A stretch of DNA of 40,223 nucleotides, taken from the NCBI GenBank assembly GCA_017477845.1, contig JAFUTR010000036.1, forward strand, positions 1 through 40,223, read 5' to 3'. Origin of the DNA: Bacilli bacterium (GTDB lineage Bacteria > Bacillota_I > Bacilli_A > RF39 > UBA660). Shown in pieces: positions 1 through 40,223 of this stretch (position 1 is its first letter; each line of letters begins with the position of its first letter). The notes under the pieces were generated by a model. That model saw only the letters and a list, made by a program, of their open reading frames with translations. It did not search any database and was not told where the DNA came from. The position numbers and the translations under genes are program-made.

Positions 1-140
1 ACTTCTTTAGTTAGTTTTGCTTTTTCATCTTCTAAAGTTGTATTTTTCAAGTTTAACTCTTCTACTTCTTTAGTTAGTTTTGCTTTTTCATCTTCTAAAG
101 TTGTATTTTTCAAGTTTAACTCTTCTACTTCTTTAGTTAG
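1..140. repeat. 63-bp in-frame tandem repeat, left end
   Basis: Two full identical 63-bp units (1-63, 64-126) and a 14-bp partial third (127-140). The unit is 21 codons on the minus strand, so copy number can change without a frameshift. The same unit fills 40102-40223. Bases 1-122 equal 40102-40223, so the window is probably a circular molecule opened in this repeat. A short-read assembly could have collapsed the copy number. Confidence 0.95.
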
Positions 141-254
141 TAATTCAATTTTTTTATTTAACTCTTTTATTTTTTTTGAATCATCTTTTTTTGTTTCAAC
201 TGGTTTTGCTTCTATATTTGAAACAAAACCGCCTATTACAGTTGGCTTACTCAT
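1..254 (-). CDS. Coiled-coil repeat protein between capsid and connector genes (5' part)
   Basis: Partial gene. It starts at ATG 252-254 behind a strong AGGAGGTAAG site and runs off the left edge in the frame that resumes at 40221-40223. The N-terminus is a short non-repetitive segment (MSKPTVIGGFVSNIEAKPVE), then a lysine-rich stretch, then 21-residue repeats containing VEELNLKNTTLEDEKAKL. Leucines fall every seven residues, with Val, Asn and Lys at the other core position, as in a dimeric leucine zipper. It lies between the major capsid gene and the first connector gene, a slot where many phages carry a small head accessory protein. A head decoration or assembly role is inferred from position only. 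Closing the circle by the 122-bp overlap gives about 105 residues; more repeats would lengthen it. Confidence 0.8.
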   Translation of the reverse strand, partial: MSKPTVIGGFVSNIEAKPVETKKDDSKKIKELNKKIELLTKEVEELNLKNTTLEDEKAKLTKEVEELNLKNTTLEDEKAKLTKE

Positions 255-272
255 ATTTTTCTTACCTCCTTA

Positions 273-1274
273 CTAAGCATTGTCATAAGAAACATATACA
301 CCAGACAATTTATTTTCATAAACGTGTCCATATAAGTTATAGTTTCTGTATGGGAATATATGAGAATCTCCGTTTTGGTCTTCATCTGGGCTGAAATATT
401 TAATGAATTGTTCCATAGCAGTTACTGCTGCACTCTTTTCAACAATCATAAAGTTAATATCTTTACCTGCTTCAGATTTTAATTCATAATAACTACTAAG
501 GCTTGCTGCTGCTGGTTCTGCTACTGCTGTATAAACATATGCTCCTTCGCTACCACTTCTTGTATAATAAGTTTTTCCAGTTACTAAAGATTCATCTGTA
601 GTTTTTTCATAAACTGCATCTGCTCTCTTATAACCGTAGTTTTCTTCACCAGTATTTAACGTAATAGCAGTCATCATTCTTGATTGTGGTACTTCAATAA
701 CTTGACTAAATCTTTCCATAACTGATTTAGATTTATAAGTATCTAAGTCATCAACTAGAGCTTTTCCTGTTGGTGTGATAAATAAGATTCTGTTTTCTCT
801 TGACACTTCGTCTTCATCCATAGCATTAGTACCAGTTCTTAGTGCACTATACATCTCTGCACCAGTAGTAATAGTTTCAGCTTTTCTTGTAATACCAGTT
901 GTACCAGCAATTTTTGCAATACGAGCTGCATCTGTTTCAGGTGCTACTTTTGTTCTTAAGAACTCGCTTGATAATTTAGCAACCATAACACCTAAACTTT
1001 CTTCGTTGTCTAATCTATCAACCTTTAATTTTTGTGAACGTTCTTTATCATATTTAATAGTTTCCCAAGTTAATGAAGTTGAACCTTCTGTATAACCTGA
1101 ATTTCTACTGAAATCTCCAAGTCCATCCATATCTAATTTTGCAACTTTAATTTCTCCATTCTGTCCTTTTCTGACTGTTGCTTCATCACCATCTAGTACA
1201 GATGTTTTTACTGCCTCTTTGTATACTTCATCAAGTAATGGCAAATAGACAGTTGATAATTCAATATTATTCAT
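273..1274 (-). CDS. Major capsid protein
   Basis: 333 residues. It follows the scaffold gene by 18 bp and precedes the connector genes, the standard place for the shell protein. The start MNNIELSTVYLPLLDEVYK and the body (conserved DTYKSKSVMERFSQVIEVPQ, then a TAITLNTG strand) resemble HK97-fold capsid proteins of Bacillota siphophages. About residues 217-275 form a Thr/Tyr/Ala-rich stretch (TGKTYYTRSGSEGAYVYTA) that looks like an inserted surface domain. The C-terminus returns to a conserved-looking FPYRNYNLYGHVYENK segment. No prohead protease gene is visible nearby. Function rests on gene order plus family-like sequence. Confidence 0.88.
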   Translation of the reverse strand: MNNIELSTVYLPLLDEVYKEAVKTSVLDGDEATVRKGQNGEIKVAKLDMDGLGDFSRNSGYTEGSTSLTWETIKYDKERSQKLKVDRLDNEESLGVMVAKLSSEFLRTKVAPETDAARIAKIAGTTGITRKAETITTGAEMYSALRTGTNAMDEDEVSRENRILFITPTGKALVDDLDTYKSKSVMERFSQVIEVPQSRMMTAITLNTGEENYGYKRADAVYEKTTDESLVTGKTYYTRSGSEGAYVYTAVAEPAAASLSSYYELKSEAGKDINFMIVEKSAAVTAMEQFIKYFSPDEDQNGDSHIFPYRNYNLYGHVYENKLSGVYVSYDNA

Positions 1275-1292
1275 AAATCATTCCTTCTTTCT

Positions 1293-1883
1293 TTATTTGT
1301 TTTCTTTGCTACCTAGACCCATGATTTTTCTTAACTCATCATTAGTGCTAGATTGTGTTGGTGCTTTTGGAACAGTTGTAAATTTCGGATTTGCTACATC
1401 ACTTAAAAAAGAGCCTTTATCTTGCTCTTTCAAATTATTTAACCATTCTGTTGCACCTTGAAATGACTTAGTTTCTTCATCATATTTAAAGTCTTTCTTG
1501 TCAAACTCTGCTATGATCCCTTTTTTAGCCATTTCACTTGAAAATTTAGTATCTTTGAAAAATTCATTTACTCTTTCATCTCTGATACTTTTTTCTTTTG
1601 CATCCTTTTGTTCTTGAATAAGTTTGTTATATTTATCCTCCCAATCGGCTGCTGATTGTTTGATACTGTCAATGTCCATATCTTTGTATGATTTGATTTC
1701 ATTGTTAGCATCATCTAATTGTTTTTGAAGATTGTTTAAGTTTTCTTGAGCTTTTGAAGTTTTGGCCTGTTCGTTTGAAATAGCAGTTCCGTAATCCTTC
1801 ATAATCTCTTTTGAAACTTCATCTTCTGTTTTTGTTCCATTTTTTACTTCTACAAGTAAATTTTTAATTTTATTTGTGTCCAT
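1293..1883 (-). CDS. Capsid scaffolding protein (GP20-like)
   Basis: 196 residues, highly charged, with a long predicted coiled coil (about residues 35-100, Lys/Glu/Gln/Asn rich) and a more compact C-terminal part (TEWLNNLKEQDKGSFLSD). Composition, length and position directly before the capsid gene match the phage GP20 scaffold family, which guides procapsid assembly and is then lost. The ATG at 1881-1883 has a GAAAGGAGTG site. An intrinsic terminator hairpin sits about 90 bp upstream (1971-1995), so scaffold and capsid may be transcribed at a different level from the portal genes. Confidence 0.8.
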   Translation of the reverse strand: MDTNKIKNLLVEVKNGTKTEDEVSKEIMKDYGTAISNEQAKTSKAQENLNNLQKQLDDANNEIKSYKDMDIDSIKQSAADWEDKYNKLIQEQKDAKEKSIRDERVNEFFKDTKFSSEMAKKGIIAEFDKKDFKYDEETKSFQGATEWLNNLKEQDKGSFLSDVANPKFTTVPKAPTQSSTNDELRKIMGLGSKENK

Positions 1884-1970
1884 TTAAGTACACTCCTTTC
1901 GTATTAGGTTGTTTTAGGTGTGTAACCATCCACCACGAATTGACTATTTTAGGTCTAATCTGCTGACCAA

Positions 1971-1995
1971 ATAAAAAGCCGATATTTCTATCGAC
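1971..1995 (-). terminator. Intrinsic terminator upstream of scaffold gene
   Basis: On the minus strand GTCGATA-GAAA-TATCGGC forms a 7-bp stem (one G-U pair) with a GAAA tetraloop, followed by TTTTTATTT. It lies just downstream of the structured RNA and upstream of the scaffold gene, so it could end a discrete RNA or act as an attenuator of the capsid genes. Confidence 0.75.
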
Positions 1996-2002
1996 TTAGT
2001 TA

Positions 2003-2189
2003 GTACTTTATAAGTACCATTGAATAGATATACCCCCCAGTTGCTCACCTGTTCTTGTGGACTTGCACCACACATCTTTAGGCTAGTCTGTCTCAATATC
2101 GAACTTCATATTGAAAACTATTTCCTACTGCATGCTCTTCGTATGCTCAAATGAATATATCTACTCAATGCTACCTATAAAGATAGCAT
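2003..2189 (-). ncRNA. Structured leader RNA candidate between minor capsid and scaffold genes
   Basis: No credible ORF from 1884 to 2202. Read on the minus strand there is a long enclosing helix: TTATAGGTA (2180-2172) with TACTTATAA (2016-2008), a 2x2 internal loop, then a 14-bp helix of 2169-2156 with 2032-2019. Each helix has one G-U pair that would be an A-C mismatch on the other strand, which points to minus-strand RNA. Inside lie hairpins TCAATAT/ATATTGA (2114-2093, 8-nt loop) and TGTGG/CCACA (2072-2056, 7-nt loop). Two local hairpins (2189-2168 and 2017-2003) compete with the outer helix. A terminator follows at once. The outer stems recur at 7529-7623. I do not recognise the class. 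Confidence 0.6.
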
Positions 2190-2202
2190 AAATAAAAGCA
2201 CT

Positions 2203-2391
2203 CTATTTTTGAGTGCCATATTTCTTATATATTTCTTCTTTCTTTTTCCAGTATTGCCTATCCAGTTCATTTATTGGATGATTATTAGATAATTCATTTT
2301 CTTCTAATGGATGCTCTTTTAGTATCATTTCTGCTTCTTTTTTGTAATCCTCTTCCCATTGTTTTAATTCATTTTCTAGATTTTCGCTCAT
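2203..2391 (-). CDS. Small charged protein after the MuF gene
   Basis: 62 residues, almost entirely charged helix (LENELKQWEEDYKKEAEMIL and YWKKKEEIYKKYG), no cysteines, no membrane segment. It overlaps the end of the minor capsid gene by 23 bp and is the last gene before the structured RNA region. Not recognised. As MuF proteins with toxin-like C-termini can be followed by a small partner gene, an antitoxin/immunity or chaperone role is possible but rests on position only. Confidence 0.65.
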   Translation of the reverse strand: MSENLENELKQWEEDYKKEAEMILKEHPLEENELSNNHPINELDRQYWKKKEEIYKKYGTQK

Positions 2392-4036
2392 AATCTATTA
2401 TCCCTCTTTCTTTAAGGTATATCATAACACAATGTTTATAGTCGTTGTCAATAAGTTTACATTTTTTATAGGCATCTTGATAGTCATTCATGTTTATATC
2501 CTTCTTTATTTTAATTTGATATTTATATTTTTCATCAATTGCTCTTAATGTAACATTGTTTTTATAATTATTTACTAAGAACTGCCAATCGTCTTTACCA
2601 AAAGAACCACCTATTTCTTCATTAAATGTAGGATGATTGTGTGTGACTATTGCATCTTTTAGACTTCCATAGATTCCTACTCCATCTTCTTTTCCGATAC
2701 ATCTAATTATTTTTCCATCATCTTGTACTATTATTGCATTTTCAACTTTTGCGTTTACTATTTTTTCCTCATAGAAATTTATAGCATCCATCTTTTTATT
2801 TTTATCTATATTTCCTATTTCAATTACTCTTGTTTTATAATTATCGTCTTTTATAATCTCATTTTTGGCTAACATTCCATTATAATCAAGATTATCATTA
2901 TTAGTTTTAACTAATCCTTTTTCAATGTATTCTCTACTATAATCTCTTCTTAAAATATTTTCTTCTAGGAATTTATTGTATTCTTTATTGAATTTAGAGC
3001 ATCTTGAATTGATGCTCTTTAATTCTTCTTTATCATCTAGTTGTTTTGCTACTTCTTTTTCTCTTTTTAATTGTCTTATTCTTCTTTCATATTTTCTTTG
3101 TTCTTGTTGTTTTAAATATGTTTCTTCATTCTCTTTTTTATTTATTAATTCTGGATGACTCCATCCTTCTTTTGTAGCATAAAAATGATGCCTGCAATTG
3201 ACACCACATAATCCTAGCATTTCACCATAACCAGTTTTTTCATAGAAGTTATCATATTTATCATTAGAACCATCTATCATATATACTTTACCTTGCCATT
3301 CTGCATGTACTTCATAATCTTCTTTTGTGTATTTAGTTCTTATTCTAGCTCCTAAATGTTGAGTAACATATACTAGATTAGTTCCTAACTCTTTTGCTTT
3401 TTCTAATTCAATATCTCCTGCTAATTGGTGACATTTTGTTAATACATCTCTTCTCACAGTAGATTCTAACGATAATTCTTTGCCATTGCTATATGTTGCT
3501 CCTGTGAATCCATTTTTAGCCATCTCTTTTAATCCTTGTTTTATGGCTGTATCATATGAATAAATGCCACTTGATACTTTTATATAGGAATCAGTTAATA
3601 TCTTCATATAGCTTTCTTTTGCACTCTCTAGAGCTTTTGTTTGAATTGTTTCCATAATTGAATTAGTTTCTTTTATGGCATTATTGATTATATTTTGTAC
3701 TGCTACGCTTTCATATAAAGAAGAAGGATTATTTAATAATGTTTCATCATCTATAATTGATTTATATTTGTCTAGTTTAGAAGTATCATAACTAGCATAT
3801 TTAAGTATCTCTTTTACTTCTTTTTGTGATTTACCAGCATATTCTGCTAATAATGCTAAATTATCCTGATTAAATCCTCCTATTGCTTGTAGCTTATCTA
3901 AATACCATTTCAATGATCCTTTAACACCATCATAAGTATTTAATCTTATTGCTATATCTTTTATTAGTTCTAATTCTAAATTGTCATATATTCTTATTAA
4001 CGGTTTAATAAGTTGTTCTAATTTAGCATCATTCAT
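2369..4036 (-). CDS. Minor capsid protein (MuF / Phage_min_cap2 type) with extra C-terminal domain
   Basis: 555 residues. The middle part (about 190-300) has the recognisable minor-capsid core: conserved HAEWQGKVY, then FYEKTGYGEMLGLCGVNCRH with the paired Cys and His. Proteins of this family sit at the portal and are packaged in the head. After about residue 300 comes a Lys/Glu coiled-coil linker (to about 360). The last 130 residues form a separate domain with THNHP (465-469), then GGSFGKDD (476-483). This HxH...S...D arrangement is like a JAMM/MPN metal site, with spacing slightly longer than usual. The start overlaps the portal stop (TAATG), consistent with coupled translation. The C-terminal domain may be an injected effector; this is inference. 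Confidence 0.8.
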   Translation of the reverse strand: MNDAKLEQLIKPLIRIYDNLELELIKDIAIRLNTYDGVKGSLKWYLDKLQAIGGFNQDNLALLAEYAGKSQKEVKEILKYASYDTSKLDKYKSIIDDETLLNNPSSLYESVAVQNIINNAIKETNSIMETIQTKALESAKESYMKILTDSYIKVSSGIYSYDTAIKQGLKEMAKNGFTGATYSNGKELSLESTVRRDVLTKCHQLAGDIELEKAKELGTNLVYVTQHLGARIRTKYTKEDYEVHAEWQGKVYMIDGSNDKYDNFYEKTGYGEMLGLCGVNCRHHFYATKEGWSHPELINKKENEETYLKQQEQRKYERRIRQLKREKEVAKQLDDKEELKSINSRCSKFNKEYNKFLEENILRRDYSREYIEKGLVKTNNDNLDYNGMLAKNEIIKDDNYKTRVIEIGNIDKNKKMDAINFYEEKIVNAKVENAIIVQDDGKIIRCIGKEDGVGIYGSLKDAIVTHNHPTFNEEIGGSFGKDDWQFLVNNYKNNVTLRAIDEKYKYQIKIKKDINMNDYQDAYKKCKLIDNDYKHCVMIYLKERGIIDYERKSRK

Positions 4037-5463
4037 TATTCTTCATCTACTTCATCATCTTGTTGTGGTTGATATTTTGCTTTTCTTTTTTGAATATTTT
4101 CTATAAATGCTATTGCTTCTTCTTCTGTATATTTTCTTGTTTCCATTATGTACTGGACATCATCAATTATTTGTGCATTTCTTTCTACTAATGATTGAGT
4201 TTGTACTTTTTCTTTATCAACTAAAATACTGTCATCCCAGTCATATGTAACATGATAATTGTTATTTACTGATATTCCATATAATTTGCATAATACATAA
4301 ATACCATAAATTAAGTCATCAAATGCATACTGCAATTGTGTCTGAATATCACTGACAGTAACATAGTAATCTTGTTTCCCTGTCTTAATTTCAGTTGCTG
4401 TTTTTTCTAACAATTCAGGTTTACATAGTGTTCCTACTTGAAGTCCACTTTGTATTTCTGCTTGTCTTAATAATTCATTTAATCCATTAAACATAGGATC
4501 ATCTCTTATTTCTGGATTAAATATATTCCATTTACCTTTGCTTTCATCATTCATACCGTTTAATTTACGATAAAGTCGTTCTTTGCCTTTAGGATATTTA
4601 TATTTAGGAGTGCCGTCATCATTTGTTCCTACAACTTCTAGCATTGATTCATCAATATCAATTGCTAGTTCAGAACCTTCATATTCCCAAAGTATTCTTG
4701 AAAACTGTTTGTCTATTTCTTTTAAAGTATCCACAGCATTGTGGAAAATTGGAACACCTAGTGGACTATTGTTATCAACATTGTTTGAATTATTCATTTT
4801 AAAGAATCCACCTAATAGCCTATCTATATTTTCTATTGCTGATTCTTCTTCGATATTTTTCCATTTTTCAACACTATGCAAATCTATTTTATTAGATAGT
4901 ATTACACCGTTCTTTTTTCCTTTATAAGCGATATTTCTAATGACTAATATATTATCTTTTAATTCATCGTATTCAAGTCTTGTATAAACATTATTTCCAT
5001 TTATAATTTGGTCTATAAATATTGCTCCTAATAAATTACCTGTATCATCAAACTTAATTGGTATGAATTTATCTGCTTGAATTGTAGTAACTTTCATTTT
5101 ACCATTCTCATAAACTGGTTTAAAAAACATACAACTTTTTCCAATACCTGATTCTGTGTTTTTTCTTATATTTCTTAAGAATTTTTGAAATATTGAATCA
5201 ATAAATTCATCATCGCATTTGCTTTTAAATTCAATTGTTACTGCTTTCGCTACTCTCTCACACATTGTTCTACCAACATGTAATGATACTTTAGTTTCAT
5301 CTATCCATGGTTCATTTCCATTGAATATTTTTGACCATTCTTGAATTGCATCTAACATTTCTTTTGATGTTTCTGTATCTAATCCAAAATCGGTAATTAT
5401 TTTATTGTAATCAAACATACTTTTCCACCAACCTTTTATTTTGTTAATAATTTTTTCAAACAT
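4036..5463 (-). CDS. Portal protein (SPP1 gp6-like)
   Basis: 475 residues from ATG 5461-5463, chosen because AAAGGTGATTGT directly precedes it; a longer reading upstream has no such site. Gene order (terminase large subunit, portal, minor capsid) and length fit the SPP1-type portal family, which forms the ring through which DNA enters and leaves the head. Family-like stretches include the early MFDYNKIITDFGLD, the middle NNSPLGVPIFHNAVDTLKEI, and the KTATEIKTGKQDYYVTVSDI helix region typical of portal crowns. The C-terminus is acidic (QPQQDDEVDEE). Confidence 0.88.
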   Translation of the reverse strand: MFEKIINKIKGWWKSMFDYNKIITDFGLDTETSKEMLDAIQEWSKIFNGNEPWIDETKVSLHVGRTMCERVAKAVTIEFKSKCDDEFIDSIFQKFLRNIRKNTESGIGKSCMFFKPVYENGKMKVTTIQADKFIPIKFDDTGNLLGAIFIDQIINGNNVYTRLEYDELKDNILVIRNIAYKGKKNGVILSNKIDLHSVEKWKNIEEESAIENIDRLLGGFFKMNNSNNVDNNSPLGVPIFHNAVDTLKEIDKQFSRILWEYEGSELAIDIDESMLEVVGTNDDGTPKYKYPKGKERLYRKLNGMNDESKGKWNIFNPEIRDDPMFNGLNELLRQAEIQSGLQVGTLCKPELLEKTATEIKTGKQDYYVTVSDIQTQLQYAFDDLIYGIYVLCKLYGISVNNNYHVTYDWDDSILVDKEKVQTQSLVERNAQIIDDVQYIMETRKYTEEEAIAFIENIQKRKAKYQPQQDDEVDEE

Positions 5464-5473
5464 ACAATCACCT

Positions 5474-6823
5474 TTATTCCTTTTCACCAAATCTTATAAA
5501 TGTTAGTAATTGTCTTATATGCCCCCATATTCCCATGATTGCGTATCTTTCTGCATCACAGCAGTGGTCATTTTCTTTTACTGGTTCTTCTTTACCTTTA
5601 TCGAGTAAGTCTTCATTCCATTTATATTGATATTTTTCACCTATTAGATGTTTTTGTTTTGGGCTTACAAACAAACGACAAAAAGAATACATTTTCTGTA
5701 CTCTGTTTATTCCTAATAATACCTTGTTATTTGCATCTACAATTATCACATCTGGACACACTCTTTTTATTTCTTCTGCTAATCCTTTTGCAGATGGATC
5801 TATGAAAACATATCTTATTTTTTTATTAGTTTCTTTTTCTATTTTGTCTTTCCACTCTTTAAAATCCTTTGCATATTCACTTGGGCTCTTCTGCCTTCCA
5901 GTTTCTCTACCGCTATGATAATACTCATCTATTCCTCTAACACATTTATCTGTATAATCTAATCCAAAACATTGATAAGTTGTTGCATTCATTTGTCCGT
6001 AGTCGACACCAACTACAAAATATGGTATGTGTTTTATTTCTTCCTTTGTCGGTTCTTTTATGTGTTTTTCCTCATTAAACATATAATAGATTACTTCATC
6101 TATTCCAGTAGGTAACCCTAACCATATCCATTTATACATTTTCTCATCGAATTGTTCCATCAAATTAGCACTTTCAATTAATTTCTTACCAAGCCATTTT
6201 TCAGGAACGTCTCTGTAATCTACATGAATATGTATACAGTCTGGTCTTTGTTCCATTTTTTCAACCCACTGCATTATTGGAGCTTTAGGATTTTGTGGAG
6301 GATTAAAAAAATAAAAGATTCTAAAGTCTTCATCATTTCCACGAATGAACGTTGCTTCAATATTTACTATTTCATCCTCTCCATCGCCTTTATCAAAGAA
6401 CTCTGTTAATTCATCTAGTACAACTATTTTAATTGGTTTGTTTTCATCTATCATACCTTTTGTGTCATCTATCGAATCGTTACCAGTAAAATAAATTGTA
6501 TTATCGTTTTCTTTATATTTTATTTCCATCGGACTAACTGTTATTTTAAAATCACTTTTATCTAATTTTAATCTATTTAATCCTCTTAAACTTTCTCTAT
6601 ATACAGTCTTTTTTAATTTGTTATGAAATTTTCTTAACACAACTACAGAGCAATTATCTTCACTAATTATTGAAAAATCTTCTAATATTGCACCAAAACT
6701 TGACTTCGTTCCAGCTCTTCCTGAAGTAATGATATAATGAGTATAAGAATAATCATTAAATACTTCTTGCAATTTAGGAATAATTAAATCACTTAATTTA
6801 ACTTCTTCGTTTTGGTAAGTCAT
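5474..6823 (-). CDS. Terminase large subunit
   Basis: 449 residues, normal for PBSX/SPP1-type TerL. The ATPase half has a Walker A-like SGRAGTKS (34-41) and a Walker B strand IKIVVLDELTEF. The C-terminal RNase H-like nuclease begins at YFVVGVDYGQMNATTY with the first catalytic Asp, and a second acidic site is in YVFIDPSAKGLAEEI. The enzyme pumps DNA into the procapsid through the portal and cuts it. It overlaps the small subunit gene by 26 bp. Cos or pac packaging cannot be settled here. Confidence 0.93.
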   Translation of the reverse strand: MTYQNEEVKLSDLIIPKLQEVFNDYSYTHYIITSGRAGTKSSFGAILEDFSIISEDNCSVVVLRKFHNKLKKTVYRESLRGLNRLKLDKSDFKITVSPMEIKYKENDNTIYFTGNDSIDDTKGMIDENKPIKIVVLDELTEFFDKGDGEDEIVNIEATFIRGNDEDFRIFYFFNPPQNPKAPIMQWVEKMEQRPDCIHIHVDYRDVPEKWLGKKLIESANLMEQFDEKMYKWIWLGLPTGIDEVIYYMFNEEKHIKEPTKEEIKHIPYFVVGVDYGQMNATTYQCFGLDYTDKCVRGIDEYYHSGRETGRQKSPSEYAKDFKEWKDKIEKETNKKIRYVFIDPSAKGLAEEIKRVCPDVIIVDANNKVLLGINRVQKMYSFCRLFVSPKQKHLIGEKYQYKWNEDLLDKGKEEPVKENDHCCDAERYAIMGIWGHIRQLLTFIRFGEKE

Positions 6824-7337
6824 TTATAATTGTTACCTTTCTTTTACTGTCGTTGTTTCCATTTTCATTATTCAATACATCATTTATATCTTTTAGAGCT
6901 GCTGCTAACTGTTTTAGTCCAAATCTATCTATAATTGCTTTATATTCATTTATTACTTTTTGTTCTACTGTAACTTCTTCTTTCGGTTTTAGTGCTTTGT
7001 AATCATACTTAACCGTTTTTGTTTTTGTTGTAGTCTTAGCAACATATCTATCTAATTCTTCAATACTCTCATTTATTTTCTTTAATAATTTTTCCGCGGT
7101 ATCTTTTGTTTTTAAAATTTCATTTGCTTCCTTAGTTGATTCTTTTTCTATGACTTTTTCTATAACTTTTTCTGACTTTCTAGCTTCTTTTTTTGACTTT
7201 TTGACTTTCCAATCTTTTGTTTTCTTTCTAACACTTGAACCGTAAGGAATGTTTCTTTCTTTTAAAAAGTCATTTATTGATTTGTAGTTTCCTAAAACAA
7301 ATTCTTTTTCTAGTTCTTGCCAATTATACTTAGCCAT
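6798..7337 (-). CDS. Terminase small subunit
   Basis: 179 residues, overlapping the large subunit start. The first 45 residues form a helix-turn-helix-like DNA-binding part (WQELEKEFVLGNYKSINDFL, then a basic PYGSSVRKKTKDWKVKKSKK). A charged coiled coil follows (about 50-95), and the C-terminal part has Leu-rich helix FGLKQLAAALKDINDVLN. Small subunits recognise the packaging site and stimulate the large subunit. The family member was judged from context and overall plan, not a close match. Confidence 0.8.
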   Translation of the reverse strand: MAKYNWQELEKEFVLGNYKSINDFLKERNIPYGSSVRKKTKDWKVKKSKKEARKSEKVIEKVIEKESTKEANEILKTKDTAEKLLKKINESIEELDRYVAKTTTKTKTVKYDYKALKPKEEVTVEQKVINEYKAIIDRFGLKQLAAALKDINDVLNNENGNNDSKRKVTIINDLPKRRS

Positions 7338-7339
7338 CC

Positions 7340-7507
7340 CTAATCACTTATTTCTTGTTTAGGTTTCCTAGGCTCTTTGTATTCTTCGACTATTCCTTTA
7401 TCTGATAATTCTTTGATTCTTTTTTCATCAAAATCTACTATTTCATCTTTGTTGTACCACTTCTTTGTTATTCTATCTGAATATCCTTTTAATACTTTTG
7501 CTTTCAT
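7340..7507 (-). CDS. Small phage protein, first gene of the late operon
   Basis: 55 residues, MKAKVLKGYSDRITKKWYNK then a DEIVDFDEKRIKEL segment. ATG 7505-7507 has GAAGGTATAAAA before it and the gene ends 3 bp before the terminase small subunit. The pattern (KVLKGYSDR...KKWYNKDEIV..D..R..EL...GIV) matches a widespread small protein of Bacillota phages, usually found in packaging or head-tail modules; its function is unknown. Confidence 0.75.
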   Translation of the reverse strand: MKAKVLKGYSDRITKKWYNKDEIVDFDEKRIKELSDKGIVEEYKEPRKPKQEISD

Positions 7508-7528
7508 TTTTATACCTTCTTTCTTTTT

Positions 7529-7623
7529 TTATAAGTACTGGATTGATAATATACACTAGTGTACCAGTTCTTACACACTAGATTATTCTGGTATTTTATA
7601 TATTATCAATACACTACCTATAA
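7529..7623 (-). ncRNA. Structured leader element upstream of the terminase operon
   Basis: On the minus strand TTATAGGTA (7623-7615) pairs with TACTTATAA (7537-7529), 9 bp with one G-U. A 4x4 internal loop follows, then a perfect 12-bp helix of 7610-7599 with 7553-7542. The 45-nt core holds TACCAG (7593-7588)/CTGGTA (7567-7562), and CTAGTG (7581-7576)/CACTAG (7561-7556) crossing it, so the core can form a pseudoknot or two exclusive stems. The outer stem sequences are nearly those of the 2.0-2.2 kb element. Position next to the terminase genes would also suit a packaging site. Confidence 0.55.
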
Positions 7624-7734
7624 GCAAAACAATTGTTTTATATTCCATAAGCCACATCAAGAATATGTTCCTTGCACCATGCAATATTTAAATTAAAGGA
7701 AACGTGTCTTCTATGTTCGAAAGGAGGCGAAAAC

Positions 7735-7836
7735 ATGAAAAGAGTGCTATTGCAAGGTTCCCACAAAAAAAGATACTTTTCAGTACCTTTTGTCTACTTC
7801 TGCCATTTTACACATTATAGCATGCAAGGGGTGTAA
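7735..7836 (+). CDS. Possible 33-residue peptide antisense to late leader
   Basis: Plus-strand ATG 7735 preceded by an excellent AAAGGAGGCGAAAAC site, giving a basic, aromatic peptide (MKRVLLQGSHKKRYFSVPFV and 13 more residues). It runs opposite to the late promoter and terminator of the minus strand. No convincing promoter was seen for it. It may be chance: the same bases read on the minus strand contain CCTCCTTTC, like the 3' end of 16S rRNA. Confidence 0.25.
   Translation: MKRVLLQGSHKKRYFSVPFVYFCHFTHYSMQGV
7765..7788 (-). terminator. Intrinsic terminator in the late leader
   Basis: Minus strand AGGTACT-GAAA-AGTATCT (one G-U pair) followed by six to seven T. It lies about 20-45 nt downstream of the candidate late promoter, and after the last early gene. 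It can stop early transcription, and transcripts from the late promoter would also meet it, so late expression may need antitermination. Confidence 0.7.
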
Positions 7837-7848
7837 TAAAAGTGTAAT
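7814..7848 (-). promoter_or_regulatory. Candidate late promoter with activator direct repeat
   Basis: Perfect -10 TATAAT on the minus strand (7819-7814). The -35 position reads CTTTTA, poor, as expected for an activated promoter. Just upstream are two copies of ATTACAC, 7848-7842 and 7837-7831, 11 bp apart on the same helix face, abutting the end of the ArpU-like gene. This is a plausible binding site for that protein. The rest of the 342-bp gap to 7507 is the leader described separately. Confidence 0.5.
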
Positions 7849-7849
7849 C

Positions 7850-8263
7850 TTACAATTTTTTTGTAATTTCTCTATTAATCTGTTTTATTCTGTCTATTCC
7901 ATATCCTAATCTTTCTGCAGTCTGCCTATTTGACAGCCCCAGCATGTATCTACATTTAAAAACATTTAGTTCTTGATTATTCATATTATTAATGCTTTTA
8001 TACACATCATCTATAAAATCTACTATTATATTTTTTTCTTCTATTAGTAATTCTCTATCTTTGTCTAAATTTTCTACTTTTGCAAATGCTTGCAAATATT
8101 TGTCTTCCGTTACTCCAATCATTTCTATTTTAATGTCAGAATAACTTGATCCTTTTAATCCTAATTTTTTATGTATTATAAACTCTATTCTATCTGTTAG
8201 TTCTTTTATCATTCTGTCTATTATTCTTTTTTCATCTAATTGTTTTTTTAATTGTTTATACAT
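7850..8263 (-). CDS. Late transcription activator, ArpU/sigma-70 region 4-like
   Basis: 137 residues. The N-terminal two thirds is a charged coiled coil. The C-terminus (about 95-137) is a sigma region 4-like helix-turn-helix: NNQELNVFKCRYMLGLSNRQ, TAERLGYGIDRIKQINREI. ArpU/RinA-type proteins with this plan, encoded as the last early gene just before the terminase operon, activate late genes in Bacillota phages. The ATG has AAAAAGGAGGAATTTA before it. The candidate target promoter is immediately downstream. Confidence 0.75.
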   Translation of the reverse strand: MYKQLKKQLDEKRIIDRMIKELTDRIEFIIHKKLGLKGSSYSDIKIEMIGVTEDKYLQAFAKVENLDKDRELLIEEKNIIVDFIDDVYKSINNMNNQELNVFKCRYMLGLSNRQTAERLGYGIDRIKQINREITKKL

Positions 8264-8278
8264 TAAATTCCTCCTTTT

Positions 8279-8347
8279 TTATGAATAGTATTCATCTTGA
8301 ATTGCTTGTGTTAGCATTTCAATTATTTCTTTTTCCCTATCTTTCAT
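8279..8347 (-). CDS. 22-residue peptide
   Basis: MKDREKEIIEMLTQAIQDEY and two more residues. The ATG has AAGGTGATTCA before it, overlapping the stop region of the upstream gene, and the stop precedes the strong ribosome site of the ArpU-like gene. Size makes it uncertain; coupling to the next gene could be its only role. Confidence 0.4.
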   Translation of the reverse strand: MKDREKEIIEMLTQAIQDEYYS

Positions 8348-8356
8348 TGAATCACC

Positions 8357-8815
8357 TTAAACTTTTTTTAAGTGTTTTCCACCAGTTCTTGTGTAAAAAT
8401 CAATTCCCATAGTATCTTTTATATCGTACGCTTCACTTCTCTTTAATGCTTCATCTAAACACTTCTTATATTGTTCCTCTCCATAAGTTTCTTTGACAAT
8501 ATCTTTTAAATTTTTTAATAAAACATCATCTTCTTGTTTTTTTAAGAGTTCTCTTTTGAATTTTAAATCAGAAATCATTAATTTATAGTATTCTTTTTCT
8601 TTTTCTAATCGTTTGATTTCACTATCATTTCTAATATTATCTGGAATCTTCTTTACCTTTTTTATTAATTTTTCTTTTTCAAATATTAATTGACCTATAA
8701 GATTTATTCTCTTATCAAGTGCAATTTTATTATAAGGAAATTCGTGTTTACAATTAGGACATATTAATTGAACTCTCTTTAATGTATATACATCTTTATT
8801 TTCACTAATTTTCAT
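8357..8815 (-). CDS. Zinc-knuckle coiled-coil phage protein
   Basis: 152 residues from ATG 8813-8815, chosen for the AAAAGGGCG site. CPNCKHEF near residue 18 is half of a zinc ribbon; a second CxxC is absent. A long Lys/Glu coiled coil follows (about 45-115) and a C-terminal MGIDFYTRTGGKHLKKV tail. Proteins with a CPNCxxxF start and a coiled coil are common in early regions of Bacillota phages; no function is known to me. Confidence 0.65.
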   Translation of the reverse strand: MKISENKDVYTLKRVQLICPNCKHEFPYNKIALDKRINLIGQLIFEKEKLIKKVKKIPDNIRNDSEIKRLEKEKEYYKLMISDLKFKRELLKKQEDDVLLKNLKDIVKETYGEEQYKKCLDEALKRSEAYDIKDTMGIDFYTRTGGKHLKKV

Positions 8816-8836
8816 TTTTATCGCCCTTTTCAATTG

Positions 8837-9025
8837 TTATTTTAAACATCCTAATTCAAGTGTTTTTTTTCTAATTTCAAAATCTAATGCACTCATTAAT
8901 CTTTCTAATTCTTCAGTAGATATTTCTTGATGATTTTCTAATCTTTCCAATAACCATTTTGTTAAAATTTCATATTTAACATTGTTAGTTGCAATTTCTT
9001 TTATTTCTTTATTGGTAATATTCAT
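8837..9025 (-). CDS. Small helical protein
   Basis: 62 residues, all helix by composition (EILTKWLLERLENHQEIS, EELERLMSALDFEIRKK). Starts overlap the end of the upstream gene by 4 bp. Not recognised. Part of the tightly packed run of small early genes. Confidence 0.6.
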   Translation of the reverse strand: MNITNKEIKEIATNNVKYEILTKWLLERLENHQEISTEELERLMSALDFEIRKKTLELGCLK

Positions 9026-9252
9026 CTTTTTATCGTTCTTCCTTTCTTTTTTACTAATGGCTCTTCTAATTCCCTGCTAGCTACTAGCTTATTTGTTTCT
9101 GTATCAATAACTAATACTTCATCATATAATCTAGCGTCTACTTTATCCATCATGTAAAATAATTGTTGTAAATCATTAAAATTACCTTTTACATCATAAG
9201 GTCTATCACCTTTTTGTAATCTTCTTTTGTGTCCTAATACTTGATATTTCAT
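9022..9252 (-). CDS. Small basic early protein
   Basis: 76 residues with basic ends (LGHKRRLQKGDRPYD at the start, VKKKGRTIKR at the end) and a middle LYDEVLVIDTETNKLVASRE that reads as a beta-strand pair. ATGA overlap with the upstream gene. Not recognised; possibly nucleic-acid binding from its charge. Confidence 0.6.
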   Translation of the reverse strand: MKYQVLGHKRRLQKGDRPYDVKGNFNDLQQLFYMMDKVDARLYDEVLVIDTETNKLVASRELEEPLVKKKGRTIKR

Positions 9253-9608
9253 TGATTCTTCTCCAAACTTTTTATTTTATCTATTATTTCATTTGTTTTA
9301 TTTATTAATTCTTTTTCTGTTGTTGTTATCCAACATTTCAAATTTTCGTTTGTTCTAATAAAATAATGATTAGTTTCTCCATCATATATAATATTCATTT
9401 TTTCTATTTCCTTATCTTCTTCTATTATTTCTACTTCATCATTTAAATAAAATTCATCAATAATGGAAACATCATTTTTATTTTTATATCTTTCGATTTC
9501 ATTTTCATCAGTTTCATCATAATAAAATATATCATTATCACACGTTTTTATCTCTTTTGGAACAGCTTCGCCATTTGCTATTTTATTTAATAAATCTATT
9601 ATTTTCAT
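9249..9608 (-). CDS. Acidic early protein
   Basis: 119 residues, very acidic in the middle (FYLNDEVEIIEEDKEIEKMN) with a C-terminal helix ending KSLEKNQ. It overlaps both neighbours by 4 bp. Not recognised. Confidence 0.6.
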   Translation of the reverse strand: MKIIDLLNKIANGEAVPKEIKTCDNDIFYYDETDENEIERYKNKNDVSIIDEFYLNDEVEIIEEDKEIEKMNIIYDGETNHYFIRTNENLKCWITTTEKELINKTNEIIDKIKSLEKNQ

Positions 9609-9943
9609 TCTTTATCCTTTCCTTCTAATTCATTCATTTCATCTAATAATTCACTTAAAAATTTTCTATATCTATTATCTTTAAAATATCTATAATGTTC
9701 TCTTCGCTTTTCTATTAATTCTTTTAAACTATTCCAGTTGGATTGTAATTGATTATTTCTTTTTAATAATTCTTTAATGTATAATTCATTTTCTGCTTTT
9801 ATAACTAATTTATTAAATTCTTTTGAATGTTTTTCCAAAAAATCAACTCTTTTTGCTATTTCTTCTTTAGATAAACTAATACTACCTCTAAAACCAATTC
9901 CATTATCCATTTCAATTGGTTCTATTTTTATATCATCATTCAT
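9605..9943 (-). CDS. Coiled-coil early protein
   Basis: 112 residues. A short N-terminal strand region (IKIEPIEMDNGIGFRGSI) then helices rich in Lys/Glu and Arg (KELIEKRREHYRYFKDNRYR). The leader TAAGGTAGGTGAAATAG before the ATG is shared with the next upstream gene. Not recognised. Confidence 0.6.
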   Translation of the reverse strand: MNDDIKIEPIEMDNGIGFRGSISLSKEEIAKRVDFLEKHSKEFNKLVIKAENELYIKELLKRNNQLQSNWNSLKELIEKRREHYRYFKDNRYRKFLSELLDEMNELEGKDKE

Positions 9944-10232
9944 TATCTATTTCACCTACCTTATATGCTTTGCTTTCAAATTGCTCACTAGTTAATATAC
10001 TTAATTTAAAACCATTTTTAAAATCTATTTTTATATCTACTATATCCTCTATTCTATTTATAGGTATTTTTACAATTAAACCTGTTTTATATGTTTTTTC
10101 AATAATATCTCCTACTTTAATTAAATCTGTTATATCTGGTGAATATTCATATCCATCTAAAATTTTTATATGATAATCTTTGGCTTTAATAATTCCAAAC
10201 TTCCCAACTCTTACATAATCTCCAACTTTCAT
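9936..10232 (-). CDS. Beta-rich early protein, KVGDYVR family
   Basis: 98 residues, MKVGDYVRVGKFGIIKAKDY, then DLIKVGDIIE and a C-terminal LTSEQFESKAYKVGEI. The same arrangement (DYVRT-G-I...LIEVGDYV...VTKEMFE-YKVE) appears in the protein at 13207-13599, so these are diverged paralogues. A widespread early protein of Bacillota phages, function unknown. The KOW/SH3-like pattern would fit a small beta barrel. Confidence 0.7.
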   Translation of the reverse strand: MKVGDYVRVGKFGIIKAKDYHIKILDGYEYSPDITDLIKVGDIIEKTYKTGLIVKIPINRIEDIVDIKIDFKNGFKLSILTSEQFESKAYKVGEIDNE

Positions 10233-10242
10233 TCTATTTCAC

Positions 10243-10422
10243 CTACCTTATTCCATAAGTATAATTGTTATTATTTGCTAATAATGATTTCATAAGATTA
10301 TTTTCTATTTCTAATTTTTCTATCTTTTTATTTAATTCTATTATTTTCTTTTCTTGATATATTTCTAATTCAGTTCTTCCATCTTCTAAATCACAACATA
10401 CTTTATTTTCATCTTTATTCAT
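10243..10422 (-). CDS. Small coiled-coil protein
   Basis: 59 residues from ATG 10420-10422, chosen because GGGTGGTGAAACAG precedes it. CCDLEDGRTELEIY then a coiled coil (KKIIELNKKIEKLEIENNL). Its start overlaps the stop of the upstream 47-residue gene (ATGAATAA). Not recognised. Confidence 0.55.
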   Translation of the reverse strand: MNKDENKVCCDLEDGRTELEIYQEKKIIELNKKIEKLEIENNLMKSLLANNNNYTYGIR

Positions 10423-10558
10423 CTGTTTCACCACCCATTAATATATAAATAGCTTGTAATTTAACTTTTTGTATTTCTTCTAATTGCTTCTTTAATTTCT
10501 TTTCAATAATTAGCATATTTAATATTTCTCTTTTACATTCTTTATAGGCTTTACTCAT
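10415..10558 (-). CDS. 47-residue coiled-coil protein
   Basis: MSKAYKECKREILNMLIIEK, then KKLKKQLEEIQKVKLQ. ATG 10556-10558 lies in AGGTGAAATAGATGAGTAA, overlapping the upstream stop. Short, but start, ribosome site and overlaps match the neighbours. Not recognised. Confidence 0.5.
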   Translation of the reverse strand: MSKAYKECKREILNMLIIEKKLKKQLEEIQKVKLQAIYILMGGETDE

Positions 10559-10811
10559 CTATTTCACCTAACATTCTTAATATTTCATTTATATCTTCTT
10601 CAAATAAACATACTTCAAAATCAGTATCTTCATTATCTCCATAAGGTGCTATTGTTTTATCTTTATTATCTTTTATATACTCAACAACATTATCTTTTTG
10701 TTTCTTTACTTCACTATATAAATGTTTGTAGTGGTCTGCTTGTTTTTCTAAATTTTTTATATATGTAAACTGTTCTTCTATTATTTTTTGAAAATCTTCT
10801 TTACTTATCAT
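10551..10811 (-). CDS. Tandem coiled-coil paralogue 1
   Basis: 86 residues from ATG at 10811 behind AAAAGGTGATAGTG. Coiled coil (FTYIKNLEKQADHYKHLYSE), then QKDNVVEYIKDN and an acidic tail EEDINEILRMLGEID. Shares plan and C-terminal motif with the next two upstream genes, so the three look like tandem duplicates. Unknown function. Confidence 0.6.
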   Translation of the reverse strand: MISKEDFQKIIEEQFTYIKNLEKQADHYKHLYSEVKKQKDNVVEYIKDNKDKTIAPYGDNEDTDFEVCLFEEDINEILRMLGEIDE

Positions 10812-11088
10812 CACTATCACCTTTTAATATATCTTCTAATTCTTGAATATCTGTATCATACATAATTGTTCCATCACCTCTTTTGTATGAGTTTTCTTTT
10901 ATAAATTTTAATGCTTTATCTCTATTGTGTTTTAATACGTTTATTTCCCAATTTACTTTGTCAACTACTTTATCGTTATGTTCAGCGTTTTTTCTTAATA
11001 TTTTATTTTCTTTTTTTATTTGTTTTAATTCATTAATAAGTTTTTGTCTACTGCTTTTCTTCATAACTACATAATCATCTTGTATCAT
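10801..11088 (-). CDS. Tandem coiled-coil paralogue 2
   Basis: 95 residues from ATG at 11088 behind AAAAGGTGATAGTG. Basic coiled coil (SSRQKLINELKQIKKENKIL), NRDKALKFIKEN, and the end ELEDILKGDSDDK. The final codons plus the next ribosome site form a 27-bp stretch repeated at the end of the upstream gene. Confidence 0.6.
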   Translation of the reverse strand: MIQDDYVVMKKSSRQKLINELKQIKKENKILRKNAEHNDKVVDKVNWEINVLKHNRDKALKFIKENSYKRGDGTIMYDTDIQELEDILKGDSDDK

Positions 11089-11503
11089 CACTATCACCTT
11101 TTAATATATTATAAGCATTATCAACTATATCTTCATTTTCACTATTTTGTTCTTCTGTTGGTGTTGAATAATGTTTATAATTCCCTAATATTTCAATTGC
11201 TTTATCTCTATTATTTTCTAGTTGTTCATTTTTAGTTGCATACTCAGTTAATTCTTCTTGTGTTGCCATAAAACCTTCGTATATTTCTTTATTTCGTTTT
11301 TTTAATTCTTTATTTTCTTTTTCTAATTCATATAACATATCTCCGTATGTTTCTTTGTTATTTTTGCTTTCTTGTTTTAGTTGTTCTATGTATGATAATA
11401 ATAATTTACAATCTATTTTTGATAATTTAATATCGTTGTAAGTTTGGTCTACATATACAAATTGGTCTATGTAATTTAATATTTCTTCTATCTCTTTATT
11501 CAT
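11075..11503 (-). CDS. Tandem coiled-coil paralogue 3
   Basis: 142 residues, long coiled coil (about 35-105) followed by NRDKAIEILGNY and the end AYNILKGDSDDTR. Same end motif as paralogue 2. It overlaps the upstream gene start region by 8 bp. Such NxxKAIxxI coiled-coil proteins are common in gut Bacillota phages; role unknown. Confidence 0.65.
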   Translation of the reverse strand: MNKEIEEILNYIDQFVYVDQTYNDIKLSKIDCKLLLSYIEQLKQESKNNKETYGDMLYELEKENKELKKRNKEIYEGFMATQEELTEYATKNEQLENNRDKAIEILGNYKHYSTPTEEQNSENEDIVDNAYNILKGDSDDTR

Positions 11504-11672
11504 AATAAATCCTTTCCCAATAATGTTCGTAATTTAAGTATTCTTTTCTTGTTATTTTATTCAATAACAACTTAAACCAGCCTAATTCTTTTCTATATCT
11601 TACTTTGGGCATAATTTCAATTATAAGTTTCCAATCATCATTTAATAATTTTTCTATCTCTTTATTTTTCAT
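11496..11672 (-). CDS. Small basic protein
   Basis: 58 residues from ATG at 11672 behind GAGGTGG. MKNKEIEKLLNDDWKLIIEI, then RYRKELGWFKLLLNKITRKE. Aromatic and basic C-terminal half. Not recognised. Confidence 0.55.
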   Translation of the reverse strand: MKNKEIEKLLNDDWKLIIEIMPKVRYRKELGWFKLLLNKITRKEYLNYEHYWERIYYE

Positions 11673-11683
11673 TATTACCACCT

Positions 11684-12151
11684 CTATCTTATCAATTCAT
11701 CTATAAAATATATTTTTTCACATTCAACTAAAATATTATTATCATCTAATTTATAATAATCTCTATGGCTTTCTTCTTTTGTATGTAAATGTCCATGAAT
11801 ATTTAATATAGATGATAAAATAATAGGTTCGTGTGATAATAATATTTCTTTGTTTTTATAAGTAATAATCATCTTATCACAAGCAATTATTCCATGTTGT
11901 AAATATCTACTTGCTTTATCATCATGATTTCCTAATATTAAAACTATATTTTTGCAATGTTCGTTTTTTCTAAACTTATCAAATATTTGTTTTAAATATT
12001 CATGATTATGTATAAACGATAAATCTCCTAAATGATAGAGAATAAAATCTTGATTAATTGAATAATACTTTTTCCAAAATTTATATTCCCAATTTTCAGT
12101 ATGAAATTTATCATGTCCAAAGTGTGTATCACTAATAAATACTAATTTCAC
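11684..12151 (-). CDS. Calcineurin-like metallophosphoesterase
   Basis: 155 residues. All family motifs are visible: FISDTHFGHDKFH (DxH) at the start, YHLGDLSF (GDxx), VLILGNHDDK (GNHD), and a C-terminal HGHLH. This is a dinuclear-metal phosphoesterase of minimal length, expected to hydrolyse phosphodiesters or phosphomonoesters. Substrate unknown: nucleic acid, nucleotide or a host signalling molecule are all possible. GTG start behind AAGGAGATAATAAA. Related small phosphoesterases are frequent in phage early regions. Confidence 0.85.
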   Translation of the reverse strand: MKLVFISDTHFGHDKFHTENWEYKFWKKYYSINQDFILYHLGDLSFIHNHEYLKQIFDKFRKNEHCKNIVLILGNHDDKASRYLQHGIIACDKMIITYKNKEILLSHEPIILSSILNIHGHLHTKEESHRDYYKLDDNNILVECEKIYFIDELIR

Positions 12152-12155
12152 TTTA

Positions 12156-12344
12156 TTATCTCCTTTTTCTTTTTTCTTTGTATTCTGCTTTCATTACTTT
12201 TACTATTGAATATCTATCATCTATTTTACATTTTAAGTTCTCATCATAAAAAGCATATAATAACCATCGCTCGTTTTCATGAAATAATTTACTCATACCA
12301 TTTTTGAATATTAATATATCATTTTGTTCTATTTGATAAATCAC
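12156..12344 (-). CDS. Small early protein
   Basis: 62 residues, GTG start behind AAGGAGATGATAAA. MIYQIEQNDILIFKNGMSKL, then ENERWLLYAFYDENLKCKID, with a basic tail KEKRKRR. Looks like a small beta-rich protein. Not recognised. Confidence 0.55.
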   Translation of the reverse strand: MIYQIEQNDILIFKNGMSKLFHENERWLLYAFYDENLKCKIDDRYSIVKVMKAEYKEKRKRR

Positions 12345-12366
12345 TTTATCATCTCCTTAAATAAAT

Positions 12367-12621
12367 CTAATCTTTTGGCATTTCATAAATTGCATTATTA
12401 CAAGTTATATATTGGTTTAATTCTTTATTATAACAAAAATTATTGTTTAGTAAGTATTGTATTTCATCTAATATTTCTAATGCTCTTTCTTGTGTTTCAT
12501 AAACACCTATTGTACTCCAACATTTATTTTCATCATAAGCACATACTTCTTCTCTTGCTACATAAACATAAGTTGTTTTCATTAATGTCAATTTATCTTG
12601 ACTTCTTATCCATAATTCCAT
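12367..12621 (-). CDS. Small early protein
   Basis: 84 residues behind AAGGTGGTGATAAT. TYVYVAREEVCAYDENKCWS, then YETQERALEILDEIQYLLNN. Four Cys, no obvious metal motif. The ETQERALEILDEI helix with aromatic strands either side suggests a compact alpha/beta fold. Not recognised. Confidence 0.55.
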   Translation of the reverse strand: MELWIRSQDKLTLMKTTYVYVAREEVCAYDENKCWSTIGVYETQERALEILDEIQYLLNNNFCYNKELNQYITCNNAIYEMPKD

Positions 12622-12643
12622 ATTATCACCACCTTAAATAAAT

Positions 12644-13204
12644 CTAATATAAATTCATATAAGATGCCCATTCTTGACCTTTGTTATTTTTAATGTATTT
12701 ACAAAAATGATTAATACCTTTTTCTTTTATCATTTTCAAATAAAACTCAATTAGCCATTGTGTATCTTCATGGAATATTCTTTCGTTTTTGCATTTATTA
12801 TAATATTCTAATGGTTCACTATATGGTTTATTAAAATCTACTTTTTGTTTTGAGTAAACTATACCAGCACCTAACCAATCACATATCATTTCAATTACAT
12901 ATTCAAAAGGTATTTTACATGGTGTATTTTTATACGTTCCAACATTATCTATCCAATATTCCCAATGATGAGGATTATGTCCTTTATGATGTTGCCATGC
13001 TATTGAATATCCTCTATCTTCTTTTTCAGCATCTATTGGGCTTCTATTTCCTTGAAAATACCTAGCACTACTACAAAACTCTGTTTTACTATATTTACTT
13101 AAATCATGTAGTAATCCCCTTTTATAGAAACCACATTTAAAACAAAACTTGCCTACATAATATTTGTGTTTTGTTATAGTTATAAAATGTTTTATGTATT
13201 TCAT
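12644..13204 (-). CDS. DUF5662-like, HD-type protein
   Basis: 186 residues from ATG at 13204. The conserved pattern of the DUF5662 family is visible: an N-terminal HKYYVGKFCFKCGFYKRGLL, HDLSKYSKTEF, the SIAWQHHKGHNPHHWEYW cluster and IEMICDWLGAG. The His/Asp arrangement suggests a metal-dependent HD-type hydrolase, but no substrate is established. Found widely in phages and gut bacteria. Ends 20 bp before the next gene. Confidence 0.7.
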   Translation of the reverse strand: MKYIKHFITITKHKYYVGKFCFKCGFYKRGLLHDLSKYSKTEFCSSARYFQGNRSPIDAEKEDRGYSIAWQHHKGHNPHHWEYWIDNVGTYKNTPCKIPFEYVIEMICDWLGAGIVYSKQKVDFNKPYSEPLEYYNKCKNERIFHEDTQWLIEFYLKMIKEKGINHFCKYIKNNKGQEWASYMNLY

Positions 13205-13206
13205 AA

Positions 13207-13599
13207 TCAATTCACTTCACTTTCTACCTTATACTCCATTTTTTCAAACATTTCTTTTGTTACTATTGATTTAATGTCTTTTACTTTTACAAGGCCTATA
13301 TAACTTTTTGCATAATAATCTGAAATATAAATATCATTTTCTACTATATCTATCACTTTAAGTCCATTAACATAGTCTCCAACTTCAATTAAATTTAATA
13401 ATCCTCGTGGTGTTCCTTCAGCTGTTTTAATAATTTTACCTTTACTACCTAAACAATCATCTTCATTTTTGACTAAAACACAACAATTATTAAAATTTAA
13501 ATATGGTTTATTGCTCTGTTCTTTAATTCCTATTATTTTTTTAATTTTTGCAATATATCCTTCTTTAGTCCTCACATAATCATTAACATTAATTTCCAA
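13207..13599 (-). CDS. Beta-rich early protein, KVGDYVR family (longer copy)
   Basis: 130 residues from TTG 13597-13599, chosen because AGGAGAGTGATTATA precedes it and the only upstream ATG lies before that ribosome site, inside the previous gene. INVNDYVRTKEGYIAKIKKI, LIEVGDYVNGLKVIDIV, and the end VTKEMFEKMEYKVESE. Paralogue of 9936-10232 with an added middle section holding two Cys. Function unknown. Confidence 0.65.
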   Translation of the reverse strand: MEINVNDYVRTKEGYIAKIKKIIGIKEQSNKPYLNFNNCCVLVKNEDDCLGSKGKIIKTAEGTPRGLLNLIEVGDYVNGLKVIDIVENDIYISDYYAKSYIGLVKVKDIKSIVTKEMFEKMEYKVESEVN

Positions 13600-13612
13600 T
13601 ATAATCACTCTC

Positions 13613-13825
13613 CTAATCAATTCCATAAAATTTCTTTTTATCCATTATAATTGCATTTGTATTCATATCTAGAATATTAGTAATAGTTAAATCTACAAGC
13701 CAATTGTCTTTAACTAATTCATCTATTTCTTGTTTATATTTTTCATAAAAATCTTTTCTTACTATTAACATTTTTTGCTCAATATCTATTTCATTTAACA
13801 TTTTTTGAATGTTCTCTAATTCCAA
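13613..13825 (-). CDS. Small helical protein, TTG start
   Basis: 70 residues from TTG 13823-13825. The 21-bp initiation region (13820-13840) is identical to that of the next gene (13594-13614). ENIQKMLNEIDIEQKMLIVR, then EIDELVKDNWLVDLTITN, ending DKKKFYGID. Not recognised. Confidence 0.55.
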   Translation of the reverse strand: MELENIQKMLNEIDIEQKMLIVRKDFYEKYKQEIDELVKDNWLVDLTITNILDMNTNAIIMDKKKFYGID

Positions 13826-13839
13826 TATAATCACTCTCC

Positions 13840-14034
13840 TTAATTTGCTAATCCTATTAAAAATGCACTAATAATTAATAATATTACACTTATTACATAT
13901 AAAGATTTTTTAGTAAATTTCATTTGCTTATTACATTCTTCTATTGCATCAGTTTCCCAAAATTCGCTATATGTTTTCTTTTGTGCTTTTAACTTCTTAT
14001 TTTCTTCGTATAGTTCCTTTTTACTTTTATTCAT
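13840..14034 (-). CDS. Small membrane protein, C-terminal anchor
   Basis: 64 residues from ATG at 14034 (TTGGAGA about 7 nt upstream). Charged N-terminal helix (KSKKELYEENKKLKAQ), then one membrane segment at the C-terminus (LYVISVILLIISAFLIGLAN). Expected orientation is cytoplasmic N-terminus with a tail anchor. Role unknown; membrane-anchored early phage proteins may affect host functions. Confidence 0.6.
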   Translation of the reverse strand: MNKSKKELYEENKKLKAQKKTYSEFWETDAIEECNKQMKFTKKSLYVISVILLIISAFLIGLAN

Positions 14035-14215
14035 TTTCATTCTCCAATCTTATTATCCAAATTGCATTGGAATAATCTTTTAATCTTTTCTTATATGCTG
14101 GGCTGCAATAAAATCCAATTGTTTTCTTCTTTACTTTATATTTTGTTGCTAATTCATCTAATGTTCCCAAATCTATAAATTTATCCCCACGATACATTGC
14201 ATATATTGTTTTCAT
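14027..14215 (-). CDS. Small early protein, MYRGDK family
   Basis: 62 residues from ATG at 14215. MKTIYAMYRGDKFIDLGTLD, then ELATKYKVKKKTIGFYCSPA, YKKR. This matches a common small protein of Bacillota phages (a strand, then a short HTH-like helix pair); its function is not known. Confidence 0.65.
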   Translation of the reverse strand: MKTIYAMYRGDKFIDLGTLDELATKYKVKKKTIGFYCSPAYKKRLKDYSNAIWIIRLENENE

Positions 14216-14403
14216 CTGCATATCTCTTCTTTATGACTTTCTATTATTGTTGGTACTTCATTTAATTGCCAAATTAAATAATCATTATCATCTTGTAACT
14301 GTAAATTTTTTGCCTTTTCGTTTTTAATTTCTACTATTAAATAAATATTAAAGATATAACTACCTACAAGCATTCCTATTAATATCCATACTAACTTTCG
14401 CAT
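14212..14403 (-). CDS. Small membrane protein, N-terminal anchor
   Basis: 63 residues. One membrane segment (LVWILIGMLVGSYIFNIYLI) right after MRK, then a charged coiled coil (EIKNEKAKNLQLQDDNDYLI). Overlaps both neighbours by 4-13 bp. Resembles spanin or Rz-like topology, but this is an early-region gene of a Gram-positive phage. Not recognised. Confidence 0.6.
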   Translation of the reverse strand: MRKLVWILIGMLVGSYIFNIYLIVEIKNEKAKNLQLQDDNDYLIWQLNEVPTIIESHKEEICR

Positions 14404-14606
14404 TTGTCTAATCTCAATCCTTTTTCTTTTAACTTATACTTAAATTTTATAAAGTCATTTTTATAGTTATATCTTCCACAATGACTGCAACATTTTCTAT
14501 CTTTTTCAAAAAAATAAAATGATATAGTATGCCCACAATATTCACAATACTTTTTATATTTTGCTTGTTCATTTAATATTTTTGAATCATCCACAAATAA
14601 TCCCAT
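14391..14606 (-). CDS. Small zinc-ribbon protein
   Basis: 71 residues with two CxxC pairs, CEYCG and CSHCG, 16 residues apart, the usual geometry of a four-Cys zinc ribbon, then a basic tail (KFKYKLKEKGLRL). Probably a nucleic-acid or protein-binding knuckle. Overlaps both neighbours. Confidence 0.65.
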   Translation of the reverse strand: MGLFVDDSKILNEQAKYKKYCEYCGHTISFYFFEKDRKCCSHCGRYNYKNDFIKFKYKLKEKGLRLDKCES

Positions 14607-14814
14607 CTTTCTTAATCTCCCTTCTTAATTCTCTTATTTTTACATTAGCTCTTTTTAATCTTTCTTTAAGTTTATCTATTTCTTCAAATGAAGCATCCAA
14701 AGCTTTCTTTAAATCCTTTTTTTCTTTATTTGTTGCCTTAACCCTCTTTTTTAAATTCCTGTACTTCTTAAAAGCCATTAGAAACTCAAACTCTTTTTCC
14801 TTTTCTTTTTCCAT
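14587..14814 (-). CDS. Basic coiled-coil protein
   Basis: 75 residues from ATG at 14814 (GAGGAGAGAA). Continuous Lys/Arg/Glu helix (KYRNLKKRVKATNKEKKDLK onward). Overlaps the NinB-like gene end. Not recognised. Confidence 0.55.
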   Translation of the reverse strand: MEKEKEKEFEFLMAFKKYRNLKKRVKATNKEKKDLKKALDASFEEIDKLKERLKRANVKIRELRREIKKDGIICG

Positions 14815-15292
14815 TTCTCTCCTCATCATAGGACTTCATCATTTCTTCAAACTCTAGATCATCTAAAGTTTTTATTCCTACGTTCTTACATTCTTCTTCC
14901 AAACCCCTGATAAGTTGATAAAACTCTTTACTGTTTAATTCATGAGTTCTTTTATAAAATAAATAGCAATCACAGTTATCTTCACTCTTATACCATTTTG
15001 CATATGGGTAAAAGTTATACATATTAGTACCTTTAGGAACTTTAGCACCTAATATTTGTCCATCTTCTCCAGTAGCCAAAGTTCCATAAGATATATTAAT
15101 ATTACGTTTCATTTCATCATCACTAATAGCATGTCCTATTCCTCTGTTATATCTTGCTAGCTCATTAACTAGCTTATGAAAATACTTATTAGCTTGTAAT
15201 CCTCTAATATCCTTATGTTCTTTTATCTCATATATTTTGTCTTTATCTAGTTTAAATAGGCACATTGCTAATTCTTCTGGTTTACCCGTCAT
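14786..15292 (-). CDS. NinB-like recombination protein
   Basis: 168 residues. RGLQANKYFHKLVNELARYN resembles the N-terminal motif of NinB-like proteins (R-x-L-x-x-N-x-Y-x-h), and YKRTHELNSKEFYQLIRGLE plus ECKNVGIKTLDDLE matches their C-terminal half. NinB-type proteins bind single-stranded DNA and act in phage recombination. The location after SSB and RecT fits. The C-terminal tail is basic (NGKRKGKRV). Confidence 0.65.
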   Translation of the reverse strand: MTGKPEELAMCLFKLDKDKIYEIKEHKDIRGLQANKYFHKLVNELARYNRGIGHAISDDEMKRNINISYGTLATGEDGQILGAKVPKGTNMYNFYPYAKWYKSEDNCDCYLFYKRTHELNSKEFYQLIRGLEEECKNVGIKTLDDLEFEEMMKSYDEERNGKRKGKRV

Positions 15293-15296
15293 ATTA

Positions 15297-15629
15297 TCAC
15301 TTAATCCTATCTTCTTTTTGTACCATTTCTAAACAGAATACAGGATAGCTACATTTTATAGAACTTATTCTAATGCAGTCATATTCTTTGTAAAAAATCA
15401 CTTCTATTTCTTTTGAATCTTTATAATATTCAGTTAATAAATCTAGCATTTCTTTTTTATACCTAGAATAATTATTCAATTTTGATAATTCATTATTGAT
15501 GATTGATAAAATTTCTTGTTTTCCTTTAAAATTTTTATTGTAATAATCATCAATCTTATATTTGGATAGCTTATCTAGCATTTTTTCAAACTCTAATTTG
15601 TTTATAAAATCAAAAATAGTCATTTGCAT
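15297..15629 (-). CDS. Unknown early protein
   Basis: 110 residues, MQMTIFDFINKLEFEKMLDK, helices to about residue 70, then strands with two Cys (CIRISSIKCSYPVFCLEMVQ). ATG overlaps the end of the upstream small gene; the second ATG (15621-15623) is an alternative start. Not recognised. Confidence 0.6.
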   Translation of the reverse strand: MQMTIFDFINKLEFEKMLDKLSKYKIDDYYNKNFKGKQEILSIINNELSKLNNYSRYKKEMLDLLTEYYKDSKEIEVIFYKEYDCIRISSIKCSYPVFCLEMVQKEDRIK

Positions 15630-15763
15630 TGATACATCATTCCGTTTAGATATTCCATTGTTTCTTTTATTTCCTGTATCTCTGTTGTTGTTTTATGTAT
15701 ATCACTTTTTAATAGTTTCCTTAAATATTTGATTGCTTTTTCTAATGCTAATCTATCATTCAT
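15620..15763 (-). CDS. 47-residue helical protein
   Basis: MNDRLALEKAIKYLRKLLKS, then TTTEIQEIKETMEYLNG. TAGGAGTAATAAAA before the ATG overlaps the SSB stop codon, so translation is probably coupled to SSB. Not recognised. Confidence 0.55.
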   Translation of the reverse strand: MNDRLALEKAIKYLRKLLKSDIHKTTTEIQEIKETMEYLNGMMYQCK

Positions 15764-15774
15764 TTTTATTACTC

Positions 15775-16203
15775 CTAAAAAGGTAATTCAGATTCAGGAA
15801 TATCTGGTAAATCATTATTTATTTTTTGTCCAAATTTTTCGAATGGATCATTTTTATTTTCATTTGTTTTTTGTTCAGTTTTTTCTTTTGAATCTAAAAA
15901 TTGAACTGTACTAGCTACAACTTCTGTAACATATATTCTTCTTCCTTCTTGATTCTCATAACTTCTAACTTGCAATCTTCCTTCTACTGCCACTAAACTG
16001 CCTTTATGAGTATATTTACTTACATTCTCTCCTAACTTATCCCATGCAACTATATTAATAAAATCTGCTTCTCTTTGCCCTTCTTGATTTGTATATGTTC
16101 TATTTACTGCTATGTTAAAACTAGCACATGCTCTATTGGAAGTTGTATATCTCACTTCTGCATCTTTTGTTAATCTTCCTATTAGAATAATTTTATTCAT
16201 CAT
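15775..16203 (-). CDS. ssb: Single-stranded DNA-binding protein
   Basis: 142 residues from ATG at 16203 (16200 possible). OB-fold signature NKIILIGRLTKDAEVRYTTS, then ADFINIVAWDKLGENV and VAVEGRLQVRSYENQEGRRI. A low-complexity Lys/Asn linker leads to the acidic C-terminal tip DIPESELPF, the conserved docking tail for replication and repair proteins. It coats single-stranded DNA during replication and RecT-driven recombination; it is encoded in the same operon as both. Confidence 0.93.
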   Translation of the reverse strand: MMNKIILIGRLTKDAEVRYTTSNRACASFNIAVNRTYTNQEGQREADFINIVAWDKLGENVSKYTHKGSLVAVEGRLQVRSYENQEGRRIYVTEVVASTVQFLDSKEKTEQKTNENKNDPFEKFGQKINNDLPDIPESELPF

Positions 16204-16306
16204 TTTTATCATCTCCCGCTATTTGTAAAGCACAAAAAAGGAATAATAATAAAATCATCATGGATATTGCTCCTAGTATTACTAGAAATCCTATAAATAA
16301 TTTCAT
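16193..16306 (-). CDS. 37-residue single-span membrane peptide
   Basis: MKLFIGFLVILGAISMMILL continues hydrophobic to LFLFCALQIAG, then DDKNDE. The ATG overlaps the upstream stop (AATGA), with AAAGGGGGAATAG before it, and the stop overlaps the SSB start. The packing makes it very likely real. One membrane span with an acidic cytoplasmic or external tail; role unknown. Confidence 0.6.
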   Translation of the reverse strand: MKLFIGFLVILGAISMMILLLFLFCALQIAGDDKNDE

Positions 16307-16701
16307 TCTATTCCCCCTTTATTACCTAAAATTTGATTTATTTCTTCTTGACTATATGCATCGTAACTATAAACTGCTTCTTCTTGTTTTCTGTTTGTTT
16401 TACATACAACATTTAGTAAAATGTCTCTATTTTGGTCATTACATAATTTTTGTTCGTTATCTTTAAATACTCTCATTAAACTTAATTCATTTTTGCAACT
16501 TCTTCGTTCTTGTCTTAATCGTTTTATTTCTTTGATTATTTTATAAGACTGGGTTATTGGTACATTTTCTAGTTCGATGTAATGTAGCCAATAATCAATC
16601 TTTCTGTCAGAATCAGAAAGTTTATTTTTTAATATTTCTATACTTTCTTCGTTTTCGTGAAGTAATCTAACAATTTGTTTTATTTTTTCTAGTATGTTCA
16701 A
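16303..16701 (-). CDS. Early coiled-coil protein, TTG start
   Basis: 132 residues; TTG 16699-16701 is the only start that fits and overlaps the upstream TGA (TTGA). Coiled coil (IKQIVRLLHENEESIEIL), basic KEIKRLRQERRSCKNEL, and a C-terminal VYSYDAYSQEEINQILG. Not recognised. Confidence 0.6.
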   Translation of the reverse strand: MNILEKIKQIVRLLHENEESIEILKNKLSDSDRKIDYWLHYIELENVPITQSYKIIKEIKRLRQERRSCKNELSLMRVFKDNEQKLCNDQNRDILLNVVCKTNRKQEEAVYSYDAYSQEEINQILGNKGGIE

Positions 16702-16838
16702 TCTATCATCCCTATCATCATTTCATCATGGTAATAATCTGCATACCATTCATCATAATCTTCATCTTCTATATCACAATCTATTGCTTCATTAGGTGTT
16801 GGATATGTACCACCATAATATTCTTCTGTATCAATCAT
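16698..16838 (-). CDS. 46-residue acidic protein
   Basis: MIDTEEYYGGTYPTPNEAID then an Asp/Glu/Tyr-rich stretch and a Met-rich end. AAAGGAAAATCAA precedes the ATG, and it overlaps the MBL gene by 8 bp. Strongly acidic and aromatic, the sort of composition seen in DNA mimics, but this is only composition. Confidence 0.5.
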   Translation of the reverse strand: MIDTEEYYGGTYPTPNEAIDCDIEDEDYDEWYADYYHDEMMIGMID

Positions 16839-17466
16839 TTGATTTTCCTTTCTCTTTGTGTTCGTGCATAAAAATATATTTTGAACTATTTCCCATATTT
16901 TCCATTAACCATTCACTTGCTTTAACTTTACTTAAATGAGTATTTTTTACTCTATTTTCGTAAAACTCATCAACAGACCTATTATGCAATTCTTCATCAT
17001 TTTCATAGTTTCCTTCGATGAAATAGTAATCATAATTTTTTGCATCAATATGGTCTATTCTATTTGTGTCGGTTGCATATATCAATTTATAGCCATTTAT
17101 TAGCAACTTATAGCCACATTGTGGTACATCGTGGTATAACTTTATAGGAATAACTTTAAATGTGTTATAATTGTAAATTTTTCCTGTTTTTAACAAATCA
17201 ATATTTTTCTTTTCTACACCACAATCTATTAAGTCTTTTACTAACCATTCACAACATGCAAATCTTAGTGTTGGCCTATCATTAGCTAATTTCTTTATTG
17301 TAGCCTTATTAAAGTGATCTCCGTGTCGATGTGTTAAGAAAATTATTTTTAAATTTTTAACATAAGGAGAAAGTTTTTTATAACTAACTCCCACGTCTAT
17401 TGCAATCTTATTTTCAATTATTAGGCAGTTCCCATCGCTACCTGAATTAATAATTTTATAGTTCAT
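16831..17466 (-). CDS. Metallo-beta-lactamase-fold hydrolase, probable nuclease
   Basis: 211 residues. INSGSDGNCLIIENKIAIDV at the start, then the metal motif FLTHRHGDH (about residues 43-51), later HDVPQCGYKL, IYATDTNRID and the final YIFMHEHKEKG. This is the short MBL-fold protein that in many Bacillota phages follows RecT, where it may supply nuclease activity in place of a RecE-type exonuclease. That partnership is inferred from gene order. It overlaps RecT by 11 bp. Confidence 0.82.
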   Translation of the reverse strand: MNYKIINSGSDGNCLIIENKIAIDVGVSYKKLSPYVKNLKIIFLTHRHGDHFNKATIKKLANDRPTLRFACCEWLVKDLIDCGVEKKNIDLLKTGKIYNYNTFKVIPIKLYHDVPQCGYKLLINGYKLIYATDTNRIDHIDAKNYDYYFIEGNYENDEELHNRSVDEFYENRVKNTHLSKVKASEWLMENMGNSSKYIFMHEHKEKGKSND

Positions 17467-18337
17467 TTAAGTTTACTTTTTTGGGTTTTATTTCATCTTC
17501 TGATGTTATTTCTTGGTCTTTGGTATTGTTGTATACTTCCAATGTTGACTCTATTTCAACTTCTTGATTATCAATATAATTGTATGTTCCATCTTCTTTG
17601 ATTACTGACATATCTTTGCTAAGTGCTTCCTGCATGTCGATACTCATGACTCCCCATTTAGAAATTAATTGTCTTAACATAGTTTTAAAAGCCATACCAT
17701 TAAAATCTTTGCTCCAGTAACTATACTGTGTTCCATTTTTCAAATCACTTGAATATGATTGTGAATATTCTTTCGCATGGTTCATCATTTTTTCTTTTGT
17801 CCAATATAGCGTTTTAGAAAATCCATTTAAATATTCAAAATATGCCATATAGCCAATAATTTGCTTGCTTTCTCTTCGAACTTCATCATCAATAAATTCA
17901 AATTGATATTTACCTGTTGCTTTATTTCTTCCAAGAAATTCTCCTTCACGAACTTCTATTACATCAATATCTTTATATTGTCCACTCCTAATTGCTAACT
18001 GAATGTATCCCTTATAACCCATTTGAAATTGTGCATTACTTGATACAGTTACCCATTGCCCATTTATTTTCTGCTTTTTATCATACTTTACTAAATAATA
18101 CTGTCCTAATTGTGGAGATGGACTTAAATTAAGTGCTTCTCCTAATAAGGCTGCTGCTAAGATGCTTCCTGCATCACATTCTTGAAGTGATGGATTAATA
18201 GCAACTGCACTGCTGATACTTGCAATAAACTTAGCTGCTCTTTTAGGATCCCCTAAAGTATTGTTAATTAATTTTTTGTAATTATCTGTTTGAATTGCTA
18301 AACTAAATTTTGGTTTAGTTTGTAATTGATTATTCAT
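17456..18337 (-). CDS. recT: RecT single-strand annealing protein
   Basis: 293 residues, standard length. Hallmarks of the RecT family are clear: DPKRAAKFIASISSAVAINP, the CDAGSILAAALLGEALNLSP helix, LGQYYLVKYD, and AQFQMGYKGYIQLAIRSGQY. It anneals complementary strands in phage recombination and replication restart, working with SSB and the adjacent MBL protein. The acidic C-terminus is variable (SEDEIKPKKVNLNEL). Overlaps the DUF1351 gene by 8 bp. Confidence 0.93.
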   Translation of the reverse strand: MNNQLQTKPKFSLAIQTDNYKKLINNTLGDPKRAAKFIASISSAVAINPSLQECDAGSILAAALLGEALNLSPSPQLGQYYLVKYDKKQKINGQWVTVSSNAQFQMGYKGYIQLAIRSGQYKDIDVIEVREGEFLGRNKATGKYQFEFIDDEVRRESKQIIGYMAYFEYLNGFSKTLYWTKEKMMNHAKEYSQSYSSDLKNGTQYSYWSKDFNGMAFKTMLRQLISKWGVMSIDMQEALSKDMSVIKEDGTYNYIDNQEVEIESTLEVYNNTKDQEITSEDEIKPKKVNLNEL

Positions 18338-19202
18338 AGTCTATTCCCTCCGCATCTAGGAATTGTTTTAAATTTCTTAGTTGTGTTTTAGTTCCCTTTG
18401 CAGTAAATGTTACTTCGAATATTTCTTCGTTTTTTTCAAAATCATTGATACTCATTTGACCATCAATTATATCTTCTTCAACTGGTGCTTGTAATGCTTC
18501 TTCTACTTGCGTTACTATTTGTTCTTCTTGCTCCTGTTTTTCTTTAATCTCTCTGTTAGATTCTTGAATAGTATCTAGTATCATGTGTCTATCATTAACT
18601 TCTCTGATAGCAACTGATAGATTTTTGTTCTTTAGATATTCAACCAATATTTCACCAGAATATTCCATAGTGTTAATAGTGTTTATGTCCTGTTCTATCA
18701 AATCTACTTTTGCTTTAATTTCATCCTTTACTTTTTTTACTAATTCTCCTGATGTTGTTAGTAAATTTAGTCCGTTTTTAATATCTAATTCACAAAATTT
18801 TAGATATTCTGATGGAATATTTTTTGATTGCCTGTATTCTTCAAAGAAATCATTCATTTTAACTTCTGTATCATGTTTTATTTGCGATTCCACTTCATTT
18901 ATTTTATCTGCTAATATTAAATCTGCCTTTTGGTATTTAGTTTTTATTTCTTCCTCATAGATTTTATTAAATTCTTCATAAGGTAACATGATCCTGTTCT
19001 TAATATTTTTTCTTTGAGTTTCAAATTCTTTTAATTCGTTTCCCAAACTTGTTCTTAAATTTTTTATTTCTTTTTTAGTGTCTTCATTACATACTAAATT
19101 ATCAAGTTTCATTTCTTCTAGTCTTTTGTCTAAATTTTCTCCAATTTCTTTAATTCTTTCAGTTATAATTGGTAACTGTTCTATTACAGCTATTTCGTTC
19201 AT
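18330..19202 (-). CDS. DUF1351-like protein
   Basis: 290 residues, long coiled coil. The N-terminal RTSLGNELKEFETQRKNIKN and IMLPYEEFNKIYEEEIK are the DUF1351 signature; the end FTAKGTKTQLRNLKQFLDAE, GIDYE is also typical. DUF1351 genes nearly always precede recT and may act with it in recombination, but no biochemical role is established to my knowledge. Confidence 0.82.
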   Translation of the reverse strand: MNEIAVIEQLPIITERIKEIGENLDKRLEEMKLDNLVCNEDTKKEIKNLRTSLGNELKEFETQRKNIKNRIMLPYEEFNKIYEEEIKTKYQKADLILADKINEVESQIKHDTEVKMNDFFEEYRQSKNIPSEYLKFCELDIKNGLNLLTTSGELVKKVKDEIKAKVDLIEQDINTINTMEYSGEILVEYLKNKNLSVAIREVNDRHMILDTIQESNREIKEKQEQEEQIVTQVEEALQAPVEEDIIDGQMSINDFEKNEEIFEVTFTAKGTKTQLRNLKQFLDAEGIDYE

Positions 19203-19427
19203 TTATTCTTCTCCTCTCAATCTATAAATGTCATAATGTGTTGGATAACCATATCTATTTTTCGTACATACTGTTTCTTTCGAAAACTTATAACCAAGTT
19301 CTTTTAGTTCAAATACTCTCGCCCCAAGTTGAGTAATTCCAAGTTCTCTATATGCGTCCCAACTTGTAATACTGCCATAATCTTCAAGCCACTTAATGAT
19401 TCTATCTTTCTGTGTTAGTCTCTTCAT
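19203..19427 (-). CDS. Winged-helix DNA-binding protein
   Basis: 74 residues from ATG at 19427 (a GTG lies one codon upstream). KDRIIKWLEDYGSITSWDAY, then RELGITQLGARVFELKELGY and a wing (YGYPTHYDIYRL) match the small phage helix-turn-helix family (HTH_39-like). It is usually located near recombination genes. Target unknown. It ends at the ATG of the DUF1351 gene. Confidence 0.72.
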   Translation of the reverse strand: MKRLTQKDRIIKWLEDYGSITSWDAYRELGITQLGARVFELKELGYKFSKETVCTKNRYGYPTHYDIYRLRGEE

Positions 19428-19545
19428 CACTAATCATTCCACATCTGATAACTTGGTTATCTCCATCACATTCAATTGCAAAGTTTATATAATTAAATTC
19501 AACATCTAAATCCCCTAAACAAATGTTTTCATAACTAAATTCCAT
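19402..19545 (-). CDS. 47-residue protein
   Basis: MEFSYENICLGDLDVEFNYI, then NFAIECDGDNQVIRCGMISD. AAAAAGGAGAATTTAAC before the ATG is strong; the end overlaps the winged-helix gene start by 26 bp. Acidic, three Cys. Not recognised. Confidence 0.55.
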   Translation of the reverse strand: MEFSYENICLGDLDVEFNYINFAIECDGDNQVIRCGMISDEETNTER

Positions 19546-19560
19546 GTTAAATTCTCCTTT

Positions 19561-20334
19561 TTATTCATACTTACTTAATAATTCTTTTATTTCTTGTTGT
19601 TCTTCTATGGTTGCTTCTTGTTTGCTAAAATCTTTATCAAACCAATCAGGAAGTTTCTCAATATATTTTTTTGGCTTGCTTACGTTATACTTTCTTTCTC
19701 TTTCTTGAGCTTGTTGAACTGTCTTAACGTTCTCTCTTTCATAAGCACTAAGTATTCTAGAAATATATTTTGTACTAATTTTATTTAGTAAAACTGCTTG
19801 CTTGATAGCATATCTTGTCAGCTCATTATCATTCCAACTTAAAATTTCTTCACATTCAACTGGACTTAATGTTCTGCCAAAATTTTCCTCAACGTATTCC
19901 AATATTGTTGTTGATATATATTGTTTATTTGTTATATTGTTTATTTGTTTAGTTGTTGTTATTTGTTTGTTATTTGTTTGTTGTTCGTTTGTTATTTGTT
20001 TGTTATTTTGCTTGTTATAATCTTGATACCTATTGTAATTATTTATAGTAATTACAGTATATTTATTGGTTGTTGTCTTTGTTATTTCGTTTGTTGAAAT
20101 TAGCCTAGTTAATGAAGTTCTTACCTGTTGCAGTGTCAATTTCGTTTGTTGGACTAAATGTTTTAGGCTGGTTATTACTTGTCCTCTTTTTACCTCAATA
20201 CCTTGCCATCTTTTGTCTTCCCAATTAGCTATTAATAATAAATGTAAGAATAATCTAACAGTATTTGTATCTTGATACCATTCCCATTTCAAGATTTTTT
20301 TATTTATGACTATAAACCCATTATTCTCATTCAT
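19561..20334 (-). CDS. Replication initiator / DnaD-like protein
   Basis: 257 residues. N-terminal winged-helix domain typical of phage replisome organisers: FIVINKKILKWEWYQDTNTV, RLFLHLLLIANW, VKRGQVITSLKHLVQQTKLT. A Gln/Asn/Thr linker (about 108-140) is followed by a DnaB_2/DnaD-type helical domain (VECEEILSWNDNELTRYAIK, with AYERENVKT). It should bind the origin and recruit the host helicase. No phage helicase, loader or primase gene was seen, so the phage depends on host enzymes. The linker-coding DNA carries an 11-bp repeat array. Confidence 0.85.
   Translation of the reverse strand: MNENNGFIVINKKILKWEWYQDTNTVRLFLHLLLIANWEDKRWQGIEVKRGQVITSLKHLVQQTKLTLQQVRTSLTRLISTNEITKTTTNKYTVITINNYNRYQDYNKQNNKQITNEQQTNNKQITTTKQINNITNKQYISTTILEYVEENFGRTLSPVECEEILSWNDNELTRYAIKQAVLLNKISTKYISRILSAYERENVKTVQQAQERERKYNVSKPKKYIEKLPDWFDKDFSKQEATIEEQQEIKELLSKYE
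19959..20014. repeat. 11-bp iteron-like array (candidate origin) inside the initiator gene
   Basis: Head-to-tail units TTATTTGTTTG at 19959-19969, 19970-19980, TTGTTCGTTTG at 19981-19991, TTATTTGTTTG at 19992-20002, and a 12-bp relative at 20003-20014. A further related unit is at 19941-19951. Eleven bp is one helical turn and is not a multiple of three, so the array is not a simple amino-acid repeat. Phage origins often lie inside the initiator gene. Confidence 0.5.
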
Positions 20335-20412
20335 TACTATCCTTTCTACTCAACCAGTACCCAAAGATTTGACAAATTGTTAATTTTATGTTATTTTCTA
20401 GTTGAAATTTGT

Positions 20413-20574
20413 TTAGATTTCATTCTGATTTACTAGTTCTTGTCCAACTAGTGAATCTTTTTTATTTGAATATTTTTCTTTTAAATACTCATTTAGATTT
20501 TTTATCATCTGTTTTGCTTCTTCCTTTGTTTTAGGATTTGTTACAATTACTTTTAATCTGTTTTTTTCTTGCAT
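20413..20574 (-). CDS. 53-residue protein
   Basis: MQEKNRLKVIVTNPKTKEEA, then KQMIKNLNEYLKEKYSNKKD. Weak ribosome site (AGAAG). The DNA near its 3' end has a 7-bp inverted repeat ACTAGTT/AACTAGT (20432-20452). The strand-helix start (RLKVIVTNPKTKEEA) is a recurrent pattern in small phage proteins; no function known. Confidence 0.5.
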   Translation of the reverse strand: MQEKNRLKVIVTNPKTKEEAKQMIKNLNEYLKEKYSNKKDSLVGQELVNQNEI

Positions 20575-20601
20575 ATTTTCTTCTGTTCTGTCGTGGTATT
20601 T

Positions 20602-20772
20602 TTAACTATGTGCTATACAGTAGGTTTCTGTATGTCCTGCTGATACACAGTTGTTTATTTCATTTTGGTTGTAGTTACTATCAAGACTTATTAATATAGT
20701 TAATGCACTTACAACCAAGATACTTGCAATTGTAACTTTTACCCATTTTTTTAATACTCTTTTTGTTTTCAT
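20602..20772 (-). CDS. 56-residue secreted or membrane-anchored protein
   Basis: Basic start MKTKRVLKKWVK, a hydrophobic segment (VTIASILVVSALTILISL), then a short outside part with two Cys (CVSAGHTETYC). AAAGGAGATAGAAAA precedes the ATG. No clear signal peptidase site, so probably an N-terminal anchor. Similar small anchored two-Cys proteins occur early in Bacillota phages; superinfection exclusion is a guess. Confidence 0.6.
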   Translation of the reverse strand: MKTKRVLKKWVKVTIASILVVSALTILISLDSNYNQNEINNCVSAGHTETYCIAHS

Positions 20773-20792
20773 TTTTCTATCTCCTTTTTTAA

Positions 20793-20821
20793 TTTACTTT
20801 TGTTTCACTTCACTTTATAAT
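20793..20821 (+). promoter_or_regulatory. Plus-strand promoter for the 20848 gene
   Basis: -10 TATAAT (20816-20821), 17-bp spacer, -35 TTTACT (20793-20798). It points away from the minus-strand early operon and lies 27 bp before the start codon of the plus-strand gene. Confidence 0.55.
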
Positions 20822-20847
20822 AGTTAGTTAAGAAAGTGAGGTGTCTA

Positions 20848-21219
20848 ATGTCTGATACAATTTGGGTTGCTATTATTACAGGGTGTCTAACTACAATTCC
20901 TCAAATAATTATTACAATTATTAATAATCGTAAAGAAGTTAAAATTAAGAGTATAGAGAAATTTAAGCAAGACCAACTAAAAGTAATAATTGATTTTTTA
21001 GATTCTGTTGGTGGTATATATTCAAATGATGGAATATCGTTATCTAAAAAAAGTGATTTTCAAAAAACTTCACAAAAATTACTTTTATATTTTCCAAGTA
21101 TTGATATAAATGAGTTTAATAAAATATTTGATTCTACTAAAAAATGGAATACTTCAGAACGATTAAAAGTTCTGCAACCTTTGCTTAAACAACTATCCAA
21201 ATCAATACAAGAGAAATAA
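20848..21219 (+). CDS. Membrane-anchored accessory protein (moron candidate)
   Basis: 123 residues from ATG at 20848 (GTGAGGTG 5 nt before). N-terminal membrane segment (IWVAIITGCLTTIPQIIITI), basic loop NNRKEVKIKSIEKFKQDQ, then a soluble helical domain ending LLKQLSKSIQEK. It is the only plus-strand gene inside the minus-strand early operon, has its own promoter, and its end overlaps an opposing small gene by 35 bp. This is the usual sign of an accessory gene expressed in the lysogen. Function unknown. Confidence 0.65.
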   Translation: MSDTIWVAIITGCLTTIPQIIITIINNRKEVKIKSIEKFKQDQLKVIIDFLDSVGGIYSNDGISLSKKSDFQKTSQKLLLYFPSIDINEFNKIFDSTKKWNTSERLKVLQPLLKQLSKSIQEK

Positions 21220-21346
21220 TATATGTAATAATTAATGATATTGATAATACTTTGAAATCTGATTTATCAATATCTCTTTTTTTATTTACACAAAAACATG
21301 TGTACCAAATTGCTAAATATATAGAACATATTATTCTAATTAACAT
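21185..21346 (-). CDS. 53-residue two-span membrane protein
   Basis: Two hydrophobic segments, MLIRIICSIYLAIWYTCFCV and VLSISLIITYIISLVLIWIV, joined by a charged loop NKKRDIDKSD. AAAAAGGAGAGAAT precedes the ATG, 12 bp after the Cro-like gene stop. The 3' end overlaps the opposing gene at 20848-21219. Not recognised. Confidence 0.55.
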   Translation of the reverse strand: MLIRIICSIYLAIWYTCFCVNKKRDIDKSDFKVLSISLIITYIISLVLIWIVV

Positions 21347-21358
21347 ATTCTCTCCTTT

Positions 21359-21601
21359 TTAGTTTTGTTTTAAATTGTGATTATACTCACGAATTACTTT
21401 AAAAAAAATTAGCTCATCTACTTCATAATATTTTAATGCTTTTTCCAATAATTCTAAGCTCATGTCTTTAGCATCTTTTTCATATTTTGATAAAGTATTG
21501 AAGTGTATTCCTAAGTCATTGCTTGCTTCTACTACTGTTTTCTTTCGTTTGTCTCTTAGTGATTTTAATTCCTGTCCTATTAAAACACTATCTAAATACA
21601 T
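21359..21601 (-). CDS. Cro-like / antirepressor-type XRE regulator
   Basis: 80 residues from ATG 21599-21601, chosen because AAAGGAGGTGAAGC precedes it; a longer reading would start before this site. Helix-turn-helix LIGQELKSLRDKRKKTVVEA, SNDLGIHFNTLSKYEKDAKD. First gene leftward from the switch, the Cro position, so expected to shut off the repressor and commit to lysis. An operator-like sequence lies within its own 3' end (21377-21390). Confidence 0.82.
   Translation of the reverse strand: MYLDSVLIGQELKSLRDKRKKTVVEASNDLGIHFNTLSKYEKDAKDMSLELLEKALKYYEVDELIFFKVIREYNHNLKQN
21377..21390. promoter_or_regulatory. Third operator-like site inside the Cro-like gene
   Basis: GTGATTATACTCAC, one base from the perfect palindrome at 21637-21650. 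It is 260 bp from the other operators, a distance that would allow DNA looping. It is in coding sequence and could be chance, but the 13 of 14 match is notable. Confidence 0.45.
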
Positions 21602-21628
21602 TGCTTCACCTCCTTTCATCTTGGTAAC

Positions 21629-21657
21629 ATTATATCGTGATTATAATCACTTGTCAA
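21629..21657 (-). promoter_or_regulatory. Early lytic promoter with operator in its spacer
   Basis: Fully consensus leftward promoter: -35 TTGACA (21657-21652), 17-bp spacer, -10 TATAAT (21634-21629). The 14-bp perfect palindrome GTGATTATAATCAC (21637-21650) occupies the spacer, so repressor binding would exclude RNA polymerase. Confidence 0.85.
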
Positions 21658-21666
21658 TACTAAAAT

Positions 21667-21680
21667 GTGATTTTTTTCAC
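21667..21680. promoter_or_regulatory. Second operator in the immunity region
   Basis: GTGATTTTTTTCAC, same GTGA/TCAC ends as the 21637-21650 palindrome. The two centres are exactly 30 bp apart, about three helical turns, suiting cooperative binding. It lies just upstream of a weak candidate rightward promoter (TTGCAA 21689-21694, TAAAAT 21711-21716) for the repressor gene. Confidence 0.7.
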
Positions 21681-21735
21681 TTTTTTTGTTGCAAATTTAC
21701 AAAAATATGTTAAAATTGATTTGTAGGAGGTGTTT

Positions 21736-22089
21736 ATGGCTAGGTTTTTTAATAAGAATTTAAAGTTTATTAGACAGCAAAGAGGAATATCGCAGCAAGA
21801 GCTAGCTGATAAATTAGATTTAGATCGTTCTACTATATCTCGTTGGGAAAATGATGAGATGGATATAACTGTTGGAAATGCTATTCAGCTTGCAAATTAT
21901 TTTAATGTTCCTTTAGAAGATTTTACAAGCAAAGATTTAAGTATTAATGATAATTTAAAAAAATTTGATGAATTAGAATTGCTTTTTAGTAAAAATAAAG
22001 ATATTTTAACTGATGACGATAAAGAAACTATAAGATTTATTGTCGAAAAAAGAAAGAGAGAAATTGATAAACAAATAAATAGACAATAA
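21736..22089 (+). CDS. CI-like lysogeny repressor
   Basis: 117 residues from ATG at 21736 (GGAGG 5 nt upstream; an in-frame GTG at 21730 overlaps that site). XRE helix-turn-helix FIRQQRGISQQELADKLDLD, RSTISRWENDEMDITVGNAI (about residues 9-50). The C-terminal half is a short charged helix region, without an S24 peptidase domain. It is therefore the kind of repressor inactivated by a separate ImmA peptidase, which is the next gene. Divergent from the Cro-like gene across the operators. Confidence 0.85.
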   Translation: MARFFNKNLKFIRQQRGISQQELADKLDLDRSTISRWENDEMDITVGNAIQLANYFNVPLEDFTSKDLSINDNLKKFDELELLFSKNKDILTDDDKETIRFIVEKRKREIDKQINRQ

Positions 22090-22109
22090 GTACGCTAGTA
22101 CAGGTACTT
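22088..22109 (+). promoter_or_regulatory. GTAC hairpin after the repressor gene
   Basis: AAGTAC-N10-GTACTT overlapping the repressor stop codon. The inner sequence GTACGCTAGTACAGGTAC contains three GTAC. A near copy follows the ImmA gene (22465-22491). No T tract, so not a terminator. May protect or process the operon mRNA, or bind a protein. Confidence 0.45.
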
Positions 22110-22130
22110 AATAAAGGAGTATTAAGTATT

Positions 22131-22466
22131 ATGATTAAACAATTATTAGAAAGGGAAATAACTCAACAAGAGTTATTAAATTATTATAATGCTACAATAG
22201 TTTATGATAAATTACCTAGTAGCATTAATGGGTTGGTATTTTGTTATGAAAATATTAATACAATTATAATTAATGAAAATTTATCATCTTCTAAGAAAAA
22301 GAAAACTATATTGCATGAATTAGCTCATTTAGAACTACAGCAATTATGTCAAATTGATAAAGATTTACTTTATTTAAAAATTAATCAATATGAAAACGAA
22401 GCAGATGGATATATACAATTTATTTTAGATTGTATTAAAGAAGAACAAAAATATAAAATTGGTTAA
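22131..22466 (+). CDS. immA: ImmA/IrrE-family metallopeptidase
   Basis: 111 residues. Zinc protease motif HELAHLE (residues 63-69) with a downstream Glu in QYENEADGYIQFIL; upstream strand TIIINENLSSSKKKKTILHE. ImmA-type proteins cut the phage repressor during DNA damage or excision signals. The gene follows the repressor by 41 bp and is probably translated from its own AAGGAGTATTAAGT site. The symbol is by family, not proven orthology. Confidence 0.85.
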   Translation: MIKQLLEREITQQELLNYYNATIVYDKLPSSINGLVFCYENINTIIINENLSSSKKKKTILHELAHLELQQLCQIDKDLLYLKINQYENEADGYIQFILDCIKEEQKYKIG

Positions 22467-22491
22467 AAGTATGCTAGTACATGGTACTTTT
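22465..22491 (+). promoter_or_regulatory. GTAC hairpin after the ImmA gene
   Basis: AAAAGTAT-N11-GTACTTTT, 8 bp with one G-U pair, around AGTATGCTAGTACA. It matches the 22088-22109 element in sequence and in position just after a stop codon, and the G-U/G-C difference keeps the stem. Confidence 0.45.
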
Positions 22492-22521
22492 AATATAGAT
22501 TTGTAGTAAAGGAGGTGTAGT

Positions 22522-22938
22522 ATGAAAAAATGCAGGTATTGTAAAAGTGAAATAGATAGTAAAGCTAAAATTTGTCCACATTGCAGAAAAAAACAAACTA
22601 ATCCCATTCTAAGAGGTATAATGATTTTCTTTGGTATTTTATTAATTGTTATTGGATGCTCCTCACTTAGTAATGATTTAAGTTCAACAAATAGTGATGA
22701 TAATGACAATGCTTCTTGCTATTTAACAATGGAAAAATTCAACAAAATAGAAAATGGTATGTCCTATAGTGATGTTGTAGATATTATTGGATGTGATGGC
22801 ACACTTTCAACAGAAAGCAGTTATGAAGATTCTAGTATGAAAATATATTATTGGTATGCAAAAAATGGTGTCGCAAATGGAACTTTCTCGTTTATGAACG
22901 ATTCTTTAACAGCTAAATCACAAATTGGATTAAATTGA
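22522..22938 (+). CDS. Zinc-ribbon, membrane-anchored DUF3862-like protein
   Basis: 138 residues. CRYCKSEIDSKAKICPHCRK (4-23) is a zinc ribbon; then one membrane span (GIMIFFGILLIVIGC), an Asp/Ser linker, and an outside domain MEKFNKIENGMSYSDVVDII with GTLSTESSYED, KSQIGL, which is the DUF3862 / SmpA-like repeat fold. Such proteins are common lysogeny-module passengers in Bacillota phages. A cell-surface or exclusion role is possible. GGAGGTGTAGT precedes the ATG. Confidence 0.75.
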   Translation: MKKCRYCKSEIDSKAKICPHCRKKQTNPILRGIMIFFGILLIVIGCSSLSNDLSSTNSDDNDNASCYLTMEKFNKIENGMSYSDVVDIIGCDGTLSTESSYEDSSMKIYYWYAKNGVANGTFSFMNDSLTAKSQIGLN

Positions 22939-22939
22939 T

Positions 22940-22970
22940 AAAAAAAGACTAACTGCTGGAACAGTTAGTC
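22940..22970 (-). terminator. Intrinsic terminator, leftward
   Basis: 9-bp perfect stem, 6-nt loop, then TTTTTTT on the minus strand. There is no T tract on the plus side, so it serves leftward transcription, supporting the small RNA call. Confidence 0.75.
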
Positions 22971-23041
22971 AAACACAAGGACATAGAAAATGTCTTATGT
23001 AAGAAAAAAACTTATCTACCACGACAGATTTTTTTCTATGT
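22940..23041 (-). ncRNA. Candidate small RNA antisense to the integrase leader
   Basis: Minus-strand -10 TATAAT (23051-23046) with TTGCTC 17 bp upstream predicts a start near 23039-23041. The RNA begins in AAGGACATAGAAAA (23045-23032), which pairs perfectly with 22990-22977, and ends in a hairpin GACTAACTG-TTCCAG-CAGTTAGTC (22970-22947) plus seven T. About 100 nt with no ORF. The same 14-bp inverted repeat lies just upstream of a serine integrase, so an attP role is an alternative. Confidence 0.5.
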
Positions 23042-23080
23042 CCTTATTATATCAAAAAAAGTAATAAGGAGCAATGATTT

Positions 23081-24526
23081 ATGAATGAAAATTTTTTAGA
23101 TTTTGATAATTTATATAATGATTATTATATGAAATCAAACGAATATTTAACGAAATGTGCTTGTTATATTAGAGTATCTACTGACGATCAAGTAGAATAT
23201 TCTCCTACATCACAATTAAAATTAATACTTAAATATGCGTTGGATAATAATTTATTTATTAGCAAAGAAAGTATATTTCACGATGATGGAATTAGTGGAA
23301 CTAATAGTAAAAATAGAAACTCATTCTTAAAAATGATAGCAGTTGCTAAATCAAAACCTAAACCATTTGAAAAAATACTTGTGTATGACTTTAGTAGATT
23401 TGCTAGAAATAAAGAAGAATCAGTTATGTATAAGACACTCTTAAGGAAAAAATTAAAGATTGATATAATTAGTATTACTCAACCACTTACAGAAGGTAAA
23501 GAAAGGGTAATATTGGAATCAATGTATGAAGCTATGGACGAATACTATTCTCTTAACTTATCAGAAAACGTACAACGTGGAAAAAGAGAAAAAGCAGAAC
23601 GTGGAGAACACAATGGCTTTGCACCATTTGGATATAAACTAGTAAATAAGCAACTAGTCATCGATGAAGAAAATGCTAAATTGGTAAAAATGATTTATAG
23701 TATGTTTATTAATACAGAAAACATTAAGCATATTTGCAATACCTTGAATGACATGGGTATTAAATCTACTAGAGGAAAACTTTGGGGAAGAAAAACACTT
23801 AAACTCATTCTTACAAATAAGACTTATGTCGGTTTTGTAAAAAACGGACATAATTATTATAAAGGGTTACATGAACCGATAATAGATAGCGAAACATTTG
23901 AGAAAGTTCAAAAAATATGGAAATATAGAGATGAGCATTTTTCTAAATGTAGAGAACAGGTACAACATAATCACTGGCTAAGAGGAATTTTAAAGTGTGG
24001 TTCTTGCGGTTATGGCATGTACTATTTCAAAAGAAAAGATAGAGACTATGCTATCTTTCAATGTGGTGGCTATTTCCACGGCAGATGTGATTCACATTAT
24101 TTAAGAGTTGATGAAACTGAAAAAGTTATTATTGAGCAACTTAAAAATGATTATACCGAAAAAGTAGATATAAATGTGTCTAAGAATAATTCTAATACTG
24201 AATATGATATTGCTTTGTCTAATTTAAAATCATTAGAAAATAAACTTAATAGAGTTAAAGAGTCATATATAAATGGTATTGACACTTTGGAAGAATACAA
24301 GGATAATAAAAATAAATTACAACAACAAATTAAAATTATTAACAACAGAATAGAACAATTAAAAGAGCCATCAAAAGAAGTTGTATATAAAAAATGTGAA
24401 CAGGCGTACAAAATATTATCTGACGAAAAATCAGAAAAAGGTCTAAAATCAGAAATATCGCATGCTTTATTCGAAAAAATAGTATATTATAAAGACAGTG
24501 AAACATTAGCAATTACTTATAAATAA
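23081..24526 (+). CDS. int: Large serine integrase
   Basis: 481 residues. Resolvase domain with catalytic Ser33 in CYIRVSTDDQ, then FHDDGISGTN and LVYDFSRFARNKEES; recombinase domain GFAPFGYKLVNKQLVIDEEN; zinc ribbon LKCGSCGYGMYYFKRKDRDY with CGG and CDSHYL; C-terminal coiled coil (about 375-440). A short N-terminal extension of about 25 residues precedes the usual start. Catalyses attP x attB integration; excision would need a directionality factor, not identified here. attP is expected in the 140 bp upstream or the 80 bp downstream. Confidence 0.93.
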   Translation: MNENFLDFDNLYNDYYMKSNEYLTKCACYIRVSTDDQVEYSPTSQLKLILKYALDNNLFISKESIFHDDGISGTNSKNRNSFLKMIAVAKSKPKPFEKILVYDFSRFARNKEESVMYKTLLRKKLKIDIISITQPLTEGKERVILESMYEAMDEYYSLNLSENVQRGKREKAERGEHNGFAPFGYKLVNKQLVIDEENAKLVKMIYSMFINTENIKHICNTLNDMGIKSTRGKLWGRKTLKLILTNKTYVGFVKNGHNYYKGLHEPIIDSETFEKVQKIWKYRDEHFSKCREQVQHNHWLRGILKCGSCGYGMYYFKRKDRDYAIFQCGGYFHGRCDSHYLRVDETEKVIIEQLKNDYTEKVDINVSKNNSNTEYDIALSNLKSLENKLNRVKESYINGIDTLEEYKDNKNKLQQQIKIINNRIEQLKEPSKEVVYKKCEQAYKILSDEKSEKGLKSEISHALFEKIVYYKDSETLAITYK

Positions 24527-24540
24527 AGGATATTTTAGCT

Positions 24541-24586
24541 TGCATATAAGAGGAATATAACAGGAGTAAACTTCCTTTTATATGCA
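24541..24586. repeat. 15-bp inverted repeat after the integrase gene
   Basis: TGCATATAAGAGGAA (24541-24555) pairs with 24572-24586 over 15 bp with one G-T, around a 16-nt loop containing CAGGAGT. No T tract follows, so not a standard terminator. A TATAAT (24590-24595) follows directly. May be a regulatory hairpin for the HNH gene or an attachment-site arm. Confidence 0.5.
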
Positions 24587-24610
24587 CTATATAATATAGA
24601 AAGGAAAATT

Positions 24611-25138
24611 ATGTATTGCATATATTTAAAAAAGAGAAAAAATAAACCATTTTGTAAATTATTAGATAGAGAAATAACATTTGCAGAATGTTCTGCAGAA
24701 AACACTGTAAACAACTGTAGAGAATATGAAACGAAAAATTTTAAAAATTCGTTCTATAAAAAGTCCACTTTAAATAAAAAAAGTCCACTTAAAAGTGGAA
24801 AAATAAAAAAGCAAACATACAAGCACCAAAAAGCAGATAGAAACAGGGCTAGTATTATAACTAATAATTTAACAAATTGTTATATATGTGGAAAAAAAAC
24901 GGTTAATATTCATGAAATATTTTATGGCTCATATAGACATACATCAATTAAATGGAATCTTACTATTCCACTTTGTCTAGAACATCATACTTTTGGTGAA
25001 AACGCCATTCATAACAATAGAAAATTAGATTTAAAAATTAAAATATTAGCACAAACTATATTCGAAAATAAGTTTTCTAAAGAATTATTTATTAAAGAAT
25101 TTGGAATAGATTATATTGAAAAATATAAAAAAGATTGA
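24611..25138 (+). CDS. HNH-like nuclease-fold protein with N-terminal Cys cluster
   Basis: 175 residues. N-terminal Cys cluster (MYCIYLKKRKNKPFCKLLDR, then EITFAECSAENTVNNCREYE). A basic linker contains a duplicated KKSPLKSGKIKK-type stretch. The C-terminal part has CYICGKKTVNIHEIFYGSYR, LCLEHHTFGENAIH: the CxxC, H and HH pattern of small phage HNH proteins. Proteins of this plan normally lie in the early replication region; here it follows the integrase on the plus strand. Nuclease activity not certain. Confidence 0.65.
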   Translation: MYCIYLKKRKNKPFCKLLDREITFAECSAENTVNNCREYETKNFKNSFYKKSTLNKKSPLKSGKIKKQTYKHQKADRNRASIITNNLTNCYICGKKTVNIHEIFYGSYRHTSIKWNLTIPLCLEHHTFGENAIHNNRKLDLKIKILAQTIFENKFSKELFIKEFGIDYIEKYKKD

Positions 25139-25187
25139 CTTTTACTTTAAAAAGTTGTAAAGTATATAGCACTAATTAAATTTTATG

Positions 25188-25215
25188 TTGCAAATTTTTT
25201 GCATTATGTTATAAT
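25188..25215 (+). promoter_or_regulatory. Candidate antitoxin RNA promoter
   Basis: -35 TTGCAA (25188-25193), 16-bp spacer, -10 TATAAT (25210-25215). It predicts a rightward RNA starting near 25222 that runs to the terminator hairpin at 25325-25362, convergent with the toxin mRNA. Confidence 0.5.
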
Positions 25216-25221
25216 TTAGTT

Positions 25222-25375
25222 ATAGTATAACTTTTTGTTATGCGGATGATATATGTCTATTTTTAAAAATATACAATTCATATATATGAATTTGAATATT
25301 ATTTAAATAAAATGGCATAATAAAAGAGGAATAAATCCTTTCCATGTAGGTGTTACTCCTCTAGTTGTTTTATTT
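25222..25375 (+). ncRNA. Candidate antisense antitoxin RNA
   Basis: Inferred from the promoter at 25188-25215 and the hairpin AGAGGA/TCCTCT (25325-25362) followed by AGTTGTTTTATTTT. It would share about 50 nt with the 3' end of the toxin mRNA, the layout of the Fst/par family. No ORF. The exact ends are not known. Confidence 0.4.
25325..25362 (-). terminator. Shared terminator of toxin mRNA and antisense RNA
   Basis: On the minus strand AGAGGAGTAA (25362-25353) pairs with TTATTCCTCT (25334-25325), 10 bp with one G-U, followed by TTTTATTAT. On the plus strand the same dyad is followed by a looser T-rich stretch, so it is bidirectional but stronger leftward. Confidence 0.7.
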
Positions 25376-25414
25376 TACTGACTGTAGCACACATCGCCAA
25401 GATGAGTGCCCTTT

Positions 25415-25486
25415 TTATTCCTTTTTGTCGAAAATCTTAGCTAGCAATGTCAAAATTACTATAAGAATTACAGTTTCTAGAGTCAT
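25415..25486 (-). CDS. Type I toxin-like hydrophobic peptide
   Basis: 23 residues: MTLETVILIVILTLLAKIFD then KKE. One membrane helix with a charged end, the plan of Fst/TxpA-type and holin-like toxins. GGAAGGAATCTAG precedes the ATG. The mRNA has a consensus promoter, a leader of about 118 nt, a hairpin GCAC-A-CATC/GATG-A-GTGC (25387-25409) just after the stop, and a terminator. The 5' end AGAGGAATAAA is complementary to its 3' end. Toxicity is inferred from these features. Confidence 0.6.
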   Translation of the reverse strand: MTLETVILIVILTLLAKIFDKKE

Positions 25487-25610
25487 CTAGATTCCTTCCC
25501 CAAAACCCCTAAGATTTACATCAAGATGCATTTATATCACTTCTCCTTGAAGGTTTTGTTAATAGTAAAACAAGCTAGAAAAAAACACTCACTTTATTCC
25601 TCTGTCCATC

Positions 25611-25639
25611 ATTATATAATAATTGTCTTATTATGTCAA
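25611..25639 (-). promoter_or_regulatory. Consensus promoter of the toxin mRNA
   Basis: TTGACA (25639-25634), 17-bp spacer, TATAAT (25616-25611) on the minus strand, a perfect match. Predicted start is near 25604, so the mRNA begins directly with (AC)AGAGGAATAAA (25603-25593). Confidence 0.85.
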
Positions 25640-25642
25640 ATT

Positions 25643-25673
25643 AAAAAATGTAGCCTATTTGGTTACATTTTTT
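25643..25673 (-). terminator. Terminator of the accessory glucosaminidase operon
   Basis: AAAAAATGTAACC-AAATA-GGCTACATTTTTT on the minus strand: 13-bp stem with one mismatch, 5-nt loop, T tract in the stem end. It covers the last codons of the upstream gene and insulates it from the toxin promoter 4 bp further on. Confidence 0.85.
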
Positions 25674-26419
25674 AATTGATTATATAATTTAGTAACTCCA
25701 CCTAGCCAATATTGATTTAACCCAGTAGGATCATTAGCAGCACCAACAGGACAATATTTCTTTTGAATTTTTTCTATTGTATCTAATCCAATATCAAAAT
25801 AATTGTTCTTTAAGTTAATTAAAAACTTTTCTATTCCTTCATCTAAAGAATTATAATGAATTAATCCTCTTGTACACATCATACCTCCTACATTATTTTT
25901 TTCTTTAAATGCTTTAGAAGTATAATTTCCAGTTTCCCATCTACTAATTGCAATAGAGATTAAAGCTTGTTCCTCATTCATGCCTATTTCTTTGGCTTTA
26001 GAATGAATTTTACAAGATACCTCATCAAATATACATTCTTCTTTCTTTTCTTCTTCTACAGCTAAATTTTGAGGTAATTCTGGCGCACTAGTAATTGCTA
26101 CTTTCTCTGATGCACTCTCTTTTATATTTTTAGGTTTATCGATATAAAATGTATCATATACATTCATACCAAAATTAATTACTAATAAATAAATTAATGC
26201 TACTTTTTGGATTCTTGGCATCATCATGAATAATTTGGCAATAATATTATTGAATCCTCTAATTAAAATATAACTAGCATAAACTAATCCAGTAATTAAG
26301 AAAGCTGTATTTCTTAATAATATTTTTAGTAACATTCTTACTATCTTCCAAAATCCCATTTTTTTGATTTTTCTTTTCATTCTATTCTTACGAGAATATC
26401 TTTTTACTCTTGTTTCCAT
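25655..26419 (-). CDS. Membrane-anchored glucosaminidase/lysozyme-like protein
   Basis: 254 residues. Very basic N-terminus (KRYSRKNRMKRKIKK), two hydrophobic segments (TAFLITGLVYASYILI about 38-53; KVALIYLLVINFGMNVYDTF about 72-91), a linker, then a lysozyme-like domain from about 130: EQALISIAISRWETGNYTSK, KEKNNVGGMMCTRG, HYNSLDEGIEKFLINL, YCPVGAANDPTGLNQYW. The E-T-G and NNxGG pattern matches phage and mobile-element glucosaminidase domains; Glu in RWETG is the likely catalytic acid. It is outside the late lysis cassette and in its own operon, so it may act in the lysogen or at infection. Confidence 0.7.
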   Translation of the reverse strand: METRVKRYSRKNRMKRKIKKMGFWKIVRMLLKILLRNTAFLITGLVYASYILIRGFNNIIAKLFMMMPRIQKVALIYLLVINFGMNVYDTFYIDKPKNIKESASEKVAITSAPELPQNLAVEEEKKEECIFDEVSCKIHSKAKEIGMNEEQALISIAISRWETGNYTSKAFKEKNNVGGMMCTRGLIHYNSLDEGIEKFLINLKNNYFDIGLDTIEKIQKKYCPVGAANDPTGLNQYWLGGVTKLYNQLKNVTK

Positions 26420-26541
26420 TACAAAGATACCCTCTTTCCAAATCCTAATAACTTATCTCCTGTATAAATAGGAACATAATTTTCATTATTAGATTTATAA
26501 TAATTAACCATTACCCTTACTATTCTTTTTAAATTTTTCAT
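26419..26541 (-). CDS. 40-residue basic protein
   Basis: MKNLKRIVRVMVNYYKSNNE, then NYVPIYTGDKLLGFGKRVSL. Its stop overlaps the start of the glucosaminidase-like gene (TAATG), suggesting coupled translation. Weak ribosome site. Not recognised. Confidence 0.5.
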   Translation of the reverse strand: MKNLKRIVRVMVNYYKSNNENYVPIYTGDKLLGFGKRVSL

Positions 26542-26574
26542 TTGACTTTTTATGATGAATACTTTATAATCAGT

Positions 26575-26603
26575 AGTAGGAAAAGGATTACTCCTTTCCT
26601 ACT
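26575..26603. repeat. 12-bp hairpin at the end of the 39-residue gene
   Basis: AGTAGGAAA(A)GGA / TCCTTTCCTACT with a TTAC loop that contains the stop codon of the leftward gene. No T tract on either side, so probably an mRNA stability or attenuation hairpin, not a clean terminator. Confidence 0.55.
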
Positions 26604-26707
26604 AGAATTACATTTTCATGTTTTGTGAATATGTAACCGATTTTGGCTAATTCGTAGCACTCTGCTAAAGTTAAACTGCGAATTGGTCTTTTTTTTATGT
26701 TATTCAT
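26588..26707 (-). CDS. 39-residue protein, first gene of the accessory operon
   Basis: MNNIKKRPIRSLTLAECYEL, then AKIGYIFTKHENVILVGKE. AAAGGAGAAAAG precedes the ATG. The short helix plus two strands resembles small phage regulators but is not recognised. First gene after the operator-controlled leftward promoter. Confidence 0.6.
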   Translation of the reverse strand: MNNIKKRPIRSLTLAECYELAKIGYIFTKHENVILVGKE

Positions 26708-26756
26708 CTTTTCTCCTTTCCTGTAAGATATGTTTCTTTCTTTATCTTACATACTT

Positions 26757-26785
26757 ATTATAACATATCAACCGTACGGTGTCAA
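26757..26785 (-). promoter_or_regulatory. Leftward promoter with operator palindrome
   Basis: TTGACA (26785-26780), 17-bp spacer, TATAAT (26762-26757), perfect consensus. The 10-bp palindrome ACCGTACGGT (26771-26780) overlaps the -35 and spacer. It drives the 39-residue, 40-residue and glucosaminidase-like genes. Confidence 0.8.
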
Positions 26786-26803
26786 TAGTTTTTTACAAAT
26801 TTG

Positions 26804-26832
26804 TTGATTTTTTCGTACGGTTGTTGTATAAT
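26804..26832 (+). promoter_or_regulatory. Rightward promoter of the RHH-like gene with second operator
   Basis: TTGATT (26804-26809), 17-bp spacer, TATAAT (26827-26832). CGTACG with flanking GTT (26814-26822) lies in the spacer and repeats the core of the first operator, suggesting autoregulation by the protein encoded just downstream. Confidence 0.75.
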
Positions 26833-26853
26833 ATGAATGAAAGGTGGTTTTTT

Positions 26854-27039
26854 ATGGCATATAATGAAAAGCAAAGAGAAACTAGAAGAGAAAGATGGAA
26901 GATATTTAAGGCTGATTTAAAAAACGAAGAATATGAACACGCAATGGAAATCTTGAACAAATTTGATTTAAATAAAGCGCAATTTGTCAGATTAGGAATT
27001 AAAGCATTAGAAGAAGGCAAAATAAAAAAAGAGGAATAA
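26854..27039 (+). CDS. Small RHH (Arc/CopG-like) regulator
   Basis: 61 residues from ATG at 26854 (AAGGTGG 6 nt before). MAYNEKQRETRRERWKIFKA, then EEYEHAMEILNKFDLNKAQF, VRLGIKALEEGKI. The C-terminal helix pair (NKAQFVRLGIKALEEG) is typical of ribbon-helix-helix proteins, though here it follows a longer basic helix. Two palindromic CGTACG operators sit in its own promoter and in the divergent one, so it probably represses both. Confidence 0.65.
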   Translation: MAYNEKQRETRRERWKIFKADLKNEEYEHAMEILNKFDLNKAQFVRLGIKALEEGKIKKEE

Positions 27040-27062
27040 CCAATCAATGGCTACTCCTCTTT
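27028..27062. terminator. Bidirectional terminator between converging genes
   Basis: 14-bp dyad 27028-27041 / 27049-27062 with a 7-nt loop. On the minus strand the two imperfect positions become G-U pairs and TTTTT follows, so it mainly ends the late operon; rightward it ends the RHH-like gene. Confidence 0.75.
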
Positions 27063-27337
27063 CTTTCTAATATTTTTTTATTTTCTTTTATTATACCCAT
27101 TCTTCTATCATATTCTTCTGGTTGATTATGCTCTAAATAATGCAATTCTCTGTGATTATCTGCTGATAATAAATAACTTTCTTCATATACAGTATGATGG
27201 CTATATTGAAAAGGTGGATCGTGGTGTAATTCCAGTTTGTATTTTGTATATTTCTCCATACTATACATATCCACCCTACCGCATTTTAAAAATAACTGTT
27301 GTTTTACTGCTCTAGTATTAGGTCTTTTCTTACTCAT
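27044..27337 (-). CDS. Small HNH-like protein, last late gene
   Basis: 97 residues from ATG at 27337. KYKLELHHDPPFQYS, then LLSADNHRELHYLEHNQPEE: His-His-Asp, then N-H-x-x-L-H, the outline of an HNH motif, but without the usual Cys pairs. HNH proteins commonly assist terminase in packaging, yet this gene is at the far end of the late operon, after lysis. Activity uncertain. The stop overlaps the bidirectional terminator. Confidence 0.6.
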   Translation of the reverse strand: MSKKRPNTRAVKQQLFLKCGRVDMYSMEKYTKYKLELHHDPPFQYSHHTVYEESYLLSADNHRELHYLEHNQPEEYDRRMGIIKENKKILERKRSSH

Positions 27338-27338
27338 A

Positions 27339-28268
27339 TTAATCAATGCATATTCTAAATTTCTTCATAGGTATGCCTTTAATACCAGCATAACCATCTT
27401 GTCCATTTGTTTTTTGTAAATCAAATTGCCATGCATAATTATTTACTTTATATTTAGCAAATTTATATGGTCTAATATTATCAGGCGTATAATACATAAC
27501 CTCTATTGTATCAAGCACATCTTTATCATTTCCAGCATAACCATTTTTATAATCATTAACATTATAACCATCAACGAAAGCAAATTGTTTACCTGATACA
27601 CTATGTCCTCTATATTTGATATATCCTTCATCAACTCTCATAGCAACATCAACAATTGGATCATCTAAAAGGCCAGCATAGTCATTTAAATTTTTTACTT
27701 CTGGAAGCCATCCATAATTTTGAGTTTTAACTTTATAATAAACGTTAACCTCGTTATCATTTGCAGTAACTGGTTGTGTAGGACTACCATTTAATTTTGC
27801 TTGAATCATATTAAGAAATCTTTGCCATCCTTTATCCATAGTTCTATGAGGACAATACTTTTTATCTGGTGCATAGTCATAATGTCTTTTTACTTTATCT
27901 ATACCCCAACCATATCTTTTTAAAATATCAACAATCAATTCAACTGCATTTAATTCTGCTTTATCGAATCTAGAACCACCTGATTTTGAATAACATATCT
28001 CAATAGCAATAGTATTTCTATTACCAAATCCATTACCATCAGAAGCATGCCAACCATTTCTATTTTCCTCTATACCTTGCACTACTCTATAATCATCTAC
28101 TGCATAGTGAAAAGATGTTTCAAAGTCATTTCCTAGCATATAAGATATTTCTGCCATTGCTGATGCGTCATTATATGTATTATGTACTGTAATACCCTGC
28201 GGTGTCATTCCATATGGACATTTTAATCCAATTTTATTAGAAGGGCAATTAACTTTCGTTAGTATCAT
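27339..28268 (-). CDS. Endolysin: N-acetylmuramoyl-L-alanine amidase
   Basis: 309 residues. Amidase_2 domain (about 1-170): ITVHNTYNDASAMAEISYML, HYAVDDYRVVQGI, NRNTIAIEICYSKSGG, RHYDYAPDKKYCPHRTM, with zinc ligands His in TVHN, His in RHYD and His in CPHR. The C-terminal part (about 185-309) has three similar sections each with a Trp or Phe and a DYAG/GYAG motif (NYGWLPEVKNLNDYAG and others), like Clostridial ChW-type wall-binding repeats. Cuts the peptide from glycan in host wall at lysis. No signal peptide, so it depends on the holin. Confidence 0.88.
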   Translation of the reverse strand: MILTKVNCPSNKIGLKCPYGMTPQGITVHNTYNDASAMAEISYMLGNDFETSFHYAVDDYRVVQGIEENRNGWHASDGNGFGNRNTIAIEICYSKSGGSRFDKAELNAVELIVDILKRYGWGIDKVKRHYDYAPDKKYCPHRTMDKGWQRFLNMIQAKLNGSPTQPVTANDNEVNVYYKVKTQNYGWLPEVKNLNDYAGLLDDPIVDVAMRVDEGYIKYRGHSVSGKQFAFVDGYNVNDYKNGYAGNDKDVLDTIEVMYYTPDNIRPYKFAKYKVNNYAWQFDLQKTNGQDGYAGIKGIPMKKFRICID

Positions 28269-28368
28269 CTACATCACCCTTTCCATCTGTTTCACTACCA
28301 GAAAAATCGTTTTCTTCTATATTCTTTTTATATAATTCTTCATCAAATTCTACTTCTTCAATATTCAT
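28249..28368 (-). CDS. 39-residue acidic protein in the lysis cassette
   Basis: MNIEEVEFDEELYKKNIEEN, then DFSGSETDGKGDVDDTNES. GGTGAGTAATT precedes the ATG inside the holin end; its stop lies 20 bp into the endolysin gene. Very acidic and Ser/Gly rich at the end. Not recognised. Confidence 0.55.
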   Translation of the reverse strand: MNIEEVEFDEELYKKNIEENDFSGSETDGKGDVDDTNES

Positions 28369-28370
28369 AA

Positions 28371-28628
28371 TTACTCACCATCCTTATTAAGAATTTTATT
28401 TAAGTTATGGAATATATCATATACTCCACCTGCAGTTATACCGCTTAACATAATAGATGTTTTAAAATCCTTTGTGATTATGTACTCTATGCATGATACT
28501 ATAATGCCTATACATAAATTTTGTAATGGTATTTTATTTTTGTTAATTAAGTCAAACCTCTTTGCTAGTTCTCCTAAAATCAATGTTACAAAAAACGTTA
28601 CCATATTAATTGTCATAGTGATTTCCAT
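28371..28628 (-). CDS. Holin
   Basis: 85 residues with hydrophobic segments MVTFFVTLILGELAKRF, LCIGIIVSCIEYIIT and IMLSGITAGGVYDIF, and a charged tail NKILNKDGE. Size, position before the amidase and two to three spans fit a phage holin that opens the membrane for the endolysin. GAAGGTAGTTTT precedes the ATG. Confidence 0.75.
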   Translation of the reverse strand: MEITMTINMVTFFVTLILGELAKRFDLINKNKIPLQNLCIGIIVSCIEYIITKDFKTSIMLSGITAGGVYDIFHNLNKILNKDGE

Positions 28629-28644
28629 AAAACTACCTTCTTTC

Positions 28645-28920
28645 TTAATCTACTATTTCAAATTCTTTTGTTCTTTCTACTATATCTTTTACAAATGAAT
28701 TTCCTTTTAATTTAAAATACAGTTCTGCACTATGCTGAATTGATTCTAATTCATAATGTGTAATCTTTTTACTATCTTTGCATCTGTCATAAATATCTAA
28801 TATATCATTCCTTAAACTACATTTAGTTCCTTCTATCATAGATTTTCCAAAAGTAAAAAGAAAAGATAGTATTCCTAAAATAAATACTATCTGCGTCCAA
28901 TATTCTTTAAGAAAGTCCAT
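28645..28920 (-). CDS. Small membrane protein of the lysis module
   Basis: 91 residues. One N-terminal span (TQIVFILGILSFLFTFGKSM), then a soluble part with CSLRNDILDIYDRCKDSKKI and ELYFKLKGNSFVKDI, a pattern very common beside holins in Bacillota phages. It may be a second holin, pinholin or antiholin; exact role is not known. The start overlaps the fibre gene stop. Confidence 0.7.
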   Translation of the reverse strand: MDFLKEYWTQIVFILGILSFLFTFGKSMIEGTKCSLRNDILDIYDRCKDSKKITHYELESIQHSAELYFKLKGNSFVKDIVERTKEFEIVD

Positions 28921-31802
28921 TATTCTCCCTCACTTTCTACTACTGGATTTAATATTGAACTAATATCCTTATATGTACTTGCTTTAACCTGTAACGTTTC
29001 ATTATCATCACTTGCACTTGAACAAGTTATATATGTTGTTCCTTGTGCAGATATTGCATTATATAGATTATTTAATTGTTCTATTAATATTGTATCTGTT
29101 ATTTGCTCTGATGTTGGTGTATCTAGAAGATAATAAATTGTTGTGTTGTGTGTTGTTAGCCAATTATTAGCATCGGCTAATTTTATTTGTTCTAAAATCA
29201 TATAAATATATCTTGTGTTTCCTTCCCACCATAGTCCATATGAATTATTTGCAAAAGCATTTGCAGCTGAACTTGATACAAAAGGAAATCTATTAGAAAT
29301 ACCAAAATTGGTTGAACCGCTTTCGTTACTTCCTATGTGTTTATCAGAGATTCTTATTTGATAAAAGCCTTTTGTTTCAGCAGAATGCGTAGTTGATTTT
29401 CCAACCAAAACATTTGTTTCACCATCTAAAACATATTTCCCAACACATTTATACTTATACCAATTATTAGGGCTACCATATATATAATCTTTATAATCAC
29501 CTATTTCTGCTAATTCTAATGTTCCTAATGATAGTGGATAATCTTTGCTATAATATGGTGTATAGGTTGTTGCTGCTGTGCCTTCTTCAATTTGGATTAA
29601 TTGTGAAACATCGGTATCATCATTAATTTTAAATCTTAAATATTTAGCATTTTCTGGAGTTGTGAAATAAGAACGATTTGTATATAACCAATTACTAGTA
29701 ATAAAAATTCTATTCTCGTCATAAAAGAATATTTGAATATTGTTTAAAATAATTGTTTTAGAAGAAGAAAAATTATACGTATTAGATGATTTAATTTTAA
29801 TGTAGTTCTTACTTCTAATTATGCTATTTGATGAAACATTTCCCCATTGATTAATATTTCCTAATTCTAATTCACCATCAAATACATTTCTGCTACTAAC
29901 ATTAATATTCTGTTCTCCAGTAACTACTTTAATTGGTTGTGGACAATCTGGTGAAGGTGAAGGTTGTCCATTTGTGTATTCTTCATAATCATAATCTGCT
30001 GTTTCTCCTGGCGTTATTGTTACTTGGTAATAAGCATCTATATTTAATGGAGCTTGTGATAAAGCACCCGAACCAACATAAATAGAACTTGCAACATAAC
30101 ATTGTGTGTCTTCAGTAAGAGTAAAAGAAAATGATTTATTAATATCATCATAATTTGATAGTGAATTTATCATAGATGTAACATTATCTTTTACTTGATA
30201 TAATTGAATATTTGAATTATTACTTGCTACACCTGCAGTTGAATGAGAGCCACTTAAATGTATATAATTTAAAGAATATGTTCCTGCCGATAATGTAAAC
30301 AAATCACTTTTGAAATTTGCATTATTTCCATAACCACCTCTTAATAATGAAATACTCAATCTAACACTTTCTGCATATACGCCTTCAACTCCTTCAGTTG
30401 TATATGCAACATCATGAATAATTCCATTTTCACTAGTTAATGTTCTATACCTATTAGTTCCTGAAAAATTAATAGTTCCACTAGCAAGTGGGAATTTATT
30501 TTTTCCAGTTGTAGTATGTTGACTAGTTGCTCCCTCTGGAGTAATATCCATTGTCACTCCATCTACTGTATTGTTTAATGTTACAGGGTTGCCTTCTCCT
30601 TCTACTTTTGGTAGTAGTTTAGATAGGGTTTTATATTTGTCTAATTCCATTTGAACTGTATCTAATTGTGCTTGTGATACTTCGCCATTTGTTACTGTGA
30701 ATGTAGATGTAGTTCCATTGGTATAAAGTATCGTGTAAGTATCAACAGTATCTTGTGTTCCTGTTTTAGTTATGCTAACTATTCCATTACCAGTCTCCCC
30801 CTGTGGCCCAGTTCGTCCTATTTCACCTTTTTCAAGAACAAAATTTAAAATAGGATTCTCATTTGTGCCTGTTCTTGTTACTGATGGAGTAGTTCCTGAT
30901 GCTACAGTTCCAATTTGAATATTAGGTGTTACACCAACAGGTCCTTGAATACCAGTAGCACCACTAAAATCAGCTAGATAATGCCATCTATATGTTGGAT
31001 CTTCTATTTCTTGTTTCACAAATAATTTCGCATTATCTTCTTGTTCTATATTACCATCAATCATTACATAGTCATTTATTTGCATGTTATCGTAATCAGC
31101 AATCATTAAATTAATATTTGCATATGTTTTCTTTACTTGAAAAGCTTCTCCTTGTGGTCCCATTGGCCCAGTTCTTCCTATTAAATCAACATAAACATAT
31201 TCTTCATCTTCATCAGTCTTAATTCCTAGCCTTGTTCCATCCCAATTGAACATTAGACTTGTTCCATCTTTTAAAGTTATAGTCTTTGTTGTACTATCTT
31301 TTTTGGTTAATTCTACTGTAGCAATTTTGCCATCTTTTGAAATGTTTATGTCAAGATTATTTGTTTCTTCAATTGCTTCTTCTACTTCTTCTTTTAAAGC
31401 AACAGTTTCATTTTTTAATTGAGTAGTTTCATTAATTAAATTATCTAATACTGGTACTCTATCATCAGGTTCAACTATTTCATCAGTATTAATTAATTCA
31501 CTTCTAACATGAAATTTTTCAGTTGCATATCCTGTTAATCTACCATCTTCTGAATATATAGATATTTCGTATTCATAGTCTCCAGTATCTTTTAGCACTG
31601 GTAAAGTCAATTGATTATCAACTATGTCTTGCACCCATTCTTTATTATCTGCTGGATATTTCAATTTAAAAAGAGCTCTTTCGAACTCTTTATCAAACTC
31701 AAAATTTAATTTGTATGCATTATAATCATTTTGGACTAAAACGGATAAATCGGTATAGATATTACCTTTTTGAAAATCTACTACTATACTATATTCATTC
31801 AT
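28920..31802 (-). CDS. Long tail fibre / receptor-binding protein with collagen-like segments
   Basis: 960 residues. N-terminal BppU-like beta domain (MNEYSIVVDFQKGNIYTDLS to about 110), a coiled coil (INETTQLKNETVALKEEVEE), then short Gly-X-Y collagen-like runs (GRTGPMGPQGEAF about 210; GEIGRTGPQGETGNG about 330) separated by small domains. The C-terminal two thirds is Ser/Thr/Asn-rich beta sequence, probably carbohydrate-binding, with a repeated YDYEEYTNGQPSPSPDCPQP-type hinge. It is expected to bind the host surface. Starts overlap the upstream gene by 8 bp. Confidence 0.8.
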   Translation of the reverse strand: MNEYSIVVDFQKGNIYTDLSVLVQNDYNAYKLNFEFDKEFERALFKLKYPADNKEWVQDIVDNQLTLPVLKDTGDYEYEISIYSEDGRLTGYATEKFHVRSELINTDEIVEPDDRVPVLDNLINETTQLKNETVALKEEVEEAIEETNNLDINISKDGKIATVELTKKDSTTKTITLKDGTSLMFNWDGTRLGIKTDEDEEYVYVDLIGRTGPMGPQGEAFQVKKTYANINLMIADYDNMQINDYVMIDGNIEQEDNAKLFVKQEIEDPTYRWHYLADFSGATGIQGPVGVTPNIQIGTVASGTTPSVTRTGTNENPILNFVLEKGEIGRTGPQGETGNGIVSITKTGTQDTVDTYTILYTNGTTSTFTVTNGEVSQAQLDTVQMELDKYKTLSKLLPKVEGEGNPVTLNNTVDGVTMDITPEGATSQHTTTGKNKFPLASGTINFSGTNRYRTLTSENGIIHDVAYTTEGVEGVYAESVRLSISLLRGGYGNNANFKSDLFTLSAGTYSLNYIHLSGSHSTAGVASNNSNIQLYQVKDNVTSMINSLSNYDDINKSFSFTLTEDTQCYVASSIYVGSGALSQAPLNIDAYYQVTITPGETADYDYEEYTNGQPSPSPDCPQPIKVVTGEQNINVSSRNVFDGELELGNINQWGNVSSNSIIRSKNYIKIKSSNTYNFSSSKTIILNNIQIFFYDENRIFITSNWLYTNRSYFTTPENAKYLRFKINDDTDVSQLIQIEEGTAATTYTPYYSKDYPLSLGTLELAEIGDYKDYIYGSPNNWYKYKCVGKYVLDGETNVLVGKSTTHSAETKGFYQIRISDKHIGSNESGSTNFGISNRFPFVSSSAANAFANNSYGLWWEGNTRYIYMILEQIKLADANNWLTTHNTTIYYLLDTPTSEQITDTILIEQLNNLYNAISAQGTTYITCSSASDDNETLQVKASTYKDISSILNPVVESEGE

Positions 31803-32286
31803 TACTTACCACCTCATTTGTTGTTTTTACATATTCAAGAATTACATATGTTTCTGTGTAATCTGTTCTATCAGCACCAGTTTGCAGTTTTACATCAGTA
31901 CTAGTTGCCCACAATTTAACTTGAGAACTTATAGAATCTGCTGGATATGGCAAAGGAAAATAATGCCCTGTTGATGATGAGTAAGAAACTCCTCTTGGTG
32001 GCTCAACAAGAAAACCAATATTTGAAATATCGTGTGCTATCGTTTTAATACTATTATTTGGCAAAGCACCGCAATCAATTACCTTTATATAAATAGTTTT
32101 GCCATCTATCCATTTCTTTCCTGTATTTATTTCATCTAGTGAATATGTTGTTAAGTTTTCAATAATTGTGTTAATTGTATCTATACTATCATGTGCATCT
32201 TTAATTCCAGCTTCCATATGTCTTAAATTTGGTCCGTTCATTGCTGGCAACTCATCATTATTCCATTCTTTTGGTATATACCCCAT
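31795..32286 (-). CDS. Tail appendage / upper fibre protein
   Basis: 163 residues from ATG 32284-32286 (GAAGGAGGGATAAT); the longer reading has a hydrophobic stretch that lies upstream of the site. MGYIPKEWNNDELPAMNGPN, LRHMEAGIKDAHDSI is the recurrent phage fibre start (N-x-L-N-H-M-E-x-G-I). The C-terminal half is beta-rich (HYFPLPYPADSISSQVKLWA). Probably part of the adhesion device with the long fibre. Confidence 0.72.
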   Translation of the reverse strand: MGYIPKEWNNDELPAMNGPNLRHMEAGIKDAHDSIDTINTIIENLTTYSLDEINTGKKWIDGKTIYIKVIDCGALPNNSIKTIAHDISNIGFLVEPPRGVSYSSSTGHYFPLPYPADSISSQVKLWATSTDVKLQTGADRTDYTETYVILEYVKTTNEVVSNE

Positions 32287-32287
32287 A

Positions 32288-32674
32288 TTATCCCTCCTTC
32301 TTATTTGTAGGATATAGTGTATCACTAGGATACAAATTATCACTTGGTAATAATGGATTAAAATTACCTTTATCCAATATTTCAATATTATTTAGTATTC
32401 TATTTATATCTTTATAACTAATATTATTTGATTCTGATATATTCCAATTTCTTGATTTTATCCATCCTTCTGGATATCCGAACCCATCTCCTAGATATTC
32501 AAGTGATGATTCAATGTCGGCTATTTCATCAACATAAACTAATTCTCCTTTTTGCCACGTCTTTGCTATATATGTTCGAGATGTAAATGAAGAATATTTT
32601 TGATATAGTGTTTGTACTTTTTGTTCTATATCATTTAAAATGTCTACGTTTAAATAATCAAATTCTGTATACAT
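32288..32674 (-). CDS. Baseplate-associated protein
   Basis: 128 residues. MYTEFDYLNVDILNDIEQKV, then WQKGELVYVDEIADIESSLE and NISYKDINRILNNIEILDKG. The end has a short repeat NLYPSDTLYP. Common between the hub and fibre genes of gut Bacillota phages; structural role inferred from place. Confidence 0.65.
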   Translation of the reverse strand: MYTEFDYLNVDILNDIEQKVQTLYQKYSSFTSRTYIAKTWQKGELVYVDEIADIESSLEYLGDGFGYPEGWIKSRNWNISESNNISYKDINRILNNIEILDKGNFNPLLPSDNLYPSDTLYPTNKKEG

Positions 32675-34497
32675 TATTCTACCCCCTCAATTGAACCAGA
32701 TAGACCACCATCATAGGTTAATTGATGTTTTTGCACAAATACTGGTATGAATCCATAATCTGTTTCTACTTCTATATAATCTCCTGCTTTTATATTAGGA
32801 TTTCCATTATAATTCAGACTCAGTGAATAAGTAGGAATTTTCTTAATGAAATCATCTAACTTATACGTATCGTTTGTAGTTATATTTATAGCATCATTAG
32901 AAATAGTTATATTACTTTCTATATTTTCATAGTATTTTCTTTGAACTTCTACTTCATTCTGTGATGACCATCCATAATAATCAATGGTAATACTTACGTT
33001 TGTACCAATTTCTCCTTCGACGACTAAAAAAATGTAATTTTGATTACAATTATAATTGCCATATCCATCTAAATAGACACGTGTTGCATTTTGATAGCTT
33101 ATATCTTCATTCGATATGTTAAAAGCCGTTTTGTCATCTACTTTTATTGCTAAATACTGCTTATTTTTTTGCAATGTTACTGATACGTTTATTGTGTTAT
33201 GTTTAGAAGTTGAACCTTGATAATACTTTGTAGTATTTATTATATTTTTATAATTGTTTATATTACTGTATTTTGCATCTTCTGTTAATTCATTTTTTGA
33301 AAGAATTTCTTTTATACTTTGATTTATTTCTTTTATAACAATGTTTTCATCCCTATCTATAAAATATATTCCTTCGAGCATGGATAAAGTTTGTAATATA
33401 TTATTTATGCTAGAGTAATCTAGAGTGTCTAATTTCATCTCGTTTTTATTAGAAATATTTATTAAATAGCTATATTCATATGAGGTATTTAAATAATTTT
33501 CTAAACATTCTTGTAATTTTCCAACTTCCACTACATAGTTAGGCACTTTTGTTCTGTATATTGGTCTAGGTTGCAATTTTTCTATTTTAGATATTAAATT
33601 ATAGCTAGTTATAGTAACTTGTCCTTCTTGATAATCGATTGAATCATAGTAAAATGTTCCCATTTTGGTGTATTCAATTTTTCCATTATCATTTGCAATT
33701 CCTATATACGAAATAAAAATTGCATCTTCTGTTAAGTATTTAGTTATTCCAGTAGGATTCAACGGATCATATAGTTTATCATAATCTCCTATTGTTACTT
33801 TCAATTCGTTAGCAGGTGTTTTCTGTACCAACTTGTCCACTTCTTCTATTACAGAAAATTCTATTAATTCATTATCTTCATAGATATAAGACATACCAAT
33901 ATCAATATGGTCTATCATTATTCTTCTATCTGGATTCTCAAATGTGATGTTGTCTATATAAATAAAATGATTTTTTAGACTATTATTAAATATTAAAAGC
34001 AAAGTAGAATTATCGTCAGTTATATTTTTTTCTTCGATAATGTTAAACTCACTATCAAATAAAGTAACGTGGCAACTTGTTATTTTGTTGTTTTTTGCAT
34101 AAATTGTTAATCCGTTAATGTCTGTTTCAATTAAATTTTCTTGATTACCTATTTCTAAACAAATTTGTGTATTGTCTCCACCATGAGTGTCACCATATTC
34201 TATATATTCATTAATTGTTTTATCACTGATAAATCCCGAATCTTGATTTACTTTATCAAATAAAAGAAAACTACCATCTAACGACGTGTAGTTTTCTTCT
34301 AATATTGCATATTTATTTGGCTTTCTACTTGTAGAATAAATATTTTGTAATGACGTGGTAAATTCTGCACTATTTATTTCATATGTTTTGTTTCCGTTAT
34401 CGTAAAACAATGATAATATCGGTGTTTCTTCTGAAATGTTATATTTTACTTCAACATATCCTTTGATTTCTCTGTTTATGTCTTTATAACTAGCCAT
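32674..34497 (-). CDS. Tail hub / Tal-like protein
   Basis: 607 residues. MASYKDINREIKGYVEVKYN, beta-rich throughout, with LKVTIGDYDKLYDPLNPTGI, TVTSYNLISKIEKLQPRPIY-like strand (ITSYNLISKI) and the final IKAGDYIEVETDYGFIPVFV, a pattern seen in baseplate hub proteins. Fits the slot after the distal tail protein. No peptidase domain is evident. It forms the tip that contacts the cell. Confidence 0.7.
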   Translation of the reverse strand: MASYKDINREIKGYVEVKYNISEETPILSLFYDNGNKTYEINSAEFTTSLQNIYSTSRKPNKYAILEENYTSLDGSFLLFDKVNQDSGFISDKTINEYIEYGDTHGGDNTQICLEIGNQENLIETDINGLTIYAKNNKITSCHVTLFDSEFNIIEEKNITDDNSTLLLIFNNSLKNHFIYIDNITFENPDRRIMIDHIDIGMSYIYEDNELIEFSVIEEVDKLVQKTPANELKVTIGDYDKLYDPLNPTGITKYLTEDAIFISYIGIANDNGKIEYTKMGTFYYDSIDYQEGQVTITSYNLISKIEKLQPRPIYRTKVPNYVVEVGKLQECLENYLNTSYEYSYLINISNKNEMKLDTLDYSSINNILQTLSMLEGIYFIDRDENIVIKEINQSIKEILSKNELTEDAKYSNINNYKNIINTTKYYQGSTSKHNTINVSVTLQKNKQYLAIKVDDKTAFNISNEDISYQNATRVYLDGYGNYNCNQNYIFLVVEGEIGTNVSITIDYYGWSSQNEVEVQRKYYENIESNITISNDAINITTNDTYKLDDFIKKIPTYSLSLNYNGNPNIKAGDYIEVETDYGFIPVFVQKHQLTYDGGLSGSIEGVE

Positions 34498-34500
34498 ACT

Positions 34501-34890
34501 CTATACCTCCATGAAATTCATTTGTACGTCAGTTCTTTTAGTGATTAAGTAGGTTTCTTTATCTGCATATTTTACTTTACCATCAAGAGGACCTGCATAC
34601 ATTTTTCTTTCAACACGTCTATTCTTGCTATCTGTGAATCTCATCATAAAATCATCATAATCATATAGATTCTGTAAGAATGCTGATTGTTCTCCGCTTA
34701 AAGATTTCCAACCACAGAATATTTTAGCCTCGTTTCTTCTTATGATGTCTCTGTGTAATATTCTTCTTGCATCTCTATAGCTTTTTTCTTCATGTGTATA
34801 TGTAGGTTTATAATTATCAGAATCTGGTGTAGGTAAATCTATCCAACCATATCCTAAATTAACTTGTAAAAATCCACTATTTCTATTCAT
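34501..34890 (-). CDS. Distal tail component (DUF6711-like)
   Basis: 129 residues: FLQVNLGYGWIDLPTPDSDN, then RDARRILHRDIIRRNEAKIF, CGWKSLSGEQSAFLQNLYDY, and MYAGPLDGKVKYADKETYLI. The pattern (conserved start, WxxLs middle, ..D..V.MNFMEV end) is that of small proteins between tape measure and hub, DUF6711-like. Probably a Dit-equivalent at the tail end. Confidence 0.65.
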   Translation of the reverse strand: MNRNSGFLQVNLGYGWIDLPTPDSDNYKPTYTHEEKSYRDARRILHRDIIRRNEAKIFCGWKSLSGEQSAFLQNLYDYDDFMMRFTDSKNRRVERKMYAGPLDGKVKYADKETYLITKRTDVQMNFMEV

Positions 34891-36818
34891 TATCTCACCT
34901 CAATAGCTGTTGATTTATTTAATCGTTTCTGTTCTCTATCAAAGTATTTTGTCATTAATTGAGCAAATCTATTTCCATCAACAGTCATTACTGTTTCTTT
35001 GTTTGATAAATTATTTAAAAGTTGAATGATTTCTAACAATAAATCTGTTGTAATTCCACCATCACGACTATCTAATGCTTTATTAAATGCTTCTAACATT
35101 GTTGATAATGGTGTTTCGATATTTACTCCTCGTTTTTGGTCTCCTAATATTGCCATAAATTCGCTATTTGGAGGAATGACATCGCCTTGAGCTAATCTTG
35201 GTATTTGTGGTACTGGCAAAGGATTATATTTCCAAAGCCCTTTAAAAGGAGAAATTCCTAAAAAAGATGTGTTTTTTATTGTATTAAGAAGATTATTTAC
35301 TTTATTAAATGGAGTTGCAATTATGCGATTTATTCCTGTAATTAAACTATTAACTATTCCTCTAAAGCTATTTATTATTCCTTCTTTTACTCCGTTGAAT
35401 ATTTGTCCTCCTTTTGAGAATAAATTGAGAATTGTGTGCCATGTAGATTTCGCAGATGTAACTATTCCTTCCCACAAGCCAGCAAAAAATCCTTTTATTG
35501 GCTCAATTACATTTTTCATTATCCAGTTGCCTATTCCGCCCAAAACACCTTTTATAATATCCCAATTTTGAATAACTAATCCTACTATTATTGCTATAAC
35601 CCCAGCTAAAATTATTGGCCATGTTACCGCTATTCCTAGAACAGTTGTTAACGCAACTCCAATTCCTAAAATTATAATTCCTATATCTCTAACAACCTTT
35701 CCAAAATTCTCCCATGTAGGATTTTCCAAAAAATCTTTAAAATCTTTTATTAAGGCTATGACTCCCGCAATAATTAGTCCTATCCCCAAGCTTAATATTG
35801 GGTCCAATCCTAATAATTTCATTAAAATGAGTGCTGTTGTTATACCACCTATTGCTCCAATTACTAATCCTTGATTATCTTCTATCCATTTTTTGATATT
35901 ATTGAGGATATCTAATAATTTTTGGCTATATTGTAATTCTCCGCTATAGTCTATTCCGCTATCTCCAGAGCTACCACCAGAAGATTTATCATCATCTACG
36001 TTTTGTATTTCATCTATACTTGATAATGAATTACTCGCATCTTTTCCACTGTCTGCTGTTTTTTTAAGTGATTTTGATAGAGCTTCTGCTTCTTTTTTTG
36101 ATTGTTTCAAACTTTTTCCAAAGAGTCCAGATATAAATACCGCTATTGTTCCTGTCAATTTAGATAATGCACTCATTAGTGAATTGATAGCAGGCAAACA
36201 AGCATTATAAATTGGTGCAAAGGCTGTCATTAAGTTTGCTTTAATTTGATTTAAACTAGAATTATATTCATCATTTGTTTTTAGTAATTCTGAAAACTTA
36301 TTTCTTAAACTAGTTAATCCTCTTCTTAACAAACTAAATACCATTACAGTACCAACTAATCTAGTCATTCTATTTTTGAATTTATCTAGTTTAGTTTCCA
36401 CGTTGTCTATACCTTTTTGTATTCCTAAAAGATTAGCTTTTTGATTAAGATTTTCTTTGATACTTTCACCTAACTCACTAGTTATTCTTTTCGTTTCCGA
36501 TAATTTGCTAGACATTAATTCGTATTGTGTTGTTAAATCTTGAACTTTTTGTTTTGATTGTTCTAAAAGTGTTGCGTCTTCTTCTTTTATGGGTCCATTA
36601 TTAGCATAGCTTTGTAATATGTCCAACATATTCCTTTCTTCTTCAAGTTTTCTTTTTACTTTATCAAGTGCTAATTCTTGCCCTCTTATGCTATCAACCG
36701 ATTTATTAAATTGGTTAATCATATTTTTTGTTTTTGTGTCTATCTCTTTAAAATTTTGCCTTATTGAATCAACGTTTAATTTAGTATCAATCTTGATAGC
36801 ACCTTTATGTTCAGCCAT
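34890..36818 (-). CDS. Tape measure protein
   Basis: 642 residues from ATG 36816-36818 (GGAGGTGGTTGAT); this start lies 2 bp after the Gp15 stop. N-terminal coiled coil (to about 180), Ser/Gly/Asp hinge (SSGGSSGDSGIDYSG about 280), then several membrane-like helices (LSLGIGLIIAGVIALI, IGIIILGIGVALTTVLGIAV, WPIILAGVIAIIVGLVI), and a C-terminal GNRFAQLMTKYFDREQKRLN. Sets tail length and is ejected with DNA; by the usual rule this is a fairly short tail, roughly 100 nm. Confidence 0.88.
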   Translation of the reverse strand: MAEHKGAIKIDTKLNVDSIRQNFKEIDTKTKNMINQFNKSVDSIRGQELALDKVKRKLEEERNMLDILQSYANNGPIKEEDATLLEQSKQKVQDLTTQYELMSSKLSETKRITSELGESIKENLNQKANLLGIQKGIDNVETKLDKFKNRMTRLVGTVMVFSLLRRGLTSLRNKFSELLKTNDEYNSSLNQIKANLMTAFAPIYNACLPAINSLMSALSKLTGTIAVFISGLFGKSLKQSKKEAEALSKSLKKTADSGKDASNSLSSIDEIQNVDDDKSSGGSSGDSGIDYSGELQYSQKLLDILNNIKKWIEDNQGLVIGAIGGITTALILMKLLGLDPILSLGIGLIIAGVIALIKDFKDFLENPTWENFGKVVRDIGIIILGIGVALTTVLGIAVTWPIILAGVIAIIVGLVIQNWDIIKGVLGGIGNWIMKNVIEPIKGFFAGLWEGIVTSAKSTWHTILNLFSKGGQIFNGVKEGIINSFRGIVNSLITGINRIIATPFNKVNNLLNTIKNTSFLGISPFKGLWKYNPLPVPQIPRLAQGDVIPPNSEFMAILGDQKRGVNIETPLSTMLEAFNKALDSRDGGITTDLLLEIIQLLNNLSNKETVMTVDGNRFAQLMTKYFDREQKRLNKSTAIEVR

Positions 36819-36819
36819 A

Positions 36820-37380
36820 TCAACCACCTCCTAACTTTTTCATAAATTCATCATCATCTTCTGTATCTTCTTCATAGTCTAAATCCATTATTTTAATCAT
36901 AGATAGATATACTTTTCTTTCTTCTTTAGTTAGTTTGCCTTCTTGTTTTCTTTTCCTATAGTATATTAGTTGATTAAACATACAGTCTTGTCCAATGTCC
37001 ATAAATAAATATACAAATTTCCACCAGTGCATATATTCAATTTCACTTAAATCTATATGATGAGACTGATTAATAGCCGTATAAATATAATTACTATCCT
37101 TATTAAAAGAGTAAATTCTTTTATGTACTACTCCATCAGTTTTTATTTCTCCTAAATCTAGGAATTTGATACCTTGATTAAATGCTACTTCTATGTCCTC
37201 TTCATCTACTTCATCAATATATAAATTTTTGATTAGAATATACATTTTTTCTTGATTAAATAATTCATCATCTTCAAATGCTTGAATGATTTTAATGCAA
37301 TTTCTAAAGTCAGAATCAATTGATAATATTTTATTATTTACTTTTATCTTTGTTGGAAATTTATCAACTAAAGCATTCAT
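36820..37380 (-). CDS. Tail assembly protein, Gp15 family
   Basis: 186 residues: FPTKIKVNNKILSIDSDFRN, IKIIQAFEDDEL, then IEYMHWWKFVYLFMDIGQDC, and YRKRKQEGKLTKEERKVYLS, the Gp15 family pattern. In the slot where siphophages encode tail assembly chaperones. Start overlaps the upstream stop (TAATG). No slippery frameshift site noticed at the junction. Confidence 0.8.
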   Translation of the reverse strand: MNALVDKFPTKIKVNNKILSIDSDFRNCIKIIQAFEDDELFNQEKMYILIKNLYIDEVDEEDIEVAFNQGIKFLDLGEIKTDGVVHKRIYSFNKDSNYIYTAINQSHHIDLSEIEYMHWWKFVYLFMDIGQDCMFNQLIYYRKRKQEGKLTKEERKVYLSMIKIMDLDYEEDTEDDDEFMKKLGGG

Positions 37381-37856
37381 TATTCCATCACATCATCTAT
37401 ATTTTTCTTTTTAGATTTCTTCATGTACTTTTCTATTTTTTTGTTTCTATCTTTTTTTACATATGGCATTACAAACTCAATAACAGGCATTACAGAATCA
37501 ATATCAACACTTCCTTGTGTAAATAGTTCTATTGTTTCTTTTCCGAATACTGTGGATAACTTATCAATGATACTTTCAATAGTCTTTAATTCAATATCAT
37601 AACCTTTATCTATTTTTCTAAATGTTTCTTCTTCTTTTTGATAATCCTCGATAGTATCTAAATCTTTTTCTGATAATTGTTTTATATCTCCCAATTTATC
37701 TATTTCTTTTAATCCTTCTGTACATTCAACAATAGCTTCTGTTAATATTTTCATAATTCTTGAATCTTTTGGATTAAACTTTAATTCCCCTATTTTCTCA
37801 TTATTTTCATCTATAATTTCTTCTTTAATGAACTCATTTTTTATTTTCAAAGCCAT
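37380..37856 (-). CDS. Tail assembly chaperone candidate
   Basis: 158 residues, acidic/basic helices: MALKIKNEFIKEEIIDENNE, GELKFNPKDSRIMKILTEAI, and IELFTQGSVDIDSVMPVIEF. First gene after the terminator that follows the major tail protein. Gp14/DUF6673-like by position and outline; folding of the tape measure is the expected job. Confidence 0.68.
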   Translation of the reverse strand: MALKIKNEFIKEEIIDENNEKIGELKFNPKDSRIMKILTEAIVECTEGLKEIDKLGDIKQLSEKDLDTIEDYQKEEETFRKIDKGYDIELKTIESIIDKLSTVFGKETIELFTQGSVDIDSVMPVIEFVMPYVKKDRNKKIEKYMKKSKKKNIDDVME

Positions 37857-37878
37857 GTTTTGTCTCCTTTCTTCTAAA

Positions 37879-37907
37879 AAAAATAAGGGGAGTTGTTTTT
37901 ACTCCCC
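37879..37907 (-). terminator. Intrinsic terminator after the major tail protein gene
   Basis: GGGGAGT (37907-37901 on the minus strand) pairs with ACTCCCC (37893-37887) around a 7-nt loop, then TTATTTTTTTT. The most GC-rich stem of the late operon. Partial read-through would lower expression of chaperone and tape measure genes relative to the tail tube. Confidence 0.85.
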
Positions 37908-37912
37908 ATTAA

Positions 37913-38410
37913 TTAAGATTCTGCTGTAAATGTTTTAGTAGTTGGGTCAAACGTTCCGAAAGTTTTTTCACCCTTCCAATTAATATCAATTGGTGAGTTA
38001 AGTCCTGTTGTATCTCCACCCCAAGATTTTAAATCTATCGCTCCAATTTGAACGAATGCTTCATATGTTCCCGTTGGGGTATCATTTGAACCTAAAATTT
38101 CTTGTGTAGTGTTTACTTCACAAAACTCATATTCGACCTCTGATAATTCTTTATCATTTTTATAAATATCATATAGAATTTTTGAAATTTTACTTTCATC
38201 TCTATATTTGATTGGTTCTACTGATGTAACTTGTGCACCTTTTGTAATATCTACTTCTACTTCTCCTAAAATATTTGTAAATGAACTTACTTCGTTATTC
38301 ATTTCTCTTGATAAATCTTCTATATCTTTACCAAATATTTCCCATTCTTTGGTAGAAGTATTACTTACATTCATGAATACACGATATGTATTTCTTTTAG
38401 CCTTTGGCAT
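37913..38410 (-). CDS. Major tail protein
   Basis: 165 residues from ATG 38408-38410 (GAGGAGGATGTATAGT). MPKAKRNTYRVFMNVSNTST, WEIFGKDIEDLSREMNNEVS, SFTNILGEVEVDITKGAQVT, and the ending GEKTFGTFDPTTKTFTAES. This is the tube protein pattern of phages related to those with Gp15 tails. Followed by a strong terminator. Confidence 0.85.
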   Translation of the reverse strand: MPKAKRNTYRVFMNVSNTSTKEWEIFGKDIEDLSREMNNEVSSFTNILGEVEVDITKGAQVTSVEPIKYRDESKISKILYDIYKNDKELSEVEYEFCEVNTTQEILGSNDTPTGTYEAFVQIGAIDLKSWGGDTTGLNSPIDINWKGEKTFGTFDPTTKTFTAES

Positions 38411-38411
38411 A

Positions 38412-38849
38412 CTATACATCCTCCTCATAAATTAATTTGCATTGTATTTGATACCTAGCATATTTATTTACTTTGTCTGTACCAAATAAATAACCACTAG
38501 ATAGAGCTTCTATACTAGTAGCAGTTTGTTTATTATTCAATGTTGGCAATACATCCTTTTCTGTATTACTTTCTAACCAATTACTTATTTTTTCAAACAA
38601 ATGAAGATTATCTATCTTATGTTGATTTTCTATACCTCCAAAGAAAAGTCTACTTGCTAATACAAATAGACATTGTTTTTCTTTGCTACCATCTATAAAC
38701 CTTTTAGTTATAATAGAGGCTGGTACTTCTTCAATTGAAAAACTTTCTCCTTCATCACCTAGAAAATCTATATTGATATTCTTATTGTCTAGATAAGGAC
38801 AACCTTTAAAATAATCTTTTATACATTCAATAATAGCTTTTTCTTCCAT
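38412..38849 (-). CDS. Tail completion / minor capsid protein
   Basis: 145 residues: IIECIKDYFKGCPYLDNKNI, NIDFLGDEGESFSIEEVPAS, VLASRLFFGGIENQHKIDNL and YARYQIQCKLIYEEDV. Matches the small family upstream of the major tail protein in many Bacillota phages, likely the tail terminator that caps the tube. Confidence 0.72.
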   Translation of the reverse strand: MEEKAIIECIKDYFKGCPYLDNKNINIDFLGDEGESFSIEEVPASIITKRFIDGSKEKQCLFVLASRLFFGGIENQHKIDNLHLFEKISNWLESNTEKDVLPTLNNKQTATSIEALSSGYLFGTDKVNKYARYQIQCKLIYEEDV

Positions 38850-39283
38850 TATCCTAGCCTCCTGTTAATAACTTTTTGACACTCTTCTATTAGCTCTTCT
38901 TTTTTGTCAATCATCATTCTATCAAACCAATGGTCTTTTCTATTATCTCCGCCGTGATAATTTAAAGTTTTAAGTGGGGTTGCATATTCTTTTTGCTCTC
39001 CATATTTTGCCCAAGCAGAACCCGTGCTAGGAGATACCATTAATAATCCCTCATACTGATAATGAGCGTATGGAGTATCCCAAATTACTTCTCCACTACC
39101 TATTTTAGTGGCTCTACTACCGCTTAAAATAAGTTGCCTAGCATCATCCATAGGAATATAAGGTTCAGACCGTTCTAACACAAATTGGTCTATTGTTTTT
39201 TGAACTTCTCCACCTTCATCTAATCCACAGTCTTTTATCATTTGTTCGATACTAGGTAAATATAAAGAGGCTACTACTCGCAA
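38849..39283 (-). CDS. Minor capsid protein (Minor_capsid_2-like), tail-joining
   Basis: 144 residues. The core EVIWDTPYAHYQYEGLLMVS and DNRKDHWFDRMMIDKKEELI carry the D-T-P-Y-A and W-F-x-x-M motifs of the family. Equivalent to HK97 gp10-type neck components. Overlaps both neighbours. Confidence 0.78.
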   Translation of the reverse strand: MRVVASLYLPSIEQMIKDCGLDEGGEVQKTIDQFVLERSEPYIPMDDARQLILSGSRATKIGSGEVIWDTPYAHYQYEGLLMVSPSTGSAWAKYGEQKEYATPLKTLNYHGGDNRKDHWFDRMMIDKKEELIEECQKVINRRLG

Positions 39284-39621
39284 TTCGTAACCTCCATATT
39301 TTGCAATTCATTACCACCATATAGACTATCTATAATGGATTTAATAGGAAAATATTCTTTATCTTCTAGTTCTTTAATAGTTGTTATATTATCGCACTCT
39401 CCAATGACAATTAAATCATTCTTTTTTAATGATGCCTGAGCCTTGTCAATTACTGACTTTGGAATAATGCAGTGATATTCACTAGAATCATTTTCTCCAT
39501 TTTCCTCTTTGCTTGCCTTATTAGTTTTGTAATAGAATACACCATCTAATTTTTTAGAACTGTAACTAATTTCTCCATTTACTTTATTCACATTGAATAA
39601 TGTTACTGTATGTGGAAACAT
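39274..39621 (-). CDS. Head-closure / Minor_capsid_1-like protein
   Basis: 115 residues: MFPHTVTLFNVNKVNGEISY, SSKKLDGVFYYKTNKASKEE, YHCIIPKSVIDKAQASLKKN, DLIVIGECDNITTIKELEDK. Beta-barrel-like head-tail stopper pattern. Overlaps both adjacent genes, typical of connector cassettes. Confidence 0.75.
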   Translation of the reverse strand: MFPHTVTLFNVNKVNGEISYSSKKLDGVFYYKTNKASKEENGENDSSEYHCIIPKSVIDKAQASLKKNDLIVIGECDNITTIKELEDKEYFPIKSIIDSLYGGNELQNMEVTNCE

Positions 39622-40019
39622 TATCTTCCTCTATACATTAATCCGTATTTTGCTAAATATCTGCTACATATTTTATAGCATTCTTGTTCTAATTCATTAG
39701 ATTTCATTATTCTTTGTGATTGTAAATTAGATTTATTAACATAACTAACTGAATGTGGTCCAACAGTTTCACTAGCTTTAGTTGATGTATCATCATTTTG
39801 TTTAGCAATTAATTGGTCTTGATTATAAAGTAATTCAGCAATTTCACAAGTAGCAGAAAAGACATTTAGTAGAATTTCTGCATTTTCTACTTTACTTACT
39901 CTATTAGAAGTAAAATAAGCAATTCTACTACTTGCATTGCTTGAATACTTTTTAAATGAATTATTAGGTATGATATTTCCACCATATATTTTTTGATAAT
40001 TTATATAAGTTATTTCCAT
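39621..40019 (-). CDS. Head-tail adaptor (gp6-like connector)
   Basis: 132 residues, helical: YINYQKIYGGNIIPNNSFKK, ASSRIAYFTSNRVSKVENAE, NVFSATCEIAELLYNQDQLI, and a C-terminal ELEQECYKICSRYLAKYGLM. Position directly after capsid and coiled-coil gene marks it as the adaptor that binds the portal. GGAGGTATCGAT precedes the ATG. Confidence 0.75.
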   Translation of the reverse strand: MEITYINYQKIYGGNIIPNNSFKKYSSNASSRIAYFTSNRVSKVENAEILLNVFSATCEIAELLYNQDQLIAKQNDDTSTKASETVGPHSVSYVNKSNLQSQRIMKSNELEQECYKICSRYLAKYGLMYRGR

Positions 40020-40037
40020 ATCGATACCTCCATTTCT

Positions 40038-40223
40038 TTATTTTTTATTTTCTTTATCTGATGTCTTTGTTACTTCTTCAAGTTTCAAGTTTAACTCTTC
40101 TACTTCTTTAGTTAGTTTTGCTTTTTCATCTTCTAAAGTTGTATTTTTCAAGTTTAACTCTTCTACTTCTTTAGTTAGTTTTGCTTTTTCATCTTCTAAA
40201 GTTGTATTTTTCAAGTTTAACTC
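40038..40223 (-). CDS. Coiled-coil repeat protein (3' part, continues from 1-254)
   Basis: 61 codons plus TAA at 40038-40040. Two repeats and the final partial one, then LNLKLEEVTKTSDKENKK. The reading frame matches that of 1-254 across the ends, so both are one gene on a circular molecule. The stop is followed by GGAGGT for the adaptor gene. Confidence 0.8.
   Translation of the reverse strand, partial: ELNLKNTTLEDEKAKLTKEVEELNLKNTTLEDEKAKLTKEVEELNLKLEEVTKTSDKENKK
40102..40223. repeat. 63-bp tandem repeat, right end
   Basis: Units at 40102-40164 and 40165-40223 (59 of 63 bases before the edge), with a partial unit (40086-40101) to the left. Identical to 1-122. Confidence 0.95.

Follow-up and report, generated by a model that had tools for sequence, protein, structure and literature searches.

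The stretch of DNA analysed here (the window, 40,223 nucleotides) carries upstream of its large serine integrase gene (int) an element that is in all likelihood the gene of a trans-acting phage antisense RNA, which would block translation of an early lytic gene in the prophage. About 20 related phages carry their own, differently spelled, matching pair of RNA and target, so that the RNA very probably silences the lytic gene during dormancy of the virus.

Genome context

The window, contig C40 in an assembly of 1.56 Mb, looks like a phage genome. In rightward order it has a CI-like regulator, an ImmA-type peptidase, a BLIP-like protein, the small RNA element and the integrase; the late genes beyond int are transcribed leftward. 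A leftward lytic operon contains a cro-like gene, small ORFs and a DnaD-like loader. Both ends of the window (1–200 and 40024–40223) lie within one 63-bp tandem repeat, compatible with a circular phage genome opened inside a repetitive gene.

21359–21619, minus strand: cro-like HTH gene, in the same operon as the target described below and upstream of it (domain search)
21629–21657, minus strand: promoter of the leftward early operon, consensus TTGACA-17-TATAAT (promoter scan)
23081–24526, plus strand: large serine integrase with Resolvase, Recombinase and zinc ribbon domains (domain search)

A predicted small RNA gene upstream of the integrase

A leftward promoter, an inverted repeat and a terminator define a predicted RNA of about 100 nt, as the initial annotation had described.

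22940–23041, minus strand: small RNA gene, about 100 nt, predicted start at about 23039–23041 and end of the T-run at 22940 (promoter and terminator signals, fold, conserved layout)
23046–23074, minus strand: promoter with extended −10 TGATATAAT (23054–23046) and weak −35 TTGCTC (23074–23069), spacer 17 nt (sequence; TGnTAnAAT is kept here in relatives)
23032–23045, minus strand: 5′ arm of the long stem P1, TTTTCTATGTCCTT on the plus strand (14-bp perfect inverted repeat; covariation)
22977–22990, minus strand: 3′ arm of P1, AAGGACATAGAAAA on the plus strand (14-bp perfect inverted repeat)
22940–22970, minus strand: leftward intrinsic terminator, stem 22970–22947 followed by T7 (22946–22940) (sequence; kept in relatives)

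The −10 box TATAAT reported earlier at 23051–23046 of the minus strand is present; in addition it is extended by TG at 23054–23053 and has a poor −35 at 17-nt spacing. We also found the 14-bp perfect inverted repeat (22977–22990 and 23032–23045) and the terminator stem 22970–22947, whose T tract is on the minus strand only. The repeat had been placed at the predicted 5′ end of the RNA. It is real, but it is not wholly within the transcript, because the usual distance from −10 to +1 puts the RNA start inside the right arm, at about 23039–23041.

Folding of the minus-strand RNA gives z = −7.3, and none of 200 shuffled sequences is equally stable. There are four terminator-like sites in 6.8 kb against 1.0 expected, and the terminator of the RNA gene is among the two strongest. 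From these signals we infer transcription of the gene. A 24-aa plus-strand reading frame overlaps the element.

The Rfam search of the element gave nothing above the cut-off, and nine relatives had no match at E 0.01. The top match in the window was RF00238 (ctRNA_pND324), on the plus strand only and with 43 bits against a gathering cut-off of 45; membership was rejected due to the score and the opposite strand. Like the window RNA, ctRNA_pND324 has two hairpins; the family consensus closes with TTATTATATCA, complementary to the −10 region of the window RNA gene, so that the layouts look alike. Read in reverse complement, this end of the RF00238 consensus is an extended −10 promoter, a sign that the family model may run antisense to the actual transcript. 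The plasmid RNA differs from the window RNA also in that it regulates the replication protein repB.

Conservation of the RNA gene

Relatives of the window were collected among serine-integrase phages from 96% identity downwards. In many of them a leftward TGnTAnAAT box upstream of int is followed 60–150 nt on by a leftward terminator, and rightward terminators in this place are rare. The layout is kept in divergent phages, mostly with serine integrases and once with a tyrosine-type one: the RNA of L139 resembles that of L157, and by our own reading of the translation the L139 integrase looks tyrosine-type. The arrangement is absent from L149, from L155 and from the majority of distant clades. 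Among near relatives the genes upstream differ and homology begins at the terminator, and therefore the RNA gene and int appear to travel as a unit.

Conservation of the hairpins had been named as a check of the small RNA, and it speaks strongly for it: promoter, stem and terminator are kept upstream of int across divergent phages, the long stem with compensatory changes. Six of ten pairs of this stem are changed on both sides among seven phages of RNA family A, and 0/500 shuffles reach the score; because MAFFT alignments failed to align the RNA structure, the score was taken on stem arms chosen by hand and joined by an artificial spacer, and the hand choice favours paired cells, not two-sided changes.

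The terminator hairpin loop CTGTTCCAGCAG is common to many unrelated phage terminators (phage loci L024–L143). As a diagnostic motif it was rejected, since a scan finds many unrelated terminators with the same loop.

A different class of small RNA occupies the same place upstream of related serine integrases in L253–L268 and in L235 (Ruminococcus phage RG-TP1). Its parts are an TGATACAAT promoter, a UUCGG-loop hairpin and, after these, a leftward terminator rich in GC; the search for a trans match gave nothing strong.

Complementarity to an early lytic mRNA

Searching the window with the RNA gives one outstanding site, a 12-nt perfect complement of the loop UCUGUCGUGGUA located 2.5 kb away and absent from the initial annotation.

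23017–23028, minus strand: pairing loop of the RNA, UCUGUCGUGGUA (perfect complement of 20587–20598)
20587–20598, minus strand: target site UACCACGACAGA in the leftward early mRNA, ends 12 nt before the ATG, predicted unpaired (complement search; fold)
20413–20574, minus strand: target ORF, 53 aa, small-protein family I (LKVIVTNPKTKEE...) (ORF, family comparison)

Loop and target are on the same strand, and the target ORF is within the leftward cro-side lytic operon. The perfect run in the window is 12 nt only, and the site is beside a weak Shine–Dalgarno sequence (SD), not on it.

Searches of whole contigs of relatives give, in one phage after another, a site on the early-transcript strand, 1.0–2.5 kb upstream of int and perfect over 10–27 nt. 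RNA and target sequences vary between phages, yet each RNA matches its own target. In 19/19 phages the best complement of the phage's own RNA is on the early-transcript strand, i.e. in antisense orientation, and in 18/19 the own RNA ranks first for the own region when RNAs are swapped. None of 100 shuffles reaches the observed energy in 15 of the 19 phages and 1–4 of 100 do so in the other four, in a test that scores perfect runs only. The 19 phages represent 17 distinct pairs, because L015/L016 and L240/L241 are near-duplicates, and even these are not fully independent since the phages were found largely through one integrase superfamily, though loops and targets differ. A compensated A-to-G change in loop and target distinguishes L246 from L245, L248 and L249.

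Target sites lie where a small ORF that follows cro begins; in L240, L241 and L251 they are inside the first codons, and in L242 the site is about 75 nt before the small ORF. Many relatives have two to four pairing blocks beyond the apical loop. RNAs of family B form gapped duplexes (−43 to −56 kcal/mol) whose several blocks span about 70 nt and mostly take in the SD. The gene that follows the site in L150 and L139 encodes a membrane protein, and therefore the regulated protein is not identical everywhere.

A later set of host-family genomes with integrase relatives was examined after the rule had been fixed, and four of them had the RNA and enough upstream sequence. Three of the four (G005, G102 and G089, with integrases 38–40% identical to that of the window) have a match of 15–19 nt just before a family I small ORF; in G098 the RNA is present with no target site. 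A clear RNA was lacking in G038 and G083, and G072 and G097 did not qualify because their contigs are too short. By the shuffle, strand and swap tests and by the later genomes, the complementarity is better than chance and is maintained in evolution, as expected of a trans-acting antisense RNA.

Several known phages of Streptococcus, Lactococcus and Enterococcus have the layout and no long trans match. In S. pyogenes prophages 315.1 and 315.6 the place upstream of int is taken by the same extended −10, hairpin and leftward terminator, and the layout is shared by phages Javan645, phiKSM96 and 62501; no long trans match was found in any of these five.

Alternative explanations

The most serious alternative is a cis-antisense silencer. 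Here int mRNA would arise by readthrough from the immunity operon, and the RNA would pair with its leader to keep the integrase off in the lysogen, the early-operon match being secondary or absent. We regard this as possible, although less probable than action in trans. The RNA gene is positioned opposite the int leader, phages without a long trans match still keep the RNA, and in S. pyogenes four prophage integrases have expressed antisense RNAs upstream, for which this action has been proposed (PMC6431027). A cis silencer leaves unexplained, however, the matched complement in antisense orientation at the early small ORF. The earlier description of the RNA as antisense to the integrase leader is right as to position, but it is another mRNA, an early lytic one, with which complementarity has specifically been maintained. 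In the window the int SD is a possible pairing partner of the repeat's right arm (TCCTTATTA / TAATAAGGA); against shuffles such SD pairing is significant in L015/L016 only, and an integrase-SD switch was dropped as a general mechanism. Integrase silencing in cis may coexist with the trans role as a separate second one. It is very improbable that loop and target represent a duplicated DNA element, such as an operator or a recombination site, and not partners in RNA pairing. At the DNA level they are inverted repeats flanking the immunity region, but their orientation makes the transcripts complementary in every one of the 19 phages, and the shared segments are non-palindromic and vary between phages, one being at a start codon and the other in a transcribed loop. 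Equally hard to credit, and if anything slightly more so, is the view that the element is a terminator only, which stops leftward readthrough from late genes or the host, with promoter and repeat incidental. Late genes do run leftward beyond int and the terminator loop occurs in unrelated terminators, whereas conservation extends to a dedicated promoter at a constant distance, to the covarying stem and to the matched target.

Least probable of all, and close to dismissed, is the initial suggestion that the inverted repeat is the attP of the serine integrase, which the repeat adjoins. Host–phage junctions of relatives are downstream of int, not inside the repeat: by our own reading of the translations, host dus (tRNA-dihydrouridine synthase) in L018 and L019 and host ssb in L021 begin just 3′ of int, and G005 has host genes there, while in L018, L019 and L021 the upstream element stays joined to the phage immunity genes. 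Moreover, stem and terminator covary as RNA. A palindrome of about 47 bp, also absent from the initial annotation, stands just after int in the window and in L014, L015 and L016, as expected for attP.

24540–24586, plus strand: attP-like palindrome directly downstream of int (sequence; relatives join the host downstream of int)

L018 and L019, phages with the same integrase, are joined downstream of int to the dus genes of two different hosts at the same phage position (ATCAAT), which suggests that dus is the integration site of these phages. The palindrome of the window is opposite in orientation to that of the 96%-identical L014, both flanks keeping their orientation; this is either an inversion of the site alone or an assembly effect at the palindrome. 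In L014 it stands after the 107-bp terminal repeat of the contig (L202, L203).

Proposed mechanism and target proteins

For the preferred reading, an antisense RNA acting in trans, we propose the following. The prophage would make the RNA from its own promoter upstream of int. The apical loop, together with further blocks in many relatives, would pair with the translation-start region of the small post-cro gene in the leftward lytic mRNA, masking or neighbouring the ribosome-binding site, and translation of the early lytic protein or stability of its mRNA would be lowered. Pairing in the cell is plausible, the sign of regulation probably negative, and the role of the target protein presumably an early lytic one. 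Beneath the CI repressor, the lytic state would be locked a second time, at the RNA level, and the same RNA could act on a superinfecting relative too.

The small proteins fall into two families, with the patterns LKVxVxNPxTKE (family I) and KLIELYEKQENIKITYxIKKK (family II). Neither has a convincing Pfam or PHROG match, and the broad family II alignment was too divergent to serve as a search query. The families track the integrase clade and not the RNA family: family B RNAs are directed at a family I gene in L157, at genes of family II in L245, L248 and L249 and, in L139 with its tyrosine-type integrase, at the gene of a membrane protein. All contigs found by the small-protein search have the matching integrase clade.

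The proteins blocked by the RNA could be the recombination directionality factors of the neighbouring serine integrases, so that an RNA made beside int would set the direction of the integrase by shutting off the excision factor in the lysogen. We consider this rather unlikely. The tracking of integrase clades fits excision factors, and linked inheritance gives the same pattern; the site before a membrane-protein gene in L150 counts against it. A directionality factor of 72 aa is proven for this integrase class in Clostridium difficile, and sequence similarity among such factors is absent (PMC5025042).

Small membrane proteins are also encoded in the early operon, in the window at 20602–20772 (minus strand) and in the same operon of L157, L248, L249 and L251. 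Those of the relatives have a common C-terminal pattern, YTCxGGxxxxC...SKEVADYLGV. The membrane proteins adjoining the small target proteins belong to no Pfam or PHROG family.

Relation to known systems

Control of the lytic switch by RNA has been documented in a handful of phages, the majority with Gram-negative hosts. The C4 antisense RNA of P1/P7-type phages favours lysogeny through antirepressor control, by pairing close to where an early lytic gene starts. Likewise, the sar RNA of P22 is a small phage RNA that pairs near an early lytic gene start and favours lysogeny (PMC12197685). In contrast to C4 and sar, the RNA described here has its own promoter beside int, at about 1–2.5 kb from its target, a small gene that follows cro and is unannotated. 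The words integrase and excision are absent from a 2025 review of phage sRNAs (PMC12197685).

By position and signals the element belongs to the small RNA genes that lie upstream of prophage integrases and antisense to them (PMC6431027). RNA-seq in S. pyogenes has revealed such an antisense sRNA family upstream of four prophage integrases (SP119_SR034, SR071, SR086 and SR106), suggested to be integrase silencers (PMC6431027). These have the same position and orientation as the window RNA, and their expression is shown by RNA-seq; the link to prophages 315.1 and 315.6 is by position. Integrase silencing is the only role proposed for them, and no trans target is described; the literature searched was open-access, so that a trans mechanism published elsewhere could have been missed. 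The Lacto-int motif (Weinberg 2010, PMC2864571), which takes its name from the integrase, is listed as a candidate RNA of Lactobacillales and their phages; it was published as doubtful and has no Rfam model.

In phages of low-GC bacteria our results point to a recurrent, evolving RNA–target pair, the RNA being encoded beside int and directed against a small lytic gene that follows cro. This would give a specific function to the integrase-upstream antisense RNAs seen by RNA-seq, until now assumed to be integrase silencers only, and it flags unannotated small proteins as important enough for a lock at the RNA level. Should these small proteins prove to be excision factors, the RNA would couple immunity to integrase direction.
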